Assembly (NCBI RefSeq): GCF_004799325.1
Contig: NZ_SSMD01000001.1
Span: forward strand, 310,001 to 374,000
Source of the DNA: Thalassobius vesicularis
GTDB taxonomy: Bacteria; Pseudomonadota; Alphaproteobacteria; Rhodobacterales; Rhodobacteraceae
DNA: 64,000 bases
Reading direction: 5' to 3'
The position numbers and the translations under genes were made by a program. Of this stretch, positions 1-64,000 are shown in pieces (the first letter of the stretch is position 1; the number at the start of each line of letters is the position of its first letter). The notes under the pieces were generated by a model. The model worked only from the letters and a program-made list of their open reading frames with translations, did not search any database and was not told where the DNA came from.

Positions 1-253
1 CGGGCGAATGTGGCACCGATTCGACGGGCGGGACTCTGGCGCCTTGGGCGGCACTGTCGAAAGCACGGAAACAACGGGTCAGTCTGCCCCAAAACCGTTT
101 CCGAAACTGCCCAGATACGGACGCAACCTATCACTGTATTGCCCCCTGCCCTGCCCAAATTCGCCACATTTAGAGTCAAATCTGAACAGGAGAAAAAATC
201 CGTCCCAGGCCCTGGAAACGCCATGTGGACGCGGTCGATTTGGGTGAGATGAA
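1..253. other. Intergenic region at window start
   Basis: No convincing gene is seen. Short open frames here have no recognisable motif and no Shine-Dalgarno sequence. The stretch presumably carries the promoter and leader of the response-regulator gene that starts at 254. Confidence 0.4.
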
Positions 254-1252
254 ATGAAGATACTGGCAGTTGACGACGATCCAATGGTGCTGGACCTGCT
301 GCAGGGCGCATTGCCCAAAGCGGGGTTCCCGGACATCACCACCGCCGCCTCGGCCGCCGAGGCGATGGACCTGATCCAGACCGCGGACAAGCCCTTTGAC
401 TGCTTCCTGCTGGACATCCAGATGCCGCAGATGTCGGGCATCGAGCTGTGCGACTGGATCCGTTACATCCCCGAATATTCCGAAGTGCCGATCCTGATGG
501 TCACGGCCATGTCGGACAAGGTGTTCATCAACCAGGCGTTCGCCGCCGGTGCCTCGGACTATGTGACCAAGCCGTTCGACCCGCTGGAGCTGACCACGCG
601 GATGCGTGTCGCCGAACGCCTGAACCAGAAAAGCCGCGACGCCCGCCAGAACGGCGAGATGGTACAGGCGCTGCTGAACGACAACTTCCGTGGGCCGAAG
701 TTCAACTTCGACACCGCCTTTACGGTGCGCGATGTGGCCGGCGTGATCGACCGCGTGGCGCTGGAGAACTTCCTGCTGCAGTTGGGCCGCGGCGGCATGT
801 TCGCCACCAACGTCTTTGCGTTCCAGATGGTCAACGCGCGCGAGCTGTACGACAGCTGCACCCCCGAAGAGTATTTCTATACGGTGACGGACGTGGCCGA
901 GGCGATCTCGGACAGCCTGAGCTATGGTGAAAGCTTTGTCGCCCATGCCGGGCGGGGCGCGTTTGTCTGCGTCTGCCACGGGCGCGACCAGATCGATGCC
1001 GAAGAGCTGCAGATCTCGGTTCAGCAGGCCATCGACAAGATGGAGCTGGCCTATGACGACTGGCGCGAAATGGACGTGCAGGTCACGATCAGCCCGGTTC
1101 AGCGGATGGGTCTGCGCTCGGGTCGGTCGGCGATCGACGCGATGGACGCCGCGCTGGACAAGGCGCGCAAGGCGGCCAGCGAGGCCGTGCACACCAGCGA
1201 ATATGCTGGCTGGAAGCGCGACCTGATCAAAGCCTTCGCCTGGGCGGGCTAA
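254..1252 (+). CDS. Response regulator: receiver plus degenerate GGDEF-like domain
   Basis: The 332-residue protein starts with a CheY-like receiver: acidic pocket at D7-D8, phospho-acceptor D54 in LLDIQMP, T84 and K106 in VTKPFD. Residues about 140-330 have the length and pattern of a diguanylate cyclase domain, but the signature region reads HAGRGAFVCV instead of GGDEF, so cyclase activity is not expected. It is probably a phosphorylation-driven output or protein-interaction module. An Hpt gene follows after 3 nt and a receiver and a histidine kinase lie convergently, which suggests one phosphorelay. The receiver call is sure; the GGDEF-like fold is inferred from spacing and the signature remnant. 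Confidence 0.85.
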   Translation: MKILAVDDDPMVLDLLQGALPKAGFPDITTAASAAEAMDLIQTADKPFDCFLLDIQMPQMSGIELCDWIRYIPEYSEVPILMVTAMSDKVFINQAFAAGASDYVTKPFDPLELTTRMRVAERLNQKSRDARQNGEMVQALLNDNFRGPKFNFDTAFTVRDVAGVIDRVALENFLLQLGRGGMFATNVFAFQMVNARELYDSCTPEEYFYTVTDVAEAISDSLSYGESFVAHAGRGAFVCVCHGRDQIDAEELQISVQQAIDKMELAYDDWREMDVQVTISPVQRMGLRSGRSAIDAMDAALDKARKAASEAVHTSEYAGWKRDLIKAFAWAG

Positions 1253-1255
1253 GCC

Positions 1256-1624
1256 ATGGCCGCCGACGCAATCCAGGCGGCCCGTGCCGCCGCCCATGCC
1301 GAGCTGTTCGCCGCCAAACTGGCCGAGATGCGCCCGCGTTTCGCGGCCACCTTGGTCGAACGGCTGGACCACATGGAAGAGATGCGCGACAGCCCCACGC
1401 TGGAGACCAATCCGGCCGAAGCGATGGAGCTGTTCAAGCACTACGCCCACAAGACCGCCGGCATGGCCGCGACGATGGGGTTCCCGGAACTGGGCGAGCT
1501 GAGCTTTGCCGCGGAGGCCGCCGTGAACAGTTTCCTGCGCCGGGAAAGCGGCATCGGCCCCGCGCTGGACGCGGTGGATGACATGCTGGGCGAGATGGCC
1601 CTGATCGTCGAAAACAACACCTGA
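1256..1624 (+). CDS. Hpt domain phosphotransfer protein
   Basis: This 122-residue protein is an all-helical histidine phosphotransfer domain. The likely phospho-accepting histidine is H65 in HYAHKTAGMAATMG, which matches the Hpt pattern H-x-x-x-G-x-x-x-x-x-G. It starts 3 nt after the stop of the upstream response regulator, so the two are almost certainly co-transcribed and translationally coupled. By family knowledge it shuttles phosphate between receivers; natural partners are the receivers encoded at 254-1252 and 1673-2053 and the kinase at 2117-3448. Confidence 0.8.
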   Translation: MAADAIQAARAAAHAELFAAKLAEMRPRFAATLVERLDHMEEMRDSPTLETNPAEAMELFKHYAHKTAGMAATMGFPELGELSFAAEAAVNSFLRRESGIGPALDAVDDMLGEMALIVENNT

Positions 1625-1643
1625 CAGCGACAGGTATTCAGAC

Positions 1644-1668
1644 AAAAGGCCCCCACGGGGGCCTTTTT
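1644..1668. terminator. Bidirectional rho-independent terminator
   Basis: The hairpin AAAAGGCCCCC / GGGGGCCTTTTT has a tetraloop, with an A-run on one side and a T-run on the other. It sits between the convergent Hpt and receiver genes and can serve both. Confidence 0.8.
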
Positions 1669-1672
1669 GCTG

Positions 1673-2053
1673 TCAGCGGGAGGCCCAGAAATCCTTGATC
1701 CGGTCGGCCAGGGTCATCGCATCGAAGGGTTTGACGATCACCGCGTCGCCGCCCTGTTTCAGCAGCGCCGAATGTTCCGAGCTTTGCGCGCGGGCGGTCA
1801 TGAAGATCGCGGGGATGTCGGCCATTCCGGGCAGAGCGCGCAGCGCGTTCAGCGTTTCGATCCCGTCCATGTCGGGCATCGACATGTCCAGCAGGAACAG
1901 ATCCGGCGCGATTTCGGGGGCGCTGGCGATGGCCTCGGTCCCGGATTCGCACTGCACGACCTCTAGCCCACCAATGACGTTCAGCGCCAGCCGCGCGATT
2001 TCGCGGATGTCAGCGTCGTCCTCGACATGCAGGATTTTCGGCAGTTCCGGCAT
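1673..2053 (-). CDS. Single-domain CheY-like response regulator
   Basis: The 126-residue protein is a lone receiver domain. It has acidic residues E11-D12-D13, phospho-acceptor D56 in LLDMSMP, T87 and K108 in VIVKPFD, and no output domain. It lies downstream of a membrane histidine kinase on the same strand (63 nt gap), so the kinase is the obvious phosphodonor, with the nearby Hpt protein as possible acceptor. Stand-alone receivers of this kind relay phosphate or bind partner proteins. The specific target cannot be read from the sequence. Confidence 0.85.
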   Translation of the reverse strand: MPELPKILHVEDDADIREIARLALNVIGGLEVVQCESGTEAIASAPEIAPDLFLLDMSMPDMDGIETLNALRALPGMADIPAIFMTARAQSSEHSALLKQGGDAVIVKPFDAMTLADRIKDFWASR

Positions 2054-2116
2054 GGTGCCCTCTTATTCTGTTGCGACACGCCACGCCCCGAACGGAACCC
2101 GAAAGGGGGCGCGAAA

Positions 2117-3448
2117 TCAGGCCGCGACCTCGTCCAGCGAACCCATCTTGGGGATGTCAAAATAGAAAACCGCCCCGTCGCCAGCTTCGGAATCGAACCC
2201 GATAGACCCGCTATGCGCTTCGACGATGCGTTTTGCAATGCTCAGACCCAGACCGGTGCTTGCGACTTTACGTTGCACCTGGGGGCCTTGCTGATAAGGC
2301 TCGAACAAGGAATTCCGGAGCTTTTCGGGAATGCCAGGGCCATGATCGACGACCTCAACGCGAATATGCCGGTCCATGTCGCGGGCCAGGATGACCACCT
2401 CGTCACGCGGGGCGGAGTGCTTGATCGCGTTGGACAAAAGGTTCGCCAGAACCTGCATCAGACGGGTGCGGTCGGCCAGAACCATGCCGCCATCGGCCAG
2501 CTCTGCGGTGACGCGGACCGAGACGTCGAATTGGCGGGCATAGCCCTGGATATCCTGCGCGCCGTCACGAACGAGCGAGGACAGCGAGACCGGTTCGAAG
2601 TCGCAGCGCATCTGGCCAGCGTCCATCTTTTGCAGGTCCAGAATGTCGTTGGTCAGCCGCAACAGGCGGTCAACATTGCGCTGCGCGACGCCAAGGGTGG
2701 CAGCGGCGCCGCCCGACAGCTCGCCCATCTTGCCCGAGGCGATCAGCTCGACCGCGCCCTTGATCGAGGTCAGCGGGGTGCGCATCTCGTGGCTGAGGGT
2801 GGCGACGTAATCGGATTGGGCGCGGGCCTCGTTCACGCGACCCGAGATGTCGCGCAGAATGGCCATGAAATAGACCTTGTCCTTGTCCTCGCGGATCAGT
2901 TTCATGGTCAGCTCGCAGGGGGCATCCGCGGCGTTCAGTTCGAACACGATCGAGTCCAGGCTGGAGCGCATCAGGTTGCGGGCGGCCTCGACGATGATCT
3001 GCCGGTTGGTGGCGGGCAGGATGTCGGGGAAACGCACCTTGTCCTTGCTGAGCCCCAGATCCGCGACGCGCTTTTGCGCCTTGGCGTTCATGAAGGACAC
3101 GCTGAAATCGTTGGGCGAAAAGACGAACACCTCGTCCAGCAGGGCGGTAAAGGCGCCTTGCAACAACCGGGTGGTGCCGCTGGTGGTGGGTTTGGCCGGG
3201 GCCTCGGCTGGCGGTTGGGGGTCGGCCAGCAGGGTCATGGTGTCGTTCAGGCGCGGCAGCGGCGGTTGCGCGGGCTGTTTGGCGCCTTCGGCCACAAAGG
3301 GGCGCGGCTGCACAAAGGCCCGAACGGCCAGCAGCGCAACGATCAGCAGAAGCAGGCTGTTGAACGGGGTCAGCCCCATCGGCAGAGACGCCGCGGCACG
3401 CACCGCACCCTCTGTCGCTTCAACGTTAATAGCTTCGACGATCGCCAT
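2117..3448 (-). CDS. PAS-containing sensor histidine kinase
   Basis: The protein has 443 residues. One hydrophobic segment (about 28-45) is followed by a Pro/Ala-rich linker, a PAS-like region (about 95-205), a HisKA dimerisation domain with phospho-site H220 in ATLSHEMRTPL, and a C-terminal HATPase with DHGPGIP and GLGLSIA nucleotide-binding boxes. All catalytic boxes look intact. The start chosen puts the membrane segment near the N-terminus. It is followed on the same strand by a receiver gene. A CtrA-type box lies about 200 bp upstream, so expression may be tied to cell-cycle or motility control. The signal sensed is unknown. Confidence 0.9.
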   Translation of the reverse strand: MAIVEAINVEATEGAVRAAASLPMGLTPFNSLLLLIVALLAVRAFVQPRPFVAEGAKQPAQPPLPRLNDTMTLLADPQPPAEAPAKPTTSGTTRLLQGAFTALLDEVFVFSPNDFSVSFMNAKAQKRVADLGLSKDKVRFPDILPATNRQIIVEAARNLMRSSLDSIVFELNAADAPCELTMKLIREDKDKVYFMAILRDISGRVNEARAQSDYVATLSHEMRTPLTSIKGAVELIASGKMGELSGGAAATLGVAQRNVDRLLRLTNDILDLQKMDAGQMRCDFEPVSLSSLVRDGAQDIQGYARQFDVSVRVTAELADGGMVLADRTRLMQVLANLLSNAIKHSAPRDEVVILARDMDRHIRVEVVDHGPGIPEKLRNSLFEPYQQGPQVQRKVASTGLGLSIAKRIVEAHSGSIGFDSEAGDGAVFYFDIPKMGSLDEVAA

Positions 3449-3574
3449 ACCCAGCGTCCCCTCCTGTCGGATTCGGGTCCACCCAAACCTGAATCACTCA
3501 ATACAAACTCTTACCCCCCAAGATGGCGGGCGAGATTGTCGGCATTAGGGTTCGATCTCGGCCATTTTATGGCA

Positions 3575-3604
3575 AAGGCGAGCGAAATTTTATTCACTCG
3601 CCTT
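3575..3604. other. Inverted repeat upstream of the kinase
   Basis: Perfect 8-bp arms AAGGCGAG / CTCGCCTT flank an A/T-rich 14-nt loop. It lies between the kinase start and the end of the TRAP operon. It could be a weak terminator for the upstream TRAP operon, but it has no T-run on the minus strand, so the role is open. Confidence 0.4.
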
Positions 3605-3643
3605 AAGGGTTAACAGCCTGTCAAATTTGATTGTTCTTGTTTA

Positions 3644-3659
3644 TTAACAGCAGGTTAAC
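3644..3659. promoter_or_regulatory. CtrA-type binding site
   Basis: The sequence TTAACAGCAGGTTAAC fits the alphaproteobacterial CtrA consensus TTAA-N7-TTAAC exactly. It lies in the 231-bp gap upstream of the histidine kinase gene. A further TTAA pair with non-canonical spacing is present near 3603-3613. The match is seen in the sequence; binding is inferred. Confidence 0.55.
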
Positions 3660-3679
3660 AATTTTCTCCGCGCGCTTTG

Positions 3680-4951
3680 TCAGAACAGGAACCGGGGGAT
3701 GAACAGGGTCATCTGGGGGACGAGCGCGATCAGGGTCAGCACGGCCAGACAGATGCCGATCAGGGGCAGCGCCTCGCGGATGACGCGGGTCACGGGTTCG
3801 CCCGAGATGGCCGAGGCGATGAACAGCAGGATGCCGACGGGCGGCGTGGCCATGCCGATCACCACGTTCAGAACCACCACCGTGCCGAACTGGACCGAGT
3901 CCATGCCGATCATGGCCTGAAACTTCAGCAGGATGGGCATGGTCAAGATCAGGATCGAGATCGGTTCAAGGAACATGCCCAGGATCAGCAGGAAGATGTT
4001 CAGCAGCAGCAGGATCATCCACGGGTTATCGGTCAGCGACAGCATCAGGTCGGCGATCAGCTGCGGCACCTGTTCCAGCGTGAAGACGAAGGACACGATG
4101 CTGGCCATCGAGGTGATGAACAGGATCGAGGCCGAGACCAGCGCGGTGGCGATCAGCGCGTCCCAGACCCGTTGCAGGGTCAGGTCGCGATAGACGAAGC
4201 CGATGATCAGCGCGTAACCGACGGCGACGGCGGCGGCCTCGGTCGGGGTGAAGATGCCGCCCTTGATGCCGACGAGGATAATGAGCGGCAGGATCAGGGC
4301 CGGCAGGGTGCGCTTGGTCGCAGCCAGACGTTCGCGGGCACCCATGCGGGGGGTGACGGGAAAGCCGTCGCGCTTAGCCCGCCAGGTGGCGTAGATCAGC
4401 AGGCCCACAGCGATACCGATGCCGGGGACAACACCCGCCAGGAACAGCTGGCCGATCGAGGCGCCGGACAGCACGCCGTAGATGATCATGGTGATCGAGG
4501 GCGGGATGATCGGCCCCATGACCGAGCTGACGGCGATCAGCGCGGCGGCATAGGCCGGGGGCATCCCCTGCTTGGACATCGAGGGGATCAGGATCGCGCC
4601 AAGGGCCGACGCCTCGGCGGTGGCGCTGCCCGAGATACCCGCGAAGAACCCCGAGGACAGGATCGAGACCGAGGACATGCCGCCCCGGCGGTGCCCGACC
4701 ATGGCGCGGGCGAAGGTGACGATACGCTCGGTCACGCCGCCGACATTCATCAGCGCGCCGGCCAGCAGGAACAGCGGGATGGTCAGCAGCACGAACTGGT
4801 CGATGCCGGCGATCATGCGTTGCGGCAGCATCAGCATCATCATGCCGTTGCCCGACAGGTACAGATAGGCGGTGCCCGCGATCCCCAGCGCCAACGCAAT
4901 CGGAATGCCCGAGGCAAGGAACCCCGCGAACAGGATAAAGAAGGCGCCCAT
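3680..4951 (-). CDS. dctM: TRAP transporter large permease (cluster A)
   Basis: The 423-residue polytopic inner-membrane protein belongs to the DctM family and is the Na+-driven translocation subunit of a TRAP transporter. It is very hydrophobic with about 12 predicted membrane segments and family motifs such as GSATAEASALGAILIP and GMATPPVGILLF. Its ATG overlaps the stop of the small-permease gene by one base (TGATG), so the two subunits are translationally coupled. It is the last gene of the order cupin-dctP-dctQ-dctM. Its substrate is probably a small organic acid, but the sequence does not fix which. Confidence 0.93.
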   Translation of the reverse strand: MGAFFILFAGFLASGIPIALALGIAGTAYLYLSGNGMMMLMLPQRMIAGIDQFVLLTIPLFLLAGALMNVGGVTERIVTFARAMVGHRRGGMSSVSILSSGFFAGISGSATAEASALGAILIPSMSKQGMPPAYAAALIAVSSVMGPIIPPSITMIIYGVLSGASIGQLFLAGVVPGIGIAVGLLIYATWRAKRDGFPVTPRMGARERLAATKRTLPALILPLIILVGIKGGIFTPTEAAAVAVGYALIIGFVYRDLTLQRVWDALIATALVSASILFITSMASIVSFVFTLEQVPQLIADLMLSLTDNPWMILLLLNIFLLILGMFLEPISILILTMPILLKFQAMIGMDSVQFGTVVVLNVVIGMATPPVGILLFIASAISGEPVTRVIREALPLIGICLAVLTLIALVPQMTLFIPRFLF

Positions 4952-5514
4952 CAGTGGGTCTCCTCGGGTTTGGTGGGGTCGATGTTGTCGCGGAATTGCG
5001 GGCCGAAGCGGACGATGAGGTCTGCCAGCACGTGCAGGCCCATCAGGCCCATGCCCACGGTGACCGAGACATAGACCCAGCGGATCGACAGGCCCAGGGC
5101 GTGGCCGGTCAGGGCCGTCCAGATGAAATCCAGCGCCGGGATGGTCTGGCGGTCAAAGCGCGAGGCGAAGTCGTAGCCGTACCAGGCGATCACGGTCAGG
5201 AAGGCCAGGATCGGCACCGCCATGACGGCCCGCAGCACCCATTTGCCGCGCGGGGAAAGGGCGTCGGGCAGGAAATCCAGCGTGACGAACTCGCCCCGCG
5301 AATAGGCTAGGCCCAGTACAAGGAAGGTTTGCCAGATGAGCAGGTAGCGGCACAGCTCCTCGGCCCAGATCAGGCTTTCGCCAAGGACGTAGCGGTAATA
5401 GACCTGCGCGACCATGATGACGACGATCAGCGCCATGCTGACCCCGGCCAGAAGGCGGATCACGCGCAGGTATCCCCCGATCAGGCGGGACAGGGCGCCG
5501 GTTGGGCTGTTCAT
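4951..5514 (-). CDS. dctQ: TRAP transporter small permease (cluster A)
   Basis: The 187-residue protein has four hydrophobic segments, the hallmark of the DctQ small membrane subunit, with the typical WAEELCRYLLIW motif near residues 55-66. It pairs with the DctM protein encoded immediately downstream through a one-base stop/start overlap. The gene follows dctP, separated by a short gap that holds a stable hairpin. Confidence 0.9.
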   Translation of the reverse strand: MNSPTGALSRLIGGYLRVIRLLAGVSMALIVVIMVAQVYYRYVLGESLIWAEELCRYLLIWQTFLVLGLAYSRGEFVTLDFLPDALSPRGKWVLRAVMAVPILAFLTVIAWYGYDFASRFDRQTIPALDFIWTALTGHALGLSIRWVYVSVTVGMGLMGLHVLADLIVRFGPQFRDNIDPTKPEETH

Positions 5515-5540
5515 CCGAAATATCCCTTCGAAAGATCGGC

Positions 5541-5562
5541 CGGGCGGGGTTGCCCCCGCCCG
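5541..5562 (-). promoter_or_regulatory. Hairpin between dctP and dctQ
   Basis: Nine-base-pair arms CGGGCGGGG / CCCCGCCCG lie 7 nt after the dctP stop, with no T-run. Such intercistronic stems often keep the binding-protein transcript more abundant than the permease message. That role is inferred from position. Confidence 0.55.
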
Positions 5563-5569
5563 ACGCGCA

Positions 5570-6565
5570 TCAGCTGGCTTGTGCGGCGGCGACCAGTTCC
5601 GCGATCAGCGGATCCTTGGCAGCCCATTCCGAGGTCATGCCTGCCACACGGGCCTTCATGTCGTCCAGATCGGACAGCGCGACGATGTCCACGCCCTTCG
5701 ACTTGAGGGTTTCGCGGCCTTCGAGGTCCTGGGTCTTGGCATAGGCCAGCGTTTTCGAGACCGAGCGACGGCCCGCCTCGGTAACGGCGGCTTTTTCCTC
5801 GTCGTTCAGGGTATCCCAGTAGCGTTGCGACATCAGCGTCGCCATGTGCCACGGGTAATGGCCGGTCAGGGTGAAGTGCTTGCCGACTTCCCACAGGTTT
5901 TCGCCCAGCATCGAAGAGACGTTGATCTCGACCGCGTCGATGACGCCGGTTTCAAGCGCGCCGTAGATTTCGCCATACGGCAGGCCGACGGGCGCGGTGC
6001 CGACGGTTTCCCAGATCTGCTTGTGCAGGGGGACGGGCACGATGCGGGTTTTCAGACCCGAGAAATCCGGGACCGAGGCAACGGTGTTCTTGACCGACAG
6101 GAAGTTGCGCTGACCGGTGTCGGCAGTGGCCAGGCCAATCAGACCGGCGGGGCGCAGGTCGTCCAGGATCTTCTGGCCGGTTTCGCCCAGGGCCAGGGTG
6201 CCGAAGTGGTCGTAGTCACGCACCAGGAACGGCATCTGCCAGGCGTTCATGCCCTGACGGCCAGTGACCAGCGGGATCAGCACGCCGGAAACGGCGGTGA
6301 CATCCATCGTGCCCGCAACGGTGCCTTCCAGCAGCTGCTTGTCGTCGCCCAGTTGGCGGTTCGGGAAGATTTGCACGTTGAAGGCGCCGGGCATCAGCTC
6401 TTCCAGGCCCTCGGCGAAGCTGGTCGCCAGGATGTGGCCGGGGTGCACTTCGTTCGCGGCATGGGCGATGCGCATCGTCTTGCCAGCGGCACGCGCAACA
6501 TGGGGCATGGCCAGAGCAGCGCCAAAGGCGGCGCCGGTTTGCAGCAGGGTACGTCTGTTGATCAT
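5570..6565 (-). CDS. dctP: TRAP transporter substrate-binding protein (cluster A)
   Basis: The protein is 331 residues from the chosen start (MINRRTLLQTG). That start follows a strong GGGAGGAGA ribosome site; an in-frame ATG nine codons upstream lacks one. The N-terminus is an RR-containing signal peptide ending near AARA, so it is exported to the periplasm. The body is a DctP-fold binding protein with the usual carboxylate-binding region around LKTRIVPVPLHKQIW and the GLPYGEIYGALETGVID stretch. It captures the substrate and delivers it to the DctQM permease encoded next. Confidence 0.92.
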   Translation of the reverse strand: MINRRTLLQTGAAFGAALAMPHVARAAGKTMRIAHAANEVHPGHILATSFAEGLEELMPGAFNVQIFPNRQLGDDKQLLEGTVAGTMDVTAVSGVLIPLVTGRQGMNAWQMPFLVRDYDHFGTLALGETGQKILDDLRPAGLIGLATADTGQRNFLSVKNTVASVPDFSGLKTRIVPVPLHKQIWETVGTAPVGLPYGEIYGALETGVIDAVEINVSSMLGENLWEVGKHFTLTGHYPWHMATLMSQRYWDTLNDEEKAAVTEAGRRSVSKTLAYAKTQDLEGRETLKSKGVDIVALSDLDDMKARVAGMTSEWAAKDPLIAELVAAAQAS

Positions 6566-6599
6566 TTGGGTCTCCTCCCAAGTTGTTGTCATTGGGCCG

Positions 6600-7502
6600 T
6601 TATTCGGGGATCGGATAATCGGCGGCGTTCAGAACCCAGCCCGGCTTGGCCGAGAAATCATGGCGCGGCGGGCTGAAAATATCGACGAGAACATTGCTGG
6701 CCGCGCCGGTGGCGCGGGTCGTGTGGATCACCGGCGGCGGGATCACCAAAAGCGACGGTGCCCCCATTTCGACGGCCTGATCGGCGCGCCAGTCGGCCAT
6801 GTCGCTGGTCCAGGGCCAACGCAAGTAATGGGTGAACTCGCCGCTCAGGGCGAGAGAGCCCTGCTCGAAGTCGTCGTGGTGATGCGGGGACATCTTGGAG
6901 GGGTCGCGCGGGCCGTCGAAGGGCTCCAGCACGTTCACCATCAGGGTCGTGCAGCGGAAGATGCGGCCAAAGCGGCCCGGCTCGGCCGGGACGTCCAGCG
7001 AATAGGCGCGAATTTTCCAGCCGCCCACGGGGTCGGGCCAGGGCTGGAACGGCGGGATATGCGTGCGCGGACGGTCATAGCCGGTGGCGTTGCTGCACGC
7101 CTGCGCCAGATCGGCGTTCTGGGTCGAGAACATGCGCACCAGAATGCCGCCCTCGGGCAGGGTCACGCTGCTGTCGCCGGGCGGCACGAAGGCGATCGAG
7201 TTGCCCGCCACCTGTTGCGACGCGCCGTTCCAGTCGATCACCGCGCCAGCCTTGGGCAGCAACACACAGTATTCGTCGGGCTGCCCCGCACGCGCAAACG
7301 TCGCACCGGGTTCGGCCTGCGTATAGGCGATCAGGAAATTGTGGCCGCGCTGCAGCCAGGTATTGCCGCTGGCATCCTGCAGCTGGGGGGCGTCCTCGTA
7401 GAACCGCCCCTCTTGTGCGTCGGCGACCAGACCGGTCTGGCCCAGCATCGATCCGGCCTTGGCCGGCGCCAACGAGGCCCTCGGGTCAGATTTGTCGTAC
7501 AT
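6600..7502 (-). CDS. Bicupin protein (cluster A)
   Basis: The 300-residue protein has two beta-rich cupin halves. The C-terminal half carries a complete metal site: H207-H209 in SPHHHDDFE, E213, and H260 in PPPVIHTT. The N-terminal half has lost the histidines. There is no signal peptide, so it is cytosolic. It is the first gene of the operon with the TRAP transporter and faces iclR across a regulatory gap. Family knowledge allows a dioxygenase, isomerase or decarboxylase; the sequence does not choose between them. It presumably acts on the imported compound. Confidence 0.75.
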   Translation of the reverse strand: MYDKSDPRASLAPAKAGSMLGQTGLVADAQEGRFYEDAPQLQDASGNTWLQRGHNFLIAYTQAEPGATFARAGQPDEYCVLLPKAGAVIDWNGASQQVAGNSIAFVPPGDSSVTLPEGGILVRMFSTQNADLAQACSNATGYDRPRTHIPPFQPWPDPVGGWKIRAYSLDVPAEPGRFGRIFRCTTLMVNVLEPFDGPRDPSKMSPHHHDDFEQGSLALSGEFTHYLRWPWTSDMADWRADQAVEMGAPSLLVIPPPVIHTTRATGAASNVLVDIFSPPRHDFSAKPGWVLNAADYPIPE

Positions 7503-7566
7503 GGGCTCTCCTCCCTGGCGGTATGGCCGCAGATTTCGGCGGCCATTTCACATTTCTCAAGTTTTG

Positions 7567-7603
7567 TTTCGTATAGCGATACATCGTTCTTTTGTTCGGA
7601 ACA
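7567..7603. promoter_or_regulatory. Putative IclR operator in the divergent promoter
   Basis: The cupin/iclR gap contains TTTCGTATAGCGATA (near-palindrome, 7567-7581, with GTAT-AGCG-ATAC inside) and the inverted repeat TGTTC-G-GAACA (7593-7603). The second element and a TAGCGA word recur upstream of the hydrolase gene at 8565-8592. This suggests one regulator, most likely the adjacent IclR protein. Confidence 0.5.
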
Positions 7604-7696
7604 TATTTGCGTAATGGTGGGGCTGTCAAGCATTGCGTTGCCCTTTCGTCAAAGGCACCCTTGCGCGGCGCGGAAAAACCGAAGAGGAAGTCTGTC

Positions 7697-8476
7697 ATGA
7701 CAGGCGAAACACCCGACAAGACGGATATGATCCAAAGCGTTGCGATGGCGCTGCAGGTCCTGGAGGCATTGGCCCAGGCCGAAGGCGACGTCGGCGTCAC
7801 CGCCCTGGCCTCGGCGCTTGGCACCACCAAGAGCCGAATTCACCGCCACCTGCGCACGCTGGTGACGTTGGGCTACATCTCGCAATCCGAGGAAACCGAA
7901 CGCTACCGAATCGGCGCGCGGCTGATCGCGCTGGGGCGTGCGGCGTCCGGCACGGTGGATCTGTCGTGGATCGCGCAACCGCATATGCGCACCCTACGTG
8001 ACCAGACCGGACAGGCCGTCAGCCTGGGCCAGGTCGAGGATACCGGCATCCGCATCCTGAACACGCTGCACGGCCGGATGCAGATCGAGGTGGGTGTGCG
8101 TCCCGGCTCGATCCTGGGCTATTGCAACTCGGCGCAGGGTAAGGTGGCGCTGGCCGCGTTTGCGCCCGACCGTCAGGCCGAGCTGATGGCCATGCCCTGC
8201 CCCGCCTCGACCGAGTTCACCATCACCGGACGGGATGAGCTGGCCGCGCATATCGCCGAAGTGGGCGCGCGCGGCTGGGCGACGGCGCCGAACGAAACGA
8301 TGCTGGGGCTGAACGCGCTGGCCTGTCCGATCTTCAACGCGGACAAAGAGCCGGTGGCCACGATCGCCATCGTCAGCCTGACCCAGTATATCGAAACCCC
8401 GCCGCATCCCGACCAGATCGCCGCGGTGAAAGAGGCCGCCGCCCGCATCTCGGCCGAGCTGGGCTATACCGGCTGA
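7697..8476 (+). CDS. IclR-family transcriptional regulator (cluster A)
   Basis: The protein is 259 residues. The start at MTGETPDK was chosen because GAAGAGGAAG lies just upstream; earlier in-frame starts lie in the regulatory gap. The N-terminal winged HTH (about 10-75, with GTTKSRIHRHLRTL as recognition region) is followed by the IclR effector-binding domain. IclR proteins sense a small organic acid and repress or activate neighbouring catabolic genes. It lies between the transporter operon and the two enzyme genes, so it is the likely local regulator. Confidence 0.9.
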   Translation: MTGETPDKTDMIQSVAMALQVLEALAQAEGDVGVTALASALGTTKSRIHRHLRTLVTLGYISQSEETERYRIGARLIALGRAASGTVDLSWIAQPHMRTLRDQTGQAVSLGQVEDTGIRILNTLHGRMQIEVGVRPGSILGYCNSAQGKVALAAFAPDRQAELMAMPCPASTEFTITGRDELAAHIAEVGARGWATAPNETMLGLNALACPIFNADKEPVATIAIVSLTQYIETPPHPDQIAAVKEAAARISAELGYTG

Positions 8477-8504
8477 CACCCCGCCCAAGGCCACACGATT
8501 TTCG

Positions 8505-8533
8505 CACCCCCGACCCCGCGTCGGGGGTGTTTT
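8505..8533 (+). terminator. Rho-independent terminator after iclR
   Basis: The stem CACCCCCGAC / GTCGGGGGTG is followed by TTTTCGTTTT. It separates iclR from the downstream enzyme genes, which therefore need their own promoter. Confidence 0.8.
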
Positions 8534-8564
8534 CGTTTTCTGCGCTCTGGGGGCTTGCAGTTTT

Positions 8565-8592
8565 TTCGGAACAGTGTTCTTCTTAGCGAAAC
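8565..8592. promoter_or_regulatory. Second putative IclR site
   Basis: The inverted repeat GAACA-G-TGTTC (8569-8579) lies within TTCGGAACAGTGTTC, followed by TAGCGAAAC (8584-8592). It shares the 9-mer TTCGGAACA and the TAGCGA word with the cupin/iclR intergenic region, and lies 55-80 bp before the hydrolase start. Confidence 0.5.
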
Positions 8593-8646
8593 GCTGGTTC
8601 GCAGAACGTAACATGAGATCCGCGCCGCCGGATCGGGAGGAACACC

Positions 8647-9552
8647 ATGGCATCCGAAGACCTGAACGCGCATATCGATGCCCTTTTGCAGGGCGCGGTG
8701 GACCCGCATGTGCATAGCGGCCCCTCGATCGCGCCACGTGCGCTGGACCATCTGGAACTGGCCGAGATGCTGTCGGCCGCCGGTTTTTCCGCTGCCGTGA
8801 CCAAGGATCACGACTATTCCGGGGTCATCACCGCGCGCATGATCCGCGACCACAATCCTGATCTGAAGACCAAGATCTACTCGGGCATCGTGCTGAATAA
8901 CGTGGTCGGCGGGCTGAACCCGTATGGCGTTGAGCATACCGCCGCGATGGACGGGCGCATCGTGTGGCTGCCGACGCTGGCCGCCGAAAACCACCTGTCG
9001 TGGGAGAAAAGCTCGGGCTGGGTGCATCCGGCCTCGACCCAGAAAATCCGGCCTGCAACGGCGGTGCCGCTGTTCGAAGACGGCAAGATGCGCCCCGAGC
9101 TGCTGGACATTCTGGACGTGGTCGCGGCAACCGGCATGGCGCTGGCCAGCGGGCATATCCATGTGTCGGAAACCAAAATCGTCTTTGCCGAGGCCCGCAA
9201 GCGCGGGGTCGAGCGGCTGATCTTTACCCACCCCGAGGACATCGTCGGTGCCTCGATGGACGACACCAAGGAAATCGCGGACATGGGCGCCTTTGTCGAG
9301 CATTCGCTTGCGTTCTTTCTGGAAGGGTCGAAGTTCCGCACCCGCACCTATGACGACCTGCGCGCGTTTATCGATTTGGTCGGCGCGGAACGGACGATCC
9401 TGTGCTCGGACCTGGGGCAGGTCGGCACGCTGGACCCGCTGGAAGGGTTCCGCAAGGCAGTCGGCGTCTGTCTGGACATGGGCTATTCCGACGCGCAAAT
9501 CCACGCGATGGTGGCGACGAACTCGGCCCAGGTCATCGGGCTGGAGGCGTAA
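8647..9552 (+). CDS. DUF6282-like amidohydrolase-fold protein (cluster A)
   Basis: The protein has 301 residues with a clear GGGAGGAAC ribosome site. The N-terminal DPHVHSGPS (H21, H23) is the HxH metal motif of the amidohydrolase/PHP-type TIM barrels. Further candidate ligands are H165 or H167 in SGHIHVSE, and D254 in LCSDLGQ. I recall this pattern as family DUF6282, whose substrate is not established. It is followed after 1 nt by an HpaI-type aldolase gene, so the two probably perform consecutive steps on the compound imported by the TRAP system. No signal peptide is seen. Confidence 0.75.
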   Translation: MASEDLNAHIDALLQGAVDPHVHSGPSIAPRALDHLELAEMLSAAGFSAAVTKDHDYSGVITARMIRDHNPDLKTKIYSGIVLNNVVGGLNPYGVEHTAAMDGRIVWLPTLAAENHLSWEKSSGWVHPASTQKIRPATAVPLFEDGKMRPELLDILDVVAATGMALASGHIHVSETKIVFAEARKRGVERLIFTHPEDIVGASMDDTKEIADMGAFVEHSLAFFLEGSKFRTRTYDDLRAFIDLVGAERTILCSDLGQVGTLDPLEGFRKAVGVCLDMGYSDAQIHAMVATNSAQVIGLEA

Positions 9553-9553
9553 G

Positions 9554-10306
9554 ATGGCGCAAGACCTGAGAACGCGCATCCGCCGGGGCGATCTGCTGGT
9601 CGGCACCTTCGTCAAGACGCCCTCGCCGCATGTGGTGGAAATTCTGGGCCATGCCGGGCTGGATTTCGCGGTGATCGATCAGGAGCACGCGCCCATCGGA
9701 ATCGCGCAGATGGACATGCTGGTGTTGGCTGGCCGGGCGGCGGGTCTGCCGCTGCTGTCGCGCCGTTGGGGCGGGGCCAAGGACTGGATCGCGCCGCTGC
9801 TGGACCTGGGTCTGGACGGGGTGATGGTGCCGCATGTTCTGGATCCCGATACAGCCGAGGCAGTCTGCGACGCGGTGCGGTTCTCGCGCGGCAAGCGGGG
9901 GCTGTCGCCTTCGCCGCGCGCGGGCAATTACGGCGGCATGGGGCTGGCCGAGTACCGCGAAACCAGCGATGCCCGCAGTATCGTGATGCTGCAGATCGAG
10001 GATGAATGCGCACTGGATCACCTGGACGCCATCGCCGCACTCTCTGATGTGGACATGCTGTTCGTCGGGCCTGCGGACCTGTCGCAGTCGATGGGCGTGG
10101 CCATGCCCTCGCCCGAGCTGGACGCCGCGATCGAGCGCATCATCGCCGCCGGGCGCAAGGCCGGTGTCGCGGTGGGGCTGTTCGTCGGTGACCCGGCCCA
10201 GATCGCGGGCTGGCATGCGAAGGGCGTCAGCCTGTTCGTCTGCGGCTCGGATCAGGCGATGCTGCGCAAGGCGGCGTCGCGGATGATGGCCGACCTCGGC
10301 GGCTGA
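9554..10306 (+). CDS. HpcH/HpaI-family class II pyruvate aldolase (cluster A)
   Basis: The 250-residue protein aligns in register with E. coli HpaI. H45 (DQEHAP), R70 (LLSRRWGG), E149 (LQIEDE) and D175 (VGPADLSQS) occupy the positions of the catalytic base, the pyruvate-binding arginine and the two metal ligands. By family it cleaves or forms 4-hydroxy-2-oxo acids, giving pyruvate plus an aldehyde, with a divalent metal. Translation starts one base after the hydrolase stop, so the genes are coupled. The natural substrate is not deducible. Confidence 0.88.
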   Translation: MAQDLRTRIRRGDLLVGTFVKTPSPHVVEILGHAGLDFAVIDQEHAPIGIAQMDMLVLAGRAAGLPLLSRRWGGAKDWIAPLLDLGLDGVMVPHVLDPDTAEAVCDAVRFSRGKRGLSPSPRAGNYGGMGLAEYRETSDARSIVMLQIEDECALDHLDAIAALSDVDMLFVGPADLSQSMGVAMPSPELDAAIERIIAAGRKAGVAVGLFVGDPAQIAGWHAKGVSLFVCGSDQAMLRKAASRMMADLGG

Positions 10307-10385
10307 CAGCCGAGCGCCACCGGCAGCGTCGGAACGTCGCCCCCCGGGCGGCATCGCGCTATTCCCACATGAGCGTTCCTGGTCT

Positions 10386-12986
10386 ATGCACCTGACAACA
10401 GGCCACCAGACCGGAGCCCCGCGGTTGTCCAGACTTGCCGTACAGACGCTGCGCAACCTTGCGCCGATCCTTGTGGGGGCGGTGCTGTTCGCGATGGGTC
10501 TGTACGCGCTGCTGCACCTGCTGAAACCCGTCCATTTCTCGGATATCGTCGCCCAGGTCCGCGCCATGCCCGCGCCCGTTCTGGCCGGGGCCGGTCTGGC
10601 CACGGTTGCGGCCTATGCGGCGCTGGTCGCCTATGACTGGTTCGCACTGCGCTATATCGGCAAGACCTTGTCATGGCCGGTTGTCACCATCGGTGGCTTT
10701 CTGGGTTATGCCTTTGGCAACACGGTCGGGGTCAGCGTCATTTCGGGCGGGGCCGTACGCTACCGTATCTATTCCGCCGCCGGGCTGAACGCGTTCGAGG
10801 TGGCCGCCGTGTCCGGCTATATCGCGCTGGCGCTGGGGACGGGGCTGACGCTGATCGGGCTGGCCGCCCTTGCCATCCACCCCGGCGCGGTTGCCGCTTA
10901 TCTGCCCTATGGCCAAGGGGTCGTGCAGCTGATCGCGCTGGCGCTGGTGCTGTCCTCGGTCGGGTTGATCGCGTGGCTTTCCGTCAGCCAGCGGACGTTT
11001 CGGTTTCGCGCGTTCCAGCTGCACATGCCGCCCCCGCGCGACCTGCTGGGCCAGCTGATCGCCACGCTGGTGGATGTCGCCGCCGCGGCCTTTGCACTGT
11101 GGGTGCTGCTACCCGCTGGCAAGCCCGACTTTGCCACGTTCATCGCGGTCTACTCGGCGGCGATGATGATTGGCGTGCTTAGCCACGTGCCCGGCGGCGT
11201 CGGCGTGTTCGAGACCGTGGTGATCGGCACCCTTCCCGCCGATGTGCCGGTCAGCGACGCTGCCGCCGCACTGCTGATGTTCCGGCTGATCTACTACCTG
11301 ATCCCCTTTGCACTGGGGTTCCTGATCGTCGCGCTGAACGAGGTGCGCCTCGCCGGAGGGGCCCTGAGCCGCTATTTCGGCCGGCTGCAAGGGGCGCAAC
11401 CCGCCCTGTCCACGCTGCATGGGCTGTCGCCGGGACTGGTGGCGGCGGTGGCCTTCGGGTTCGGCGTCTACCTGCTGTTGGTCTCGATGGTGCCCGCCGT
11501 TCAGCAGGACGCAATTGCAGAGCGAGAGCTGGTCGCCACCCTGCTGCGCGAGGGCGGGACGATTGCCCTGACCGTCGCGGGCGTGTCGCTGCTGATCCTG
11601 TCGCACGGGCTGGCGCGGCGGGTGTCCTCGGCGTTTTGGCTGGCGGTGGCTGCGCTGGCGGCCGGTGCAGTGGCCGCATTGCTGAACGATGCGGACGTCA
11701 AGAATGCCACGCTGCTGTGCGTCGGCGCGCTGGCGCTGCTGCCGTTCCGCCGCGCGTTTGACCGGCCCGGGCACCTGACCAGCGACGTGTTCGAACTGCG
11801 CTGGTTCCTGGCTGTCGGCGGAACTCTGGCGACCATCGCGGCCTTCTTCTTTTTCGCACACAAAAGCAGCCCGACGTCCGATGCAATCTGGGTCGGCTTC
11901 AACGCGATTTCCGAGACCCAGCGCGCGCTGCGGGCGGGCCTGATCGCCTCGTCCGTGTTGCTGGTGTTCGGGGTTTATCTGTTCACGCGGCCCGTACGGC
12001 TGAAGCCGGCCGTGGATGCGGACGGGGACGCGCTGGCATTGGCGGCCGGGATCGTCGAGCGCAGCGAAACCCCGCTGGCCTGGCTGAGCCAGACCGGCGA
12101 CAAGCGGTTCCTGTTCTCGGATTCGGGACGCTCGTTCCTGATGTATGCGGTGCAGGGACGGTCGTGGGTCGCTTACGGCAACCCCGTCGGCGACATCCGC
12201 GAGTTTGAACCGTTGTGCTGGTCCTTTGCTGAACAGGCCGCGAAATCGGGCTGCCATCCGGTGATGTACGAGGTGCAGCCGCTGGACACCCCCCTGTGCG
12301 AAGGGCTGGGCCTGACGCTGAACCGCATCGGCGAAGAGGCGGTGATCCAGTTGGCCGGGTTCGATGCAAGCGCCCCGGCGCTGGCGGCGTTCACGGGCGA
12401 GGCGCCGGTCGAGGTTCTGCTGCCACCGCATTCCGCGGACACGCTGGCCGCGTTGCGCTCGGTCTCGGACGTGTGGCTGTCCGGGCGCGACGGGGCCGAG
12501 AAGCAGTTCTCGGTCGGGCGGTTCTCGGACGCGTACATGAACCTGTTCCCGATTGCCGTGCTGCGCGAGGCGGGGCAGATCGTGGCCTTTGCCAACCTGA
12601 TGTTCACGCAAGGCGGCCGCTATGGCGCGGTGGATCTGATCCGCTTTCTGCCGGACCAGGGCCGAGAGGTTCTGGGCAGGCTGTTCCTGGGGCTGATCAC
12701 CTATTGCAAGGCCAACGGCACGCAGGAGATCAGCCTGGGCATGGTGCCGCTGGCGGGGCTGTCCAGCCGCTCGGTCGCGCATTCGTGGGATCGCTTTGGC
12801 CGACTGATCTATCGCCACGGCGGCGCGTTCGAGGATTTCGAGGACCTGCGGACCTTCAAAAGCGCGTTCCAGCCGGACTGGCGGCCCAGATACCTAGCGC
12901 TGCCGGCCAAGGTGTCGCTGCTGACCGCGATGCGGGACGTGGCGATCCTGATCGCGGGCACCGACAGCGGCCTGTCCGGCAAGTAA
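10386..12986 (+). CDS. mprF: Lysyl-phosphatidylglycerol synthase/flippase (MprF family)
   Basis: The 866-residue protein has the full MprF layout: an N-terminal membrane half (flippase region to about residue 500, including VISGGAVRYRIY and HVPGGVGVFETV typical of the UPF0104 part), then a soluble C-terminal DUF2156 synthase domain (about 540-850). By family it transfers lysine or another amino acid from charged tRNA to phosphatidylglycerol and flips the product, lowering surface charge and giving resistance to cationic peptides or acid. No strong Shine-Dalgarno sequence precedes the ATG. It looks intact. The neighbouring decayed locus begins immediately after it. Confidence 0.92.
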   Translation: MHLTTGHQTGAPRLSRLAVQTLRNLAPILVGAVLFAMGLYALLHLLKPVHFSDIVAQVRAMPAPVLAGAGLATVAAYAALVAYDWFALRYIGKTLSWPVVTIGGFLGYAFGNTVGVSVISGGAVRYRIYSAAGLNAFEVAAVSGYIALALGTGLTLIGLAALAIHPGAVAAYLPYGQGVVQLIALALVLSSVGLIAWLSVSQRTFRFRAFQLHMPPPRDLLGQLIATLVDVAAAAFALWVLLPAGKPDFATFIAVYSAAMMIGVLSHVPGGVGVFETVVIGTLPADVPVSDAAAALLMFRLIYYLIPFALGFLIVALNEVRLAGGALSRYFGRLQGAQPALSTLHGLSPGLVAAVAFGFGVYLLLVSMVPAVQQDAIAERELVATLLREGGTIALTVAGVSLLILSHGLARRVSSAFWLAVAALAAGAVAALLNDADVKNATLLCVGALALLPFRRAFDRPGHLTSDVFELRWFLAVGGTLATIAAFFFFAHKSSPTSDAIWVGFNAISETQRALRAGLIASSVLLVFGVYLFTRPVRLKPAVDADGDALALAAGIVERSETPLAWLSQTGDKRFLFSDSGRSFLMYAVQGRSWVAYGNPVGDIREFEPLCWSFAEQAAKSGCHPVMYEVQPLDTPLCEGLGLTLNRIGEEAVIQLAGFDASAPALAAFTGEAPVEVLLPPHSADTLAALRSVSDVWLSGRDGAEKQFSVGRFSDAYMNLFPIAVLREAGQIVAFANLMFTQGGRYGAVDLIRFLPDQGREVLGRLFLGLITYCKANGTQEISLGMVPLAGLSSRSVAHSWDRFGRLIYRHGGAFEDFEDLRTFKSAFQPDWRPRYLALPAKVSLLTAMRDVAILIAGTDSGLSGK

Positions 12987-12989
12987 CGC

Positions 12990-13262
12990 TCAGTGTGAAA
13001 TCATCCATGGCCGCGCCGAGGGGAAACTTTTCGAGCCGTCGGGCCGGTGCAGCGTCTTGCTGGGTTTCTTGGATGCGCCAGACGAACAGCACGAACAGCC
13101 CGCGCCGTGTTTCCTTGTCGATTTCGGCTCGTGCGAGGCGCGTTCGTTGGTTTCGTGCGCACGGCGGACGGTGCTGCTAACGGCCGAGAGTTTCGGCGCG
13201 GTGATCAACACTCGGCGCGCGCTGGTGCCGCAATCGGGGCAGAAGTAATCGTAGTAGGGCAT
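12990..13262 (-). pseudogene. fmdB: FmdB-type zinc ribbon protein with internal deletion
   Basis: A 90-codon frame starts MPYYDYFCPDCGTSARR after a GGAAGAAG site and ends RPWMISH, both typical of FmdB-like regulators. An intact FmdB zinc ribbon has two CxxC(G) knuckles about 20-25 residues apart. Here there is only one (C8/C11), and the sequence jumps straight to the segment that normally follows the second knuckle. I infer an in-frame deletion between the two repeats. It may still be translated but cannot form the usual four-cysteine zinc site. It lies next to an fmdA fragment. Confidence 0.7.
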
Positions 13263-13282
13263 CGTCTTCTTCCGGAATGGAG

Positions 13283-13590
13283 GTCGCGCCGCGTGACAGG
13301 TCCTTGATGTCACAGTTGCCGCCATGTTCGCGCGGCGGCAAGGTGCAGGCGGCCTCGGCGGCGGCGGCCATCACGCCCATATGCGCGCTTTGGGTGGTCG
13401 GCAGCGCGGCCAGATGCGGCACGCGGTCGGGTTCAGTATCGAACAGCACCTTTTCACGGGCGTTCCACATGTCCAGCATCTTGCGGCTGGGCAGGCAGCC
13501 GATCAGGCCGGTGTGAATGAGGCCTGCGTATTTCACGCCGGGGACGTGGCGGGACTTGGTGAACATGCCGCCGCCCGAGATCAGGCCACG
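13283..13590 (-). pseudogene. fmdA: Formamidase/acetamidase fragment
   Basis: Residues such as FTKSRHVPGVKYAGLIH, TGLIGCLPS and HGGNCDIKDLSRGA match the middle of FmdA/AmdA family formamidases, enzymes of about 400 residues. Only roughly 95 codons remain. Upstream the sequence runs into urtC remains, and after LSRGA it breaks off and joins the leader of fmdB. Both the N-terminal part and the C-terminal part are missing, so it is non-functional. The remaining gene order matches the amide-utilisation loci of related bacteria, where fmdA lies beside urt transporter genes. Confidence 0.75.
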
Positions 13591-13595
13591 CAGGC

Positions 13596-13774
13596 AGGGA
13601 TGCCGGGGGTGGACTGGATTTCCGTGTTCTCAGGGGTCGAGGCCTCGAGCTTGAGGAACATCGCCATGCAATAGCCCCCCAGCACAGCACCAACCCGATC
13701 GCCACGAAGGCATAGGTCAGGTACTTGGCGGACAGGTTCAGGCGGAAGGTGTCCAGCAGCAGCGGGAACACGGC
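13596..13774 (-). pseudogene. urtC: Urea ABC permease UrtC remnant
   Basis: Two pieces of a UrtC N-terminal region remain: FRLNLSAKYLTYAFVAIGL up to CWG, then in another frame GGYCMAMFLKLEAS through STPGIP. In intact UrtC a stretch of about 15-16 residues (the GGILSLGQG region) separates these pieces, so I infer a deletion that also shifts the frame near 13676. After STPGIP the rest of the gene, and by gene order urtD and urtE, are gone. The first piece is fused in frame to the urtB remnant. Confidence 0.7.
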
Positions 13775-14122
13775 GAAGATGACGACTAGGAAGGTGTCCA
13801 CGATGCAGAGCTGACCTGCGGTCGGGCCGGTCGAGCCCATCGTCCATTCGGGGATGGTGACGCCGACCTCGCACGCGCCGAACACGGAACGGTAGATCTG
13901 TTGCAGGATCAGGCTGAGGCCCCAGGTGGCCCGCCGCGTGTCCAGCGGACGTTTATAAAGATGGCGTATGAGCGCCCATTCGACGAGCATCCCCAACGCG
14001 CCACTGGCGATTAAGGCCAATATCATCGCCACGAAGTAATAGCCCGAGAAAAGGATCAGTCCGGCAATGCCCTGCATGGCGAAGATGGCGGTCAGCTCAC
14101 CCATGGAGTAGTCGGAAAACAT
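13775..14122 (-). pseudogene. urtB: Urea ABC permease UrtB remnant, fused to urtC
   Basis: The native-looking start (MFSDYSMGELTAIFAMQ) has an AAGGAACG ribosome site. The protein then runs through GMLVEWALIRHLYKRPLDT, GLSLILQQIYRSVFG and VGVTIPEW, all characteristic of UrtB. It is only about 116 residues instead of about 300-340. Segments are missing after GLILFS and after TMGS, and the tail IVDTFLVVIF runs directly into urtC. Substitutions at strongly conserved places (DTRRATWG where DTLLATWG is usual) put two arginines into a hydrophobic segment. The chimeric frame continues to 13454 with no sensible sequence. Confidence 0.72.
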
Positions 14123-14241
14123 GGCTCGTTCCTTTGAAAGCGGTGGCGGCGCCCGCGCCGCAAGTGCTGCGGCGCGGGGTGGAAATCCCGAAGGTTGGGA
14201 AAGGGCTGGCCGGGGATGCGTAAGACCAGCCCGATCCGGCG

Positions 14242-14520
14242 TTACTGGTAGCCTTCGGGGAACGGGTTGGGTTCGACCAGATCGTCGGTTTCGAACACGA
14301 CCTCGTACTGGCCATCCGCCTTGGCCAGACCGACGCGGGTCTTCGACCACGGGTGATGGTTTTTGTGGACCTTCAACTAGCCTTCGGGGGCGGTGGTCAG
14401 TTTGATGCCGGGGCTGGCTTCCTTGATCTTGCCGATACCGGCGGCCTTCAGCTGCTTGGAGAAGGCCACGTTCGAGCCACCCACGATGATCGCACAGATC
14501 GGGGAGCAGGCGACTTCCTG
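14242..14520 (-). pseudogene. urtA: Urea ABC binding protein UrtA C-terminal remnant
   Basis: The reading CAIIVGGSNVAFSKQLKAAG, then ASPGIKLTTAPEG, KVHKNHHPWSKT and VVFETDDLVEPNPFPEGYQ matches the C-terminal third of periplasmic UrtA-type urea/amide binding proteins. An in-frame TAG at 14377-14379 interrupts it between APEG and KVHKN. The N-terminal part, including the signal peptide, is absent. The stop codon after PEGYQ is probably the original one, and the urtB start follows 120 nt later, as in an intact urt operon. Confidence 0.65.
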
Positions 14521-14539
14521 CGCTTCCTGCCCGAGCCGA

Positions 14540-15677
14540 AAACCCCCGCTCAAACACGAGCACGGCGCCACCGAAGCCTGCATCCTGTACAACTATCGCC
14601 TTGGCGCCGAGGACATGACGCATTGCCCGTTCCACGCCGGACCGATCTGTTCGCTGTGCTGCACGCTGGACAGTTCGTGCCGGGACAGCTGCAAGCCGCA
14701 TGGCCGGCTGGACGCGATGCTGGTGTCGACGATCCGGTCCACCCTGCCGCAGCGGATTGCCGATGCACTGATGTCGCGCCTGTCGATCTTTCTGATTTCC
14801 ACGGCGATTCCGGCCTCGGTCTTTGGGATGGTGCTGCTGTTCATCCGCGCCCACGAAGGGGCCGAGAATTTCGACGCGGTGCTGACGGTGATCCTCGCCT
14901 CGGTTCTGGTGGTGATCGACATCATTGCCTGGACCCTGATCCTGGCCACCGAAAACCAGAAACAGGCCCGCGACGAGGCCGACCGCCAGACCCAGCGCCT
15001 GCTGCGCGAAGTGCGCGTCACGAACGGACCGATGCGGTCAGCACGATCCGGCGCAGCTCGGAACATCTGGCGGGGTTGATCGACAACCTGCTGGAGATTT
15101 CGCGCGACCGCATCCACTTGCCAGCGTTGCTGCACCATATCGTCTCGATCTTCGAGGGGCAGGCCCGCGCAAAATGGTGATGGTGGTCGATGACGACCAA
15201 AGCCACCTGCGGCTGGTCGAAACCGTGAAGCGGCCGCTGGGCTTTCTGGTGCAGACCGTGCCGGATGCGGCGACCGCGCTGGAAATTCTACAGGACGCCG
15301 CGCCGGACATATTCCTGCTGGATATCGACATGCCCGGCAAGGATGGCTGGGCACTGGCCAGCCGCATCCGCGCCCTGCCCACCCACCGCAACACGCCGAT
15401 CCTAATGGTCTCGGGCCACGCGCTGGAGGCGCGCCACCCGGTCGAGCGTGAGGGGCTGTATGATGCGTTTATCGTCAAGCCCTACTCGGTCCATGACATG
15501 CTGCGCCGGTTGGCGGACCTGCCGAAGGTCACGCTGGTGCATCGACAAACCGACACTGAAGACGACGACCCCAAGCAGGTGCCCGAAACCGTGGTGGAAC
15601 GTCTACGCGAACTGGCCAGCATTGGCCACGCCGCCAGCCTGCGCCTGATCGAGGAGTTCAAGAACCGTGCCGCCTGA
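14540..15677 (+). pseudogene. Hybrid sensor histidine kinase, gutted
   Basis: Three blocks of one hybrid kinase survive. Block one has a Cys-rich patch (CPFHAGPICSLCC, CRDSC), then two membrane helices and a coiled linker (about 14550-15013). Block two, in another frame, has a scrap of the HisKA region (STIRRSSEHLAGLIDNLLEI to GQARAK). Block three (15174-15677) is an intact receiver with LLDIDMPG and IVKPYS. The long symporter-like N-terminal half, the phospho-histidine segment and the whole HATPase domain are missing. In relatives this kinase stands next to urt/fmd genes. The receiver could still be translated from ATG 15174 as a 167-residue protein. Confidence 0.7.
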
Positions 15678-16044
15678 ACAGTACAGATCTGCCATGCCCG
15701 CCCGTTCCATCGCGCTGGTGATTGACGCCGCGACCGAAACGCTGGGGCCGGTCTTGACCGCGCTGGAGGAAAACGGAATGACCGTGCTGATCGCGGTCCG
15801 GCCGTGGCGCGACGGGGAAAACGAGTCGGAACTGGTCGAGGAATTCGGCCTGACCCAGCGCGAAGCCGAAGTGCTGGTGTGGCTGTCGCGGGGCAAGACC
15901 AACCGGGATATCGCGGACATTCTGGAGCTGTCGGCGCGCACCGTGAACAAGCATCTGGAAACCGTGTTCCAGAAGATGGGTGCGGACGACCGGACCTCGG
16001 CCGCGGTGATGGCCGACCGTGTCTTACAGCCGCTCAGCCAGTAG
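15667..16044 (+). pseudogene. LuxR-type response regulator lacking its receiver core
   Basis: The 125-codon frame has a GTG start overlapping the kinase end. The first about 35 residues (ARSIALVIDAATETLG and ALEENGMTVLIA) are the start of a receiver domain. The sequence then jumps to a complete LuxR/GerE helix-turn-helix (GLTQREAEVLVWLSRG to NKHLETVFQKMG). The phospho-acceptor Asp, the Thr and the Lys of the receiver are all missing. I infer an in-frame internal deletion of well over 100 codons. The DNA-binding half looks intact, so a constitutively active or orphan HTH protein remains possible. Confidence 0.65.
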
Positions 16045-16053
16045 AGACAAAGA

Positions 16054-16081
16054 AACCCCGGCAACGGGACGTGCCGGGGTT
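16054..16081 (-). terminator. Terminator of the cluster B transporter operon
   Basis: The stem AACCCCGGCA / TGCCGGGGTT is followed on the minus strand by TTTCTTTG. It lies 75 bp beyond the dctM stop and also just after the LuxR remnant on the plus strand. Confidence 0.65.
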
Positions 16082-16155
16082 CCAATGTGCGCCGCAGGCA
16101 AGGAGCGGCGCACGATTCCGGGGATTGGCGTTCAAACAATCCTTGGCCGGAAAAC

Positions 16156-17445
16156 CTATTTCAGCATCATGCCGGGCAGCCAAAGCGTGATCTCGGGCAC
16201 CAGCAACAGCAGTAGCAGCACGACCAGTTCCATCAAAAAGAACGGCAGGATCCCGCGAAAAATCTTGCTGAGCGGCACCCCAGTCTGCGCCGAGGCGACG
16301 TAGACATTCAGGCCCAAAGGCGGGGTCAGCAGGCCGATCTCGACCGTCTTGGTGACGACGATGCCGAACCACACCGGATCGTAATCCAGCGCCATTGCCG
16401 TCGGAAAGGCCAGCGGCATTGCCAGCGACAGGATCGCCAACTGGTCCATGAACATGCCCATCACCAACAGGGCCACGATGATGATCGCCATGATCTGGCC
16501 GCGGGACATGTCGGTGGTTGCGACGAACTCCAGCAGGCCGTGGGTGATGCGGGTGAAGGCCAGGTAATTCGAGAAGATCGCCGAGCAGGCCACGATGGCC
16601 ACGATCATCACCGTCGCCCGGATCGCGCCAGAAACGCTGCGGCTGAACTCCAGAAAGCTGAGCGTGCGTTGCAGCAGCACCAGGATCAACGAGCCCATCA
16701 CACCCAGCGCCGCTGCCTCGGACGGCGAGGCGATACCGCCGTAAATCGCGCCGATCACCAGCACCATCAGCACCGTCAGCGGCAAGATGTGGCGGCTGGC
16801 CTTGACGGCGCGGCCCAGATCGAACGGGTCGCCCTTGGGGGCCTGATCGGTAGTATGGGCGATCACCTTGATGACGACGACCAGCCCCAGCGCGGTCAGC
16901 AGGCCGGGGATGATCCCGGCGATGAACAGCTTGCCGATCGAGGTCTCGGTCAGCACGCCATAAACCACCAGCACGATCGAGGGCGGCACCACGACGGCCA
17001 GCGTTCCGCCGACAGACACCACGGCGGCGGCCAGACGTTGGGAATAGTTGTGGTTGCGCATCTCGGGGAAGGCCGAGGCCGACATCGCCGCCGTTGACGC
17101 GGTCGAGCTGCCAACCAGCGCCGCAAGGATGACCGACGCCCCGACCGTCGCCATGGCCAGCCCGCCTTTGACATGGCCCAGCCACGCCTGGCAGGCAAAG
17201 ATTGCGCGACGGGTGACATCGCCCGAGGTCAGCAGTTCGGCCATCAGGATGAACAGCGGGATCGCCACCAGGATGAACGAGGCCGAGCTGTCGAAAAAGG
17301 TCCGCTCAAGCACCGCAAAGGCGGGGCGCGGACCCAGCTGGACGGCCAGCCCGACAAAGCCGGAAATCCCCATGGCAAAGGCGATCGGCATGCGGAAGGC
17401 CATAAGCACAGCCAAAAGAGCGAGTATTGCGAAAAACGTCATCAT
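16156..17445 (-). CDS. dctM: TRAP transporter large permease (cluster B)
   Basis: The 429-residue multi-span membrane protein belongs to the DctM family, with family motifs such as SASEAAALGVMGS-like SPSEAAALGVMG, VGSSTASTAAMSA and LLTPPLGLNVY. It forms the ion-coupled channel subunit of the TRAP system with the DctQ and DctP encoded upstream. The gene order here is dctQ-dctP-dctM, unlike cluster A (dctP-dctQ-dctM). It is the last gene of an operon that starts with an acyl-CoA synthetase. Confidence 0.93.
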   Translation of the reverse strand: MMTFFAILALLAVLMAFRMPIAFAMGISGFVGLAVQLGPRPAFAVLERTFFDSSASFILVAIPLFILMAELLTSGDVTRRAIFACQAWLGHVKGGLAMATVGASVILAALVGSSTASTAAMSASAFPEMRNHNYSQRLAAAVVSVGGTLAVVVPPSIVLVVYGVLTETSIGKLFIAGIIPGLLTALGLVVVIKVIAHTTDQAPKGDPFDLGRAVKASRHILPLTVLMVLVIGAIYGGIASPSEAAALGVMGSLILVLLQRTLSFLEFSRSVSGAIRATVMIVAIVACSAIFSNYLAFTRITHGLLEFVATTDMSRGQIMAIIIVALLVMGMFMDQLAILSLAMPLAFPTAMALDYDPVWFGIVVTKTVEIGLLTPPLGLNVYVASAQTGVPLSKIFRGILPFFLMELVVLLLLLLVPEITLWLPGMMLK

Positions 17446-17469
17446 AGAGCGACTGAATGCCCCTTTTTG

Positions 17470-17496
17470 GGCGGCCGACCGCTAGGATCGGCCGCC
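17470..17496 (-). promoter_or_regulatory. Hairpin between dctP and dctM
   Basis: Nine-base-pair arms GGCGGCCGA / TCGGCCGCC lie in the gap just after dctP, without a T-run. As in cluster A, a stem directly downstream of the binding-protein gene probably stabilises that part of the message. Confidence 0.55.
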
Positions 17497-17514
17497 TGTT
17501 TGTCAGGTTCAGGG

Positions 17515-18516
17515 TTACTGGCTCAGCTGGGCGTTGTAGCTGTCCAGCACCTGCTGCGCCTTCTCGCCGCCCATGCGCTCGACCCAGTCCTGGGTGACCG
17601 GCGCCATCGCTGCGTTCAGGGCCGCCATCTCGTCCGAGGTGAAGCTGTAGGTGTCGATGCCGTCGGCTTTCCACTGGGCGATCAATTCGTTCACGCTGTC
17701 ATCCTGCGCTTGGGCCACGTGCAGCGCGGTTTCGTCACCGGCGGCGATCATGGCCTGCTGGGCGTCGGCGTCCAACGCGTTGAACAGGTCCGAGCGCACC
17801 ACCATCACAAAGCTGTAGCCCCCGAACGACCCGTTGGTCGAGATGTGGCTGACCACCTCGTTCAGCTTGTAGCCCGGCACCGAGGCCAGCGGGAACAGCA
17901 CCGCGTCCAGACGGCCGCGCTCGATCGCGGTGTAGACTTCGGGGCCGGGGATCGAGATGCCCACAGCGCCCAGGCTGCGCGCGGTCATCGCCTGGGTCGA
18001 GCCCGAGGTCCGTACGTCCTGCGCCTGCCAATCGGCCGGCATGCCCAGCCGCGTCTTGGCCAGCACCTGATAAGGCGGCAGCACGAAGCCGTAGATCGGG
18101 GTCACGCCGGTGGCCAGGATCTCGTCCCGCATCGGGCCTTCTTTCAGCATCGCCTGGATCGCCTTGGTCCCGGCCACGGCCGAGCCATAGTAGCCCGGCA
18201 ACCCGACGACCGAGTTCAACGGCAGCACGTCGGCGTGGTACAGAACGCCCAACAGGGCCGCGTCCAGAATGCCACTGCTGACGGCATCCAGCTGCGCCTT
18301 GGACTTTGCCGCCTGTTCAGACGGGAAGTGGTTGAAGGTGATCTTGCCTTCGGTCGCCTTTTCGACGGCGGCCATCCACTTGGTCGTGCCTTCGACGGAC
18401 ACGATGTGGCTGGTGGATTGGAAATCCCCCAGGCTAAGCGTTTCCGACAGGGCGCCCGAGGCCCCCAGTGCAAACACGCTGGCCATGGTGGCAATGCTCA
18501 GTTTCGCGATCTTCAT
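17515..18516 (-). CDS. dctP: TRAP transporter substrate-binding protein (cluster B)
   Basis: The protein is 333 residues from MKIAKLSIATMASVF, a start with a strong GGAGGAGACT site; longer in-frame extensions overlap dctQ and have no ribosome site. A Sec signal peptide ends near GALS-ET at about residue 24. The mature part is a DctP-type periplasmic binding protein with SEQAAKSKAQLDAV and IERGRLDAVLFP in the usual places. It hands its ligand to DctQ/DctM. Co-transcription with an acyl-CoA synthetase suggests the ligand is a carboxylic acid that is activated to a CoA thioester. Confidence 0.92.
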   Translation of the reverse strand: MKIAKLSIATMASVFALGASGALSETLSLGDFQSTSHIVSVEGTTKWMAAVEKATEGKITFNHFPSEQAAKSKAQLDAVSSGILDAALLGVLYHADVLPLNSVVGLPGYYGSAVAGTKAIQAMLKEGPMRDEILATGVTPIYGFVLPPYQVLAKTRLGMPADWQAQDVRTSGSTQAMTARSLGAVGISIPGPEVYTAIERGRLDAVLFPLASVPGYKLNEVVSHISTNGSFGGYSFVMVVRSDLFNALDADAQQAMIAAGDETALHVAQAQDDSVNELIAQWKADGIDTYSFTSDEMAALNAAMAPVTQDWVERMGGEKAQQVLDSYNAQLSQ

Positions 18517-18547
18517 TTTCAGTCTCCTCCCTGAAATGATGAATGTT

Positions 18548-19042
18548 TTATTGGGTTTCCTCTGACGCCCTCGGGATGAGGGCGTCAAAGAGCAGCCGCA
18601 TGGCCAGAACCGAGCATCCCACCGGGACCACGGCATAGGCCCAGCCAAGGGGCCAATCGACGACTCCGTATTCGATGTCTCCGTGCAGCAACGCGTGAAC
18701 CGCGAAGCTTCCGGATTTCCACGACACAGCGGCGAAGAAGGCGGCTGGCAGCAGCAGGCGCAGCTTGGCCACGACCTGTCCCGCCAGACCGGGAAGCAAT
18801 TCCGGCACGAAATCCAGCGCCAGGTGGCCCCCGACCCGGAACACCCAGGACAGGGACAACGTGGCAAGCGCGGGCATCAGGTAGAGCTCGGTCAGCTCGA
18901 ACTGGAATTGCACCGGCAGCTTGAACAGCAACCGCAGCAAGATGTCCGCGTTTATCAGCCCGACAACGGCCAGAAGGCCGAGGCACCCCAGCAGATGCAG
19001 GGTATCCTCGATTTTTTCCAGGATTTTTCCAAACACGTTCAA
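18548..19042 (-). CDS. dctQ: TRAP transporter small permease (cluster B)
   Basis: The protein is about 164 residues with four hydrophobic segments, matching DctQ. No ATG is well placed. A TTG at 19042 follows GGAGGACAGG by the right distance, and a GTG two codons later is an alternative. The family-typical ELTELYLMPAL and GGHLALDFVPELLP stretches are present. The gene lies between the MaoC-type dehydratase and dctP. Confidence 0.85.
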   Translation of the reverse strand: MNVFGKILEKIEDTLHLLGCLGLLAVVGLINADILLRLLFKLPVQFQFELTELYLMPALATLSLSWVFRVGGHLALDFVPELLPGLAGQVVAKLRLLLPAAFFAAVSWKSGSFAVHALLHGDIEYGVVDWPLGWAYAVVPVGCSVLAMRLLFDALIPRASEETQ

Positions 19043-19074
19043 CCTGTCCTCCGTTGGTTGACGCGTCGGTTCCC

Positions 19075-20211
19075 TTAGCGTTTGGGAAGCTCGACGATGG
19101 CGGAACCGATGGCGGACATTTCGCCGTCCTGCTGCTCGGCGCGTTGCTGGATTTCCAGCAGATACCGGCCGTTCTCTTCGAACTTGCGGGTCACGGTGCC
19201 GTGGATCAGGATGATGTCGCCTTCGGGGTTGTGACGGCGGACCTGGCATTTTGCCTGACGCAGGAAGCCATCATCGCCCATCCAGTTGGTGATCTGATGG
19301 GTCAACCACGAGGTCCGCTCGGGGCCGTAGTCGTAGGCACCGGGGGCGCCGACCTCCAGCGCGAACTCTTCTTCCCAGTGAACGCGCTCGGGGCAATCGG
19401 GGATGCCAAAGCGGTTCTTGATCCCGGCCGAGGGGTGTTTCTGCTGCAGCTGCCACGCCAGTTTGTTGGCGCGGATGTACAGACCGCCCCAGCCCTGCGC
19501 GTAAGCGATAAAGCCGGTGGCCGTCATCGGGCCCTTGACCATCGTCGGCAGGTCGTCCCCTGCGTTCACGTCATCCCAGTAGCGGGTTTCGGCACCGCGG
19601 ATTTCCTCGGTCTCGTAGTACTTGTTGTACTTGTCCAGTTCTTCCTGGGTATAGACGCGACGGCCACGTTCCTTGGCCTCGGTGTACTTGGTGCCGTTTT
19701 CGCGCGCGGCATCGCGGTCGGTCCGGAAGCACCAGCTGTCCGCATCGGCCAGCAGCTTGCCGCTGTCGGCGTCGTAGAAATCGACGTGATAGATCTGCTG
19801 AACGGCCTTACCGGCAAAGCGGGTTTCGTGCTCGATCAGGTCTTTCAGGTACGCTTCGGTGCGGAACACGGTGTTGCGCGGAATGACGTCGTGCCAGTTC
19901 CAGTTCGCACCCGACCACATCGCGTGGACACCCGGCAGACCGCCGACATAGCCCGAGATGATCCGGCTGGTCGAGAACAGGAAGCTGGGCAGCGCAAGGA
20001 CGTCACCATACTTGGTGGTCTTGGCGTATTCGGGATCGCACCACAGCGGGTTGTCGTCGCCGATGCCGTGGGCATAGTGACGGATGTTGTCGCGGGTCGC
20101 CTCATAGCACCAGGGCTCGACCGTCTTTTCGATCTTCACGCCGATCCGTTGGCGCAGATCATCCAGACCTTCCTGGGTGATTTTCGGAAATTTCCGGGTC
20201 ATGTCGTTCAT
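19075..20211 (-). CDS. MaoC/FAS1-type acyl-CoA dehydratase (cluster B)
   Basis: The 378-residue protein has two hot-dog halves. The first (about 20-190) has the FAS1-like dehydratase pattern around YAHGIGDDNPLWCD, where Asp and His are hydratase residues. The second half (about 200-375) resembles a MaoC domain without the full catalytic pair. By family it adds water to, or removes it from, an enoyl-CoA. The gene has a clean AGGAGGAAC site and lies between the acyl-CoA synthetase and the transporter, so it probably acts on the CoA ester made by the synthetase. Confidence 0.8.
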   Translation of the reverse strand: MNDMTRKFPKITQEGLDDLRQRIGVKIEKTVEPWCYEATRDNIRHYAHGIGDDNPLWCDPEYAKTTKYGDVLALPSFLFSTSRIISGYVGGLPGVHAMWSGANWNWHDVIPRNTVFRTEAYLKDLIEHETRFAGKAVQQIYHVDFYDADSGKLLADADSWCFRTDRDAARENGTKYTEAKERGRRVYTQEELDKYNKYYETEEIRGAETRYWDDVNAGDDLPTMVKGPMTATGFIAYAQGWGGLYIRANKLAWQLQQKHPSAGIKNRFGIPDCPERVHWEEEFALEVGAPGAYDYGPERTSWLTHQITNWMGDDGFLRQAKCQVRRHNPEGDIILIHGTVTRKFEENGRYLLEIQQRAEQQDGEMSAIGSAIVELPKR

Positions 20212-20247
20212 CTTGTTCCTCCTTGAAAGATGGCTGCCGGGGCGGGG

Positions 20248-21807
20248 TTATTGGGCCGCGGCAAGTTTCTGAGCCTGCATGTCGCGCAGGATTTTTCGGT
20301 TCACCTTGCCCGCCGGGGTTTTCGGCAGCTCGGTGACGAATTCGATTTGTCGGGGGTATTCATGGGCGGCCAGCTTGGCGCGCACATGGTTCTGGATGCT
20401 TTCCGCCAAGCCCGGGGTCTCGGGCTCTTTCAGAATGATGTAGGCTTTGACGACCAGCCCGCGCAGGGCGTCGGGTGCACCGATCACGCCGCATTCGGCG
20501 ACCGCCGGATGGGACAGCACGGCGTCCTCGACCTCGACCGCGCCGATGGTCCAGCCGGCCGAGATGATCACGTCATCCGCGCGGCCGCCGTGGTAGAAAT
20601 AGCCGTCGGCATCGACGCGCCCCAGATCCTTGGTCGGGAACCATTTACCCGCCTTCTTGACCATCAGCTCGCCGGTTTCGCCGGGATTGCAGGGCTGGCC
20701 GTTGGCGTCCTGCACCTCGACCTCGACGCCCGGAACGGCCTTGCCCATGGCGCCGTCGCGGACCTCCAGATCGTCAGCGCCGGGGTAGTTGGCGATGATG
20801 ACGCCGATCTCGGTCGTGCCATACATCGAGCGGACCTTGGTGCCGAACACGCGCTCGACAAAGACGGCGGTTTCGCTGTCGATCGGCTCGCCGGTGAAGG
20901 ACAGCTTGTCGAAGCAATAGGTGAAATCCTCGGCCCGGCCCGAATTGCGCATCATGCGGTAATGCGTGGCGGCGGCGGTCAGGTTGGTGATGCGGAAATC
21001 CTGTAGCGCCTTCAGCAGACGCACCGGATCGAATTTCCCCGAGAACGTCCCCGTCGACACGCCCATCGCCAGCGGTGCCAGCGTGCCGTGCCAGAACCCA
21101 TGCCCCCAAGCGGGCGAGGACGGACAGAAGAACCGATCGCCCGGACGGATGCCGGTGGCGTAAAGCGCGGCCACCATCAGCGTCACGATCGAGCGGTGGT
21201 TATGCTCGACCGCCGCCGGCAACTGGCGCGTCGTCCCCGAGGTGTATTGCAGAACCGCCAGATCATCGGCGCTGGTGGTGCAGTCGAACCGTCCCGGCAG
21301 GTTGTCCAGGCTGTCCAGAAACTCGGCATCCGCAACGATTACGTTGGCGGCGCCGCCGTTGCGGGCGTCGTCGGCCTTTTCGGCGTTGGTGAACATCACC
21401 TTGGGTTGGCAATCCTCGACCCGCAGGCGGATGCCGTCCGGGCCGAACAGGGTGAACATCGGCACCGCCACGGCGCCCAGTTTGATCGCGCCGAACATCG
21501 CGCAGTAGAACGGCAGCGAGGGCTCGATCATCACCGCGACGCGGTCGCCCTTGCCAACGCCCTGCGACGCCAGGAAGTGCGCCACCTGAGAGGATCGGCT
21601 CGACAACTCGGCGAAGGAAATCACCTCGTCCCCACCAGAGGCATGGGCGATCCGCAGCGCGATCTGGTCATCGCCGACATGGCGATCAACGCATTCATGC
21701 GCGATGTTGAAATGGCTGCGATCCCCGTCAAACAGCGCCCATAGCGCTTGCTTCGAGTAGTGCGTCTGAGCGTCCGCGTAGGACGTGAAATCCGTCAGGC
21801 GTTGCAT
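20248..21807 (-). CDS. AMP-forming acyl-CoA synthetase (cluster B)
   Basis: The protein is 519 residues from MQRLTDFTSY, chosen for its GAGAGG site. It is an adenylate-forming enzyme: the ATP-binding loop YTSGTTRQLP lies at about 188-197, YGTTEIGV near 325, the hinge DLGRVDADGYFYHGGR follows, and the C-terminal catalytic lysine is in TPAGKVNRK near 500. It activates a carboxylic acid with ATP and CoA. It is the first gene of the operon and is divergent from iclR, which points to regulation by that protein. The acid is unknown; the shape resembles medium-chain or aromatic acid ligases. Confidence 0.9.
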   Translation of the reverse strand: MQRLTDFTSYADAQTHYSKQALWALFDGDRSHFNIAHECVDRHVGDDQIALRIAHASGGDEVISFAELSSRSSQVAHFLASQGVGKGDRVAVMIEPSLPFYCAMFGAIKLGAVAVPMFTLFGPDGIRLRVEDCQPKVMFTNAEKADDARNGGAANVIVADAEFLDSLDNLPGRFDCTTSADDLAVLQYTSGTTRQLPAAVEHNHRSIVTLMVAALYATGIRPGDRFFCPSSPAWGHGFWHGTLAPLAMGVSTGTFSGKFDPVRLLKALQDFRITNLTAAATHYRMMRNSGRAEDFTYCFDKLSFTGEPIDSETAVFVERVFGTKVRSMYGTTEIGVIIANYPGADDLEVRDGAMGKAVPGVEVEVQDANGQPCNPGETGELMVKKAGKWFPTKDLGRVDADGYFYHGGRADDVIISAGWTIGAVEVEDAVLSHPAVAECGVIGAPDALRGLVVKAYIILKEPETPGLAESIQNHVRAKLAAHEYPRQIEFVTELPKTPAGKVNRKILRDMQAQKLAAAQ

Positions 21808-21891
21808 CCCCGATCCTCTCCCTTTTCGTCGTCTCGGTGGCCACGGCTGCATGGGCCACCTGTCGTTGACAAAGGTAGGGATCGAGATATT

Positions 21892-21929
21892 GTATTGTCA
21901 ATACGCTATTATTATTGTATATAGACAAT
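21892..21929. promoter_or_regulatory. Putative IclR operator pair (cluster B)
   Basis: The divergent acyl-CoA synthetase/iclR gap is very A/T-rich and contains two inverted repeats: GTATTG-T-CAATAC (21892-21904, perfect 6-bp arms) and ATTGT-ATATAG-ACAAT (21914-21929). Their position fits autoregulation and control of the operon by the adjacent IclR. Confidence 0.5.
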
Positions 21930-21955
21930 GAAATCAAGCGTCATAGAGGCAAGAC

Positions 21956-22741
21956 ATGACCGAAAAATCGACTGAATCGACCAACAAAAGACAGGTGCCT
22001 GCCGTCACCCGAGCCGTTGCAATCCTTAGGTTTTTGGCCCGCGCGGACGAACCCGTCGGCGTCAATCCGATTGCACGAGAGCTGAAACTGGTGCCCAGCA
22101 CCTGTCTGCACATCCTGCGCGTTCTGCAGGACGAGGGGCTGGTCGAATTTGATTCGAACACCAAGCGGTATTCGATCGGAATCGGCATCCTGCCACTGGC
22201 CCGTTCGGCGCTACAGAAGAACACCTTCTCGGTGCTGGTGCAGCCGTTGCTGTCGAACCTGTCCGAGACATACGGCGTCACCTCGATCGCCACGCAACTG
22301 GCCGAGCCGTCGCAAATGGTGGTGATCGCGCTGTCGCAATCCTCGATGCCGTTCCGCCTGCAGGTGGATCTGGGCAGCCGCTTTCCGATCCTGATCAGCG
22401 CCACGGGCCGCCTGTTCGCCGCGTTCAACGTCACCGACCCGAACGGCCTGCGCAAAGCCTTTGACAAGCTGGTCTGGGATCACCCCCCCAGCTTTGAGAC
22501 CTGGCTGGAGGAGATCGAACAGACCCGCGCGCGTGGCTATGCCGTCGACCGGGGCACCTATATCTCGGGCGTTACCGTTGTCGCCGCGCCGGTGTTTGAC
22601 CCGACGGGCAAGGTCAACCGCTCGCTCGTCGCCATCGGGATTTCCGAGCGTATGGACGACAAACAGGTCACCGCACTGGCCAAATCCCTGCTGCAAGTGC
22701 GCGACCAGATCATTGCAATGCAAATCGAAACAGGGAGTTAG
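21956..22741 (+). CDS. IclR-family transcriptional regulator (cluster B)
   Basis: The 261-residue protein has a winged HTH at about 15-80 (RAVAILRFL, IARELKLVPSTCLHILRVL) and an IclR ligand-binding domain (about 95-255). It heads a three-gene operon with a thioesterase and a CoA-transferase and is divergent from the synthetase/TRAP operon. It is likely to sense the imported acid or its CoA ester and to control both operons through the inverted repeats just upstream. Confidence 0.9.
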   Translation: MTEKSTESTNKRQVPAVTRAVAILRFLARADEPVGVNPIARELKLVPSTCLHILRVLQDEGLVEFDSNTKRYSIGIGILPLARSALQKNTFSVLVQPLLSNLSETYGVTSIATQLAEPSQMVVIALSQSSMPFRLQVDLGSRFPILISATGRLFAAFNVTDPNGLRKAFDKLVWDHPPSFETWLEEIEQTRARGYAVDRGTYISGVTVVAAPVFDPTGKVNRSLVAIGISERMDDKQVTALAKSLLQVRDQIIAMQIETGS

Positions 22742-22744
22742 ACC

Positions 22745-23167
22745 TTGCCCCCCAGCAACGAAGAAACCAGTTGGAAAGAGCTGAAAGCCGGCCCCTTTAT
22801 GGACGGGATCGGCCCGGTTCTGCGCGCGAAAGCTCAGGACGGCACCAACCTTTATGCGCTGCGCACGGACACGTCGATGTGCAACGCGATTGGCACGATT
22901 CACGGCGGGGTGCTGACCAGCCTGCTGGATCAGGCCATCGCGATCGAGGCGTGGAACGCGGCCGAGCGCCAGCCCACCGTAACGCTGCAAATGGACACGC
23001 GGTTCATCAGCGCGGCGCGGGCGGGGGACTTCCTTCAGGCGCGGGCAGTGTTGCGGCACGGCACACGCTCCATGCTGTTCGTCGATGCCGATCTGCTGTG
23101 CGAGGGCAAGCTGATTGCCACCGCGACCGCCGTCATGAAAATCGTTGCTTCCAAGGAAAAACCATGA
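22745..23167 (+). CDS. PaaI-family hot-dog thioesterase (cluster B)
   Basis: The 140-residue single hot-dog protein has the PaaI-type signature TIHGGVLTSLLDQAI (HGG followed by catalytic-site Asp). It starts with TTG 3 nt after the iclR stop; GGGAG provides a ribosome site. Its stop overlaps the CoA-transferase start (ATGA). By family it hydrolyses acyl-CoA thioesters, often to release trapped CoA from dead-end intermediates, which would fit a pathway with a CoA ligase and CoA-transferase. Confidence 0.82.
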   Translation: MPPSNEETSWKELKAGPFMDGIGPVLRAKAQDGTNLYALRTDTSMCNAIGTIHGGVLTSLLDQAIAIEAWNAAERQPTVTLQMDTRFISAARAGDFLQARAVLRHGTRSMLFVDADLLCEGKLIATATAVMKIVASKEKP

Positions 23168-24378
23168 GCCACACCGCCCCCCAACCCCGTTCCGGTCCCT
23201 TGTCTGGGATCAGGGTCCTCGACTTTTCACGCATCCTGTCGGGTCCCTATGCCAGCATGATCCTGGCCGATCTGGGCGCCGAGGTTATCAAGCTGGAGCC
23301 CATCGAAAAGGGCGACGAGACCCGGAATTTTCCGCCTTTCGTCAATGGGATGAGCCATTATTACATCGCCCTGAACCGCAGCAAGAAAAGCGTGGCGCTG
23401 GATCTGAAATCCCCCGAGGGCGTGCAGATCGCCAAGGAGCTGGCGGCCCAAAGCGACATCGTGCTGGAGAATTTTCGCCCCGGCGTGATGGACCGGCTTG
23501 GGCTGGGCTATGACGTGCTGAAGGCGCTGAACCCGGCGTTGATCTATTGCTCGATCACCGGGTTCGGGCGCAACAGCCCGCATGGCGACAAACCGGCCTT
23601 TGACATCGTCGCACAGGCCCTGTCCGGTGTGATGAGCGTGAACCGCGAACCCGGCCAGGCCCCCAACAAGCTGGGGCTGCCGCTGGGCGACATGGCGGGC
23701 AGCATCTTTTCGCTATTCGGGGTGCTGGCCGCCCTGCACGAACGCAACGCCACCGGCGAAGGGCGGCATGTCGAAATCGCCATGCTGGACAGCCTGATCG
23801 CCATGCAGGGCTACCTGTCGCAAATCTACTTTGTCACCGGCGACAGCCCGCAGCCCGTCGGCACTCAGCACCCCAGCATCGTGCCCTATGGCTCGTTCCC
23901 GACACAGGACGGGCACGTGATTGTCGCCTGCCTGACCGAACGGTTCTGGCATAACTTCGCGCGCAGTCTGGACCGCGCGGACCTGATCGACGACCCGCGT
24001 TTTGGGCAGTACCAGGCCCGTCTGGCCAACCGCGACGCGTTGGAGCCGATCATCCACGAACGCATGACGCGCGACAGCACCGAATACTGGCTGGATCGCC
24101 TGACCGAATTCGACGTGCCGAACGCGCCTATCCTGTCGATCGGAGAGGCGCTCTCGCAAGAGCATGTCGCCGCCCATGATCTGATCGAGACCGTGGACCA
24201 CCCGCAGATCGGATCGCTGCGCATGGTCCGCACCCCGATCCTGTTCGACGGCGAAGGCAGCGCGTGCGCCGAGGCGCCATCAACGCTGGGTCAGGACACG
24301 GACGAGGTGCTGCGCGACAAGCTTGGCTATTCGGCCGAGCAGATCGCGGCGCTGCAACGCAAGGGCGCGGTCTCGTAA
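23164..24378 (+). CDS. Class III (CaiB/BaiF) CoA-transferase (cluster B)
   Basis: The 404-residue protein is a family III CoA-transferase. It shows ILSGPYASMILADLGAEVIK near the N-terminus, NRSKKSVALDLK, and the likely catalytic Asp D176 in LPLGDMAGS. The ATG overlaps the thioesterase stop. By family it moves CoA between carboxylic acids through an aspartyl-CoA intermediate. In this setting it is an alternative or later activation step for the acid imported by the TRAP system. Annotations as carnitine, formyl or succinyl transferase cannot be separated by sequence alone. Confidence 0.88.
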   Translation: MSHTAPQPRSGPLSGIRVLDFSRILSGPYASMILADLGAEVIKLEPIEKGDETRNFPPFVNGMSHYYIALNRSKKSVALDLKSPEGVQIAKELAAQSDIVLENFRPGVMDRLGLGYDVLKALNPALIYCSITGFGRNSPHGDKPAFDIVAQALSGVMSVNREPGQAPNKLGLPLGDMAGSIFSLFGVLAALHERNATGEGRHVEIAMLDSLIAMQGYLSQIYFVTGDSPQPVGTQHPSIVPYGSFPTQDGHVIVACLTERFWHNFARSLDRADLIDDPRFGQYQARLANRDALEPIIHERMTRDSTEYWLDRLTEFDVPNAPILSIGEALSQEHVAAHDLIETVDHPQIGSLRMVRTPILFDGEGSACAEAPSTLGQDTDEVLRDKLGYSAEQIAALQRKGAVS

Positions 24379-24390
24379 AGCAGCGAGCGA

Positions 24391-25296
24391 TCAGCCCTTA
24401 CCCTTGGTCTTGGTCGCGCCTTCGCGGGCGTTTTTCTCGACGAACTCGATGATCTTGCCCGCGATGTCGATGCCAGTTGCCTGCTCGACCCCTTCCAGAC
24501 CCGGAGAGGAGTTGACCTCCATCACCACCGGCCCGTGGTTCGAGCGCAGCATGTCCACGCCGCACACGTTCAACCCCATCGACTTGGCCGCCCGAATGGC
24601 GGTCGAGCGTTCCTCGGGGCTGATCTTGATCGGCTTGGCCGAGCCGCCGCGATGCAGGTTGGAGCGGAACTCGCCCTCGGCCCCCGTCCGCTGCATCGCT
24701 GCCACGACCTTGCCGCCGACAACCAGCGCCCGGATGTCGGTGCCGCCGGCCTCTTTGATGTATTCCTGCACAAGGATGTTCACGTCAGCGCCCCGGAACG
24801 CCTCGATCACCGACTTGGCCGAGCGTTCGGTATCCGCCAGCACCACGCCGATGCCCTGTGTGCCTTCCAGCAGCTTGATGACAACAGGCGCGCCACCGGC
24901 CATGCGCACGACCTCTTCGGCCTGCTTGGGGTCATGGGCAAAGGTGGTCACCGGCAGGCCGATCCCGTCCCGCGCCAGCAGCTGCATCGAGCGCAGCTTG
25001 TCCCGCGAGCGCCCGATCGCCACGGATTCGTTCAGGGGATAGACGCCCATCATCTCGAACTGGCGCAGCACGGCCAGCCCGTAGAACGTGATCGAAGCGC
25101 CAATGCGGGGGATCACCGCGTCGTATTGCGGCAGCTTGCGCCCCTCATACCAGATCTCGGGCCGGCGCGAGGCGATGTTCATCGTGCAGCGCAGCGTGTT
25201 GATCATGTCCAGGGTGTGCCCGCGCGCCTCGGCCGCCTCTTTCAGGCGCTGGTGCGAATACAGATTGGGGCTGCGGGTCATCATGACCAGTTTCAT
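24391..25296 (-). CDS. rimK: Ribosomal protein S6 glutamate ligase-type ATP-grasp enzyme
   Basis: The 301-residue protein has the RimK layout: an N-terminal domain ([18 protein letters not shown]), the ATP-grasp domain with [14 protein letters not shown], and metal-binding [12 protein letters not shown] near the C-terminus. RimK adds glutamates to the C-terminus of ribosomal protein S6 using ATP and so changes ribosome behaviour. The retropepsin-like rimB gene lies just upstream on the same strand. Length and motifs are normal for the family. Confidence 0.92.
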
Positions 25297-25348
25297 TCGG
25301 AAAACCTTTCAGGAGCCGGGAACGCGACGCGGGCGGCTATGCCCACAT

Positions 25349-25813
25349 TCACACCCGGGATGTGTCAATCGGATGACCCGCCAGCCACGAACGCCCCGCA
25401 TCCACCAGAATGCCGTGTCGGCGGATCGCCGTTCGGCCCAGGATCAGCGGCAGGCTCATGTTGCTGCGGTCGGCCAGGGTCATCTCGATGCGCCATCGGC
25501 GCGCGCCCAGATGCAGGGTGGTTTCGATGACCAGGCGTTCTTCGGGGATGCCCGAGGTGTTCTTGACCGCGCGGGTTTCGACCAGCGGCGCCTCGATGTC
25601 GCGCGCCTTCAGGCCTGATCCATGCGGGACGTGGAACCGCACCCATTGGGCACCGTCCCGTTCGAACTGGCGGATACGGCTGGCATGCAGGGCCGAACTG
25701 CGCGCGCCGGTGTCGATCTTGGCCACCGCCAGCGGGATGCCCAGATCCGGCAGGGCGATCCGTTCGCGCCAGCCAATCACCAGAGGCGCGCGTTTGACCG
25801 GCAGCTTGGGCAT
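25349..25813 (-). CDS. rimB: RimB-type retropepsin-like protease
   Basis: The 154-residue protein is a compact aspartic-protease-like fold with the active-site motif KIDTGARSSALHA (D34-T-G-A). This matches the RimK-associated 'ATP-dependent zinc protease' family (misnamed; retropepsin fold). It precedes rimK by 52 nt on the same strand, as in the rim systems of other proteobacteria, where RimB modulates RimK modification of S6. No rimA-type c-di-GMP binding gene is seen here. Confidence 0.85.
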   Translation of the reverse strand: MPKLPVKRAPLVIGWRERIALPDLGIPLAVAKIDTGARSSALHASRIRQFERDGAQWVRFHVPHGSGLKARDIEAPLVETRAVKNTSGIPEERLVIETTLHLGARRWRIEMTLADRSNMSLPLILGRTAIRRHGILVDAGRSWLAGHPIDTSRV

Positions 25814-25909
25814 GTCGGAGTCCTCTGGAATGGAAGGGCGATTCTGTGGCGGGGTCTTGCGGGCTGGGCGTAGCCGCGCCCGGCAATACTGTCCATCGGC
25901 AAAAGAAAA

Positions 25910-25931
25910 CCCCCGCGGAAAACCGCGGGGG
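25910..25931 (-). terminator. Terminator after the peroxiredoxin gene
   Basis: The perfect stem CCCCCGCGG-AAAA-CCGCGGGGG is followed on the minus strand by TTTTCTTTT. It lies 23 nt beyond the peroxiredoxin stop. Confidence 0.85.
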
Positions 25932-25954
25932 TGTGTGGCGTGATCCGGATCGGA

Positions 25955-26608
25955 TCAGGCCAGGTACTTGGTGGTGCGCAGGTAGGGCAGCTTGACGTCG
26001 ATCGCGCCGAACTTTTCGCGCGCCTGGTCGTCGTTCAGCGACAGCGCGACGATCACGTCCTGGCCTGCGGTCCAGTTGGCGGGGGTGGCAATCGGCACGC
26101 CATAGGTGGCCTGCAGACCGTCCAGCGCGCGCAGCACCTCGGCAAAGTTACGGCCCACCGACATCGGGTAGGTCATGATCAGCTGAACCTTCTTGTTCGG
26201 CGCGATGATGAACACCGAACGCACCGAGGCCGAATCCGCAGCCGTACGGCCATCGGGCAGGTAGGCTTCGGCGGGCAGCATGTCGAACATCTTCGACACT
26301 TCCAGCGATTCATCCGCGATGATCGGGAAGCCAGCCTTGGCGCCCGAGAAGCCCTCGATGTCCGATTTCCACTTCACGTGCTCGGCAGCCGAATCGACGG
26401 ACAGGCCGATCACCTTGGTGTTGCGCTTGGTCCATTCGTCGGCCAGCTGCGCGACGGCACCGAATTCGGTGGTGCAGACGGGAGTGAAATCCTTGGGGTG
26501 CGAGAACAGAATCGCCCAGCTGTCACCGATCCAGTCGTGGAACGTGATCGTCCCCTGATCGGTTTCCGCAGTGAAATTCGGCACGATGTCGTTGATGCGC
26601 AGGCCCAT
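25955..26608 (-). CDS. 1-Cys peroxiredoxin (Prx6 type)
   Basis: The 217-residue protein has the peroxidatic site HPKDFTPVCTTE with C45 and no other cysteine, which defines the 1-Cys (Prx6) class. The longer C-terminal domain (about 160-217) is also typical. It reduces hydrogen peroxide and organic peroxides in the cytosol using an external thiol donor. The gene is monocistronic, with a strong terminator, and is divergent from an aldehyde dehydrogenase gene across a 274-bp region that contains palindromes. Confidence 0.93.
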   Translation of the reverse strand: MGLRINDIVPNFTAETDQGTITFHDWIGDSWAILFSHPKDFTPVCTTEFGAVAQLADEWTKRNTKVIGLSVDSAAEHVKWKSDIEGFSGAKAGFPIIADESLEVSKMFDMLPAEAYLPDGRTAADSASVRSVFIIAPNKKVQLIMTYPMSVGRNFAEVLRALDGLQATYGVPIATPANWTAGQDVIVALSLNDDQAREKFGAIDVKLPYLRTTKYLA

Positions 26609-26739
26609 TCTGATCTCCTGTTCAAATGGTCGGATTTACATTCCGCAACTTAGATACGTTCTAAATAAACTAATGGAACCCCTTGACGGGGCGACATAGT
26701 AATCTGCGGACAGAATGTCGCAGTTTCGCCACCTAACGT

Positions 26740-26753
26740 AATTTGATCAAATT
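26740..26753. promoter_or_regulatory. 14-bp perfect palindrome in a divergent promoter region
   Basis: AATTTGATCAAATT lies between the divergent peroxiredoxin and aldehyde dehydrogenase genes, where an operator would be expected. I do not recognise the cognate regulator. Confidence 0.35.
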
Positions 26754-26828
26754 TTTGAAACCGATCAGACTCGGACTTGCGGCGGGTGCAAAGCCCTGAC
26801 AAACTGCGCCCTAACGCTGCGGCATGGA

Positions 26829-26845
26829 TTTCCGCATAACGGAAA
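26829..26845. promoter_or_regulatory. Inverted repeat near the aldehyde dehydrogenase promoter
   Basis: TTTCCG-CATAA-CGGAAA, with perfect 6-bp arms, lies 38 bp upstream of the aldehyde dehydrogenase start. It is a candidate operator; the regulator is unknown. Confidence 0.35.
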
Positions 26846-26882
26846 CGCACCGCAGGACGGGAAACGCTTTTGGAGGTCGACA

Positions 26883-28322
26883 ATGATCGAGAAACGTCAG
26901 TTCTATATCAACGGGGAATGGGTGGACCCCGTCGAGCCGCGCGACTACGCGGTAATTGATCCCTCCACCGAAGAACCCTGCGCAGTGATCTCGCTGGGTG
27001 GCAAGGCAGATGCCGACAAGGCAGTGGCAGCCGCCAAGGCCGCCTTCCCCGCGTGGATGGCAACCCCGGCCGAAGAGCGCATCGCGCTGGTCGAAAAGCT
27101 GCTGGAAATCTACAAGGCCCGCAGCGCCGAGATGGGTGCCGCGATCTCGATCGAGATGGGCGCGCCGATCGACATGGCCAGCACTTCGCAGGTCGGTGCC
27201 GGGACCTGGCACATCACCAACTTCATCCGCGCCGCCAAGAACTTCAAGTTCATCCGCCCGCTGGGTGATCACGCCCCCGAAGACCGGATCATCTATGAAC
27301 CGATCGGCGTGTGCGCTCTGATCACTCCGTGGAACTGGCCGATGAACCAGGTCACGCTGAAGGTGGTCGCCGCGGCCATCGCTGGCTGCACCATGGTGCT
27401 GAAACCGTCCGAAGAAAGCCCGCTGGACGCCATCCTGTTCGCAGAGATGATGCATGACGCTGGCTTCCCCAAGGGTGTGTTCAACCTGGTGAACGGCGAC
27501 GGCATGGGCGTCGGCAGCACCCTGTCCGGCCACCCGGACGTGGATATGGTCAGCTTCACCGGCTCGACCCGCGCAGGCATCGCGATCTCGCAGAACGCGG
27601 CCCTGACGCTGAAGCGTGTCCACCTGGAGCTGGGCGGCAAAGGCGCCAACATCATCTTCGCGGATGCCGACGACAAGGCCGTCAAGCGTGGCGTGCTGCA
27701 CATGATGAACAACACCGGCCAGTCGTGCAACGCACCCAGCCGGATGCTGGTTCAGCGCGACATCTACGAGCAAGCCGTTGAAACCGCAGCCGAAGTTGCG
27801 AAATCCGTCACCGTTGGCCCCGCCAGCGAGCACGGCAAGCACATCGGCCCCGTGGTGAACGAAGCGCAGTGGAACAAGATCCAGGGCCTGATCCAGAAGG
27901 GCATCGACGAAGGCGCCCGCCTGGTCGCCGGTGGCTTGGGTCGTCCGGACGGTCTGAACAAGGGCTTCTTCGTGCGTCCCACCGTGTTCGCCGACGTGAA
28001 CAACGAGATGACCATCGCACGCGAAGAAATCTTCGGCCCGGTGCTGTCGATCATCCCGTTCGAGACCGAGGAAGAAGCGGTGCAGATCGCCAATGACACG
28101 GTCTACGGCCTGACCAACTACGTGCAGACGCAGGACGGCACCAAGGCCAACCGCCTGGCGCAGCAGCTGCGCTCGGGCATGGTCGAGATGAACGGCAAGT
28201 CCCGCGGCGCGGGCGCTCCGTTCGGCGGCATGAAGCAGTCGGGCAACGGTCGCGAAGGTGGCGTTTGGGGCATCGAGGACTTCCTCGAAGTCAAATCCGT
28301 CGCCGGCTGGGCCGCCGAGTAA
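26883..28322 (+). CDS. NAD(P)-dependent aldehyde dehydrogenase
   Basis: The 479-residue protein has every ALDH landmark: PWNWPM (oxyanion Asn), KPSEESPL, FTGSTRAG for the cofactor, the general base E249 in LELGGKG, catalytic C282 in GQSCNAPSR, and EEIFGPVLS near 385. A GGAGGTCG site precedes the ATG. It oxidises an aldehyde to an acid in the cytosol; substrate range is not deducible. It is followed by a strong terminator. Divergence from a peroxiredoxin gene hints at a role in handling lipid-peroxidation or solvent aldehydes, but this is inference. Confidence 0.93.
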   Translation: MIEKRQFYINGEWVDPVEPRDYAVIDPSTEEPCAVISLGGKADADKAVAAAKAAFPAWMATPAEERIALVEKLLEIYKARSAEMGAAISIEMGAPIDMASTSQVGAGTWHITNFIRAAKNFKFIRPLGDHAPEDRIIYEPIGVCALITPWNWPMNQVTLKVVAAAIAGCTMVLKPSEESPLDAILFAEMMHDAGFPKGVFNLVNGDGMGVGSTLSGHPDVDMVSFTGSTRAGIAISQNAALTLKRVHLELGGKGANIIFADADDKAVKRGVLHMMNNTGQSCNAPSRMLVQRDIYEQAVETAAEVAKSVTVGPASEHGKHIGPVVNEAQWNKIQGLIQKGIDEGARLVAGGLGRPDGLNKGFFVRPTVFADVNNEMTIAREEIFGPVLSIIPFETEEEAVQIANDTVYGLTNYVQTQDGTKANRLAQQLRSGMVEMNGKSRGAGAPFGGMKQSGNGREGGVWGIEDFLEVKSVAGWAAE

Positions 28323-28348
28323 CCTGTATCCCGTTGCAACACGGGTCG

Positions 28349-28373
28349 ATCCGGGGCTATCACGGCCCCGGAT
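28349..28373 (+). terminator. Terminator after the aldehyde dehydrogenase
   Basis: The perfect 9-bp stem ATCCGGGGC / GCCCCGGAT is followed by TTGCTATTT. Confidence 0.7.
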
Positions 28374-28392
28374 TTGCTATTTGGGGGGTCAC

Positions 28393-29418
28393 GTGGCTGA
28401 GTACCGCTCGATCCAGCGTTTCGTGCCGGACACGGTGCTGAAACGCGACGTGTTTTCCGAAACCGTGATGGGCCATCTGGCGGATGACCCTACGGTCAAG
28501 GTCGTGCTGCGCCGTCTGGATGGGGTGCCGTGGTGGGCCCGCCCGCTGTCGCAAGCCCTGGCCCGGAAAGAGGCGCGCGGCCTGCGTGCCGTGCAGGGCA
28601 TCGAGGGCACACCCGTGCTGCTGGAGGCCGACGCGGGCGGCATCCTGCGCGTCTGGGCCGAGGGCACGCCGCTGCACCTGGCCAAACCCTCTGACCCGCT
28701 GTGGTACAAGGACGCCCGACGCCTGCTGCGCGAGATGCGCCGCCGGGGCGTGTGCCATAACGACATCGCCAAGCCGCAAAACTGGCTGATGCTGCCGGAC
28801 GGTCGGGCGGGGGTGATCGACTTCCAGCTGGCCTCGGTCCATCGGCGCAAGGGCGTGCTGTTCCGCACCGCCGCGCGCGAGGATCTGCGGCACATGCTCA
28901 AGCAAAAGCGCAACTTCGCCAATGCCTTGCTGACCCCGTCGGAACGCAATCTGCTGGCCCGCAAATCGCTACCCTCGCGCATCTGGATGGCCACCGGCAA
29001 GCGGCTGTATAACTTTATCACCCGGCGTCTGATGCACTGGTCCGATGGTGAGGGAACCGAGAACCGCATCGCGCTGGACGGCCCCGCGATCCGCGACGCA
29101 TTGCTGGCCAACGGGGCGCGCGACGTGGCGTTTGCCGCCTATGCGCTGTCGGCGGGGGGCGTGGGCCTCTATGCCTTTGCCGAGGCAGATGCGCCCGTCC
29201 AGATGCCCACCTCCGGCCCGCAACCCAACCTGCTGCAAGTGGTCCCCGCCCTGCCCCGCAACGTTGATGGCACTGTCCGCACCGACCTGTTGGAGCTGAT
29301 CGCCACCAACCGTCTGGACGCGCTGGAACAGATGCAGGCGGGCGATGCCGAGCTGGCGCAAGTGGTCCGTCCGATCGTCGCCGGACGACTGAACCTGACG
29401 GATCGGCGGATTCGTTAG
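28393..29418 (+). CDS. Protein-kinase-fold protein of unknown target
   Basis: The protein is 341 residues from GTG, which follows GGGGGG. The N-terminal half has a catalytic-loop motif GVCHNDIAKPQNWL (D124, N130) and a metal-binding VIDFQLA (D143), the pattern of small kinase-like or RIO/LPS-kinase proteins. The first lobe is short and lacks a clear glycine loop. The C-terminal half (about 210-341) has no recognised motif. There is no membrane segment. It converges on a pseudouridine synthase gene with a 4-bp overlap. The target could be a sugar, lipid or protein; I cannot say which. Confidence 0.6.
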   Translation: MAEYRSIQRFVPDTVLKRDVFSETVMGHLADDPTVKVVLRRLDGVPWWARPLSQALARKEARGLRAVQGIEGTPVLLEADAGGILRVWAEGTPLHLAKPSDPLWYKDARRLLREMRRRGVCHNDIAKPQNWLMLPDGRAGVIDFQLASVHRRKGVLFRTAAREDLRHMLKQKRNFANALLTPSERNLLARKSLPSRIWMATGKRLYNFITRRLMHWSDGEGTENRIALDGPAIRDALLANGARDVAFAAYALSAGGVGLYAFAEADAPVQMPTSGPQPNLLQVVPALPRNVDGTVRTDLLELIATNRLDALEQMQAGDAELAQVVRPIVAGRLNLTDRRIR

Positions 29419-30068
29419 AACGGCGCCTTGGCGCGGAAGGCCAGCCCCTTGCCGCTGTCGGGATGGTTGATCCGCAACTCCTCGGAATGCAGCATCAGGC
29501 GCGGGAAATCCGCCGCCGGACCCTCGGCATAGATCGGGTCGCCCAGGATGACATGCCCCAGCGCCAGCATATGCACCCGCAACTGGTGCGAGCGCCCGGT
29601 GCGCGGCATCAGCCGGACCCGCGACTCGGTCGCGTTGGACTTCAGCACCCGATAATCGGTGACGGCGGGCTTGCCGTTCTCATGGTCCACCATCTGACGC
29701 GGACGGTTCGGCCAATCCACGATCAGCGGCAGATCGACGGTGCCGGTTTTCGGCTCCAACTGGCCCCAGACGCGGGCGACATAGGTCTTTTTCGTGCTGC
29801 GCTTTTCGAACTGCATCGACAGGTTGCGCTGCGCATGGGGTGTCAGCGCGAACACCATCACGCCCGAGGTATCCCGATCCAGCCGGTGCACCAGCAGCGC
29901 CTCGGGGAACACCGCCTGGACGCGGCTCAGCAGGCAATCGGCCAGATGCTCGCCCCGCCCCGGCACCGACAACAGCCCCGAGGGTTTGTTCACGGCGATC
30001 AGTTGGTGATCCTGATACAGAATCTCCAGCGGGTCGGTCGGGGGCGTGTATTCGGTGCTGAGCGTCAT
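29415..30068 (-). CDS. rluA: RluA-family RNA pseudouridine synthase
   Basis: The 217-residue protein has the RluA signature LLVHRLDRDTSGVMVFA with catalytic D64, and the KRSTKKTYVARVWG and HQLRVHMLALGH segments. There is no S4 domain, as in RluA proper. It converts specific uridines in 23S rRNA and tRNA to pseudouridine. Its 3' end overlaps the convergent kinase-like gene by 4 bp. Symbol is by family; exact target site (23S U746/tRNA U32) is probable, not proven. Confidence 0.85.
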   Translation of the reverse strand: MTLSTEYTPPTDPLEILYQDHQLIAVNKPSGLLSVPGRGEHLADCLLSRVQAVFPEALLVHRLDRDTSGVMVFALTPHAQRNLSMQFEKRSTKKTYVARVWGQLEPKTGTVDLPLIVDWPNRPRQMVDHENGKPAVTDYRVLKSNATESRVRLMPRTGRSHQLRVHMLALGHVILGDPIYAEGPAADFPRLMLHSEELRINHPDSGKGLAFRAKAPF

Positions 30069-30166
30069 GGGATCGGATTACGCTGGGGCGCGGCGCGGTG
30101 CAACCCGGCGTCACGCTTGCCGCATCGTGCGCGCCGGTGCAGCCTGCCGGAAGGGAGGACCAAACA

Positions 30167-30577
30167 ATGCATCCGACAATCCAACGCATGACTGAAATCG
30201 TCGCCTCGGGCGAGGACGAAAAGATCGGCACGATCCTGGCCGAGAACGTGGCATTCCTGCCGCCGACCTACTGGAAAACCTGGACGGGGCGCGACGCGGT
30301 GGCCGCCGTTCTGGGCCATGTCGGGCAGGTGTTTTCCGACTTCCGCTATCGCCGGATCATGGGCGAGGGCAACGACTGGGCGCTGGAGTTCCAGTGCAAG
30401 ATCGGCGACATGGACGCCGTCGGCGTCGACCTGATCACGCTGGGCGCGGACGGGCTGATTGAGACGTTCGAGGTGGTGATGCGCCCGCACAGCTCGGTCG
30501 GGGCACTGCGCGAGGCGATGAACCAGCGGGTAAAGACCGACGCCCGTTTCCTGAAATTCCGCGAGGCCCTGTCCTAA
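30167..30577 (+). CDS. NTF2-like (SnoaL-type) small protein
   Basis: The 136-residue protein starts at MHPTIQRM after AAGGGAGGAC. It has the size and alternating pattern of the NTF2/SnoaL cone fold (for example ENVAFLPPTYWKTWTGRDAV, ALEFQCKIGD). It has no conserved catalytic residues that I can identify. It could be an isomerase-like or ligand-binding protein. It stands alone between convergent and divergent neighbours. Confidence 0.6.
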   Translation: MHPTIQRMTEIVASGEDEKIGTILAENVAFLPPTYWKTWTGRDAVAAVLGHVGQVFSDFRYRRIMGEGNDWALEFQCKIGDMDAVGVDLITLGADGLIETFEVVMRPHSSVGALREAMNQRVKTDARFLKFREALS

Positions 30578-30588
30578 GGCCCCGCAGG

Positions 30589-31482
30589 TCAGGTTCGCGC
30601 GCGACCGTTCCGCATCTGGCGGACCATCGGCACGGTGTAGACCACCAGCGCCGCCCAGATCATCGGAAACGCGATCATGCGGGCCTGACCGAACGGCTCA
30701 TCAAAGACGAACACGGCGGTAAGGAAGATCATCGTCGGCGCGATGTATTGCAGGATCGCAATCGTCGACAACCGCAGCAGTTTCGCGCCGTTGGCATAGA
30801 CGATCAGGGGCACGGCCGTGACGATGCCCGCCCCGACCAGCAGAACCGTATCCTGCACGTCCCCGCCGAATGCGCCCTCGGGCGACAACCAGATCAGATA
30901 CCCCAGCGAGGGCACCGACAGGATCAGCACCTCTAGCAGGAAGCCCTGGTTCGGGCCGATAGGCAGGGATTTCTTGAAATAGGCGTAGAAGCCCCAGCTG
31001 ACCATCAGCACCAGCGCCGGCCACGGCAGGCTGCCCGCGTCATACCACAGCACCCCGACCGCGCATCCGGCCAAGGCGACCGATACCATCTGCGTGGCAT
31101 TCAGGCGTTCGCCCAGCAGCACCGCCCCCAGCAGGACCGAGAACAACGGATTGATGTAGTACCCCAGTGCCGCGTCCAGAGTCCGCCCCGCGCCGATGGC
31201 CCAGACATAGGTGCCCCAGTTGATGGTGATCAGCCCGGCCGTCAGACTGGCCATCGCCAGCATCTTGGGCGAACGCAGCGCGGCGCTCAGATCACGGGTG
31301 CGTCCCAGCGCGACCAGCAACAGCCCGGCCACCGGCACCGACCACAGGATGCGGTGGGCGACGACCTCGGCCGGGGGGATATGGGCCATCGCTTTCAGAT
31401 ACAGGGGCAAAAACCCCCACATGAAGTAAGCGGCAAGCGCAAAGGCCAGGCCCCGCGGGCTGTCTGCAGTCTGATTGGTCAT
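30589..31482 (-). CDS. rarD: RarD-type EamA-family transporter
   Basis: The 297-residue protein has ten hydrophobic segments and the RarD-specific start RGLAFALAAYFMWGFLPLY plus WGTYVWAIGAGRTLDAALGY. It is an inner-membrane DMT-superfamily carrier. RarD was linked to chloramphenicol sensitivity, but the natural substrate is unsettled. It is monocistronic, with about 60 nt to the next gene on the same strand. Confidence 0.88.
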   Translation of the reverse strand: MTNQTADSPRGLAFALAAYFMWGFLPLYLKAMAHIPPAEVVAHRILWSVPVAGLLLVALGRTRDLSAALRSPKMLAMASLTAGLITINWGTYVWAIGAGRTLDAALGYYINPLFSVLLGAVLLGERLNATQMVSVALAGCAVGVLWYDAGSLPWPALVLMVSWGFYAYFKKSLPIGPNQGFLLEVLILSVPSLGYLIWLSPEGAFGGDVQDTVLLVGAGIVTAVPLIVYANGAKLLRLSTIAILQYIAPTMIFLTAVFVFDEPFGQARMIAFPMIWAALVVYTVPMVRQMRNGRART

Positions 31483-31544
31483 GGGATTCTCCTGCAGGCG
31501 GTGTAGACCGGTCTGGCCCGCAGCGAAAGGCCGTGCGAGTACGG

Positions 31545-31916
31545 TCAGGGCCTTTGCGGCAGTCCGTCCGCGATGTCGTAGTAATCGCCCTTGTCGGCGG
31601 TGAATATGTGTCGCTCCAGCCGCAGGCCGGTGGTGCCATCCACCGCCCCCAGCGCAAAGCTGATCATGTCCTCGCCGGTGCCGTGCCAGAACAGGAACGC
31701 CCCGCAGTCCGGGCAGATCCCGCGCCGCGCCTTTGGCGTCAGCTCCAACCAGCGCACCGGCCCGTCGATCGTCAGGTCGCTGACCGGAACCTGGGCCGAG
31801 GCCCAGCTATGCCCCGACATCTTACGGCATTGGGTGCAATGGCACGACGAGGCGCCAAACGGCGCCGCACTGGTCGAAAACCGAATGGCGCCGCACGCGC
31901 AGGAGCCGTTCATCAT
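31545..31916 (-). CDS. GFA/CENP-V zinc-binding domain protein
   Basis: The 123-residue protein has zinc ligands CACG (5-8), CHCTQC (about 26-31) and CPDC (about 70-73), the pattern of glutathione-dependent formaldehyde-activating (GFA) family proteins. The start at a tandem ATG (31916/31913) follows AGGGATCAGGG; any longer frame would run into the thiolase gene. Most members have no proven activity, so the family name should not be read as a function. It follows the thiolase gene by 26 nt on the same strand. Confidence 0.8.
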   Translation of the reverse strand: MMNGSCACGAIRFSTSAAPFGASSCHCTQCRKMSGHSWASAQVPVSDLTIDGPVRWLELTPKARRGICPDCGAFLFWHGTGEDMISFALGAVDGTTGLRLERHIFTADKGDYYDIADGLPQRP

Positions 31917-31942
31917 CCCTGATCCCTCGGCCGGTGTGCGTG

Positions 31943-33115
31943 TCAGACCCGCTCGATCGCGATTGCGGTGCCCTCGCCGCCGCCGATGCAGATCGCCGCG
32001 ATACCACGTTTCAGCCCGCGTTTTTCCAGCGCGTTCAACAGCGTCACCATGATCCGCGCCCCGGACGCCCCGATCGGGTGCCCCAACGCACAGGCCCCGC
32101 CGTTGACGTTCATGATGTCGCGCGGAATGCCCATTTCCTTCATGAAGGCCATGGGGACGACCGCAAAGGCTTCGTTCACCTCCCACAGGTCCACGTCCGA
32201 GGTTTTCCACCCCAGCCGTTCCAGCAGCTTGCGCGCGGCAGGGACCGGCGCGGTCGGGAATTGCGCGGGGGCCTGCGCGTGGCTGGCATGGCCCAGAATG
32301 CGGGCACGGATGTTCATGCCCCGGCTTTCGGCCGCGTCCTGCGACGCCAGAACCAGCGCCGCCGCCCCGTCCGAAATCGACGAGGAATTGGCCGCCGTCA
32401 CCGTCCCATCCTTGCGGAACGCGGGTTTCAGCAGCGGGATCTTCTGCGGCTTGGCCTTGGCCGGCTGTTCGTCACGGGTGATGATCTCTTCGCCCGTGCG
32501 CGCGTGCAGGACGACCGGACAAATCTCGCCCTCGAACGCGCCCGAACGCTCCGCCTCCAGCGCATTGTCCAGCGAGGCGATGGCATAGCGGTCCTGCGCT
32601 TCGCGGGTGAACTGGAACGCCTCGGCGCAATCCTCGGCAAAGGTGCCCATCAGGCGACCTTTGTCATAGGCGTCCTCCAGCCCGTCCAGGAACATGTGGT
32701 CCTGCACGCTGGAATGCCCGATCCGCGCCCCACCGCGCATTTTCGGCAGCAGGTAGGGGGCGTTGGTCATGCTCTCCATCCCGCCCGCGATCATTGCGTT
32801 GGCATGGCCCAGCGCGATCTGGTCAAAGGCGATCATCGCCGCCTTCATCCCGCTGCCGCACATCTTGTTGATCGTGGTGGCGGGCACTTCTTGCCCCAGT
32901 CCGCCCGCGAACAGCGCCTGCCGCGCCGGGGCCTGCCCCTGACCAGCGGGCAGAACGCAGCCCATGATGACCTCGTCCACGGTTTTCGTCCCCGCGTCCG
33001 ACAAGGCGCCCCGAATCGCGTGCCCGCCCAGCGCTGCAGCGTCCACGCCCTCGAAAACACCTTGGAACCCGCCCATGGGGGTGCGCGCCGCCCCGGCAAT
33101 GACCACAGATTTCAT
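31943..33115 (-). CDS. Acetyl-CoA acetyltransferase (thiolase)
   Basis: The 390-residue protein starts MKSVVIAGAARTPMG and has the acyl-carrying C86 in NKMCGSGMKA, the HPIGASGARI histidine and C-terminal CIGGGEGTAIAIE with the second catalytic cysteine. Lengths and spacing are those of biosynthetic/degradative thiolases (PhaA/AtoB type). It condenses two acetyl-CoA to acetoacetyl-CoA or runs the reverse. A GGAGGAG site precedes the start. It is probably co-transcribed with the GFA-domain gene. Confidence 0.92.
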   Translation of the reverse strand: MKSVVIAGAARTPMGGFQGVFEGVDAAALGGHAIRGALSDAGTKTVDEVIMGCVLPAGQGQAPARQALFAGGLGQEVPATTINKMCGSGMKAAMIAFDQIALGHANAMIAGGMESMTNAPYLLPKMRGGARIGHSSVQDHMFLDGLEDAYDKGRLMGTFAEDCAEAFQFTREAQDRYAIASLDNALEAERSGAFEGEICPVVLHARTGEEIITRDEQPAKAKPQKIPLLKPAFRKDGTVTAANSSSISDGAAALVLASQDAAESRGMNIRARILGHASHAQAPAQFPTAPVPAARKLLERLGWKTSDVDLWEVNEAFAVVPMAFMKEMGIPRDIMNVNGGACALGHPIGASGARIMVTLLNALEKRGLKRGIAAICIGGGEGTAIAIERV

Positions 33116-33205
33116 AAGAACTCCTCCTGCTGCGATGTTGAAAACCGATTGGTAAGGATTTGGACCTAGCTTCCTCCAAGCAAGACCGAAGTGAAAGGAG
33201 ATTTC

Positions 33206-33550
33206 ATGCAGATGTCCAGTACGGAGAGAGAGGGCTTTCAAGTCGTCTCGGTCGAGGAAAGCCGGATCGACGCCGCCGTGGCGATCGCCTTCAAGGACCG
33301 TATGCGCCAACTGACCGAAAGCGGGCCCAGCCAGGTCATTTTGGACCTGAGCACCGTGGATTTCATCGACTCCAGCGGGCTGGGGGCCATCGTCGCGGCG
33401 ATGAAACAGCTGGGCACTGCGCGCAAACTCCACTTGGCGGGCCTGCTGCCGAACGTCGCCAAGGTGTTTCGCCTGACCCGGATGGACATGGTCTTTGCCA
33501 TCCATCCCAGCGTGGCCGAGGCAACGGGCCGCCGTGCTGACAGCGCCTGA
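33206..33550 (+). CDS. STAS-domain anti-sigma factor antagonist
   Basis: The 114-residue protein starts at MQMSSTERE after AAAGGAG. It is a single STAS domain with the phospho-site motif FIDSSGLGAI (Ser in DSSG, residues 55-58). It resembles SpoIIAA/RsbV: when unphosphorylated it binds an anti-sigma kinase and frees the sigma factor. The next gene encodes exactly such a kinase, so the two form a partner-switch pair. No phosphatase (RsbU type) or sigma factor is encoded nearby. Confidence 0.88.
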   Translation: MQMSSTEREGFQVVSVEESRIDAAVAIAFKDRMRQLTESGPSQVILDLSTVDFIDSSGLGAIVAAMKQLGTARKLHLAGLLPNVAKVFRLTRMDMVFAIHPSVAEATGRRADSA

Positions 33551-33572
33551 ATCGGGGACGAACCACACCGGT

Positions 33573-34022
33573 ATGAGCGCCATGACCCTTCCGACGAAAC
33601 TGGCGATCCGCTTTGATGCCACGGAAATGGCCGTCCGGGATGCGCTGGCGCAGGTGCTGGCGTTCCTGCGCGATGCCGGTTTGGATTCCGACAACAGCGG
33701 CAAGGCCGAGATCGTTCTGGCAGAGGCGCTGAACAACATCGTCGAACACGCCTATTGCGATATCGCCCACGGCAAGGTCGAGCTTCAGTGCACCCGTCAT
33801 CCCTCGCGCCTAGAAGTGACGATTCTGGATCAGGGAAAGCCGGTGCCGGTGCATGTCTTCGCCAAGCGCGGATACCCCGACACGGACAGCGCCCTTCCCG
33901 ACCTTCCCGAAGGCGGATTCGGCTGGCTGTTGATCCAGACCCTTGCGGAAAACCTGACCTATCAGCGGGTCGGAGACACAAATTGCCTGCGCCTGACGAT
34001 ACCCTTGTTAGTTGCAGCCTGA
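33573..34022 (+). CDS. RsbW-type anti-sigma serine kinase
   Basis: The protein is 149 residues from the chosen ATG; a GTG at 33534 would add 13 residues and overlap the STAS gene. It is a GHKL-type ATPase domain with the N-box EALNNIVEHAY, the G1-like DQGKP and a G2 region EGGFGWLLI. It lacks a phospho-histidine domain, as expected for RsbW/SpoIIAB-like serine kinases. It would phosphorylate the adjacent STAS protein and hold an unknown sigma factor or target. Confidence 0.85.
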   Translation: MSAMTLPTKLAIRFDATEMAVRDALAQVLAFLRDAGLDSDNSGKAEIVLAEALNNIVEHAYCDIAHGKVELQCTRHPSRLEVTILDQGKPVPVHVFAKRGYPDTDSALPDLPEGGFGWLLIQTLAENLTYQRVGDTNCLRLTIPLLVAA

Positions 34023-34150
34023 CGCAAATCAACACGCCGCAGAATTGCCCCAATCCCCCCATATTCACGCCTGAAACACCCGTCAAAAAGACACTGTAGC
34101 TGCAAGAGCTTCCCTCGGCGTCGCGTGTTTACAGCCCCCACCCAGTACGC

Positions 34151-34195
34151 GGCGCCGAGGACTTCCTCCTCAAACCCATGGACTTGGCCGACAAG
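34151..34195 (+). pseudogene. Receiver-domain scar
   Basis: In the 211-bp gap before the gamma-glutamyltransferase gene, one plus frame reads GAEDFLLKPMDLADK, the exact pattern of the end of a response-regulator receiver (GA-D-F-KP-D). There is no start codon or ribosome site and nothing receiver-like around it. I read it as a relic of a lost response-regulator gene. Chance similarity cannot be excluded for 15 residues. Confidence 0.4.
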
Positions 34196-34233
34196 ACACC
34201 TAAAGTCTGTCGCGGGAACGAGGGGAGACTTCC

Positions 34234-35811
34234 ATGAGAGATTTTCACAAGCCGGGACGCTCGGCTGTTTACGCGTCGAATGGCATGTGCGCGACATCGC
34301 ACCCATTGGCCGCCAAGGTCGCCGTCGACATTCTGTCCCGGGGTGGTAACGCTATGGATGCGGCCATCGCGGGTGCGGTCTTGCTTGGCATCTGCGAGCC
34401 GCAAATGACCGGCATCGGCGGTGATTGCTTTGTCCTGTACAACCTGCCCGGCAGCGACCAGATCCACGCGCTGAATGGCTCGGGCCGCGCCCCGGCCGCC
34501 GCCAAGGCTGCCGACCTGCGCGCGCGTGGCCTGTCCGCCGTACCGCTGAATGGCCCCGAGGCCGTGACCATCCCCGGTGCCGTGGACGCGTTCTGCCACC
34601 TGTCCGAAACCGTCGGCCGGCTGGGTCTGGACGCGCTGCTGGCCCCGGCCATCCACTACGCCGAAGAAGGCGTTCCCGTCGCGCCGCGCGTCGCCTTTGA
34701 CTGGCCCATCGCTGGCAAAAGCCTGAACGCCGATGGCCGCCGTCACTACATGATCGACGGGCAACCCGCTCGCGTCGGCCAGATTTTCCGCGCACCGGGA
34801 CAGGCCGAGGTGCTGCGCCGGATCGCCCGCGATGGCCGCAAGGCATTCTACGAAGGCGAAGTCGCGCAGGACATGGTTGGCGCGCTGACCGCCCTTGGCG
34901 GCGTGCATACTGAACAGGATTTCGCCGCCACGCGCTGCACGCCTACCGACCCCGTCGGTGGCCAGTACAAGCATATGGACCTGCTGGAGCATCCGCCAAA
35001 CGGCCAGGGCGCTACCGCAATCCTGATGCTCAACATCTTGAAACATTTCGATATCTCCGGGATGGCCCCATTCGGCAGCCAGCGCGCGCATATCGAGACC
35101 GAGGTCGCCAAACTGGCCTACGACGCCCGCAACCGCTTTATCGCGGACGCCGACCACACCTCGCGCCTTCAGCACATGCTGGCGCCCGAGACGGCGGCGA
35201 AACTGGCTGCGCTGATCGACCCCAAGCGCGCCATGCCCTCGGCCGCGCCGCTGACCGAGTCAGTGCACAAGGACACGATCTACATCACCGTCGTCGACAA
35301 GGACCGTATGGCGGTTTCGCTGATCTACTCGATCTTCCACGGCTTCGGCTCGGGCATTGCCAGCCCGAAATTCGGCATCCTGCTGCAGAACCGCGGGGCG
35401 GGCTTCTCGCTGACCGAGGGGCATGCCAACGAGATGCTGGGCGGCAAGCGCCCCATGCACACGATCATCCCCGGCATGCTGAAACAGGACGGGCGCGTGG
35501 TGATGCCGTTTGGCGTGATGGGCGGGGCGTATCAGCCCAACGGTCATGCGCGCTTTGTCTCGAACCTGGTGGATTTCGGGATGGAGCCGCAAGACGCCAT
35601 CGACGCCCCCCGCGCTTTCTGCGACGCCGGAGAGATGCGGGTCGAGCGTGGCTATGCCGACTCTGTCCGGCAGGAGCTGGCGGATATGGGCCACAATGTC
35701 GTCACCCCCGAACAGCCGATCGGCGGCGCCCAGGCGATCCTGATCCGCGAGGATGGCGTTCTCGAAGGCGCATCTGACCCGCGCAAGGACGGCTGCGCGC
35801 TGGGATACTGA
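34234..35811 (+). CDS. Gamma-glutamyltransferase-family Ntn hydrolase
   Basis: The 525-residue protein has the gamma-glutamyltranspeptidase fold: GGNAMDAAIAGAVLLG, GIGGDCF near the N-terminus, the predicted nucleophile T348 in HKDTIYITVVDKD where autocleavage would occur, and MGGAYQPNGH in the small subunit. E. coli GGT has a signal peptide; here the protein starts MRDFHKPGRS with none, so it is probably cytosolic. It may act on gamma-glutamyl compounds or on a related amide. An AGGGGAG site precedes the start. Confidence 0.88.
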   Translation: MRDFHKPGRSAVYASNGMCATSHPLAAKVAVDILSRGGNAMDAAIAGAVLLGICEPQMTGIGGDCFVLYNLPGSDQIHALNGSGRAPAAAKAADLRARGLSAVPLNGPEAVTIPGAVDAFCHLSETVGRLGLDALLAPAIHYAEEGVPVAPRVAFDWPIAGKSLNADGRRHYMIDGQPARVGQIFRAPGQAEVLRRIARDGRKAFYEGEVAQDMVGALTALGGVHTEQDFAATRCTPTDPVGGQYKHMDLLEHPPNGQGATAILMLNILKHFDISGMAPFGSQRAHIETEVAKLAYDARNRFIADADHTSRLQHMLAPETAAKLAALIDPKRAMPSAAPLTESVHKDTIYITVVDKDRMAVSLIYSIFHGFGSGIASPKFGILLQNRGAGFSLTEGHANEMLGGKRPMHTIIPGMLKQDGRVVMPFGVMGGAYQPNGHARFVSNLVDFGMEPQDAIDAPRAFCDAGEMRVERGYADSVRQELADMGHNVVTPEQPIGGAQAILIREDGVLEGASDPRKDGCALGY

Positions 35812-35818
35812 ACGCAAG

Positions 35819-35842
35819 CGGCGCCCCCCGGGGCGCCGTTTT
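35819..35842. terminator. Terminator at the GGT/hspQ junction
   Basis: The stem CGGCGCCCC / GGGGCGCCG is followed by TTTT on the plus strand. It touches the stop codon of the convergent hspQ gene. Confidence 0.75.
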
Positions 35843-36168
35843 CAGTTCAGCTGGAATTGCAGGGGATAGTGACCGTCCTGAAACGGGCCAAACAGATCGG
35901 GAATATCCGGGTGGCTGACCGGCTGACCCGAATAGTCGGCGATCAGGTTCTGCTCGGACACATAGGCCACGTAGTAGCTTTGATCGTTCTCGGCCAGCAG
36001 GTGGTAGAACGGCTGCTCTTTGGACGGACGGCTTTCTTCGGGAATGGAGTGATACCATTCCTCGGTGTTGTTGAACCGCGGATCGACGTCGAAGACCACA
36101 CCGCGGAACGGGTGTTTCTTGTGACGGACGATCTGTCCAAGATGATATTTAGCACGCGTCTTCAGCAT
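35842..36168 (-). CDS. hspQ: HspQ-type heat-shock/hemimethylated-DNA-binding protein
   Basis: The 108-residue protein has the compact YccV/HspQ fold, with YHLGQIVRHKKHPFRGVVFD, PFYHLLAE and YVAYVSEQNL. The chosen ATG (MLKTRAKYH) is where family members start. HspQ acts as a specificity enhancer or substrate of the Lon protease in enterobacteria, and was also described as binding hemimethylated oriC DNA. It is monocistronic. Confidence 0.9.
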   Translation of the reverse strand: MLKTRAKYHLGQIVRHKKHPFRGVVFDVDPRFNNTEEWYHSIPEESRPSKEQPFYHLLAENDQSYYVAYVSEQNLIADYSGQPVSHPDIPDLFGPFQDGHYPLQFQLN

Positions 36169-36252
36169 TGCATTGCAGCCCCTCGTCGCCTTGGATAGAC
36201 GCAAACGCGGTCATTTGTCCACGAATTCAACGAAAACAAAGGGAAACAGTCT

Positions 36253-37134
36253 GTGAACCTTGCTCTAACAGTGCTCGAAATCACGGCACCGGTGTTCATT
36301 CTGGCTGCGGTCGGGTTTGCCTGGGTGAAGGCCGGGTTCGAATACCGGGTCGAGTTCGTCACCCGCTTGGCGATGACCCTGTCGGTGCCCTGCCTGATCT
36401 TCACCGCCCTGATGAAGACCCAGATCGACCCGCAGGCGCTGACCACGTTGTCTGTGGCCGCCGCTGCCGCTTACGGCCTGCTGTCCATCGTCGCCTGGGC
36501 ACTGGTCAAGCTGACCCGGCTGGACGTGCGCACCTTCCTTGCGCCGATCATTTTCGGCAACACCGGCAACCTGGGCCTGCCCCTTGCCATGTTCGCCTTT
36601 GGCGAGGTCGGGCTGGGCTATGCCGTGGTCGTTTTCGCGGTCATGGCGATCTGGTCGTTCACCTTTGGCGTCTGGCTGGTGGCGGGCGGCGGATCGCTGA
36701 CCAAGGTCGTCAAGGAGCCGCTGGTCGGCGCGACCCTGCTGGGCGGGCTGTTCCTGTGGCAGGGCTGGCACACGCCGGTTTTCCTGACCAATGCGCTGCA
36801 ACTGATCGGTCAGATGGCGATTCCGATCATGCTGATCACGCTGGGCGTGGCGGTTGCGCGGATGACGCCGGGCCATGTCGGGCGCGCGCTGTGGATCTCG
36901 GCTCTGAAGCTGGTGTTGTGCTTTGGGCTGACCTGGGGCGTGGGCGTCTGGTTCGAGCTGGACAAGACCGCCTTTGCCGTTCTGGTGCTGCAATTGTCGA
37001 CGCCGGTCGCCGTCACCTCTTACCTGCTGGCCGAGAAATACGGCGCCGATGCCGAGTCCGTCGCTGGCCTGGTCGTGGTGTCCACCCTGATGTCTGTTGC
37101 AGCGATTCCGCTCATGCTGGCTGTCCTGCTCTGA
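36253..37134 (+). CDS. AEC-family permease
   Basis: The 293-residue protein starts with GTG and has about ten hydrophobic segments in the two-fold AEC (auxin efflux carrier) arrangement, with the family-typical GNTGNLGLPLAMFAFGE crossing motif. AEC members in bacteria carry malate, malonate or other carboxylates. No neighbouring enzyme points to a substrate. Confidence 0.85.
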   Translation: MNLALTVLEITAPVFILAAVGFAWVKAGFEYRVEFVTRLAMTLSVPCLIFTALMKTQIDPQALTTLSVAAAAAYGLLSIVAWALVKLTRLDVRTFLAPIIFGNTGNLGLPLAMFAFGEVGLGYAVVVFAVMAIWSFTFGVWLVAGGGSLTKVVKEPLVGATLLGGLFLWQGWHTPVFLTNALQLIGQMAIPIMLITLGVAVARMTPGHVGRALWISALKLVLCFGLTWGVGVWFELDKTAFAVLVLQLSTPVAVTSYLLAEKYGADAESVAGLVVVSTLMSVAAIPLMLAVLL

Positions 37135-37206
37135 GCGCTTGAATTGGCATTCCCCTGCCTCTCGTTTTTCGCTAAAATACCGAAAAACAAAGAAAGCGAG
37201 AGGCAG

Positions 37207-37797
37207 ATGAGCAGAACTCTTCGCGTTGTAATTCTGTTTGTGCTGCTGGCGGCTTGCGGCGGCGGAAATTACACGCCCCCACGCAATCTGGACGACGCCT
37301 GTTCGATCCTGAGCCAACGACCCAAATATGCCCGCGCCTTCCGCGCGACCGAGCGCCGCTGGGGCGTTCCTGTGCATGTGCAGATGGCAACGATTTACCA
37401 GGAAAGCAAATTCGTCGGCAACGCCCGCACCCCCTACCGCTTTGTGCTGGGCGTGATCCCGATGGGCCGCCAAAGCTCGGCCTACGGGTACGCGCAGGCG
37501 ATCGATTCCACTTGGGACGATTACAAGGACGACGCCGGCGGCTGGGGCGCGCGCCGTGATGACATCCGCGACGCGACCGACTTCATGGGCTGGTACATGA
37601 ACAAGACCCGCGACAAGAACGGCGTCTCGTTGCACAACGCCCAGCACCAGTACCTAGCCTATCACGAAGGGCACTACGGCTACTCGCGCGGCACGTACCG
37701 GCGCAAAAGCTGGCTGATGCGGATCTCGGGTCAGGTTCAGCGGCGTGCAGACATGTACCAGGCTCAGCTGGCCACCTGCCCGCGTCACCTGCGTTAA
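37207..37797 (+). CDS. Lytic transglycosylase-like (SLT) lipoprotein
   Basis: The 196-residue protein starts at MSRTLRVV after GAGAGGCAG. It has a lipoprotein signal with lipobox LLAAC, so it is exported and lipid-anchored. The mature part resembles the SLT lysozyme-like fold: ATIYQESKF carries the catalytic Glu, followed by AYGYAQAIDSTWDDY and NAQHQYLAYHEGHYGY. It is expected to cleave peptidoglycan glycan strands in the periplasm. Its 3' end overlaps the convergent lolA by 4 bp. Confidence 0.82.
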   Translation: MSRTLRVVILFVLLAACGGGNYTPPRNLDDACSILSQRPKYARAFRATERRWGVPVHVQMATIYQESKFVGNARTPYRFVLGVIPMGRQSSAYGYAQAIDSTWDDYKDDAGGWGARRDDIRDATDFMGWYMNKTRDKNGVSLHNAQHQYLAYHEGHYGYSRGTYRRKSWLMRISGQVQRRADMYQAQLATCPRHLR

Positions 37798-38399
37798 CGG
37801 CCCTTGGTCACCTTGTCGGACTGGCTGCGGATATCGAACAAAGAGTTCCGCACCGGTTCGTCAAACGCCATCTCGCCCAGCACCACGGTGGTTGCCCCCC
37901 CGGCCTGATCGTTGATGACCCACTGGCGCAGCTGCACCGGGTTGTCGGTGAACACCAGCTGGATATTGCCGTATTCGGCGTTTTCCGGGTCCGCGGCCGT
38001 GACGGTGGTCGCGGTGCCATCATAAATCTTGCCCATCACCATATCTGACTTGGCCAGATCCACATCGCGCCGCAGAACGATGCTCAGCGGGGTCTGGTTC
38101 AACGGATAGGTCTCTGGCCCGGTGTTGCTTTTGGGATCAAAGATCGCCACGGCACCCTGCCCGGCCAGCACCAGCGCGGCCTCGGGCGGGTTGTATTCGA
38201 ACCGCGCGCGACCGGGCCGTTTCAGCCAGATCTTGCCCGTCGAGATCGAGCCATCGTCGTTGATCTGCGTGAACTCGCCCTGCGCGGTGGCAAAGCTGTT
38301 CAGATAGGCCGAGATCTGATCCAGACTCAGCTCGGCCGCCCCGGCAGGGACGGCCAGCAGCGCCAGAACCGGCGCAAGGGTATAGCGGTTCATCTTCAT
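37794..38399 (-). CDS. lolA: Outer-membrane lipoprotein carrier LolA
   Basis: The 201-residue protein has an N-terminal signal peptide (MKMNRYTLAPVLALLAVPAGA) and the LolA pattern: LNSFATAQGEFTQ, GKIWLKRPGRARFEY, and NIQLVFTDNPVQLRQW. Two ATGs (38399, 38393) could start it. LolA is the periplasmic chaperone that ferries lipoproteins from LolCDE to the outer membrane. The gene follows ftsK on the same strand, 81 nt downstream. Confidence 0.93.
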   Translation of the reverse strand: MKMNRYTLAPVLALLAVPAGAAELSLDQISAYLNSFATAQGEFTQINDDGSISTGKIWLKRPGRARFEYNPPEAALVLAGQGAVAIFDPKSNTGPETYPLNQTPLSIVLRRDVDLAKSDMVMGKIYDGTATTVTAADPENAEYGNIQLVFTDNPVQLRQWVINDQAGGATTVVLGEMAFDEPVRNSLFDIRSQSDKVTKGR

Positions 38400-38480
38400 G
38401 CCCCAAACATAATCACGGCGCAGGTGCAGCGCACCTGACTTTCGTGTCACAACTCCGCGATGGGCGGACCTGTTCCCCGA

Positions 38481-41459
38481 TTACTGCTCGGGGACCAGAA
38501 TTTCGCGTTTGCCGACGTGGTTGGCGGAGCTGACGATGCCCTGCTCTTCCATCTGTTCGACCAGCCGCGCGGCCTTGTTGTAGCCGATCGCCAGTTTGCG
38601 CTGGATGTACGAGGTCGAGCATTTGCGATCCTTGATCACGATCGCCACGGCGGTGTCATAGAGGGCGTCCTCCATATCCGTGTTGCCGCCGGTATTCAGG
38701 CCCAGCACCGCGTCGATATTGTCGGCCTTGTCGTCATCCGGCCCTTCGACCACGCCGCCCACATAATCGGGCGGGCCAAAGGATTTCAGGTGACGGACGA
38801 TTTCCTCGACCTCTTCATCGGACACAAACGGCCCGTGGCAGCGGGTGATTTTCGCACCACCGGCCATGTACAACATATCGCCCATGCCCAGCAGCTGCTC
38901 GGCCCCCATCTCGCCCAGGATCGTCCGGCTATCGACCTTCGAGGTCACCTGGAAACTGATCCGGGTCGGGAAGTTGGCCTTGATCGTGCCGGTGATCACG
39001 TCCACCGAGGGTCGCTGCGTCGCCATGATGATATGGATGCCCGAGGCCCGCGCCATCTGCGCCAGACGCTGGATGCAGGCTTCGATTTCCTTACCGGCGA
39101 CCATCATCAGGTCGGCCATTTCGTCAACGATCACAACGATATAGGGCATCTTGACCGGGGTGATTTCCTCGGTCTCGAAAATCGGATCGCCGGTTTCGTC
39201 GTCAAAGCCCGTCTGCACGGTGCGGCTAAAGGTTTCGCCACGCGACAGCGCATCCTCGACCCGGCTGTTATAGCCGTCGATGTTGCGCACGCCCATCTTG
39301 GACATCTTGCGATAGCGATCTTCCATCTCGCCCACGGTCCATTTCAGCGCGACCACGGCCTTTTTCGGGTCGGTCACCACGGGGGACAGCAGGTGCGGGA
39401 TGCCGTCGTAAACCGACAGTTCCAGCATCTTGGGGTCGATCATGATCAGGCGGCATTCCTCGGGCGTCAGGCGGTACAGCAGCGACAGGATCATCGTGTT
39501 GATCGCCACCGATTTACCCGACCCCGTGGTCCCCGCGATCAGCAGGTGAGGCATCTTTGCCAGGTTCGCCACCATCGGCTCGCCGCCGATATCCTTGCCC
39601 AGGGCCAGCGGCAGTTTCATGTTCGCATCGCCGTAGGAGCGCGCGGCCAGGATTTCCCGCAGCACCACCTTTTCGCGGTGCTCGTTCGGCAGTTCGATCC
39701 CGATCACGCTACGCCCCGGAACCGTGGACACACGCGCCGACAGCGCCGACATCGAGCGCGCGATGTCGTCCGCCAGACCGATCACGCGGCTGGCTTTCAG
39801 GCCCGGCGCGGGCTCCAGCTCGTACATGGTGACGACGGGGCCGGGGCGGACCGAAACGATGTCGCCCTTGACGCCGTAATCGTCCAGAACGTTCTCCAAC
39901 ATCCGCGCGTTTTCCTCCAGCGCCTCATCGGACAGATGGTGACGCTGGATATTCGCGGGGTTCGCAAGCAGGTTCAGCGGCGGCAGCTCATAGGCATGGC
40001 CCGGCTCCTCGAACGCCAGCGAGGGCTGCGCCTCGCTCTGTGCGCGGGTGGACGGCTGGATCGGCTTGCGGTTCAGCGGCTGCACCACCACCTTGCGCGG
40101 GGCCTGCACCGGGATCGACGGGCGCGCGGCAGGCGTGGGCTGGTCATAGCTTTCCAGCGGCACGTCGTCGGCCATGTCAAAGATGTTCTCGTCCGGCAGC
40201 TCGTCCGTGTAGGTGTCGAAGTCCTCGAAGCTGGCTTCGAAATTCTGTTCCACATACTCGGGCTGCACCTGCATCTCGGGCTGCGACCAGGGGCGCGGCT
40301 CGGGCGTGGGTTCGGCAGCCTTGCGGGTCATCGTCGGCTCGGTCGGCAGCGTGTGGCGCGGGCCGGTCATCGGCGGCTCGGGCGGCAGGGTCGGACGGCG
40401 CGAGGTGTCCAGCACCAGCGCGGACGGCCCACGCGGGCGATCCTTCACCGCGGCAATCACCGGGCTTTGCGGGGCCACCGGGGCCGGATGCACGGCACGC
40501 GAGCGGATCACATCCGCGATCTTGGCCTTGATGCGGTCGTCACCCGGCGCGAATTGCGGGTCGGCGGCCAGCTCAGGCTCGACCAGTTCGGGTTCGGGCA
40601 TCGGCTCGGGGCGGCGGATCAAGCCCGGCACACGGCCCAGCAGGCCCGGTTTCGGCGCGGGTTGCGGCTCGGGCTGTTCCCAGGTCTCCATCACCTCGTC
40701 AAAGGGCTCGACCCATTCCTCTTGCGGTTCGTCCGGCGTGGCGGCGGCTCGGCTTGCACGGCGATCACGTTGACGCGCCTGCATGGATTGCGCGGCGCTG
40801 AAGGCACCGGTGGCCCCCCGCCCCAGCACGGCCAGCAGCAGCGCGTACATCATGACCACGCCCAGCACGAGGAACCGGAAAATCCGACGCAGTTCGGTGA
40901 CAGAGAACCCCAGCACGAACGCACCCAGGCCCACCATCATCACGGCGAACACCACCGACATCATCTTGATGCCGAAGGCCATGCTGACCGGCAGCACGCC
41001 CAGCAGGACGCCCAGCACGGTATCGCCGAAATGGCCGCCCAGACCAAAGCCCTGCCCCCAGTCCGGCCCCGGCGCCAAGGTCGAGGCATAGACCGAGATC
41101 ACAGCCATCCAGATCGGAGTCATCAGCGCTCGGGACAGCGCGCGCTCTTCGCCCTGGTGCAGGCCAAAACGGAATCCCCAGGCCAGCAGCGCAATCGCCA
41201 GACCCCACGATCCCAGTCCCAGGATCATGAACAGCGGCGCCGCGATCGAGGCCCCGATCCGTCCCAGCAGGTTCTGCACTGGCGCATCCGTGGCCAGCAT
41301 GAACGAGGGATCGTTCGCGCTGTACGAGGCCATCATCGCCACCGCAGCCGCGCCCAGCACGACCAGCGCAATGCCGATCAATTCCTTGCCGCGCTTCTCG
41401 ATCGCGGCCTGCATGTCACTGTCGAACAGCGGGTCCCGTCCCCTTGTCTGAAATGCCAT
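38481..41459 (-). CDS. ftsK: DNA translocase FtsK
   Basis: The 992-residue protein has four N-terminal membrane segments (within about 25-200), a variable acidic/Pro-rich linker (about 220-500), the RecA-like motor with Walker [13 protein letters not shown] near residue 645 and Walker [11 protein letters not shown], and the C-terminal gamma winged helix (about 925-992) that reads KOPS sites. It pumps chromosomal DNA through the closing septum and drives XerCD dimer resolution. The gene starts 15 nt after the aminotransferase stop, so they are likely co-transcribed. Confidence 0.97.
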
Positions 41460-41474
41460 CCTGCCCTCGTTCCG

Positions 41475-42653
41475 TTATCTGTAGATGCAGTCGCGCAGGC
41501 GGATCAGGCCTTCGCGCAGCTCTTCTTTTGGGGCCACCATGGCGACCCGGATATATCCTTTGCCGGGGTTATCCCCGTTCACGTCCTTGCTCAGATACGC
41601 GCCCGGCAGCACGCGCACGCCGGTCTCGCGCCATGCTTTCAGCGCGGCCTCTTCGCCGTCCTCGACCGGCAACCACAGGAAAAACCCAGCCTCGGGGCCC
41701 TTGTAGCCCTGGATGCTGGCGAACACCTCGTCGGCCACCGCGTATTTTTCGCCATACAGGCGGCGGTTCTCGATGACGTGCTCTTCGTCTTCCCACACCT
41801 TCTGCGAGACATGCTGAACCGGCAGCGGCAGCGGTGCCCCCGCATAGGCGCGCAACTGCTTGATCTGCTTCAGGCTTTCCGGCCCACCAGCCACAAACCC
41901 CGAGCGCAGCCCCGGCAGGTTCGACCGTTTCGACAGCGAGTGGAAAATCACCACCCGTTCGGGATGCGCGCCCAGCTCTTGCGCAACTTCCATCGCGCCG
42001 GGGGGCGGCGTGTCGCGGTAAATCTCGGAATAGCACTCATCCGCGAAAATCTGGAAATCGTGCTTTTCAGCCAGCCGGATCAGCTCGGCCCAATAGGCGC
42101 GATCCGCGACCGAGCCCTGCGGGTTCGCCGGGCTGCAAATATAGGCGGCGGCGACGCGGTCCAGCACTTCGGCGGGCAGCGCGGTGTAGTCGGGCAGATA
42201 GCCGTTTTCGCGCGTGGCGGCGATGAACATCGGTTCAGCCTGCACGGAAATCGCGCCGATCATGTAGACCTGATAGAACGGGTTCGGCATCAGCACGATC
42301 GGGCGCTGGCCATTCTTTTGCTCGGGGATCAGCGCCATCGCGGCGTTGTACAGCCCCTCGCGCGTGCCGTTCAGCGGCATGATCTGCGTCTCGGGGTCGA
42401 CCTCAACGCCGTAACGGCGCTTCAGGAACCCGGCAATCGCGGCGCGCAGGGCCGGGGTGCCCTCGTTCGGCGGGTATTGCGCGAAGCCAGCCACGGATTC
42501 GACCACCAGATCGTGCACCCAGTCGGGGAAAGCGTGTTTCGGCTCGCCAATCGTCATGTGCATGACCGGCCCGCCGGGTTCGTGCGCGTCCAACAGGGCG
42601 CGCAGACGCGGAAACGCATAAGCCGGTAGGTTGGCAAACCGCTCGGGAAACAT
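41475..42653 (-). CDS. dapC: Succinyldiaminopimelate-type aminotransferase
   Basis: The 392-residue protein is a fold-type I PLP enzyme, class I/II. The Schiff-base lysine is K242 in HSLSKRSNLPGLRSG, with SPANPQG and D205 in FADECYSE for cofactor contacts. The N-terminus MFPERFANLPAYAFPRLR is characteristic of proteobacterial DapC (N-succinyl-LL-diaminopimelate transaminase in lysine/peptidoglycan biosynthesis). The lysine-pathway gene dapF also lies in this window at 51833. The gene is upstream of ftsK on the same strand. Confidence 0.87.
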   Translation of the reverse strand: MFPERFANLPAYAFPRLRALLDAHEPGGPVMHMTIGEPKHAFPDWVHDLVVESVAGFAQYPPNEGTPALRAAIAGFLKRRYGVEVDPETQIMPLNGTREGLYNAAMALIPEQKNGQRPIVLMPNPFYQVYMIGAISVQAEPMFIAATRENGYLPDYTALPAEVLDRVAAAYICSPANPQGSVADRAYWAELIRLAEKHDFQIFADECYSEIYRDTPPPGAMEVAQELGAHPERVVIFHSLSKRSNLPGLRSGFVAGGPESLKQIKQLRAYAGAPLPLPVQHVSQKVWEDEEHVIENRRLYGEKYAVADEVFASIQGYKGPEAGFFLWLPVEDGEEAALKAWRETGVRVLPGAYLSKDVNGDNPGKGYIRVAMVAPKEELREGLIRLRDCIYR

Positions 42654-42740
42654 TCTGTACTGCCTCAGTCTGACGGGATCATTGGCGCCCCGTTTCGGAT
42701 CAGAGTACCGAACGAGACGCCTTTCGTCCAGACAAAGCAG

Positions 42741-42754
42741 CGTAAGGCCTTACG
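42741..42754. promoter_or_regulatory. 14-bp perfect palindrome upstream of dapC
   Basis: CGTAAGGCCTTACG lies about 88 bp upstream of the aminotransferase start, in the gap after the amidase gene. It is a candidate operator with no regulator assigned. Confidence 0.35.
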
Positions 42755-42759
42755 TCTGT

Positions 42760-42776
42760 GGCGAATTTGATTCGCC
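42760..42776 (-). terminator. Hairpin at the end of the amidase gene
   Basis: The stem GGCGAA-TTTGA-TTCGCC abuts the amidase stop codon. There is no T-run, so it is at best a weak terminator or a 3'-end stabiliser. Confidence 0.35.
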
Positions 42777-42777
42777 C

Positions 42778-44118
42778 TCAGGCGCCGCGCAGCACCGGTT
42801 CAGCGGCCGCCGCGACGCGCAGCAGACGTTCCTCTTGCATCGGTTTGCCCATCAGGATGATCCCGCAAGACGGCACCCCCGTTGGCATCGACATCGCGCA
42901 GACGCCCATCAGGTTGCCCACACGGGTGTTCTGCAGCGCCAGCAGGTTCTCGGTGACGTAATAGTCGTCATCCGTCAGCAAACGCTCGGTCTTGGGCGGC
43001 AGAATCGGAGAGCTGGGGCACAGCACCGCATCAAACCGCGCCACACGCGCGTTCCAAGTGGCGCGGCACTCCTCCAGTTCCAGCCATGCTTGCACGTAGT
43101 CCGGGCCGCTGACCTTTGCGCCGCCACGGAAGCGTTCCAGAATGCGGGCGAACATCAGGCCGGGGTTGGCCTCGATCACATCGCGCCACTGGCCGTACGC
43201 TTCGGGCGCGAACAGCGGCCCCGCCAGATCCATCGCGCGGGCCACTTCGGGGGCGTCCAGCTCCTCTAGCACCGCGCCCGCGTCGATCAGCCGGTCCAGT
43301 GCGGTCTGATAGGCCTTCAGAGGCTCGAGTCGGATACCCTGCATCACAACGGTGTTCAGCACCGCAAAGCGTTTGCCCTTCAGCGTGGCCCCGGTCAGAT
43401 CGGCGGGCTTGCCGCCTTCCAGCGCCGCCAGCATCAGCGCGGCATCCTCGGTCGTGCGGCACAGCGGGCCGATCGTGTCGAACTTCTGGCACAGTGGCAC
43501 CACGCCGGTCAGCGGGATGCGCCCGGCGGTGGTTTTCAGCCCCACCAGATCGTTCCACGCCGACGGAATTCGCACCGACCCCCCGGTGTCCGAGCCGATC
43601 CCGCAGGCCGCCAGCCCAAACGCCACCGAAGTCGCCGCCCCCGAAGATGACCCCCCCGAGACCGCCTCATGATCATTCACGCAGGGCGAGGTTTCCGTCA
43701 CCGGGTTCAGCCCCAGCCCGGAAAACGCCAGCTCGCTCATATGCGTCTTGCCCAGGCACACCAGCCCCAGCGCCGTCGCATTGCGCAGCACCCACGCGTC
43801 CGAGCTTGGCACCCGGTCCTTCAGCAGCGCGCTGCCCGCCTCGGTCGCCACACCGGCGCTGTCGAACAGGTCTTTCCAGCTGATCGGCACCCCGTCCAGC
43901 GGCGACAGGCGCAACCCGGCCTTGGCGCGCTCGGCGGCGGCCCCAGCCTCGGCCATCGCGCGATCCGCCGTCACGCGCGCATAGATGCGGTCGCGGAACG
44001 GATGCGCGTCGATCGCCTCCAGATAGGTGCGCGTCAGCGCCACCGGGTCAATCGCCCCGCTGCCGATCCCCCGCCCCAACTCGGCCGCACTTTGCCAAAG
44101 CCATTCACTCATGCCCAT
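42778..44118 (-). CDS. Amidase-signature family hydrolase
   Basis: The 446-residue protein carries the amidase-signature triad: K82 in PISWKDLFD, the cis-serine in VSGGSSSGAA (about 157-158), and the nucleophile S181 in GSDTGGSVRIP. The start MGMSEWLW follows TAGGGGAGCA. By family it hydrolyses an amide; candidates range from simple amides to indoleacetamide. No GatB gene is nearby and the C-terminus is not GatA-like, so a tRNA amidotransferase role is unlikely. It is divergent from the UbiH-type gene. Confidence 0.88.
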   Translation of the reverse strand: MGMSEWLWQSAAELGRGIGSGAIDPVALTRTYLEAIDAHPFRDRIYARVTADRAMAEAGAAAERAKAGLRLSPLDGVPISWKDLFDSAGVATEAGSALLKDRVPSSDAWVLRNATALGLVCLGKTHMSELAFSGLGLNPVTETSPCVNDHEAVSGGSSSGAATSVAFGLAACGIGSDTGGSVRIPSAWNDLVGLKTTAGRIPLTGVVPLCQKFDTIGPLCRTTEDAALMLAALEGGKPADLTGATLKGKRFAVLNTVVMQGIRLEPLKAYQTALDRLIDAGAVLEELDAPEVARAMDLAGPLFAPEAYGQWRDVIEANPGLMFARILERFRGGAKVSGPDYVQAWLELEECRATWNARVARFDAVLCPSSPILPPKTERLLTDDDYYVTENLLALQNTRVGNLMGVCAMSMPTGVPSCGIILMGKPMQEERLLRVAAAAEPVLRGA

Positions 44119-44197
44119 TGCTCCCCTAAGCATTTTCCCAGACGGTAGCGGCAGCACGGCGCATGGACAATCCCGCATTCCTCACCATATTTGCGAC

Positions 44198-45415
44198 ATG
44201 AGCACCACGTCCGATATCCTGATCGTTGGCGGCGGCCAGAACGGCCCCGCTTTGGCCTTGGCCCTGGCGCAGGCTGGCCTGCGTTCCACCGTGATCGACG
44301 CCCTGCCGCCCGGCCGCCAGACCGACGACAATTTCGACGGGCGCGGCTATGCGCTGGCGCTGGCCTCCAAACGCCTGCTGGCCGCGATTGGCGTCTGGCC
44401 TCGCGTCGCCCGCCAATCCCAGCCCATGCTGGAGATCAAGGTCACCGATGGCCGCGCCGGCGAGGGGCCGCTCTCGCCCTTCTTCCTGCATTTCGACCAC
44501 GCCGAGATCGAAGAAGGCCTGATGGGCTTCATGCTCGAAGACCGCTTCCTGCGCCGCGCCCTGTCCGAGGCGATGGCCGAAAACCCCCTGATCACCGTGC
44601 TAGAGGGCGAAACCGTCACCGCCCAAACCGTGGATCAGACTGGCGTCACCCTAACGCTCGCCTCTGGCACCACCCTGCGCGGCCGCCTGCTGGTCGGCGC
44701 CGACGGCCGCCGCTCCGGCACCGCCGAGCGCGCTGGCATCAAGCGCACCGGCTGGGATTACGGCCAAACCGCACTGGTCTGCGCCATCGAGCACGACCTG
44801 CCCCACCACGGCATTGCCCACCAGTTCTTCATGCCGCCGGGCCCGCTGGCCATCCTGCCGCTGCCGGGCAACATGTCCTCGATCGTGTGGTCCGAAACCC
44901 ACGAAAACGCCGCCCATATCCACGCCCTGTCCGACGAGGATTACATCCAGGTCCTGCGCCCCCGCTTCGGCGACTTCCTGGGCAACATCCGGCTGGTCGG
45001 CAAACGCTTCACCTACCCGCTGAACCTGACGCTGGCCAACAGCTTCACCGCCGAACGCCTCGCGCTGGTCGGCGATGCGGCCCACGGGATGCACCCTATC
45101 GCAGGCCAGGGCCTGAACGCCGGCTTGCGCGACGTAGCCGCGCTGGCCCACGTCATCACCCACGCCCAACGGCGCGGCGAGGATTACGCCTCCGAATTGG
45201 TGCTGGACCGCTACCGCGAATGGCGCCGCTTCGACACGGCCACACTCGCCGTGACCACGGACCTAACAAACAAACTCTTCTCGAACGACAACCCGTTCCT
45301 GCGTCTTGCCCGCAACATCGGCATGGGTGCGGTCAACGCCCTCCCCAGCCTGCGCCGCACCTTCATCCGCGAAGCCGCCGGACTGAACGGCGACCTCCCC
45401 GACCTGATGCGCTGA
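44198..45415 (+). CDS. UbiH/UbiF-type FAD-dependent monooxygenase
   Basis: The 405-residue protein has the FAD-binding GGGQNGPALALALAQAG near the N-terminus, the DG motif LLVGADGRRS, and the FAD ribityl motif ALVGDAAHGMHPIAGQG-LN. These define the ubiquinone-biosynthesis hydroxylase family (UbiH/UbiF/Coq6). It likely hydroxylates a ring position of the ubiquinone precursor; which one is not decidable. It is monocistronic and is followed by a structured intergenic repeat. Confidence 0.88.
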   Translation: MSTTSDILIVGGGQNGPALALALAQAGLRSTVIDALPPGRQTDDNFDGRGYALALASKRLLAAIGVWPRVARQSQPMLEIKVTDGRAGEGPLSPFFLHFDHAEIEEGLMGFMLEDRFLRRALSEAMAENPLITVLEGETVTAQTVDQTGVTLTLASGTTLRGRLLVGADGRRSGTAERAGIKRTGWDYGQTALVCAIEHDLPHHGIAHQFFMPPGPLAILPLPGNMSSIVWSETHENAAHIHALSDEDYIQVLRPRFGDFLGNIRLVGKRFTYPLNLTLANSFTAERLALVGDAAHGMHPIAGQGLNAGLRDVAALAHVITHAQRRGEDYASELVLDRYREWRRFDTATLAVTTDLTNKLFSNDNPFLRLARNIGMGAVNALPSLRRTFIREAAGLNGDLPDLMR

Positions 45416-45432
45416 CTTCACCCTCGGGATTT

Positions 45433-45533
45433 GAGTATTTTCGTCAGAAAGAAGCCAGCTTGCGGCGTCCTTTCCCGCCCGCGCGCGGTAAGGAGAAGGA
45501 CGGCACCTTGGCTTCTTTCTGAACCAAATACTC
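45433..45533. repeat. Large structured intergenic repeat
   Basis: Three nested inverted segments lie in the gap between a hydroxylase and the petC end: GAGTATTT / AAATACTC (outer), CAGAAAGAAGCCA / TGGCTTCTTTCTG (13 bp, perfect) and CGTCCTT / AAGGACG (inner). Flanks read CTCGGGATTT and CTCCCGCCGG. Very similar GGGAGTATTT...GAAAGAAG units are familiar to me from intergenic regions of Rhodobacteraceae, so it is probably a REP-like dispersed element that forms a long hairpin. Confidence 0.65.
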
Positions 45534-45576
45534 CCGCCGGAGGCATCCGCGGTTCACACTTGCGCGGCCAATGAAA

Positions 45577-45603
45577 AAAGCCCCGCCGATCTGGCAGGGC
45601 TTT
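45577..45603 (-). terminator. Terminator of the petABC operon
   Basis: The stem AAAGCCCCGCC / GGCAGGGCTTT (one mismatch) has a T-run on the minus strand, 24 nt beyond the cytochrome c1 stop. Confidence 0.8.
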
Positions 45604-45626
45604 CTCTTTTTTAGATCCAGTCAGGC

Positions 45627-46418
45627 TCAGGCCTTCTTGGCGGCTTTCTTGACCGGCGCCCAGATGCGCTTGTTGGTCAGGTACAGCAGGACCGACAGGA
45701 TGGTCAGCATCAGCACGGCGACGAAACCGGCGTGCTGGCGTGCCATCATTTTCGGCTCTGCGGCCCACATCAGGAAGGCTGCGAGATCTTCGGCCTCGTG
45801 GTGCAGCTCGTTCGAATGACCATCGGCGAATTCCACGTCCTCGCCCGACAGCGGCGGGGGCATGGCGATCCAGCCACCCGGGAAGGCGGTGTTGGCGTAG
45901 AAGGTGGTGCCCGCTTCCTCTTTCTCCTCGCCGGTGTAGCCGGTCAGGATCGAGACGATGTATTCGGGGCCACCGATGCCGTTGAACAGCTGGCTCATGC
46001 CCGAACCATAGGGTCCGTGGAAGCCAGCGCGGGCTTTGGCCATCAGCGACAGGTCAGGTGCCTTGGGGTCGCCACCGGCCGGGAACTTGTCCGCGGGGGT
46101 CCGGGGGCGGGTGTCGTCCAGCTCGGCATCGTAGATGTCGAACTGGGCGGCGTAGGCGCGAACCTGGTCTTCGGGCAGCTGCGGGCCGCCTTCGTCCGAC
46201 AGGGTGCGGATCGGCACGAACTTCATGCCGTGGCACGCCGCGCAGACCTCGGTGTAGACCTGCAGGCCGCGTTGCAGCTGCATCTGGTCGAACTTACCGA
46301 AGGGCCCCTCGAACGAGAAGTCCACGTCGTGAATGTGGCCCGAAGCGCCCGCGGCCAGAGTGCTGCCGGCCGAAAGGGTCAGGGCGGCAACTGCGGTAAT
46401 CGCAAGTTTCTTAAGCAT
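45627..46418 (-). CDS. petC: Cytochrome c1 of the bc1 complex
   Basis: The 263-residue protein has a signal peptide ([18 protein letters not shown]), the haem c site CAACHGMKF (C59, C62, H63), a distal methionine region in GYTGEE to [15 protein letters not shown], and a C-terminal membrane anchor (about 235-255) followed by a Lys-rich tail. It accepts electrons from the Rieske protein and passes them to cytochrome c2. It is the last gene of petA-petB-petC. Confidence 0.96.
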
Positions 46419-46433
46419 AATCCCGTTCCTTAC

Positions 46434-47747
46434 TTATTCGGCAGGCTTGCCATAGTGGTCGTTGAAGTCTTCCTCGATCGTGGCCGGCGCGGCGGTCGGC
46501 TTTTCGATCACACCCAGCAGCGGCAGGATGACCAGGAAGTACGCGAACCAGTAGGTGGCACCGATCAGCGAGATGGTCGAGTACGGCGGCTCGGCGGGCA
46601 TTGCGCCGGCCCACATCAGGACCATGAAGTCGACGGCCAGCAGCCAGAACCACCACTTGAACATCGGACGGTAACGGCCTGAACGCACGCGCGAGGTATC
46701 CAGCCAGGGCGCCAGAGCCATCACGGCGATTGCGCCGAACATGGCCAGCACGCCGAAGAACTTGGCGTCGACGATGCCGCCGGTGATCCAGCTGGCGAAC
46801 ATCACAACCCAGACGTCACCGGTAAAGGCGCGCAGGATTGCGTAGAACGGCAGGAAGTACCATTCCGGAACGATGTGTGCGGGGGTCGCCAGCGGGTTTG
46901 CCTCGATGTAGTTGTCGGGGTGACCCAGGTAGTTCGGCATGAAGCCGACCACGGCGAAGAACACCAGCAGCACGACGGCCAGCGCGAACACGTCCTTGAT
47001 GACGAAGTACGGCCAGAACGGAACGGTGTCTTTCTTGGCTTCTTCTTTCGAGCCGCGACGCACGTCGACACCTGCCGGGTTGTTGTTGCCGGTGGTGTGG
47101 AAGGCCCAGATGTGGACGGCGACCAGCGCAGCAATCACGAAGGGCAGCAGGTAGTGCAGCGAGAAGAAGCGGTTCAGCGTGGCGTTGTCCACGGCCGGTC
47201 CGCCCAGCAGCCAGGTCTGGATCGGCTCACCGATGAACGGAATTGCGCCGAACAGGCCGGTGATCACGGTCGCGCCCCAGAAGGACATCTGACCCCAGGG
47301 CAGAACGTAGCCCATGAAGGCGGTGCCCATCATGCACAGGTAGATCAGCATACCGATGATCCAGGTGATCTCGCGCGGGGCTTTGTACGACCCGTAGTAC
47401 AGACCACGGAAGATGTGCAGGTAGACGGCAACGAAGAACAGCGAAGCGCCGTTTGCGTGCAGGTAACGCAGCATGTGGCCGCCGTTCACGTCGCGCATGA
47501 TGTGCTCGACCGAGGCGAATGCCAGCGAAACGTGCGGGGTGTAGTGCATCACCAGAACGATGCCGGTGACGATTTGCAGCGCCAGGCAGAAGGTCAGGAT
47601 GATGCCCCAGATCCACATCCAGTTCAGGTTCTTCGGAGTGGGGATCATGATGGTGTCATAGAGAAGGCCCACGATGGGCAGGCGCGAATGCAGCCACTTC
47701 TCAGCGCCCGTTTTGGGCTCGTAATGATCGTGCGGAATGCCGGACAT
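46434..47747 (-). CDS. petB: Cytochrome b of the bc1 complex
   Basis: The 437-residue membrane protein has eight main helices, the haem histidines in [15 protein letters not shown] and in [22 protein letters not shown], and the Qo-site motif PEWY ([14 protein letters not shown]). It carries the quinol oxidation and reduction sites of complex III. The gene sits 12 nt after petA and 15 nt before petC. Confidence 0.97.
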
Positions 47748-47759
47748 GAATGCGTTTCC

Positions 47760-48320
47760 TTATCCCAGTTTGATCGTGGTTTCGTCTTCGAACGCAGCGA
47801 CAGGGACGTCGAGGTTCCGCGGTGCCGGGCCTTTGCGGATACGGCCAGCCGTATCGTAGTGCGAACCGTGGCAGGGGCAGAACCAGCCGCCAAAGTCGCC
47901 TGCAGCGTTGCCGATCGGCACGCAACCCAGGTGAGTACACACGCCGATCATCACCAGCCATTCGCCAGCTTCGTCCAGGGTGCGGTTTTCGTCCGATGCA
48001 TCAGCGCCGGGCTTGTTCTTGTTTTCGGCGTTGCCGTCGATCAGTTCAGAAACCTGAACTGCGCGGCCAGCGGCGATCTCATCCTCGGTCCGCCGACGAA
48101 TGAAGACCGGCTTACCCAGCCATTTCACGGTCAGCTGCGTGCCGACCTCGACGCCGGAAACGTCAACGCGGATCGAGGACAGAGCCTGCACATCTGCGGA
48201 GGGGTTCATCTGATTGACAAGCGGCCAGACGGCGGCACCGGTCGCCACGGCACCTGCACCGGCGGTGGCGTAGTACAGGAAATCCCTGCGGGTGCCTTCG
48301 TGATCTTCTGCGTGGGACAC
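47760..48320 (-). CDS. petA: Rieske iron-sulfur subunit of the bc1 complex
   Basis: The protein is 186 residues from GTG ([17 protein letters not shown]), chosen because GGAGAAAA precedes it. It has a Tat-type RRDFLYY signal anchor and one membrane helix (about 16-35). The [2Fe-2S] ligands are C128/H130 in CTHLGC and C148/H151 in CPCHGSH, with the C133-C150 disulfide pair. It moves electrons from ubiquinol to cytochrome c1. It is the first gene of petABC. Confidence 0.96.
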
Positions 48321-48436
48321 GAGGTTTTCTCCATTCTTCGGCCGAAACCGGCCTATACGATGTGGGGCCACGGGTTGCGCAGCCTTTCCGTGGCGCTATT
48401 TAGCCGGGGTTTTCCGTTCAGTCCAGCAGACAATGC

Positions 48437-48487
48437 CCCTCAAGGGTTGCTGAATCGCAACAGGTGCGTAAGTGTCGCGCTTGAGGG
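48437..48487. other. Nested inverted repeat between petA and an outer-membrane protein gene
   Basis: Outer arms CCCTCAAG / CTTGAGGG enclose an inner stem GTTGC-TGAATC-GCAAC. It lies in the divergent promoter region, about 60 bp before the outer-membrane protein start. It could be an operator or a leader structure. Confidence 0.4.
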
Positions 48488-48549
48488 TTCCCGCAGACGG
48501 ACGTATTCTGCTTTTTGAACCTGTTACATTAACCAAATGGAATACTTCC

Positions 48550-49209
48550 ATGACTCGCTCCCTGATTGCGGCCGCTGTTCTGGCCATCTCCAGCGCCGCT
48601 GCCGCGCAAGCCGAAACCGAAATCAGCTTTTACGGCGGCTGGCAGACCTCGCCGCATTCGATTCTGACGGGCACCCTGCCTGCCGGCGTCACCTTCCCCG
48701 GGCCCGTGCGCAAGCGCATCGGCTGGGACGGCAAGTCGTTCACCATGCCCCCCTACTACGGTGGCCGCGTGACCTTCTGGAATGCGGGCAACACCGGCTG
48801 GGGCTTCGAGCTGAGCCACGATAAAGCCTATGCAGGCGCCGATATGGCCCCCGAATTCACCCGTCTGGAGTTCACGGACGGTCACAACATCATTACCGTG
48901 AACTACTCCAAGCGTTGGCCGAACAAGTGGAAGACCTTCACGCCCTACCTGTCGGCAGGTCTTGGCGTTGCGCTGCCGCACGTCGATGTCACCCCCACCG
49001 GTGGCACCCGTACCTACGGCTACCAGATGACCGGCCCGGCCATGCGCCTGACCGCCGGTGCCAGCTACGCGCTGAACGACCACTGGAAACTGTTCACCGA
49101 GTATCAGTTCACCGCCTCGGACAACGATGTCAGCCTGGATGGCGGCGGCGATCTGCACACCCGCCTGATCACCAACGCCATCAACTTCGGCGTCAGCTAC
49201 GGCTTCTGA
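48550..49209 (+). CDS. Small outer-membrane beta-barrel protein
   Basis: The 219-residue protein has a clear signal peptide (to AAAAQAET) and an alternating beta-barrel pattern ending in FGVSYGF, the C-terminal Phe signature for BAM insertion. The size suits an eight-stranded barrel (OmpA/OmpW-like). Similar proteins in Rhodobacteraceae are sometimes labelled lipid A oxidase after rhizobial LpxQ; I see nothing that proves this. It has its own strong terminator. Confidence 0.75.
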   Translation: MTRSLIAAAVLAISSAAAAQAETEISFYGGWQTSPHSILTGTLPAGVTFPGPVRKRIGWDGKSFTMPPYYGGRVTFWNAGNTGWGFELSHDKAYAGADMAPEFTRLEFTDGHNIITVNYSKRWPNKWKTFTPYLSAGLGVALPHVDVTPTGGTRTYGYQMTGPAMRLTAGASYALNDHWKLFTEYQFTASDNDVSLDGGGDLHTRLITNAINFGVSYGF

Positions 49210-49227
49210 TTCGCCTGCCGGATCGCA

Positions 49228-49255
49228 AAAGGGCCCGCCAACCGGCGGGCCCTTT
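49228..49255 (+). terminator. Terminator after the outer-membrane protein gene
   Basis: The perfect stem AAAGGGCCCGCC / GGCGGGCCCTTT ends in CGTTT. It separates two convergent genes. Confidence 0.85.
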
Positions 49256-49275
49256 CGTTTGAGTACCAGCGCCTA

Positions 49276-49878
49276 TTATTGCGGCATCGTCGCCTTCATG
49301 CTGTCGCGTTCCGAGAACACGGCATACCAATCGTCCAGCGCACCGCGCCCATCGCGCCAGTTGCGCGCGCCGTGACGGAAGTCCAGATAGCCCAGCGCAC
49401 AGGCCACGGCGATCTGCCCCATGTTCAGCGGGCCGTTCAGCATGCCCATCCAGCGTTCGTTCAGCGCGTCCAGCGCGCCGGTGACCTTGGACCACTGCCC
49501 CTCGACCCAATCGTCGAAAATCAGGTGGTTCGGACGCAGGCGCCCCTCGTAGACCATCAGCACGGCGGCATCCATGATCCCGTCGGCGGTGGCCTCCAGC
49601 GTCAGCACCTCCCACAGCTCGTCTTCCGGGTACAGGCCGGCGTCCATCTTGTCGTCCAGATAGCGGCAGATCACCCGGCTGTCGTAGATCGCCGGCCCAT
49701 CAGGGCGGATCAGCGCGGGGATCTTGCCCACCGGATTCGCCGCGCGCACCTCGGCCGCCGTGGCCAGGGGCGACGTTGCAACGCTGATAAGATCGACCTG
49801 GTCGGCGATTCCCGCTTCGTGCGTCAGCACGCGGACCTTGCGCACAAAGGGCGAGGCCGAGGCATAGATCAGTTTCAT
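49276..49878 (-). CDS. Glutathione S-transferase family protein
   Basis: The 200-residue protein starts at MKLIYASASPFVRKVRVL after TTGGAGGGA. It has the thioredoxin-like N-domain with the cis-proline in VGKIPALI and the E/DS motif IYDSRVICRYLDDK, then the helical C-domain. The catalytic residue is probably Ser (SASPF), as in zeta/theta-like bacterial GSTs. The substrate is unknown. It is monocistronic. Confidence 0.88.
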   Translation of the reverse strand: MKLIYASASPFVRKVRVLTHEAGIADQVDLISVATSPLATAAEVRAANPVGKIPALIRPDGPAIYDSRVICRYLDDKMDAGLYPEDELWEVLTLEATADGIMDAAVLMVYEGRLRPNHLIFDDWVEGQWSKVTGALDALNERWMGMLNGPLNMGQIAVACALGYLDFRHGARNWRDGRGALDDWYAVFSERDSMKATMPQ

Positions 49879-49935
49879 GGATGTTCCCTCCAAAGCTCCG
49901 ATCAGCAGAGTAGGATCACCGCTTGCGCCTGTCCA

Positions 49936-50559
49936 TCACTCCGACGCAGGCGGATCGCGCATCAACGCCGCCAGCGCCGCGACCTCTGATCCCAGCCCAT
50001 GCGACTCGACCCCGTCAGCGGCCGCCAGACGCACCGCATCGGCCTTGTTCTGGTTCAGCTTCCACGTCCCCTGAACATCGGTGATCTGCATCGCGCACGG
50101 CACGATTTGCCGCATCAGGCGCTGCAACGGCTCTTCGGCGACCTTGGACATCTTCCAGATCGGTTTCGGCAGCAGCGCCGCTTCGAACCGGTCGGACAGC
50201 CGGTCCAGCACGCCGTGCAGTTCTTCCTGAGGCAACAGCTGCACCGGGCCGGACAGATGCACAGCCACGTAGTTCCACGTTGGCACCTGATCCTCGACCC
50301 CATACCAGTCCGGAGAGACGTACGATTCGGGGCCTAAAACTGACAATTTCCCGGGTAAAGGATTTCCAGCCAACCGAGCGATGGGGTTACTTCTGACCAG
50401 ATGAAACACCGCCCGGTCGCCCTCGATCAGGAACGGGATATGCGACAGCAGGGGCATCCCGCCCTCGCCCGCAACGGCCAAGGTGCCAAAGCCACGCTCG
50501 GCTGCGTAGACCAGATTCCTGTCCTGGTGTACGTATCGATAGGCGGGGTTCGGGTGCAT
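49936..50559 (-). CDS. PaiB-like FMN-binding protein
   Basis: The 207-residue protein matches the PaiB family of putative FMN-binding split-barrel proteins: MHPNPAYR at the start, LLSHIPFLI, HLVRSNPIARL, VSPDWYG and PTWNYVAVHLSGP. B. subtilis PaiB was described as a negative regulator of sporulation and protease genes, but the fold suggests a flavin or haem-binding enzyme. There is no DNA-binding motif. It lies 26 nt downstream of mtaB on the same strand. Confidence 0.82.
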   Translation of the reverse strand: MHPNPAYRYVHQDRNLVYAAERGFGTLAVAGEGGMPLLSHIPFLIEGDRAVFHLVRSNPIARLAGNPLPGKLSVLGPESYVSPDWYGVEDQVPTWNYVAVHLSGPVQLLPQEELHGVLDRLSDRFEAALLPKPIWKMSKVAEEPLQRLMRQIVPCAMQITDVQGTWKLNQNKADAVRLAAADGVESHGLGSEVAALAALMRDPPASE

Positions 50560-50585
50560 GTCGGTATCCTGCTGTTTGGGGCAGG

Positions 50586-51842
50586 TTAGGCCAGCAAATG
50601 GTCCCCGTCACGTCCGGAAATCACCACCTCGATGATCTCACCCTCGGGCTGATCGCTGGTGAAATGCACCTCGGTGAACTGCTCGGTCCGACCCATGCGC
50701 GGCCCCTCGATCAAGACCTTGTGGGTCTTGCCGATCTGCGCCCCCAGATGCAGATCAACCCGGCGATCCCCGGCGGCGCGCAGCAGGGCGGCGCGCTCCT
50801 TGATCTTGCGCCCGTTCACCTGCGGCATCCGCGCGGCAGGCGTGCCGGGGCGGGGGCTGTAGGGGAAGACGTGCAGCCAGGTCAGGTTGCACTCGTCCAC
50901 CAGCTTCAGCGAGTTTTCGAAATGCGCGTCCGTCTCGGTCGGGAAACCCGCGATGATATCCGCGCCAAAGGTCATGTCGGGGCGCAGTTTCAGCGCCTCT
51001 TCGCAGAATCGAATCGCGTCGTCGCGCAGGTGGCGGCGCTTCATCCGCTTCAGGATCAGGTCGTCGCCATGCTGCAAGGACAGGTGCAGGTGCGGCATCA
51101 GGCGCGACTCGGTGGCAATCGCCTGCATCAGGTTTTCGTCTACCTCTATGGAATCAATAGAGGAAATCCGTAGGCGAGGCAGATCCGGCACCAGTTTCAG
51201 GATGCGCATCACCAGGTCGCCCAGCTTCGGCTCACCCGGCAGGTCGGCACCCCAGCTGGTCAGATCGACGCCGGTCAGCACGACCTCGTTGAAATTTTTT
51301 TCGACCAGCCGTTTGATTTGCTCCACCACCACCCCGGCAGGCACCGAGCGCGAGTTGCCCCGGCCATAAGGAATGATGCAGAACGTGCAGCGGTGATCGC
51401 ATCCGTTCTGGACCTGCACATAGGCACGGTGGCGGCCGAATCCGTCGATCAGATGGCCAGCGGTCTCGGTGACCGACATGATGTCATCCACCTGAATACG
51501 CTCGGTTTTTCCGATGAAGTCGGGGCCCATCGCGGCCCAGGTTTCGGGCTGCATCTTTTCAGTATTGCCCAGCACGACGTCGACCTCGTCCATACTGGCA
51601 AAGGTCTCAGGCTCGGTCTGGGCGGCGCATCCGGTGACGATGATCTTGGCGTCCGGATGGTCGCGCCGCAGCTTGCGGATTTCCTGCCGGGCCTTGCGCA
51701 CGGCCTCGGATGTGACGGCGCAGGTGTTCACAATCACGGCACCGTTAACCCCTGCGGCCTCGGCCAATTCCTTCATGGCCTCGGTCTCATAGGCGTTCAA
51801 ACGGCAGCCAAGAGTGGAAAAAACGGGTGGTTTCAAGGACAT
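50586..51842 (-). CDS. mtaB: tRNA t6A37 methylthiotransferase MtaB
   Basis: The 418-residue protein has the three MTTase parts: an N-terminal UPF0004 domain with cysteines C12, C42 region and TGCAAQ for the auxiliary cluster, the radical-SAM motif CDHRCTFC followed by IIPYGRG, and a C-terminal TRAM-like tail. MtaB adds a methylthio group to t6A37 in tRNA. The start ([16 protein letters not shown]) overlaps the end of dapF by 10 bp. Confidence 0.92.
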
Positions 51843-52669
51843 ACGCGTGCCAAAAATTCCGGGGTCAGGGTGGCGGTAAAAACGTGCTCGGTCCCGCCGG
51901 TCATCCAGACCCCGTCCTCGCGCCACTCCACCCACAAAGTTCCGCCGTCCAAATCGATCCGCACCTTGCGCCCGGTCAGCCCCCGACGCGCAGCAGCAAC
52001 GGCGGTCGCGCAGGACGACGACCCCGAGGCCAGCGTCACCCCCACGCCCCGCTCCCACACCCGCATCCGCAGGTGATCCGGGCCGATCAGGCTGGCGAAT
52101 TGCACATTGGTGCGCTGCGGGTACAGCGGGTGATGCTCGATCTCGGCGCCGCGTTTTTCCAGGTCCACCGCCTCGGCATCCTCCACGAAAAAGGTGCAAT
52201 GCGGGTTGCCCATGCCGGTGGCCGTGGGCGCACCCTCGATCGGCAGTTCAAGCGTATCCATTTGATGCGACAGCGGAATTTCGTGCCATTCCAGCTGCGG
52301 CTGCCCCATATTGACCGAGGTCAGCCCGTTCCCCGCCTCAACTGCATACAGGTCGCCGCGATCCGTGGTTAGGTGCAGACGGTCTTTGCCCGTCTCCTCC
52401 ATCAGGTAGCGCGCGATGCAGCGTGTGGCGTTCCCGCAGGCCGCCGAAGTCGATCCATCCGCGTTGTAGAACACAAGATGCGCATCACCCGCGCCCTGCT
52501 CGATCACGGCCAGCTGGTCATAACCCACGCCCTTGTGCCGGTCGGCAATTGCCACGACCAACGCGGGCGGCAACGGCACCGGATGCGCGCGCGCGTCGAC
52601 AACGACGAAATCGTTACCGAGGCCGTGCATCTTCATAAATGGCAGAGGGGAGTGCGCAGTGTTTTCCAT
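51833..52669 (-). CDS. dapF: Diaminopimelate epimerase
   Basis: The 278-residue protein has both catalytic cysteine regions: [18 protein letters not shown], and [16 protein letters not shown] in the second half. The second region reads SGSSSC in place of the common CGSGAC, but the active cysteine is kept. It interconverts LL- and meso-diaminopimelate for lysine and peptidoglycan. [10 protein letters not shown] is the chosen start; the shorter [10 protein letters not shown] is possible. It overlaps mtaB downstream. Confidence 0.93.
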
Positions 52670-52831
52670 CGCGCGGATATACGCCCGATCCTTGCGCTTT
52701 TCCAGCCTTTGCCTCGCCGAAATCGGCGGCCGCCCAGAGCCGCGAAACCAAGTCTTTTGAAAAACTTTCAAAAACCCCGCTTTTCGGGGTTGACCCTGTC
52801 ACCGTCTATTTCTAGAAGCTGCCTCCACAGT

Positions 52832-52907
52832 GGGCCGTTAGCTCAGTTGGTAGAGCAACTGACTTTTAATCAGTGGGTCGCAGGTTCGAATCCTGCACGG
52901 CTCACCA
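52832..52907 (+). tRNA. tRNA-Lys(TTT)
   Basis: A 76-nt cloverleaf has acceptor GGGCCGT / ACGGCTC, D arm GCTC...GAGC, anticodon stem ACTGA / TCAGT with anticodon TTT at 52865-52867, T arm with GGTTCGAATCC, discriminator A and an encoded CCA. Confidence 0.97.
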
Positions 52908-52942
52908 CTTTCACCAGACAGCAAAGTTTAGCGAAAGTGGTG
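52903..52942 (+). other. Inverted repeat that includes the tRNA-Lys 3' end
   Basis: CACCACTTTC (52903-52912, containing the tRNA CCA end) pairs perfectly with GAAAGTGGTG (52933-52942). A second GC stem, CCCACCC-GGGC-GGGTGGG, follows at 52944-52961 without a T-run. The precursor 3' trailer could therefore fold back on the CCA end. A processing or termination role is inferred. Confidence 0.5.
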
Positions 52943-53086
52943 CCCCACCCGGGCGGGTGGGAACTTCCCTGTTACATTTATATTGTTGTCAAAACGGGAC
53001 ATCGTCGGAGCAGACCAGATGCCTGCCCGTCAACTGCTGCTGACTGCCGCTCCGACTTTTGCAATCAAGAGAATCCGGAAAAAACA

Positions 53087-53106
53087 AAGGCGCCCGAAGG
53101 CGCCTT
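53087..53106 (-). terminator. Terminator of tRNA-Pro
   Basis: The stem AAGGCGCC-CGAA-GGCGCCTT has a TTTGTTTTTT run on the minus strand, just after the tRNA-Pro 3' end. Confidence 0.85.
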
Positions 53107-53112
53107 GTTTCA

Positions 53113-53189
53113 TGGTCGGAGTGAGAGGATTCGAACCTCCGGCCCCTGCCTCCCGAAGACAGTGCTCTACCAGGCTGAGCTACACTCCG
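53113..53189 (-). tRNA. tRNA-Pro(CGG)
   Basis: A 77-nt cloverleaf on the minus strand has acceptor CGGAGTG / CACTCCG, anticodon loop TTCGGGA (anticodon CGG), T arm with GGTTCGAATCC and an encoded CCA. Confidence 0.96.
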
Positions 53190-53308
53190 ACTGTGAGGCC
53201 GTCGATTATACGGCAGCGATCGGATTTGCAAGGGGATAAATCCGAAATCACGGGGATTCAGGGTGCTTGTTTCCTCGGATTGAAAGGGCCATGATTCTCA
53301 AGGGAAAA

Positions 53309-54910
53309 ATGGCAAACTCTACGGACCTTCTGGCCGCCTTGGGTGGCATTGGCATGTTCCTGTTGGGCATGGAGACGATGACAGCCGCCTTGCGCGCGCT
53401 GGCCGGGGGACAATTACGGCAACTGCTGGCGCGGGTGACGACGTCGCCGCTGCGTGGTGTACTGACCGGGGCCGGGGTTACGGCGGTCATCCAGTCCTCC
53501 AGCGCGACGACGGTGATGACCGTGGGGTTCGTCGGAGCGGGCCTGCTAACGCTGCACCAAGCCATCGGGATTCTGCTGGGCGCCAATATCGGCACGACCG
53601 CCACGGGCTGGCTGGTGACGCTGCTGGGCTTCAAACTGGCCCTTGGAACGGTGGCGATGGCGACGCTGCTGCCATCGGCGCTGGCGATGCTGCTGGGCCA
53701 CGGCACAGTCGAGCGGATCGGGCGGCTGCTGGCGGGCCTCAGCCTGCTGCTGATCGGGCTGGAGATGATGCAGAAAGGCGTCGGCGACACCACCGGCCTG
53801 CTGACGCCCGACATGATCCCTGGCGATGGTGTGTGGGGCAGCTTGCTGCTGGTCATGGTGGGGCTGGTGGTCACTGTTGTAATCCAGTCCTCCAGCGCGG
53901 CGGTGGCGCTGGCGCTGGTCCTGCTGGGGTCTGGTGCCATTTCGGTGATGCAGGCGGCGATGATGGTCGTGGGCATGAATGTAGGGACCACGTTCACCGC
54001 CATTCTGGCCTCGCTTGGCGGGTCGCGGGTGATGCGGCAGGCGGCAGTCGCGAACCTTACCTTCAACCTTGTCACGGCGGCGCTGGCGCTGCCTATTCTG
54101 TGGCTCGGGCATGGCGCGCTGGAATGGATCGCCGAGACGGCGGATTCGCTGACCGCGCTCCTGGTGTTCCACACGGGCTTCAACGTCGTTGGCACGGTGC
54201 TGTTTCTGCCCTTCACACAACAATTGGTCGATTTGGTGCGCCGCTGGGTGCCCGATGACAAGGATGAGGCCCGGATACGCCTTGATCCCACGCTGCTGCG
54301 CGACAGTGACACCGCGTTGATGGCCGCGCATGCCGCGACCCGGCAGCTGGCTGGCCAGCTGTTCCGCTCAATAGCCGCTGCGATGTCTTCCACGCCGGAC
54401 TATCGCGCCCTGTCCACGCTGGGCCAGACCTTGCCCCCCGCGCTGGACGAGCTGAGCGAATACCTAGCCAAGATCGGGGCCGCACGGGATCATGACCCGG
54501 TCGCGTATTCGGCCTTGCTGCACCAGACGGATCACCTGATGCGACTGGCAGCGCGGGCACAGCAGACGTCGAACATGCCGGTGCTATCCGAGGACAAGGC
54601 ATTGCGCCGCCCCTCGCTGCTGCTGGCAAAGTCGCTGGAGCGCGCCGCACTGGATGGCCTTGCATCGCTGGACATCAACCGGTTGCTACGGATTGAAACG
54701 CTGTTGGCAAAACGCGCGGCAAAGCACCGGCGCGGGATGCTGCTGGGCGAACATGCGGGTCTGTACGGGGTGCGGGATGTGTTCCAGCACACGGATGCGA
54801 TGCGATGGCTGCAACGGGTGCTGCATCATGTGCAGCGGATCGGCGAGTATGACCGGGCCGCCGACCCGGTGAAACGGGACCGGGCCACACAGCCCGATCC
54901 CGCCGCTTGA
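53309..54910 (+). CDS. Na/Pi cotransporter (PNaS) family protein
   Basis: The protein is about 533 residues from MANSTDLL, which follows AAGGGA by a good distance; an ATG at 53291 would add six residues. The membrane part has the paired QSSSATT and QSSSAAV motifs of the Na/Pi-II family, one in each half. The soluble C-terminal part (about 330-533) is helical and PhoU-like. It imports phosphate with sodium, or acts in export as YjbB does. Its stop abuts the convergent leuB stop. Confidence 0.9.
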   Translation: MANSTDLLAALGGIGMFLLGMETMTAALRALAGGQLRQLLARVTTSPLRGVLTGAGVTAVIQSSSATTVMTVGFVGAGLLTLHQAIGILLGANIGTTATGWLVTLLGFKLALGTVAMATLLPSALAMLLGHGTVERIGRLLAGLSLLLIGLEMMQKGVGDTTGLLTPDMIPGDGVWGSLLLVMVGLVVTVVIQSSSAAVALALVLLGSGAISVMQAAMMVVGMNVGTTFTAILASLGGSRVMRQAAVANLTFNLVTAALALPILWLGHGALEWIAETADSLTALLVFHTGFNVVGTVLFLPFTQQLVDLVRRWVPDDKDEARIRLDPTLLRDSDTALMAAHAATRQLAGQLFRSIAAAMSSTPDYRALSTLGQTLPPALDELSEYLAKIGAARDHDPVAYSALLHQTDHLMRLAARAQQTSNMPVLSEDKALRRPSLLLAKSLERAALDGLASLDINRLLRIETLLAKRAAKHRRGMLLGEHAGLYGVRDVFQHTDAMRWLQRVLHHVQRIGEYDRAADPVKRDRATQPDPAA

Positions 54911-56017
54911 TTACAGGCTGGCGTCCAGCGCGGCCACGATCGCGTCACCCATCTGCGCGGTGCTGATCGGGCTTCCGCCTTCCGGGCCCAGCAGGTCGCC
55001 GGTGCGGGCACCATCGGCCAGCACTTTTTCAATGGCGGCTTCCAGGCGGGTTGCCTCGTCGCCCATGTCGAACGAGTAGCGCAGCGCCATTGCGAACGAC
55101 AGGATGCAGGCGATCGGGTTGGCCTTGCCCTGACCCGCGATGTCGGGGGCCGAACCGTGCACCGGCTCGTACATGGCTTTCGGACGGCCATTGGCCATCG
55201 GTGCGCCCAAGGACGCCGACGGCAGCATGCCCAGCGAACCGGTCAGCATTGCAGCGGCATCCGACAGCAGGTCGCCGAACAGGTTGTCGGTGACGATCAC
55301 GTCAAACTGCTTGGGCCAGCGGCACAGCTGCATCGCGCCAGCGTCGGCATACATGTGCGACAGCTGCACGTCGGGGTATTCGGTGTCGTGCACGCGCTGG
55401 ACGACTTCGCGCCACAGGATGCCCGATTCCATCACGTTGGCCTTCTCCATCGAGCAGACCTTGTTGTTGCGGCGGCGGGCCAGCTCGAACGCCGAACGCG
55501 CGACGCGCTCGATTTCCGACTCGGTGTAGCGCTGGGTGTTGATGCCGACGCGCTCGTTGCCTTCCTTGAAGATGCCGCGCGGCTCGCCGAAGTAGATGCC
55601 CGAGGTCAGCTCGCGCACGATCATGATGTCCAGACCGGCGACCACGTCTTTTTTCAGCGACGAGAAATCGGCCAGCGCGTCAAAGCACTGCGCGGGGCGC
55701 AGGTTGGCGTACAGGTCCATTTCCTTGCGCAGGCGCAGCAGGCCGCGCTCGGGCTTCACGCTGAAATCCAGGTTGTCGTATTGCGGGCCACCCACGGCGC
55801 CCAGCAGAACCGCGTCAACCGACTGCGCCAGCTCCATCGTCTCGTCCGTCAGGGGGGTGCCGTGCACGTCGTAGCTGCAGCCACCGACCAAGCCCTCGGA
55901 GACGTCGAAATGCACGTCGCGCTTGTCGCCATACCAAGCGATGATCTTGCGCACTTCGGCCATGACTTCGGGGCCGATCCCGTCACCGGGCAGGATAAGA
56001 AGCGAGGGGTTGGTCAT
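54911..56017 (-). CDS. leuB: 3-isopropylmalate dehydrogenase
   Basis: The 368-residue protein starts at [18 protein letters not shown]. It has the dehydrogenase landmarks [29 protein letters not shown], the catalytic Tyr in [23 protein letters not shown], and [12 protein letters not shown] with HGSAPDIAG for NAD. It oxidatively decarboxylates 3-isopropylmalate in leucine synthesis. The partner genes leuC and leuD lie 4 kb away on the same strand, separated by unrelated genes. Confidence 0.96.
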
Positions 56018-56075
56018 GATTGCGGTCCTTCGTGAGAAATCGTTGCGCACGGCCTATCTGTTGCGGGCCGTAGGG

Positions 56076-56969
56076 TCAAGAAACGAAGGGGGAAAGGCCC
56101 TTCTCAAGCGCCGTCCAGACCGCAGAAACCCGCGGCGTCCGGCGTGTCGCCGAAGGGGCAGCCAGCCAGACCGGCAAACCGGGGATCGGCACGCCCAGAT
56201 CCAAGGCTTCGACGGTTGGGTCGCGTTCGATCAGCATCTTCTGGCCAAACCCGATTCCACAGCCCGCGCGGATCAGCTCCCAATACACCGGCTGGTCGTC
56301 GCAACGGGTCGCGAACCAGTCACGCGCAGCCTTGATCCCCAGTTCCTGCATACCCCGCAGGATCAGCTCCGAACGGTCGTAACCCACCATCGCATGTTGT
56401 CCCAGCTCGGCGATTGAGCGTGGCCGCCCGTGTCGCTCCAGATAGCTGCGGGCGGCACAAACTCCGATGGAGATGTCCCCCAAGTGGCGGGTCACGATAT
56501 CCAACTGCTGCGGCCGATACATGCGTACGGCGATGTCGGCCTCGCGGAACAGCAGGTTTTCAGTGCTGTCATTGGCGACAAGTTCGATCTGGATTTGTGG
56601 ATGCTCCTCGCGCAGTTCTGCAATGATCGGCGGCAGGATGTATTGCGAGACGATCTGGCTGGCCGTGATCCGGACCGTGCCCGACAGCTGCTGGTCCCGT
56701 CCCGCCATCGTCAGCGTGATCTCTTGCATGGCGGCGCGCATTTGCCGGGCGTGGGGCAGCACCGACTGCCCCGCTTCGGACAGCGCCAGCCCCCGCGCGT
56801 GACGCACGAACAGCTCGGCGCCCAGTTGCTCCTCTAACTGGCGGATCTGACGGCCCAGCGTCGGCTGGCTTTGCCCAAGCACCCGCGCAGCGGCGGACAG
56901 CGATCCGCTCTCGGCCACCGCGATAAATGCCTGCACCAAGGCCCAGTCGTTCAAGATTGGCTTGTCCAT
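56076..56969 (-). CDS. LysR-family transcriptional regulator
   Basis: The 297-residue protein has a winged HTH at residues about 5-65 (FIAVAESGSLSAAARVLGQS and LGRQIRQLEEQLG) and a periplasmic-binding-like effector domain (about 90-290). It is divergent from an NAD(P)-binding oxidoreductase gene with a 94-bp A/T-rich gap, so that gene is its likely target. The inducer is unknown. Confidence 0.9.
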   Translation of the reverse strand: MDKPILNDWALVQAFIAVAESGSLSAAARVLGQSQPTLGRQIRQLEEQLGAELFVRHARGLALSEAGQSVLPHARQMRAAMQEITLTMAGRDQQLSGTVRITASQIVSQYILPPIIAELREEHPQIQIELVANDSTENLLFREADIAVRMYRPQQLDIVTRHLGDISIGVCAARSYLERHGRPRSIAELGQHAMVGYDRSELILRGMQELGIKAARDWFATRCDDQPVYWELIRAGCGIGFGQKMLIERDPTVEALDLGVPIPGLPVWLAAPSATRRTPRVSAVWTALEKGLSPFVS

Positions 56970-56980
56970 TCAATATTGAA
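56969..56980. promoter_or_regulatory. 12-bp palindrome at the LysR start
   Basis: TTCAATATTGAA is a perfect palindrome overlapping the first base of the lysR start codon, in the lysR/oxidoreductase gap. A site of this type fits LysR autoregulation. Confidence 0.45.
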
Positions 56981-57063
56981 TACCATATGTCCGAATTTTC
57001 GCAATATTCATTCATTTTCACGACACCTATCCTTCCTGCAGACCCTCAAGACAGGAGTGCAAA

Positions 57064-57930
57064 ATGGCTGAAAAAGCATTGATCCTCGGAGCCTCCGGCC
57101 GGTTTGGCCGCAACGTGGCGGACGCATTTCAGGCGGCAGGCTGGACCAGGCGTCGGTTCGATCGCCGCACCGACCGGCTAGAGGATGCCGCCCAAGGCGC
57201 GGACGTCATCGTTGCCGGATGGAACCCCAAATACCAGGACTGGGCCGCTCAAGTGCCGGGCCAGCAGGCGCAAATCCGGCGCGTCGCGCTTGCGAACGAT
57301 GCCACCGTGATCTTTCCGGGCAACGTCTACGTCTTTGGCCCCGACTCGCCCATGCCCTGGGGGGCGAAGTCTCCGCATCTGGCGACAAACCCTCTGGGCA
57401 TGATCCGCCGCAAGGCCGAAGATGCCTTGCGTGACGAGGGCGTGAAAACGATCGTGCTGCGGGCTGGCGACTTTCTGGACACTGAACCCTCGGGCAATTG
57501 GTTCGACATGATGATGGCCAAGACCCTGCCCAAAGGCCGCCTGACCTATCCCGGACGCACGGACGCCGTACATGCCTGGGCCTACCTGCCGGATCTGGCC
57601 CGTGCAGCTGTGGCGCTGGCACAAAAGCGTGACTCGCTGGCGCGTTTCGAGGACGTCGCCTTTCCCGGCTACACCCTGACCGGGACGCAAATGGCGCAGG
57701 CGCTTGCACCAGTCATGGAGCGGCCCGTCATGGCGCGGCAAATGTCGTGGTTGCCGCTGCATCTGGCGCGGCCGTTCATGCCGATGGCCAAGCATCTGTT
57801 CGAGATGCGCTATCTGTGGAACCTGCCGCATCAACTGTCGTCCGAGCGGTTCGATGCGCTGTTGCCCGACTTCCAGCACACCCCGCTGCAAGAGGCGCTG
57901 AGCCGTGCGACGGCTCATCTGCCGCGCTAG
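57064..57930 (+). CDS. NAD(P)-binding epimerase-like oxidoreductase
   Basis: The 288-residue protein has an N-terminal Rossmann motif ALILGASGRFGRNVADAF and the extended-SDR/atypical layout, with FPGNVYVFGP and LRAGDFLD. The YxxxK pair is not clear, so it may be a non-catalytic or NmrA-like sensor. The start follows GACAGGAG. It is divergent from a LysR gene and overlaps the convergent exonuclease-family gene by 4 bp. Confidence 0.78.
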   Translation: MAEKALILGASGRFGRNVADAFQAAGWTRRRFDRRTDRLEDAAQGADVIVAGWNPKYQDWAAQVPGQQAQIRRVALANDATVIFPGNVYVFGPDSPMPWGAKSPHLATNPLGMIRRKAEDALRDEGVKTIVLRAGDFLDTEPSGNWFDMMMAKTLPKGRLTYPGRTDAVHAWAYLPDLARAAVALAQKRDSLARFEDVAFPGYTLTGTQMAQALAPVMERPVMARQMSWLPLHLARPFMPMAKHLFEMRYLWNLPHQLSSERFDALLPDFQHTPLQEALSRATAHLPR

Positions 57931-58892
57931 GGTTCAATATCGACCCAGACCAGCCGGTGTCGGCTGGCCTCGGGCGCAGGAGGTGCCAAACCGGCGTTCT
58001 GTTCGCCCAAAGAGCGGTCTGGCAGCACATAATCCACACGCATCAACCCCAGCCCCAATGCGCTCCAATCCACGGTCGGGTGCCCCGCCAACGGATCGGC
58101 AAGGCGCGGATGGGTCAGCAGCGCGTTGATCCCCTCCTTGCGGCCCTCACCGGCCTGCGGATCATTATTGGCGTCCCCCAGCACGACGACCGGCTCGGGG
58201 ATGCTGTCCAGCAAATGCGCCCAAAACAGCAACTGATCGCGGTTGCGCAGACCATTGCGATCCTCGGGGCCGTCGAAAACCGGCGGGCAGGCGTGAAAGG
58301 CCAACAGATTCACCGGCCCGGACGGCGCGTCGACTCGCACCCGCCACGCCCCGACCGAGGCAAGCCTGAGGATCGACGCAGCCGCCCCCCATGCCTGGCT
58401 GATCGCATGTCGATCCGCCCATGCCTGATCGGCCCACAACAGCCCCGAGTAATCCTGCGCCTCGATCACCGGGAAACGGGACAGAAGCACCATGCCCCCC
58501 TGCCCCGCAAATCGGCCGAACCCCTGCGCGTCTGCGGCGCCATCGGTGTACCCGTCGCCATCCAGATCCAGACCCGTCGGAACGCCCGAGTTCGGAGGGA
58601 ACGCAACGATGTGCGGCAGGAAATGACCGGCTGTCGAAATGCGGTCGCGCAGGGCTTTGACCGCCAACTGCTCGACGTCGTAGTCAACGCCTTGCAAAAG
58701 GATCACATCCGGCGCGGACTTTGCGATGACCTGCGCAACCGCAAGCACCTGTGCGTCCCCGCGCAACGCATCGCGCAGCAGCAGGCCGGGGCCTTCCCTT
58801 GTCAGCTCTGTGTTGAAGGTTGCGACCCGCAGCGGCTCGGCGAAGGCTGGCAACGCCAGCAGCGCGAGGACGGCGATCAGATAGTTTGCAAT
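57927..58892 (-). CDS. Exported endonuclease/exonuclease/phosphatase-family protein
   Basis: The protein is about 321 residues. A signal-peptide-like N-terminus (ANYLIAVLALLALPAFA) is followed by the EEP fold: VATFNTEL, DVILLQGVDYD, VVVLGDANNDPQ with metal/catalytic Asp-Asn, and a C-terminal RHRLVWVDIEP with the final His. It probably cleaves phosphodiester or phosphoester bonds in the periplasm. No ATG is available: an ATT at 58892 or a CTG at 58880, the latter overlapping the upstream stop as CTGA, must start it. The first is shown. Confidence 0.75.
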   Translation of the reverse strand: MANYLIAVLALLALPAFAEPLRVATFNTELTREGPGLLLRDALRGDAQVLAVAQVIAKSAPDVILLQGVDYDVEQLAVKALRDRISTAGHFLPHIVAFPPNSGVPTGLDLDGDGYTDGAADAQGFGRFAGQGGMVLLSRFPVIEAQDYSGLLWADQAWADRHAISQAWGAAASILRLASVGAWRVRVDAPSGPVNLLAFHACPPVFDGPEDRNGLRNRDQLLFWAHLLDSIPEPVVVLGDANNDPQAGEGRKEGINALLTHPRLADPLAGHPTVDWSALGLGLMRVDYVLPDRSLGEQNAGLAPPAPEASRHRLVWVDIEP

Positions 58893-59713
58893 GCCTGGCC
58901 TTCGGCCTCGGCATAGGCGCGACGGCGTTTTTCTTCGATCATGTCCGCGACACGACCGATTGCGATCCCCCGCATGATCATCGAAGCCGGCACCAAAGCC
59001 CATGCTGTCATTGTCCAAATCAGCGTCTGCGAATGCGCCAGCGTGATCGGATCGACCAGGGTCGACATCAGCTTCACGATGACCGGGATCAAGAATGGCA
59101 GCACAAACCCTAACGCAATGTTAATGCGCGCGTCCCGATAGAGCCGCGGCAGCACATCGCCCATCGTCGGATCGAACATCGGCAGGTTGATCCAGACGTT
59201 GAACGCGCCGGTACGGGCAGGCCATCCCAGAAAGCGCACGGCGAACAGGAACAGGAACATCATCACCAGCGACGCGAAATAGGCCAGACCAGCGGCGATG
59301 CGGACATCGGCGATCAGCTCTTTCGGGGCGTTGATGGGCATCATCAGAACGACCAGGCGAACCGGGGAGTACGGGAAATCAATGGTATTGCCCAGCAGGC
59401 GACCGATCGAGGTCAGGCCTTGGCTAAGCTCGGTCGGATGAACCTTGCCGCGAGCGATCAGCGTCAGGACCACGACCAGCAGGAACACGGCCGCGAAGCG
59501 CAGGCGGTTGAACGGCGGGGCATAGCGGAACTCGACCACGCTGGGGAAATCGCTGTTGTATTCCAGAAAGGTCAGGATCGCGGCAACCAAGGTCAGGATC
59601 AGCACAAGCGCGGTCGAATCCGACAGCGTTCCCGGCAGGAACATGGATGGCAACGCCACCAGCAAAGCCACCAAAAACGCGCGAAACGCCGCGCCTGCAA
59701 CACGTTCGATCAC
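58877..59713 (-). CDS. Conserved membrane protein of unknown function
   Basis: The 278-residue protein has six to seven hydrophobic segments and a charged C-terminal tail (MIEEKRRRAYAEAEG). I do not recognise the family; similar proteins seem to occur in Rhodobacteraceae. Its stop overlaps the likely start of the exported exonuclease-family gene, so the two are translationally coupled and may work together at the membrane. Confidence 0.7.
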   Translation of the reverse strand: MIERVAGAAFRAFLVALLVALPSMFLPGTLSDSTALVLILTLVAAILTFLEYNSDFPSVVEFRYAPPFNRLRFAAVFLLVVVLTLIARGKVHPTELSQGLTSIGRLLGNTIDFPYSPVRLVVLMMPINAPKELIADVRIAAGLAYFASLVMMFLFLFAVRFLGWPARTGAFNVWINLPMFDPTMGDVLPRLYRDARINIALGFVLPFLIPVIVKLMSTLVDPITLAHSQTLIWTMTAWALVPASMIMRGIAIGRVADMIEEKRRRAYAEAEGQALQTI

Positions 59714-60046
59714 TGCCCGATCCCTTCAAACTGGCCGAGCGCGATACGATGCCGCGCCCTGTATCCAACTTGATCCCGCCGTTTGTGGCGGTATGCCTCA
59801 TTATTGCCTAAATGTTGCCTTCTTTCATTTGTCCACTCAAGCGATAGGCGAGTAAAAACGAAAGATTGGGGCAAATTCGTGGCAAATGTGGTGCGAGAAT
59901 GCATCAAGCCTGACGACCCGAGCGACCAGAAATTGGCGAAATCGCAATATGTTGTGTGACACTCTTAACGTCACCACTAGGGCAACAGACACCACCGACA
60001 CTCGAAAAGTGAAAAATTTAGTCACCCTTTGAGGTAGTAAAGCAAA
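59714..60046. other. Gene-free region
   Basis: About 330 bp with lower G+C than the surroundings and no supported gene. It holds the promoter of the membrane-protein gene on the minus strand. Near 59815 there is a repeated TTGCC word, and near 59965 a TTAACG, neither of which makes a recognisable site. Confidence 0.5.
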
Positions 60047-60070
60047 AAGGCCGCCCGTTGGGGCGGCCTT
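60047..60070 (-). terminator. Terminator of the leuCD operon
   Basis: The perfect stem AAGGCCGCCC-GTTG-GGGCGGCCTT is followed on the minus strand by TTTTTGC, 21 nt beyond the leuD stop. Confidence 0.85.
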
Positions 60071-60090
60071 CTGTGTTTCTGTTTGCTGGA

Positions 60091-60696
60091 TCAGACCCAG
60101 GGACGCTCGGCGGCCATCTTCTTTTCGAAAGAGGCGATCGAGTCGGCCTTTTCCATGGTCAGGCCGATGTCATCCAGACCGTTCAGCAGGCAATGCTTCT
60201 TGAACGCATCCACTTCGAAGGGGATCACCTGACCGTCCGAGGTGGTGATTTCCTGCGCTTCCAGATCGACGGTGACGCGGGCGTTCTCGCCCTTTTCAGC
60301 GTCGGCCATCAGGACGTCGACCTGCTCTTGCGGCAGGACGATCGGCAGGATGCCGTTCTTGAAGCAGTTGTTGAAGAAAATGTCGGCGAACGAGGTCGAG
60401 ATCACGCACTTGATGCCGAAATCCGCGATGGCCCAGGGCGCGTGTTCGCGCGACGAACCACAACCGAAGTTGTCGCCAGCGACCAGGATCTGGGCGTTGC
60501 GGTACTGCGGCTTGTTCAGCACGAAATCAGGCAGCTCGTTACCGTTGCGGTCATAGCGCATCTCGTCGAACAGGTTCACACCCAGACCCGAACGTTTGAT
60601 CGTCTTCAGAAAGATCTTGGGGATGATCATATCGGTGTCGATGTTCACCAGCGGCATGGGCGCGGCGACGCCTTGCAGTTTTTCAAACTTTTCCAT
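60091..60696 (-). CDS. leuD: 3-isopropylmalate dehydratase small subunit
   Basis: The 201-residue protein has the aconitase swivel domain with [15 protein letters not shown] and the [14 protein letters not shown] loop. With LeuC it isomerises 2- to 3-isopropylmalate in leucine synthesis. It starts 12 nt after leuC. Confidence 0.95.
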
Positions 60697-60708
60697 TTTG
60701 CTGGCTCC

Positions 60709-62118
60709 TTACATCAGTTCGCGAACGTCGGTCAGGTGACCGGTCAGGGCTGCGGCGGCGGCCATGGCCGGGCTGACCAGGTGGGTACGGCCCTTATAGC
60801 CCTGACGCCCCTCGAAGTTGCGGTTCGAGGTCGATGCGCAACGCTCGCCCTCGGACAACTGGTCGGGGTTCATCGCCAGGCACATCGAGCACCCTGCCAG
60901 ACGCCATTCGAACCCGGCGTCAATGAAGATCTGGGCGATGCCCTCTTCCTCGGCCTGAGCGCGGACCAGACCCGAGCCGGGCACGACCATCGCCCGCATC
61001 CCGTCCTTGATCTTCTTGCCCTTCAGGATCTCGGCGGCGGCGCGCAGATCCTCGATCCGGCCGTTGGTGCACGAGCCGATGAACACGGTGTCGATCTGGA
61101 TGTCGGTCAGTTTCTGACCGGCTTTCAGGCCCATGTACTCGATCGAGCGCTTGGCCGCTTCGACCTTGCCGCCCTTGAACGATTCAGGCGCGGGGACGAC
61201 GGCGGAAATCGGCAGCACGTCCTCGGGCGAGGTGCCCCAGGTGACGACGGGTTCGATCTCTTCGCCTTTCAGGGTGACGACCTTGTCGAAATGCGCGCCT
61301 TCGTCGGTGAACAGGGTTTTCCAGTAGGCGACAGCGGCGTCGTACTGTTCGCCCTTGGGCGCGTGCGGACGGCCCTTGACGTAGTCAAAGGTCTTCTGGT
61401 CGGGCGCGATCAGGCCGGCGCGGGCGCCGCCTTCGATGGCCATGTTGCAAACGGTCATGCGGCCTTCCATCGACAGATCGCGGATCGCTTCGCCGCAATA
61501 TTCGATGACATAGCCGGTGCCGCCCGCAGTGCCGGTTGCACCGATCACGGCCAGGGTGATGTCCTTGGCGGTCACGCCCGGCTTCAGCTTGCCGGTGATC
61601 TCGACCTTCATGTTCTTCGATTTCTTCTGGATCAGCGTCTGGGTGGCCAGAACGTGCTCGACCTCAGAGGTGCCGATGCCATGCGCCAGAGCGCCAAATG
61701 CGCCGTGGGTCGCGGTGTGGCTGTCGCCGCACACGACGGTCATGCCGGGCAGGGTCCAGCCCTGTTCCGGGCCGACGATGTGCACGATGCCCTGACGGAC
61801 GTCGGACACCGGGTAGTAGTGCACGCCGAATTCCTTGGCGTTCTTGTCCAGCGCCTCGACCTGAATGCGCGATTCCTCGGTCATCTGGCTGGGGTCCTGA
61901 CGGCCCGCGGTGGTGGGCACGTTGTGGTCCGGAACGGCGATGGTTTTCTCGGGCGAATGCACTTTGCGGCCGGCCATGCGCAGGCCTTCGAACGCCTGCG
62001 GGCTGGTCACTTCGTGCACCAGGTGGCGGTCGATATACAGAAGGCAGGTGCCGTCGTCGGCCTCGTGGGCGACGTGGGCATCCCAGATTTTGTCATAGAG
62101 TGTCTTCGGGGCGGTCAT
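60709..62118 (-). CDS. leuC: 3-isopropylmalate dehydratase large subunit
   Basis: The 469-residue protein starts [16 protein letters not shown] after GGGAGAGGACC. It contains the aconitase [4Fe-4S] ligands: a cysteine in [13 protein letters not shown] and the pair in [12 protein letters not shown]. With LeuD it forms isopropylmalate isomerase. It is divergent from the MscS-type channel gene. A search for a leucine-rich leader peptide upstream found none. Confidence 0.96.
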
Positions 62119-62357
62119 GGTCCTCTCCCGTGGATATGTGGGTAAATTCAGGGTGTGACAGGGATGGGCGCGCCTTATAGGCGGGCCAGTACAGTGTGCG
62201 ATGCGCCGAAAAACCGCCAAGGCAGCCGCGCGCGATCATCCATGTCGAAAAACCGTGTCATGCAAGGGCAGATACTCTTTCGCATGGATTCTATCAAGAG
62301 GCACGATCACCCAGTCTACCCTTGCCCACAGAGTCTGGACCGTGCCACTCTGACGAT

Positions 62358-63713
62358 ATGGAGAAAACTGCCGAAACGCCGACCGAGACGACTTGGGATC
62401 TGATCCTGGACCTGCTGCTGCAGGCCGAGAAATTCGTTCTTGGCCTTCTGCGGCCCTGGAATGCCTATCAGGTTCTGATCGCTCTGGGTGTACTGATCCT
62501 TGCCCACTTGGCCGCAAAGGTGCTGGCGCCAAGGTTCCAGGCGTGGATGCGTACGCGCGATGGCTGGCCGATGTGGCGGATGCGGTTCCTGGTGCTGATC
62601 CACCGTCGAATGCGCCTGATCATGTTCGTGCTGCTGATCTGGCCCGTGATCTGGTTCATGCGGGACTGGACGTGGCCGTCGCGCTCCTACTTGCTGGGGA
62701 TCATCGGGCAGCTGGCCGTGGCCTGGCTGGTCATCGCGATCGCGACCCGTCTGATCAACAACAACCTGCTGCGCATGCTGGTTCGCTATTCCGGTTGGGT
62801 CTGGGTGACGCTGTCGATCCTGAGCCTGACGGACGACGCCATCTCTTTGCTGGACAGCTTTGCCTTCAATATCGGGGAAACGAGGATTTCCCTGTGGCTG
62901 ACGCTGCAAGCGGTCGCAATGCTGGCCGTCTTGATGGCGGGCGCGCGGTTCCTGTCCGGCTCGGCCTCGACCACGATCAAAAAGAATACCGATATCAGCC
63001 CCTCGATGCAGGTGCTGGCGATCAAGTTCCTGCAGGTGGTGCTGTACGGCGCCGCGTTCTTCATCGGCCTGCGCGCGGTCGGGGTGGACCTGACCGGCCT
63101 TGCGGTGCTGTCCGGTGCCATCGGTGTGGGCCTGGGCTTCGGCCTGCAAAAGGTCGTGTCCAACCTAGTCTCGGGCATCATCATCCTGCTGGACAAGTCG
63201 ATCAAGCCGGGCGACGTCATCAGCCTGGGGGAAACCTTCGGCTGGATCCAGTCGCTGGGCGCGCGCTATGTCAGCGTCGTCACCCGTGACGGCAAGGAAT
63301 ACCTGATCCCGAACGAGGATCTGATCACCGGACAGGTGGTGAACTGGTCCCACTCGAACGACTTCGTGCGGCTCGACATCTTTTTCGGCACTGCGTATGA
63401 GGATGACCCCCACAAGGTCCGCGCCATCGCCATCGCCGCCGCCAACAGCGTGTCGCGCGTCCTCAGCTTCAAGCCACCGGTCTGCCATATCGTGGGGTTC
63501 GGCGACTCCAGCGTGGACTATATCCTGCGCTTTTGGATTCAGGATCCGACCGCCGGCCTGACCAATATCCGGGGCGACGTGTTCCTGGCGCTGTGGGACG
63601 CGTTCAAGGAAAACGGCATCTCGATCCCCTTCCCGCAGCGCGAGGTCAAAGTGCTGCCCGGCTCGGAATTACGCACCCGAAGCGACGAGGACACGGACAA
63701 AACGGCCTCTTGA
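62358..63713 (+). CDS. MscS-family mechanosensitive channel
   Basis: The protein is 451 residues from MEKTAETPTE. It has about six hydrophobic segments, and the last (VLSGAIGVGLGFGLQKVVSNL) is the pore helix TM3 of MscS with its glycine/alanine packing face. It is followed by the beta domain (SIKPGDVISL, YVSVVTRDGKEYLIPNEDLI) and the C-terminal alpha/beta cage. It releases solutes during osmotic downshock. It is larger than E. coli MscS (286 residues) because of extra N-terminal helices. Confidence 0.92.
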   Translation: MEKTAETPTETTWDLILDLLLQAEKFVLGLLRPWNAYQVLIALGVLILAHLAAKVLAPRFQAWMRTRDGWPMWRMRFLVLIHRRMRLIMFVLLIWPVIWFMRDWTWPSRSYLLGIIGQLAVAWLVIAIATRLINNNLLRMLVRYSGWVWVTLSILSLTDDAISLLDSFAFNIGETRISLWLTLQAVAMLAVLMAGARFLSGSASTTIKKNTDISPSMQVLAIKFLQVVLYGAAFFIGLRAVGVDLTGLAVLSGAIGVGLGFGLQKVVSNLVSGIIILLDKSIKPGDVISLGETFGWIQSLGARYVSVVTRDGKEYLIPNEDLITGQVVNWSHSNDFVRLDIFFGTAYEDDPHKVRAIAIAAANSVSRVLSFKPPVCHIVGFGDSSVDYILRFWIQDPTAGLTNIRGDVFLALWDAFKENGISIPFPQREVKVLPGSELRTRSDEDTDKTAS

Positions 63714-63761
63714 ACCATCCGTTGAGATTTTCCATATGCGGTGCTAGCCTGAAAATGTCCG

Positions 63762-63782
63762 GCACCGGGACTCTGTCGGTGC
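63762..63782 (+). promoter_or_regulatory. Hairpin before the rsfS leader
   Basis: GCACCG / CGGTGC with a 9-nt loop lies 20 nt upstream of the possible leader ORF. It could be a weak terminator of the channel gene or a 5'-UTR element. Confidence 0.35.
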
Positions 63783-63801
63783 AAGAAACCCCAGGAGGAC
63801 A

Positions 63802-63855
63802 ATGTCCTGTCACTCAACTTCAGCGCGGCTCATGTCGCGGAAACGGGGGCTGTGA
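63802..63855 (+). CDS. Possible 17-residue leader ORF coupled to rsfS
   Basis: A perfect AGGAGG site is followed by ATG and a 17-codon frame reading MSCHSTSARLMSRKRGL. Its TGA overlaps the rsfS ATG as TGATG. No strong ribosome site lies directly before the rsfS ATG, so rsfS translation could depend on this small ORF. It has no known homologue that I recall. It may equally be only a device for ribosome delivery. Confidence 0.4.
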   Translation: MSCHSTSARLMSRKRGL

Positions 63856-64000
63856 TGGCCGCAACCCCCAAGAACGCAACCAGCGAAATCCTGCTGGAGG
63901 CAATCATCAACTCACTCGAAGACGACAAAGCCGAGGAAATCGTGCAGATCGACCTGCGCGGCAAATCCTCGATTGGCGACTACATGGTCGTCTGCTCTGG
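63855..64000 (+). CDS. rsfS: Ribosomal silencing factor RsfS (partial, cut by window end)
   Basis: The first 48 or so residues, including SEILLEAIINSLEDDKAEEI, IDLRGKSSIGDYMVVCSG, match the N-terminus of RsfS (Iojap). RsfS binds ribosomal protein L14 and blocks subunit joining in starvation. An in-frame GTG directly before the ATG is an alternative start. The gene continues beyond the window. Confidence 0.92.
   Translation, partial: MAATPKNATSEILLEAIINSLEDDKAEEIVQIDLRGKSSIGDYMVVCS

Follow-up and report, generated by a model that had tools for sequence, protein, structure and literature searches.

Intact clusters that combine a formamidase with a urea-type transporter have been described in Bradyrhizobium, where a five-gene urt-like transporter lies next to a PF03069 formamidase and, it is argued, carries some amide that is not urea (as set out in PMC3098086). 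Losses bounded by short direct repeats have been described in other settings. In Haloquadratum walsbyi, deletions between direct repeats of 4-20 bp removed from 10 bp to 34 kb and are tied to many pseudogenes (according to PMC3119063), and in maize fractionation short direct repeats flank the internal deletions in 10 of 16 gaps (figures from PMC2893956). Among Salmonella pseudogenes, 346 of 378 are reported to carry a single inactivating mutation, and a small fraction to have lost more than 20% of their length (PMC2916853). For human deletions, serial replication slippage and FoSTeS/MMBIR-like mechanisms are named in PMC3597517.

The locus compared with these here lies in Thalassobius vesicularis. 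The window, meaning the whole 64,000-nucleotide stretch of DNA that was analysed, is C1:310001-374000 on a 760-kb contig of a 3.79-Mb genome in 46 contigs, listed as 100% complete and 0.09% contaminated. Window positions 12974-16025 (3.05 kb) match collinearly an 11.1-kb locus of fmdB-fmdA-urtEDCBA, a hybrid kinase and a LuxR-type regulator, and by alignment to intact relatives ~72% of that locus has been lost. An earlier reading made from the letters alone (the sequence-only reading) had listed remains of fmdB, fmdA, urtC, urtB, urtA, a hybrid kinase and a LuxR regulator in the expected order, in 3 kb where more than 10 kb was to be expected, and comparison with 13 relatives bears out both the order and the length. 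Family hits support the identities of fmdA, urtA and the regulators; the names fmdB, urtB, urtC, urtD and urtE are those which we take to apply from that reading's list, the gene order and general resemblance.

The region 12900-16150 was used as a query against 41 genomes (its own and 40 relatives) and gave 15 matches in a genome of the same genus (G005), 14 of them sharing one contig, and 14 matches in a genome of the same family (G009); the single-contig match sets of both are collinear and span 10-11 kb. Further fmd-urt loci were found in 394 family genomes, of which 132 had any match, mostly short and single, when the best two candidates per genome were scored. The 13 relatives compared are G005, G009 and 11 more loci, picked for multiple matches; other family genomes with multiple matches, such as G404 (on two contigs), and those with an fmdA-type match alone (G278, G361 and G153) were left out. 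In all 13, which were picked for having it, the locus is full length (11.15-11.49 kb, padding included), and blastn gave 13-16 collinear blocks in each, counting plus-strand matches only. In G242 (L060) the intact locus has fmdB, fmdA, urtE, urtD, urtC, urtB and urtA on one strand, with the hybrid kinase (1,116 codons) and the LuxR-type regulator (305 codons) facing them from the opposite strand. The remnant retains the gene order of such a locus (formamidase, transporter genes, two-component regulator), with urtD and urtE deleted, and holds no complete, workable set of its genes.

Both flanks, mprF and the TRAP operon, had been called intact, and mprF and dctM proved to be so (Table 1). The alignment starts at 12974 and overlaps the mprF end by 13 bases, possibly as overshoot. 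The mprF protein has no match in the eight other genus genomes searched, and the dctM matches listed in other genus genomes are all but one 28-44% identical. The exception, in G001, is an isolated C-terminal remnant of 105 residues at 81% identity (L172:10632-10946, G001:C65). The surrounding 20 kb gave no match to any further window protein that was tried, and the fragment is possibly another decay relic. LuxR-like hits in G001 and G006 (L173, L174) were considered as further remnants and rejected as single HTH matches, and G006 has one unrelated match to window positions 27972-28112. A crude composition filter, run over the window and 240 kb of sampled stretches, returned 10 gaps of at least 500 bases, the fmd-urt remnant among them. 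Of the others, five measure 514-726 bases; among the remaining four, which were inspected, three hold long open frames, and the fourth (L181) was judged by eye.

To map the deletions, the 13 loci were combined into a profile and the window was aligned to it, with long gaps charged a jump penalty; this placed L060 4083-15160 (11.08 kb) against the 3.05 kb of the remnant. Seventeen gaps of at least 15 columns were found: 63, 570, 18, 2699, 49, 265, 252, 150, 94, 264, 1720, 701, 162, 30, 463, 102 and 546. The 94-column gap (after 14127) was rejected as a deletion, being a diverged urtB-urtA spacer replaced by 114 other bases. Eight alignment settings were compared (penalties of 15-30, other weights, the closest relative left out, and its clade alone or left out); 14 deletions are common to all eight, and another two are likely, namely the 63-base deletion, seen in seven settings and merged with its neighbour in one, and the unstable deletion of ~102 bases, which is 102 columns in six settings and 110 and 84 in the others. 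The last deletion (~546) is 557 columns, and out of frame, in one setting. Intact controls (18 pieces of the same length from six relatives) show 0-2 gaps each, so the number of gaps in the remnant is beyond chance. Two 1-base deletions (near 14510 and 15017) also recur in all eight settings, and the long deletions outnumber them by at least seven to one; since small frame-breaking gaps also turn up in the controls (0-5 in each), these two are weak evidence of decay and could be alignment noise. The collapsed locus has 14-16 mapped deletions. The sequence-only reading had noted no transposase or integrase. The remnant consists of locus blocks throughout, apart from the filler (~26 bases), the urtB-urtA spacer and a 15-base piece near 15680, with the variable kinase linker near 15540-15690 also left unassigned by the alignment. 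Deletions had been claimed in every gene, with conserved blocks retained; this is correct for the genes named, whereas urtD and urtE are wholly gone.

Table 1. Remnant genes and flanking genes in window positions, with the deletions placed in each and the basis of assignment
Feature	Position	Strand	Deletions and remarks	Basis
mprF-like gene, left flank	10386..12986	+	Intact	Both LPG_synthase domains nearly whole (Pfam)
fmdB remnant and part of fmdB-fmdA spacer	12974..13281	-	63-base internal deletion after 13226; ~570-base deletion after 13281 takes the 3' part of fmdA	Profile alignment; Zn_ribbon_8 below cut-off
fmdA (formamidase) middle fragment	13282..13570	-	18-base in-frame deletion after 13368	Alignment and FmdA_AmdA
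Filler	13571..13596	.	26 bases at the 2.7-kb deletion; 13582-13596 weakly placed	Matches no part of the locus above background
urtC N-terminal fragments	13597..13781	-	49-base frame-shifting deletion after 13676	Profile alignment
urtB fragments	13782..14127	-	265-base deletion after 13781 (urtC-urtB); 252-base after 13835 and 150-base after 14043, both in frame	Profile alignment
urtB-urtA spacer	14128..14241	.	Diverged, of similar length in relatives; outside the deletion count	
urtA fragments	14242..14494	-	Premature TAG at 14379; 264 bases lost in frame after 14418	
Hybrid sensor kinase fragments, receiver domain retained	14495..15680	+	~701 after 14554, 162 after 15032, 30 after 15102, 463 after 15173; ~102 after 15643 less certain	Profile alignment, Pfam
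LuxR-type response regulator, receiver start joined to HTH	15667..16044	+	~546-base deletion after 15795 (at 15839 in two of eight settings)	
TRAP transporter dctM, right flank	16156..17445	-	Intact	Profile 1-413 of 413

With the 2.7-kb deletion went the rest of fmdA, both urtE and urtD in full, and the 3' portion of urtC; the 1.72-kb deletion after 14494 fuses urtA to the kinase. Pfam recognises four of the eight remnant frames scanned: fmdA (FmdA_AmdA, E 9.8e-29, profile 130-223 of 373, about a quarter of the profile), the kinase receiver domain (Response_reg, E 3e-18), the LuxR HTH (GerE, E 1.4e-19) and fmdB (Zn_ribbon_8, E 0.001, under the Pfam cut-off). Pfam returned no family for the remaining four, which cover urtC, the urtB-urtA end, urtA and the middle of the kinase; these are identified through collinear DNA homology to the intact relatives; the urtA piece is also matched by TIGR03407 (positions 304-360 of 361, with one TAG within). 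A chimeric UrtB-UrtC reading frame was observed on the minus strand at 13454-14854, taking in the urtB start (near 14125) and continuing through two in-frame deletions into urtC.

The sole FmdA match in the host genome is the window remnant. A second, full-length urtA lies at C4:218824-219915 (541.8 bits against a cut-off of 492.75), with a urease alpha gene less than 3 kb away. Because this separate urtA and the urease alpha gene are retained, the loss reads better as one of formamide or short-amide uptake and hydrolysis than as one of urea use, and of the formamide/urea utilisation proposed by the sequence-only reading we keep the formamide part and drop urea. The organism has probably lost formamide/short-amide use and retained urea use, and the intact locus would have transported an amide of this kind.

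The junctions themselves were examined for microhomology, measured as how far a breakpoint can slide without a worse fit (within 4 bits), at the 15 deletions free of filler. The null comprised 816 simulated junctions from random cuts of intact relatives, of which 720 were recovered and the 96 unrecovered dropped. Breakpoint ambiguity averages 10.5 bases at the 15 junctions against 3.4 in the null, and none of 20,000 resamples reached as high a value. By extension score, 7 of the 15 junctions (after 13226, 13676, 13781, 13835, 14494, 15102 and 15173) exceed the 99% point of the null; the other eight fall below it, some of them in kinase regions or spacers that are too variable for the ancestral ends to be read. 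As a group, the junctions carry short direct repeats where the deleted segments ended. The sequence-only reading had proposed aligning the region to intact relatives, mapping the end points and looking for shared microhomology, and all three came out as it predicted. Ku, as a part of non-homologous end joining, was found in none of nine genus genomes, with a positive control in Bacillus subtilis. Microhomology at the junctions together with the lack of a Ku hit fits slippage or annealing at short direct repeats, and deletion between such repeats is the likely mechanism.

Our main reading, to which we give a probability of roughly 0.8, is that this is a dead formamide/short-amide locus, inactivated recently compared with its divergence from relatives and removed stepwise by deletions between short direct repeats. 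The locus would first have been inactivated and then cut down piecemeal, presumably one deletion after another, each joining short direct repeats by replication slippage or single-strand annealing as the probable enzymatic routes. The same junctions could have arisen if a single episode of replication or repair, skipping forward many times by serial template switching (serial replication slippage, FoSTeS/MMBIR-like), made most of them and point mutations followed later, a course that we regard as unlikely. It would suit the preserved order and orientation of the blocks, the microhomology of the junctions as a group, the 14-16 long deletions beside two of 1 base, the end of the damage at both flanks and the unmatched filler at one junction; however, it would take over a dozen forward jumps, extraordinary within a single locus, whereas stepwise loss calls for nothing novel and would leave an identical footprint, and selection could also spare the flanks. 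The collapsed form is present in one genome only (one genome of the species was examined), so intermediate stages are unseen, and none of the eight other genus genomes carries a subset of the deletions. Stepwise loss is favoured over one complex event, as the likeliest course rather than as a proven one. The claim of many separate small deletions, not one event, holds for the number (at least 14), although two deletions are large (~1.7 and ~2.7 kb) and their separateness is likeliest yet unproven.

Several joins had been said to keep the frame, and indeed 8 of the 11 reasonably stable intragenic deletions are multiples of three (63, 18, 252, 150, 264, 162, 30 and 546), with 49, 701 and 463 breaking it. 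Against an expectation of one-third this is unusual (p 0.0088, or 0.0039 for 9 of 12 once the uncertain deletion of 102 bases is counted in), whereas against an expectation of 0.6-0.65 it is ordinary (p 0.30-0.43). Among direct repeats 15-800 bases apart within the nine genes of the 13 relatives, those of at least 6, 8 and 10 bases are in codon phase in 63%, 75% and 85% of cases (27,831, 2,862 and 347 repeats), and across 28 intact window genes the shares for these repeat sizes are 67%, 78.5% and 92%. Codon shuffling retains 63%, 73% (72.6%) and 86% in phase, and base shuffling about a third (33%); as the in-phase share persists after codon shuffling, codon composition alone can explain the frame bias. 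Repeats that are mostly in phase account for the in-frame joins and make their excess no sign that the shortened proteins work, and selection for in-frame deletions was dropped as unnecessary, given repeats in phase at 0.63-0.75 for 6-8 bases. We did not find this codon-phase account of frame keeping in the literature searched, which is weak evidence of its absence from print. Phased repeats would likewise have given neat in-frame gene miniatures if one serial forward template-switching event at microhomologies, or a few of them, had caused the collapse; we hold this to be improbable, and if true it would be a bacterial counterpart of serial replication slippage, limited to a dispensable cluster.

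Most of the coding sequence has been lost, and constraint on the amino acids that are left is relaxed relative to the intact orthologues, as in a pseudogene. One premature stop lies inside 935 retained codons. At codons with the same amino acid in all 13 relatives, the window has 35 private changes in 446, against 0-12 in 446-458 for each relative compared with the other 12, and with 12 bases dropped at every block edge it has 28 in 368 against 0-10 in 368-378. Private synonymous changes are not elevated (9 of 251 against 3-22 of 254-272 in relatives). Identity by codon position is 0.797/0.839/0.615 between the window and L060, close to the 0.831/0.871/0.620 of the intact pair L060-L061. The excess is uneven, with 1 private change in 30 in the receiver, 2 in 35 in the HTH and 1 in 38 in fmdB, so these pieces may still be under constraint. 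A shortened yet working locus, making small functional proteins from at least the receiver and HTH pieces, would agree with these few changes, with the good scores that the receiver and GerE domains still reach and with the eight in-frame deletions; we nevertheless consider it very unlikely, given that about a quarter of the fmdA profile is left, urtD and urtE are missing, urtA carries a stop and urtC is frame-shifted, and that repeats alone predict frame keeping. The short form, whose conservation in relatives would have spoken against decay, was found in none of the eight other genus genomes. Overall, the interpretation first drawn from the letters is supported.

Chimeric joins can likewise carry microhomology, and an assembly or amplification artefact, judged here indirectly, might produce similar junctions. 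We find this hardly credible for a locus that lies inside a 760-kb contig of a genome as complete and clean as listed, between intact neighbour genes, and that carries its own excess of amino-acid changes.

From the excess of changes at invariant codons, neutral divergence since inactivation would be roughly 3%, a rough hand estimate assuming ~2.3 non-synonymous sites per codon, and the locus would have been dead only briefly relative to its divergence from relatives. The window branch measures 0.22, similar to the 0.085-0.32 of intact relatives. The window locus groups with G386, G242 and G368, apart from same-genus G005, which at 83% completeness and 6% contamination is the least clean of the genus genomes; this grouping makes transfer or lineage sorting of the locus possible.

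The remnant shows in unusual detail an entire catabolic cluster in the course of removal, with 14-16 deletions mapped against 13 intact relatives. Two questions become testable with it: which deletion mechanism clears dead genes in a bacterium that is, judging from relatives, of a free-living kind, and whether deletions that keep the frame signal selection in GC-rich genomes. The present results suggest that they do not, since even without selection some two to three in every four repeat-mediated deletions would be expected to fall in frame.

Set beside the known systems, the repeat-mediated deletion process is already familiar, and its extent within one locus is unusual. The gene pairing is the same as in the formamidase-urt cluster of Bradyrhizobium, which is intact, whereas ours is a remnant (PMC3098086). 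Similar to Haloquadratum walsbyi, the deletions are bounded by short direct repeats, although that case, as described in PMC3119063, concerns an archaeon and a genome-wide comparison of two strains, and here at least 14 deletions fall in one 11-kb bacterial locus. The maize case differs in concerning plant genes following polyploidy (PMC2893956). Erosion chiefly through deletions is shared with the Salmonella pseudogenes as described in PMC2916853, by comparison with which the loss of 72% of a nine-gene locus is extreme.
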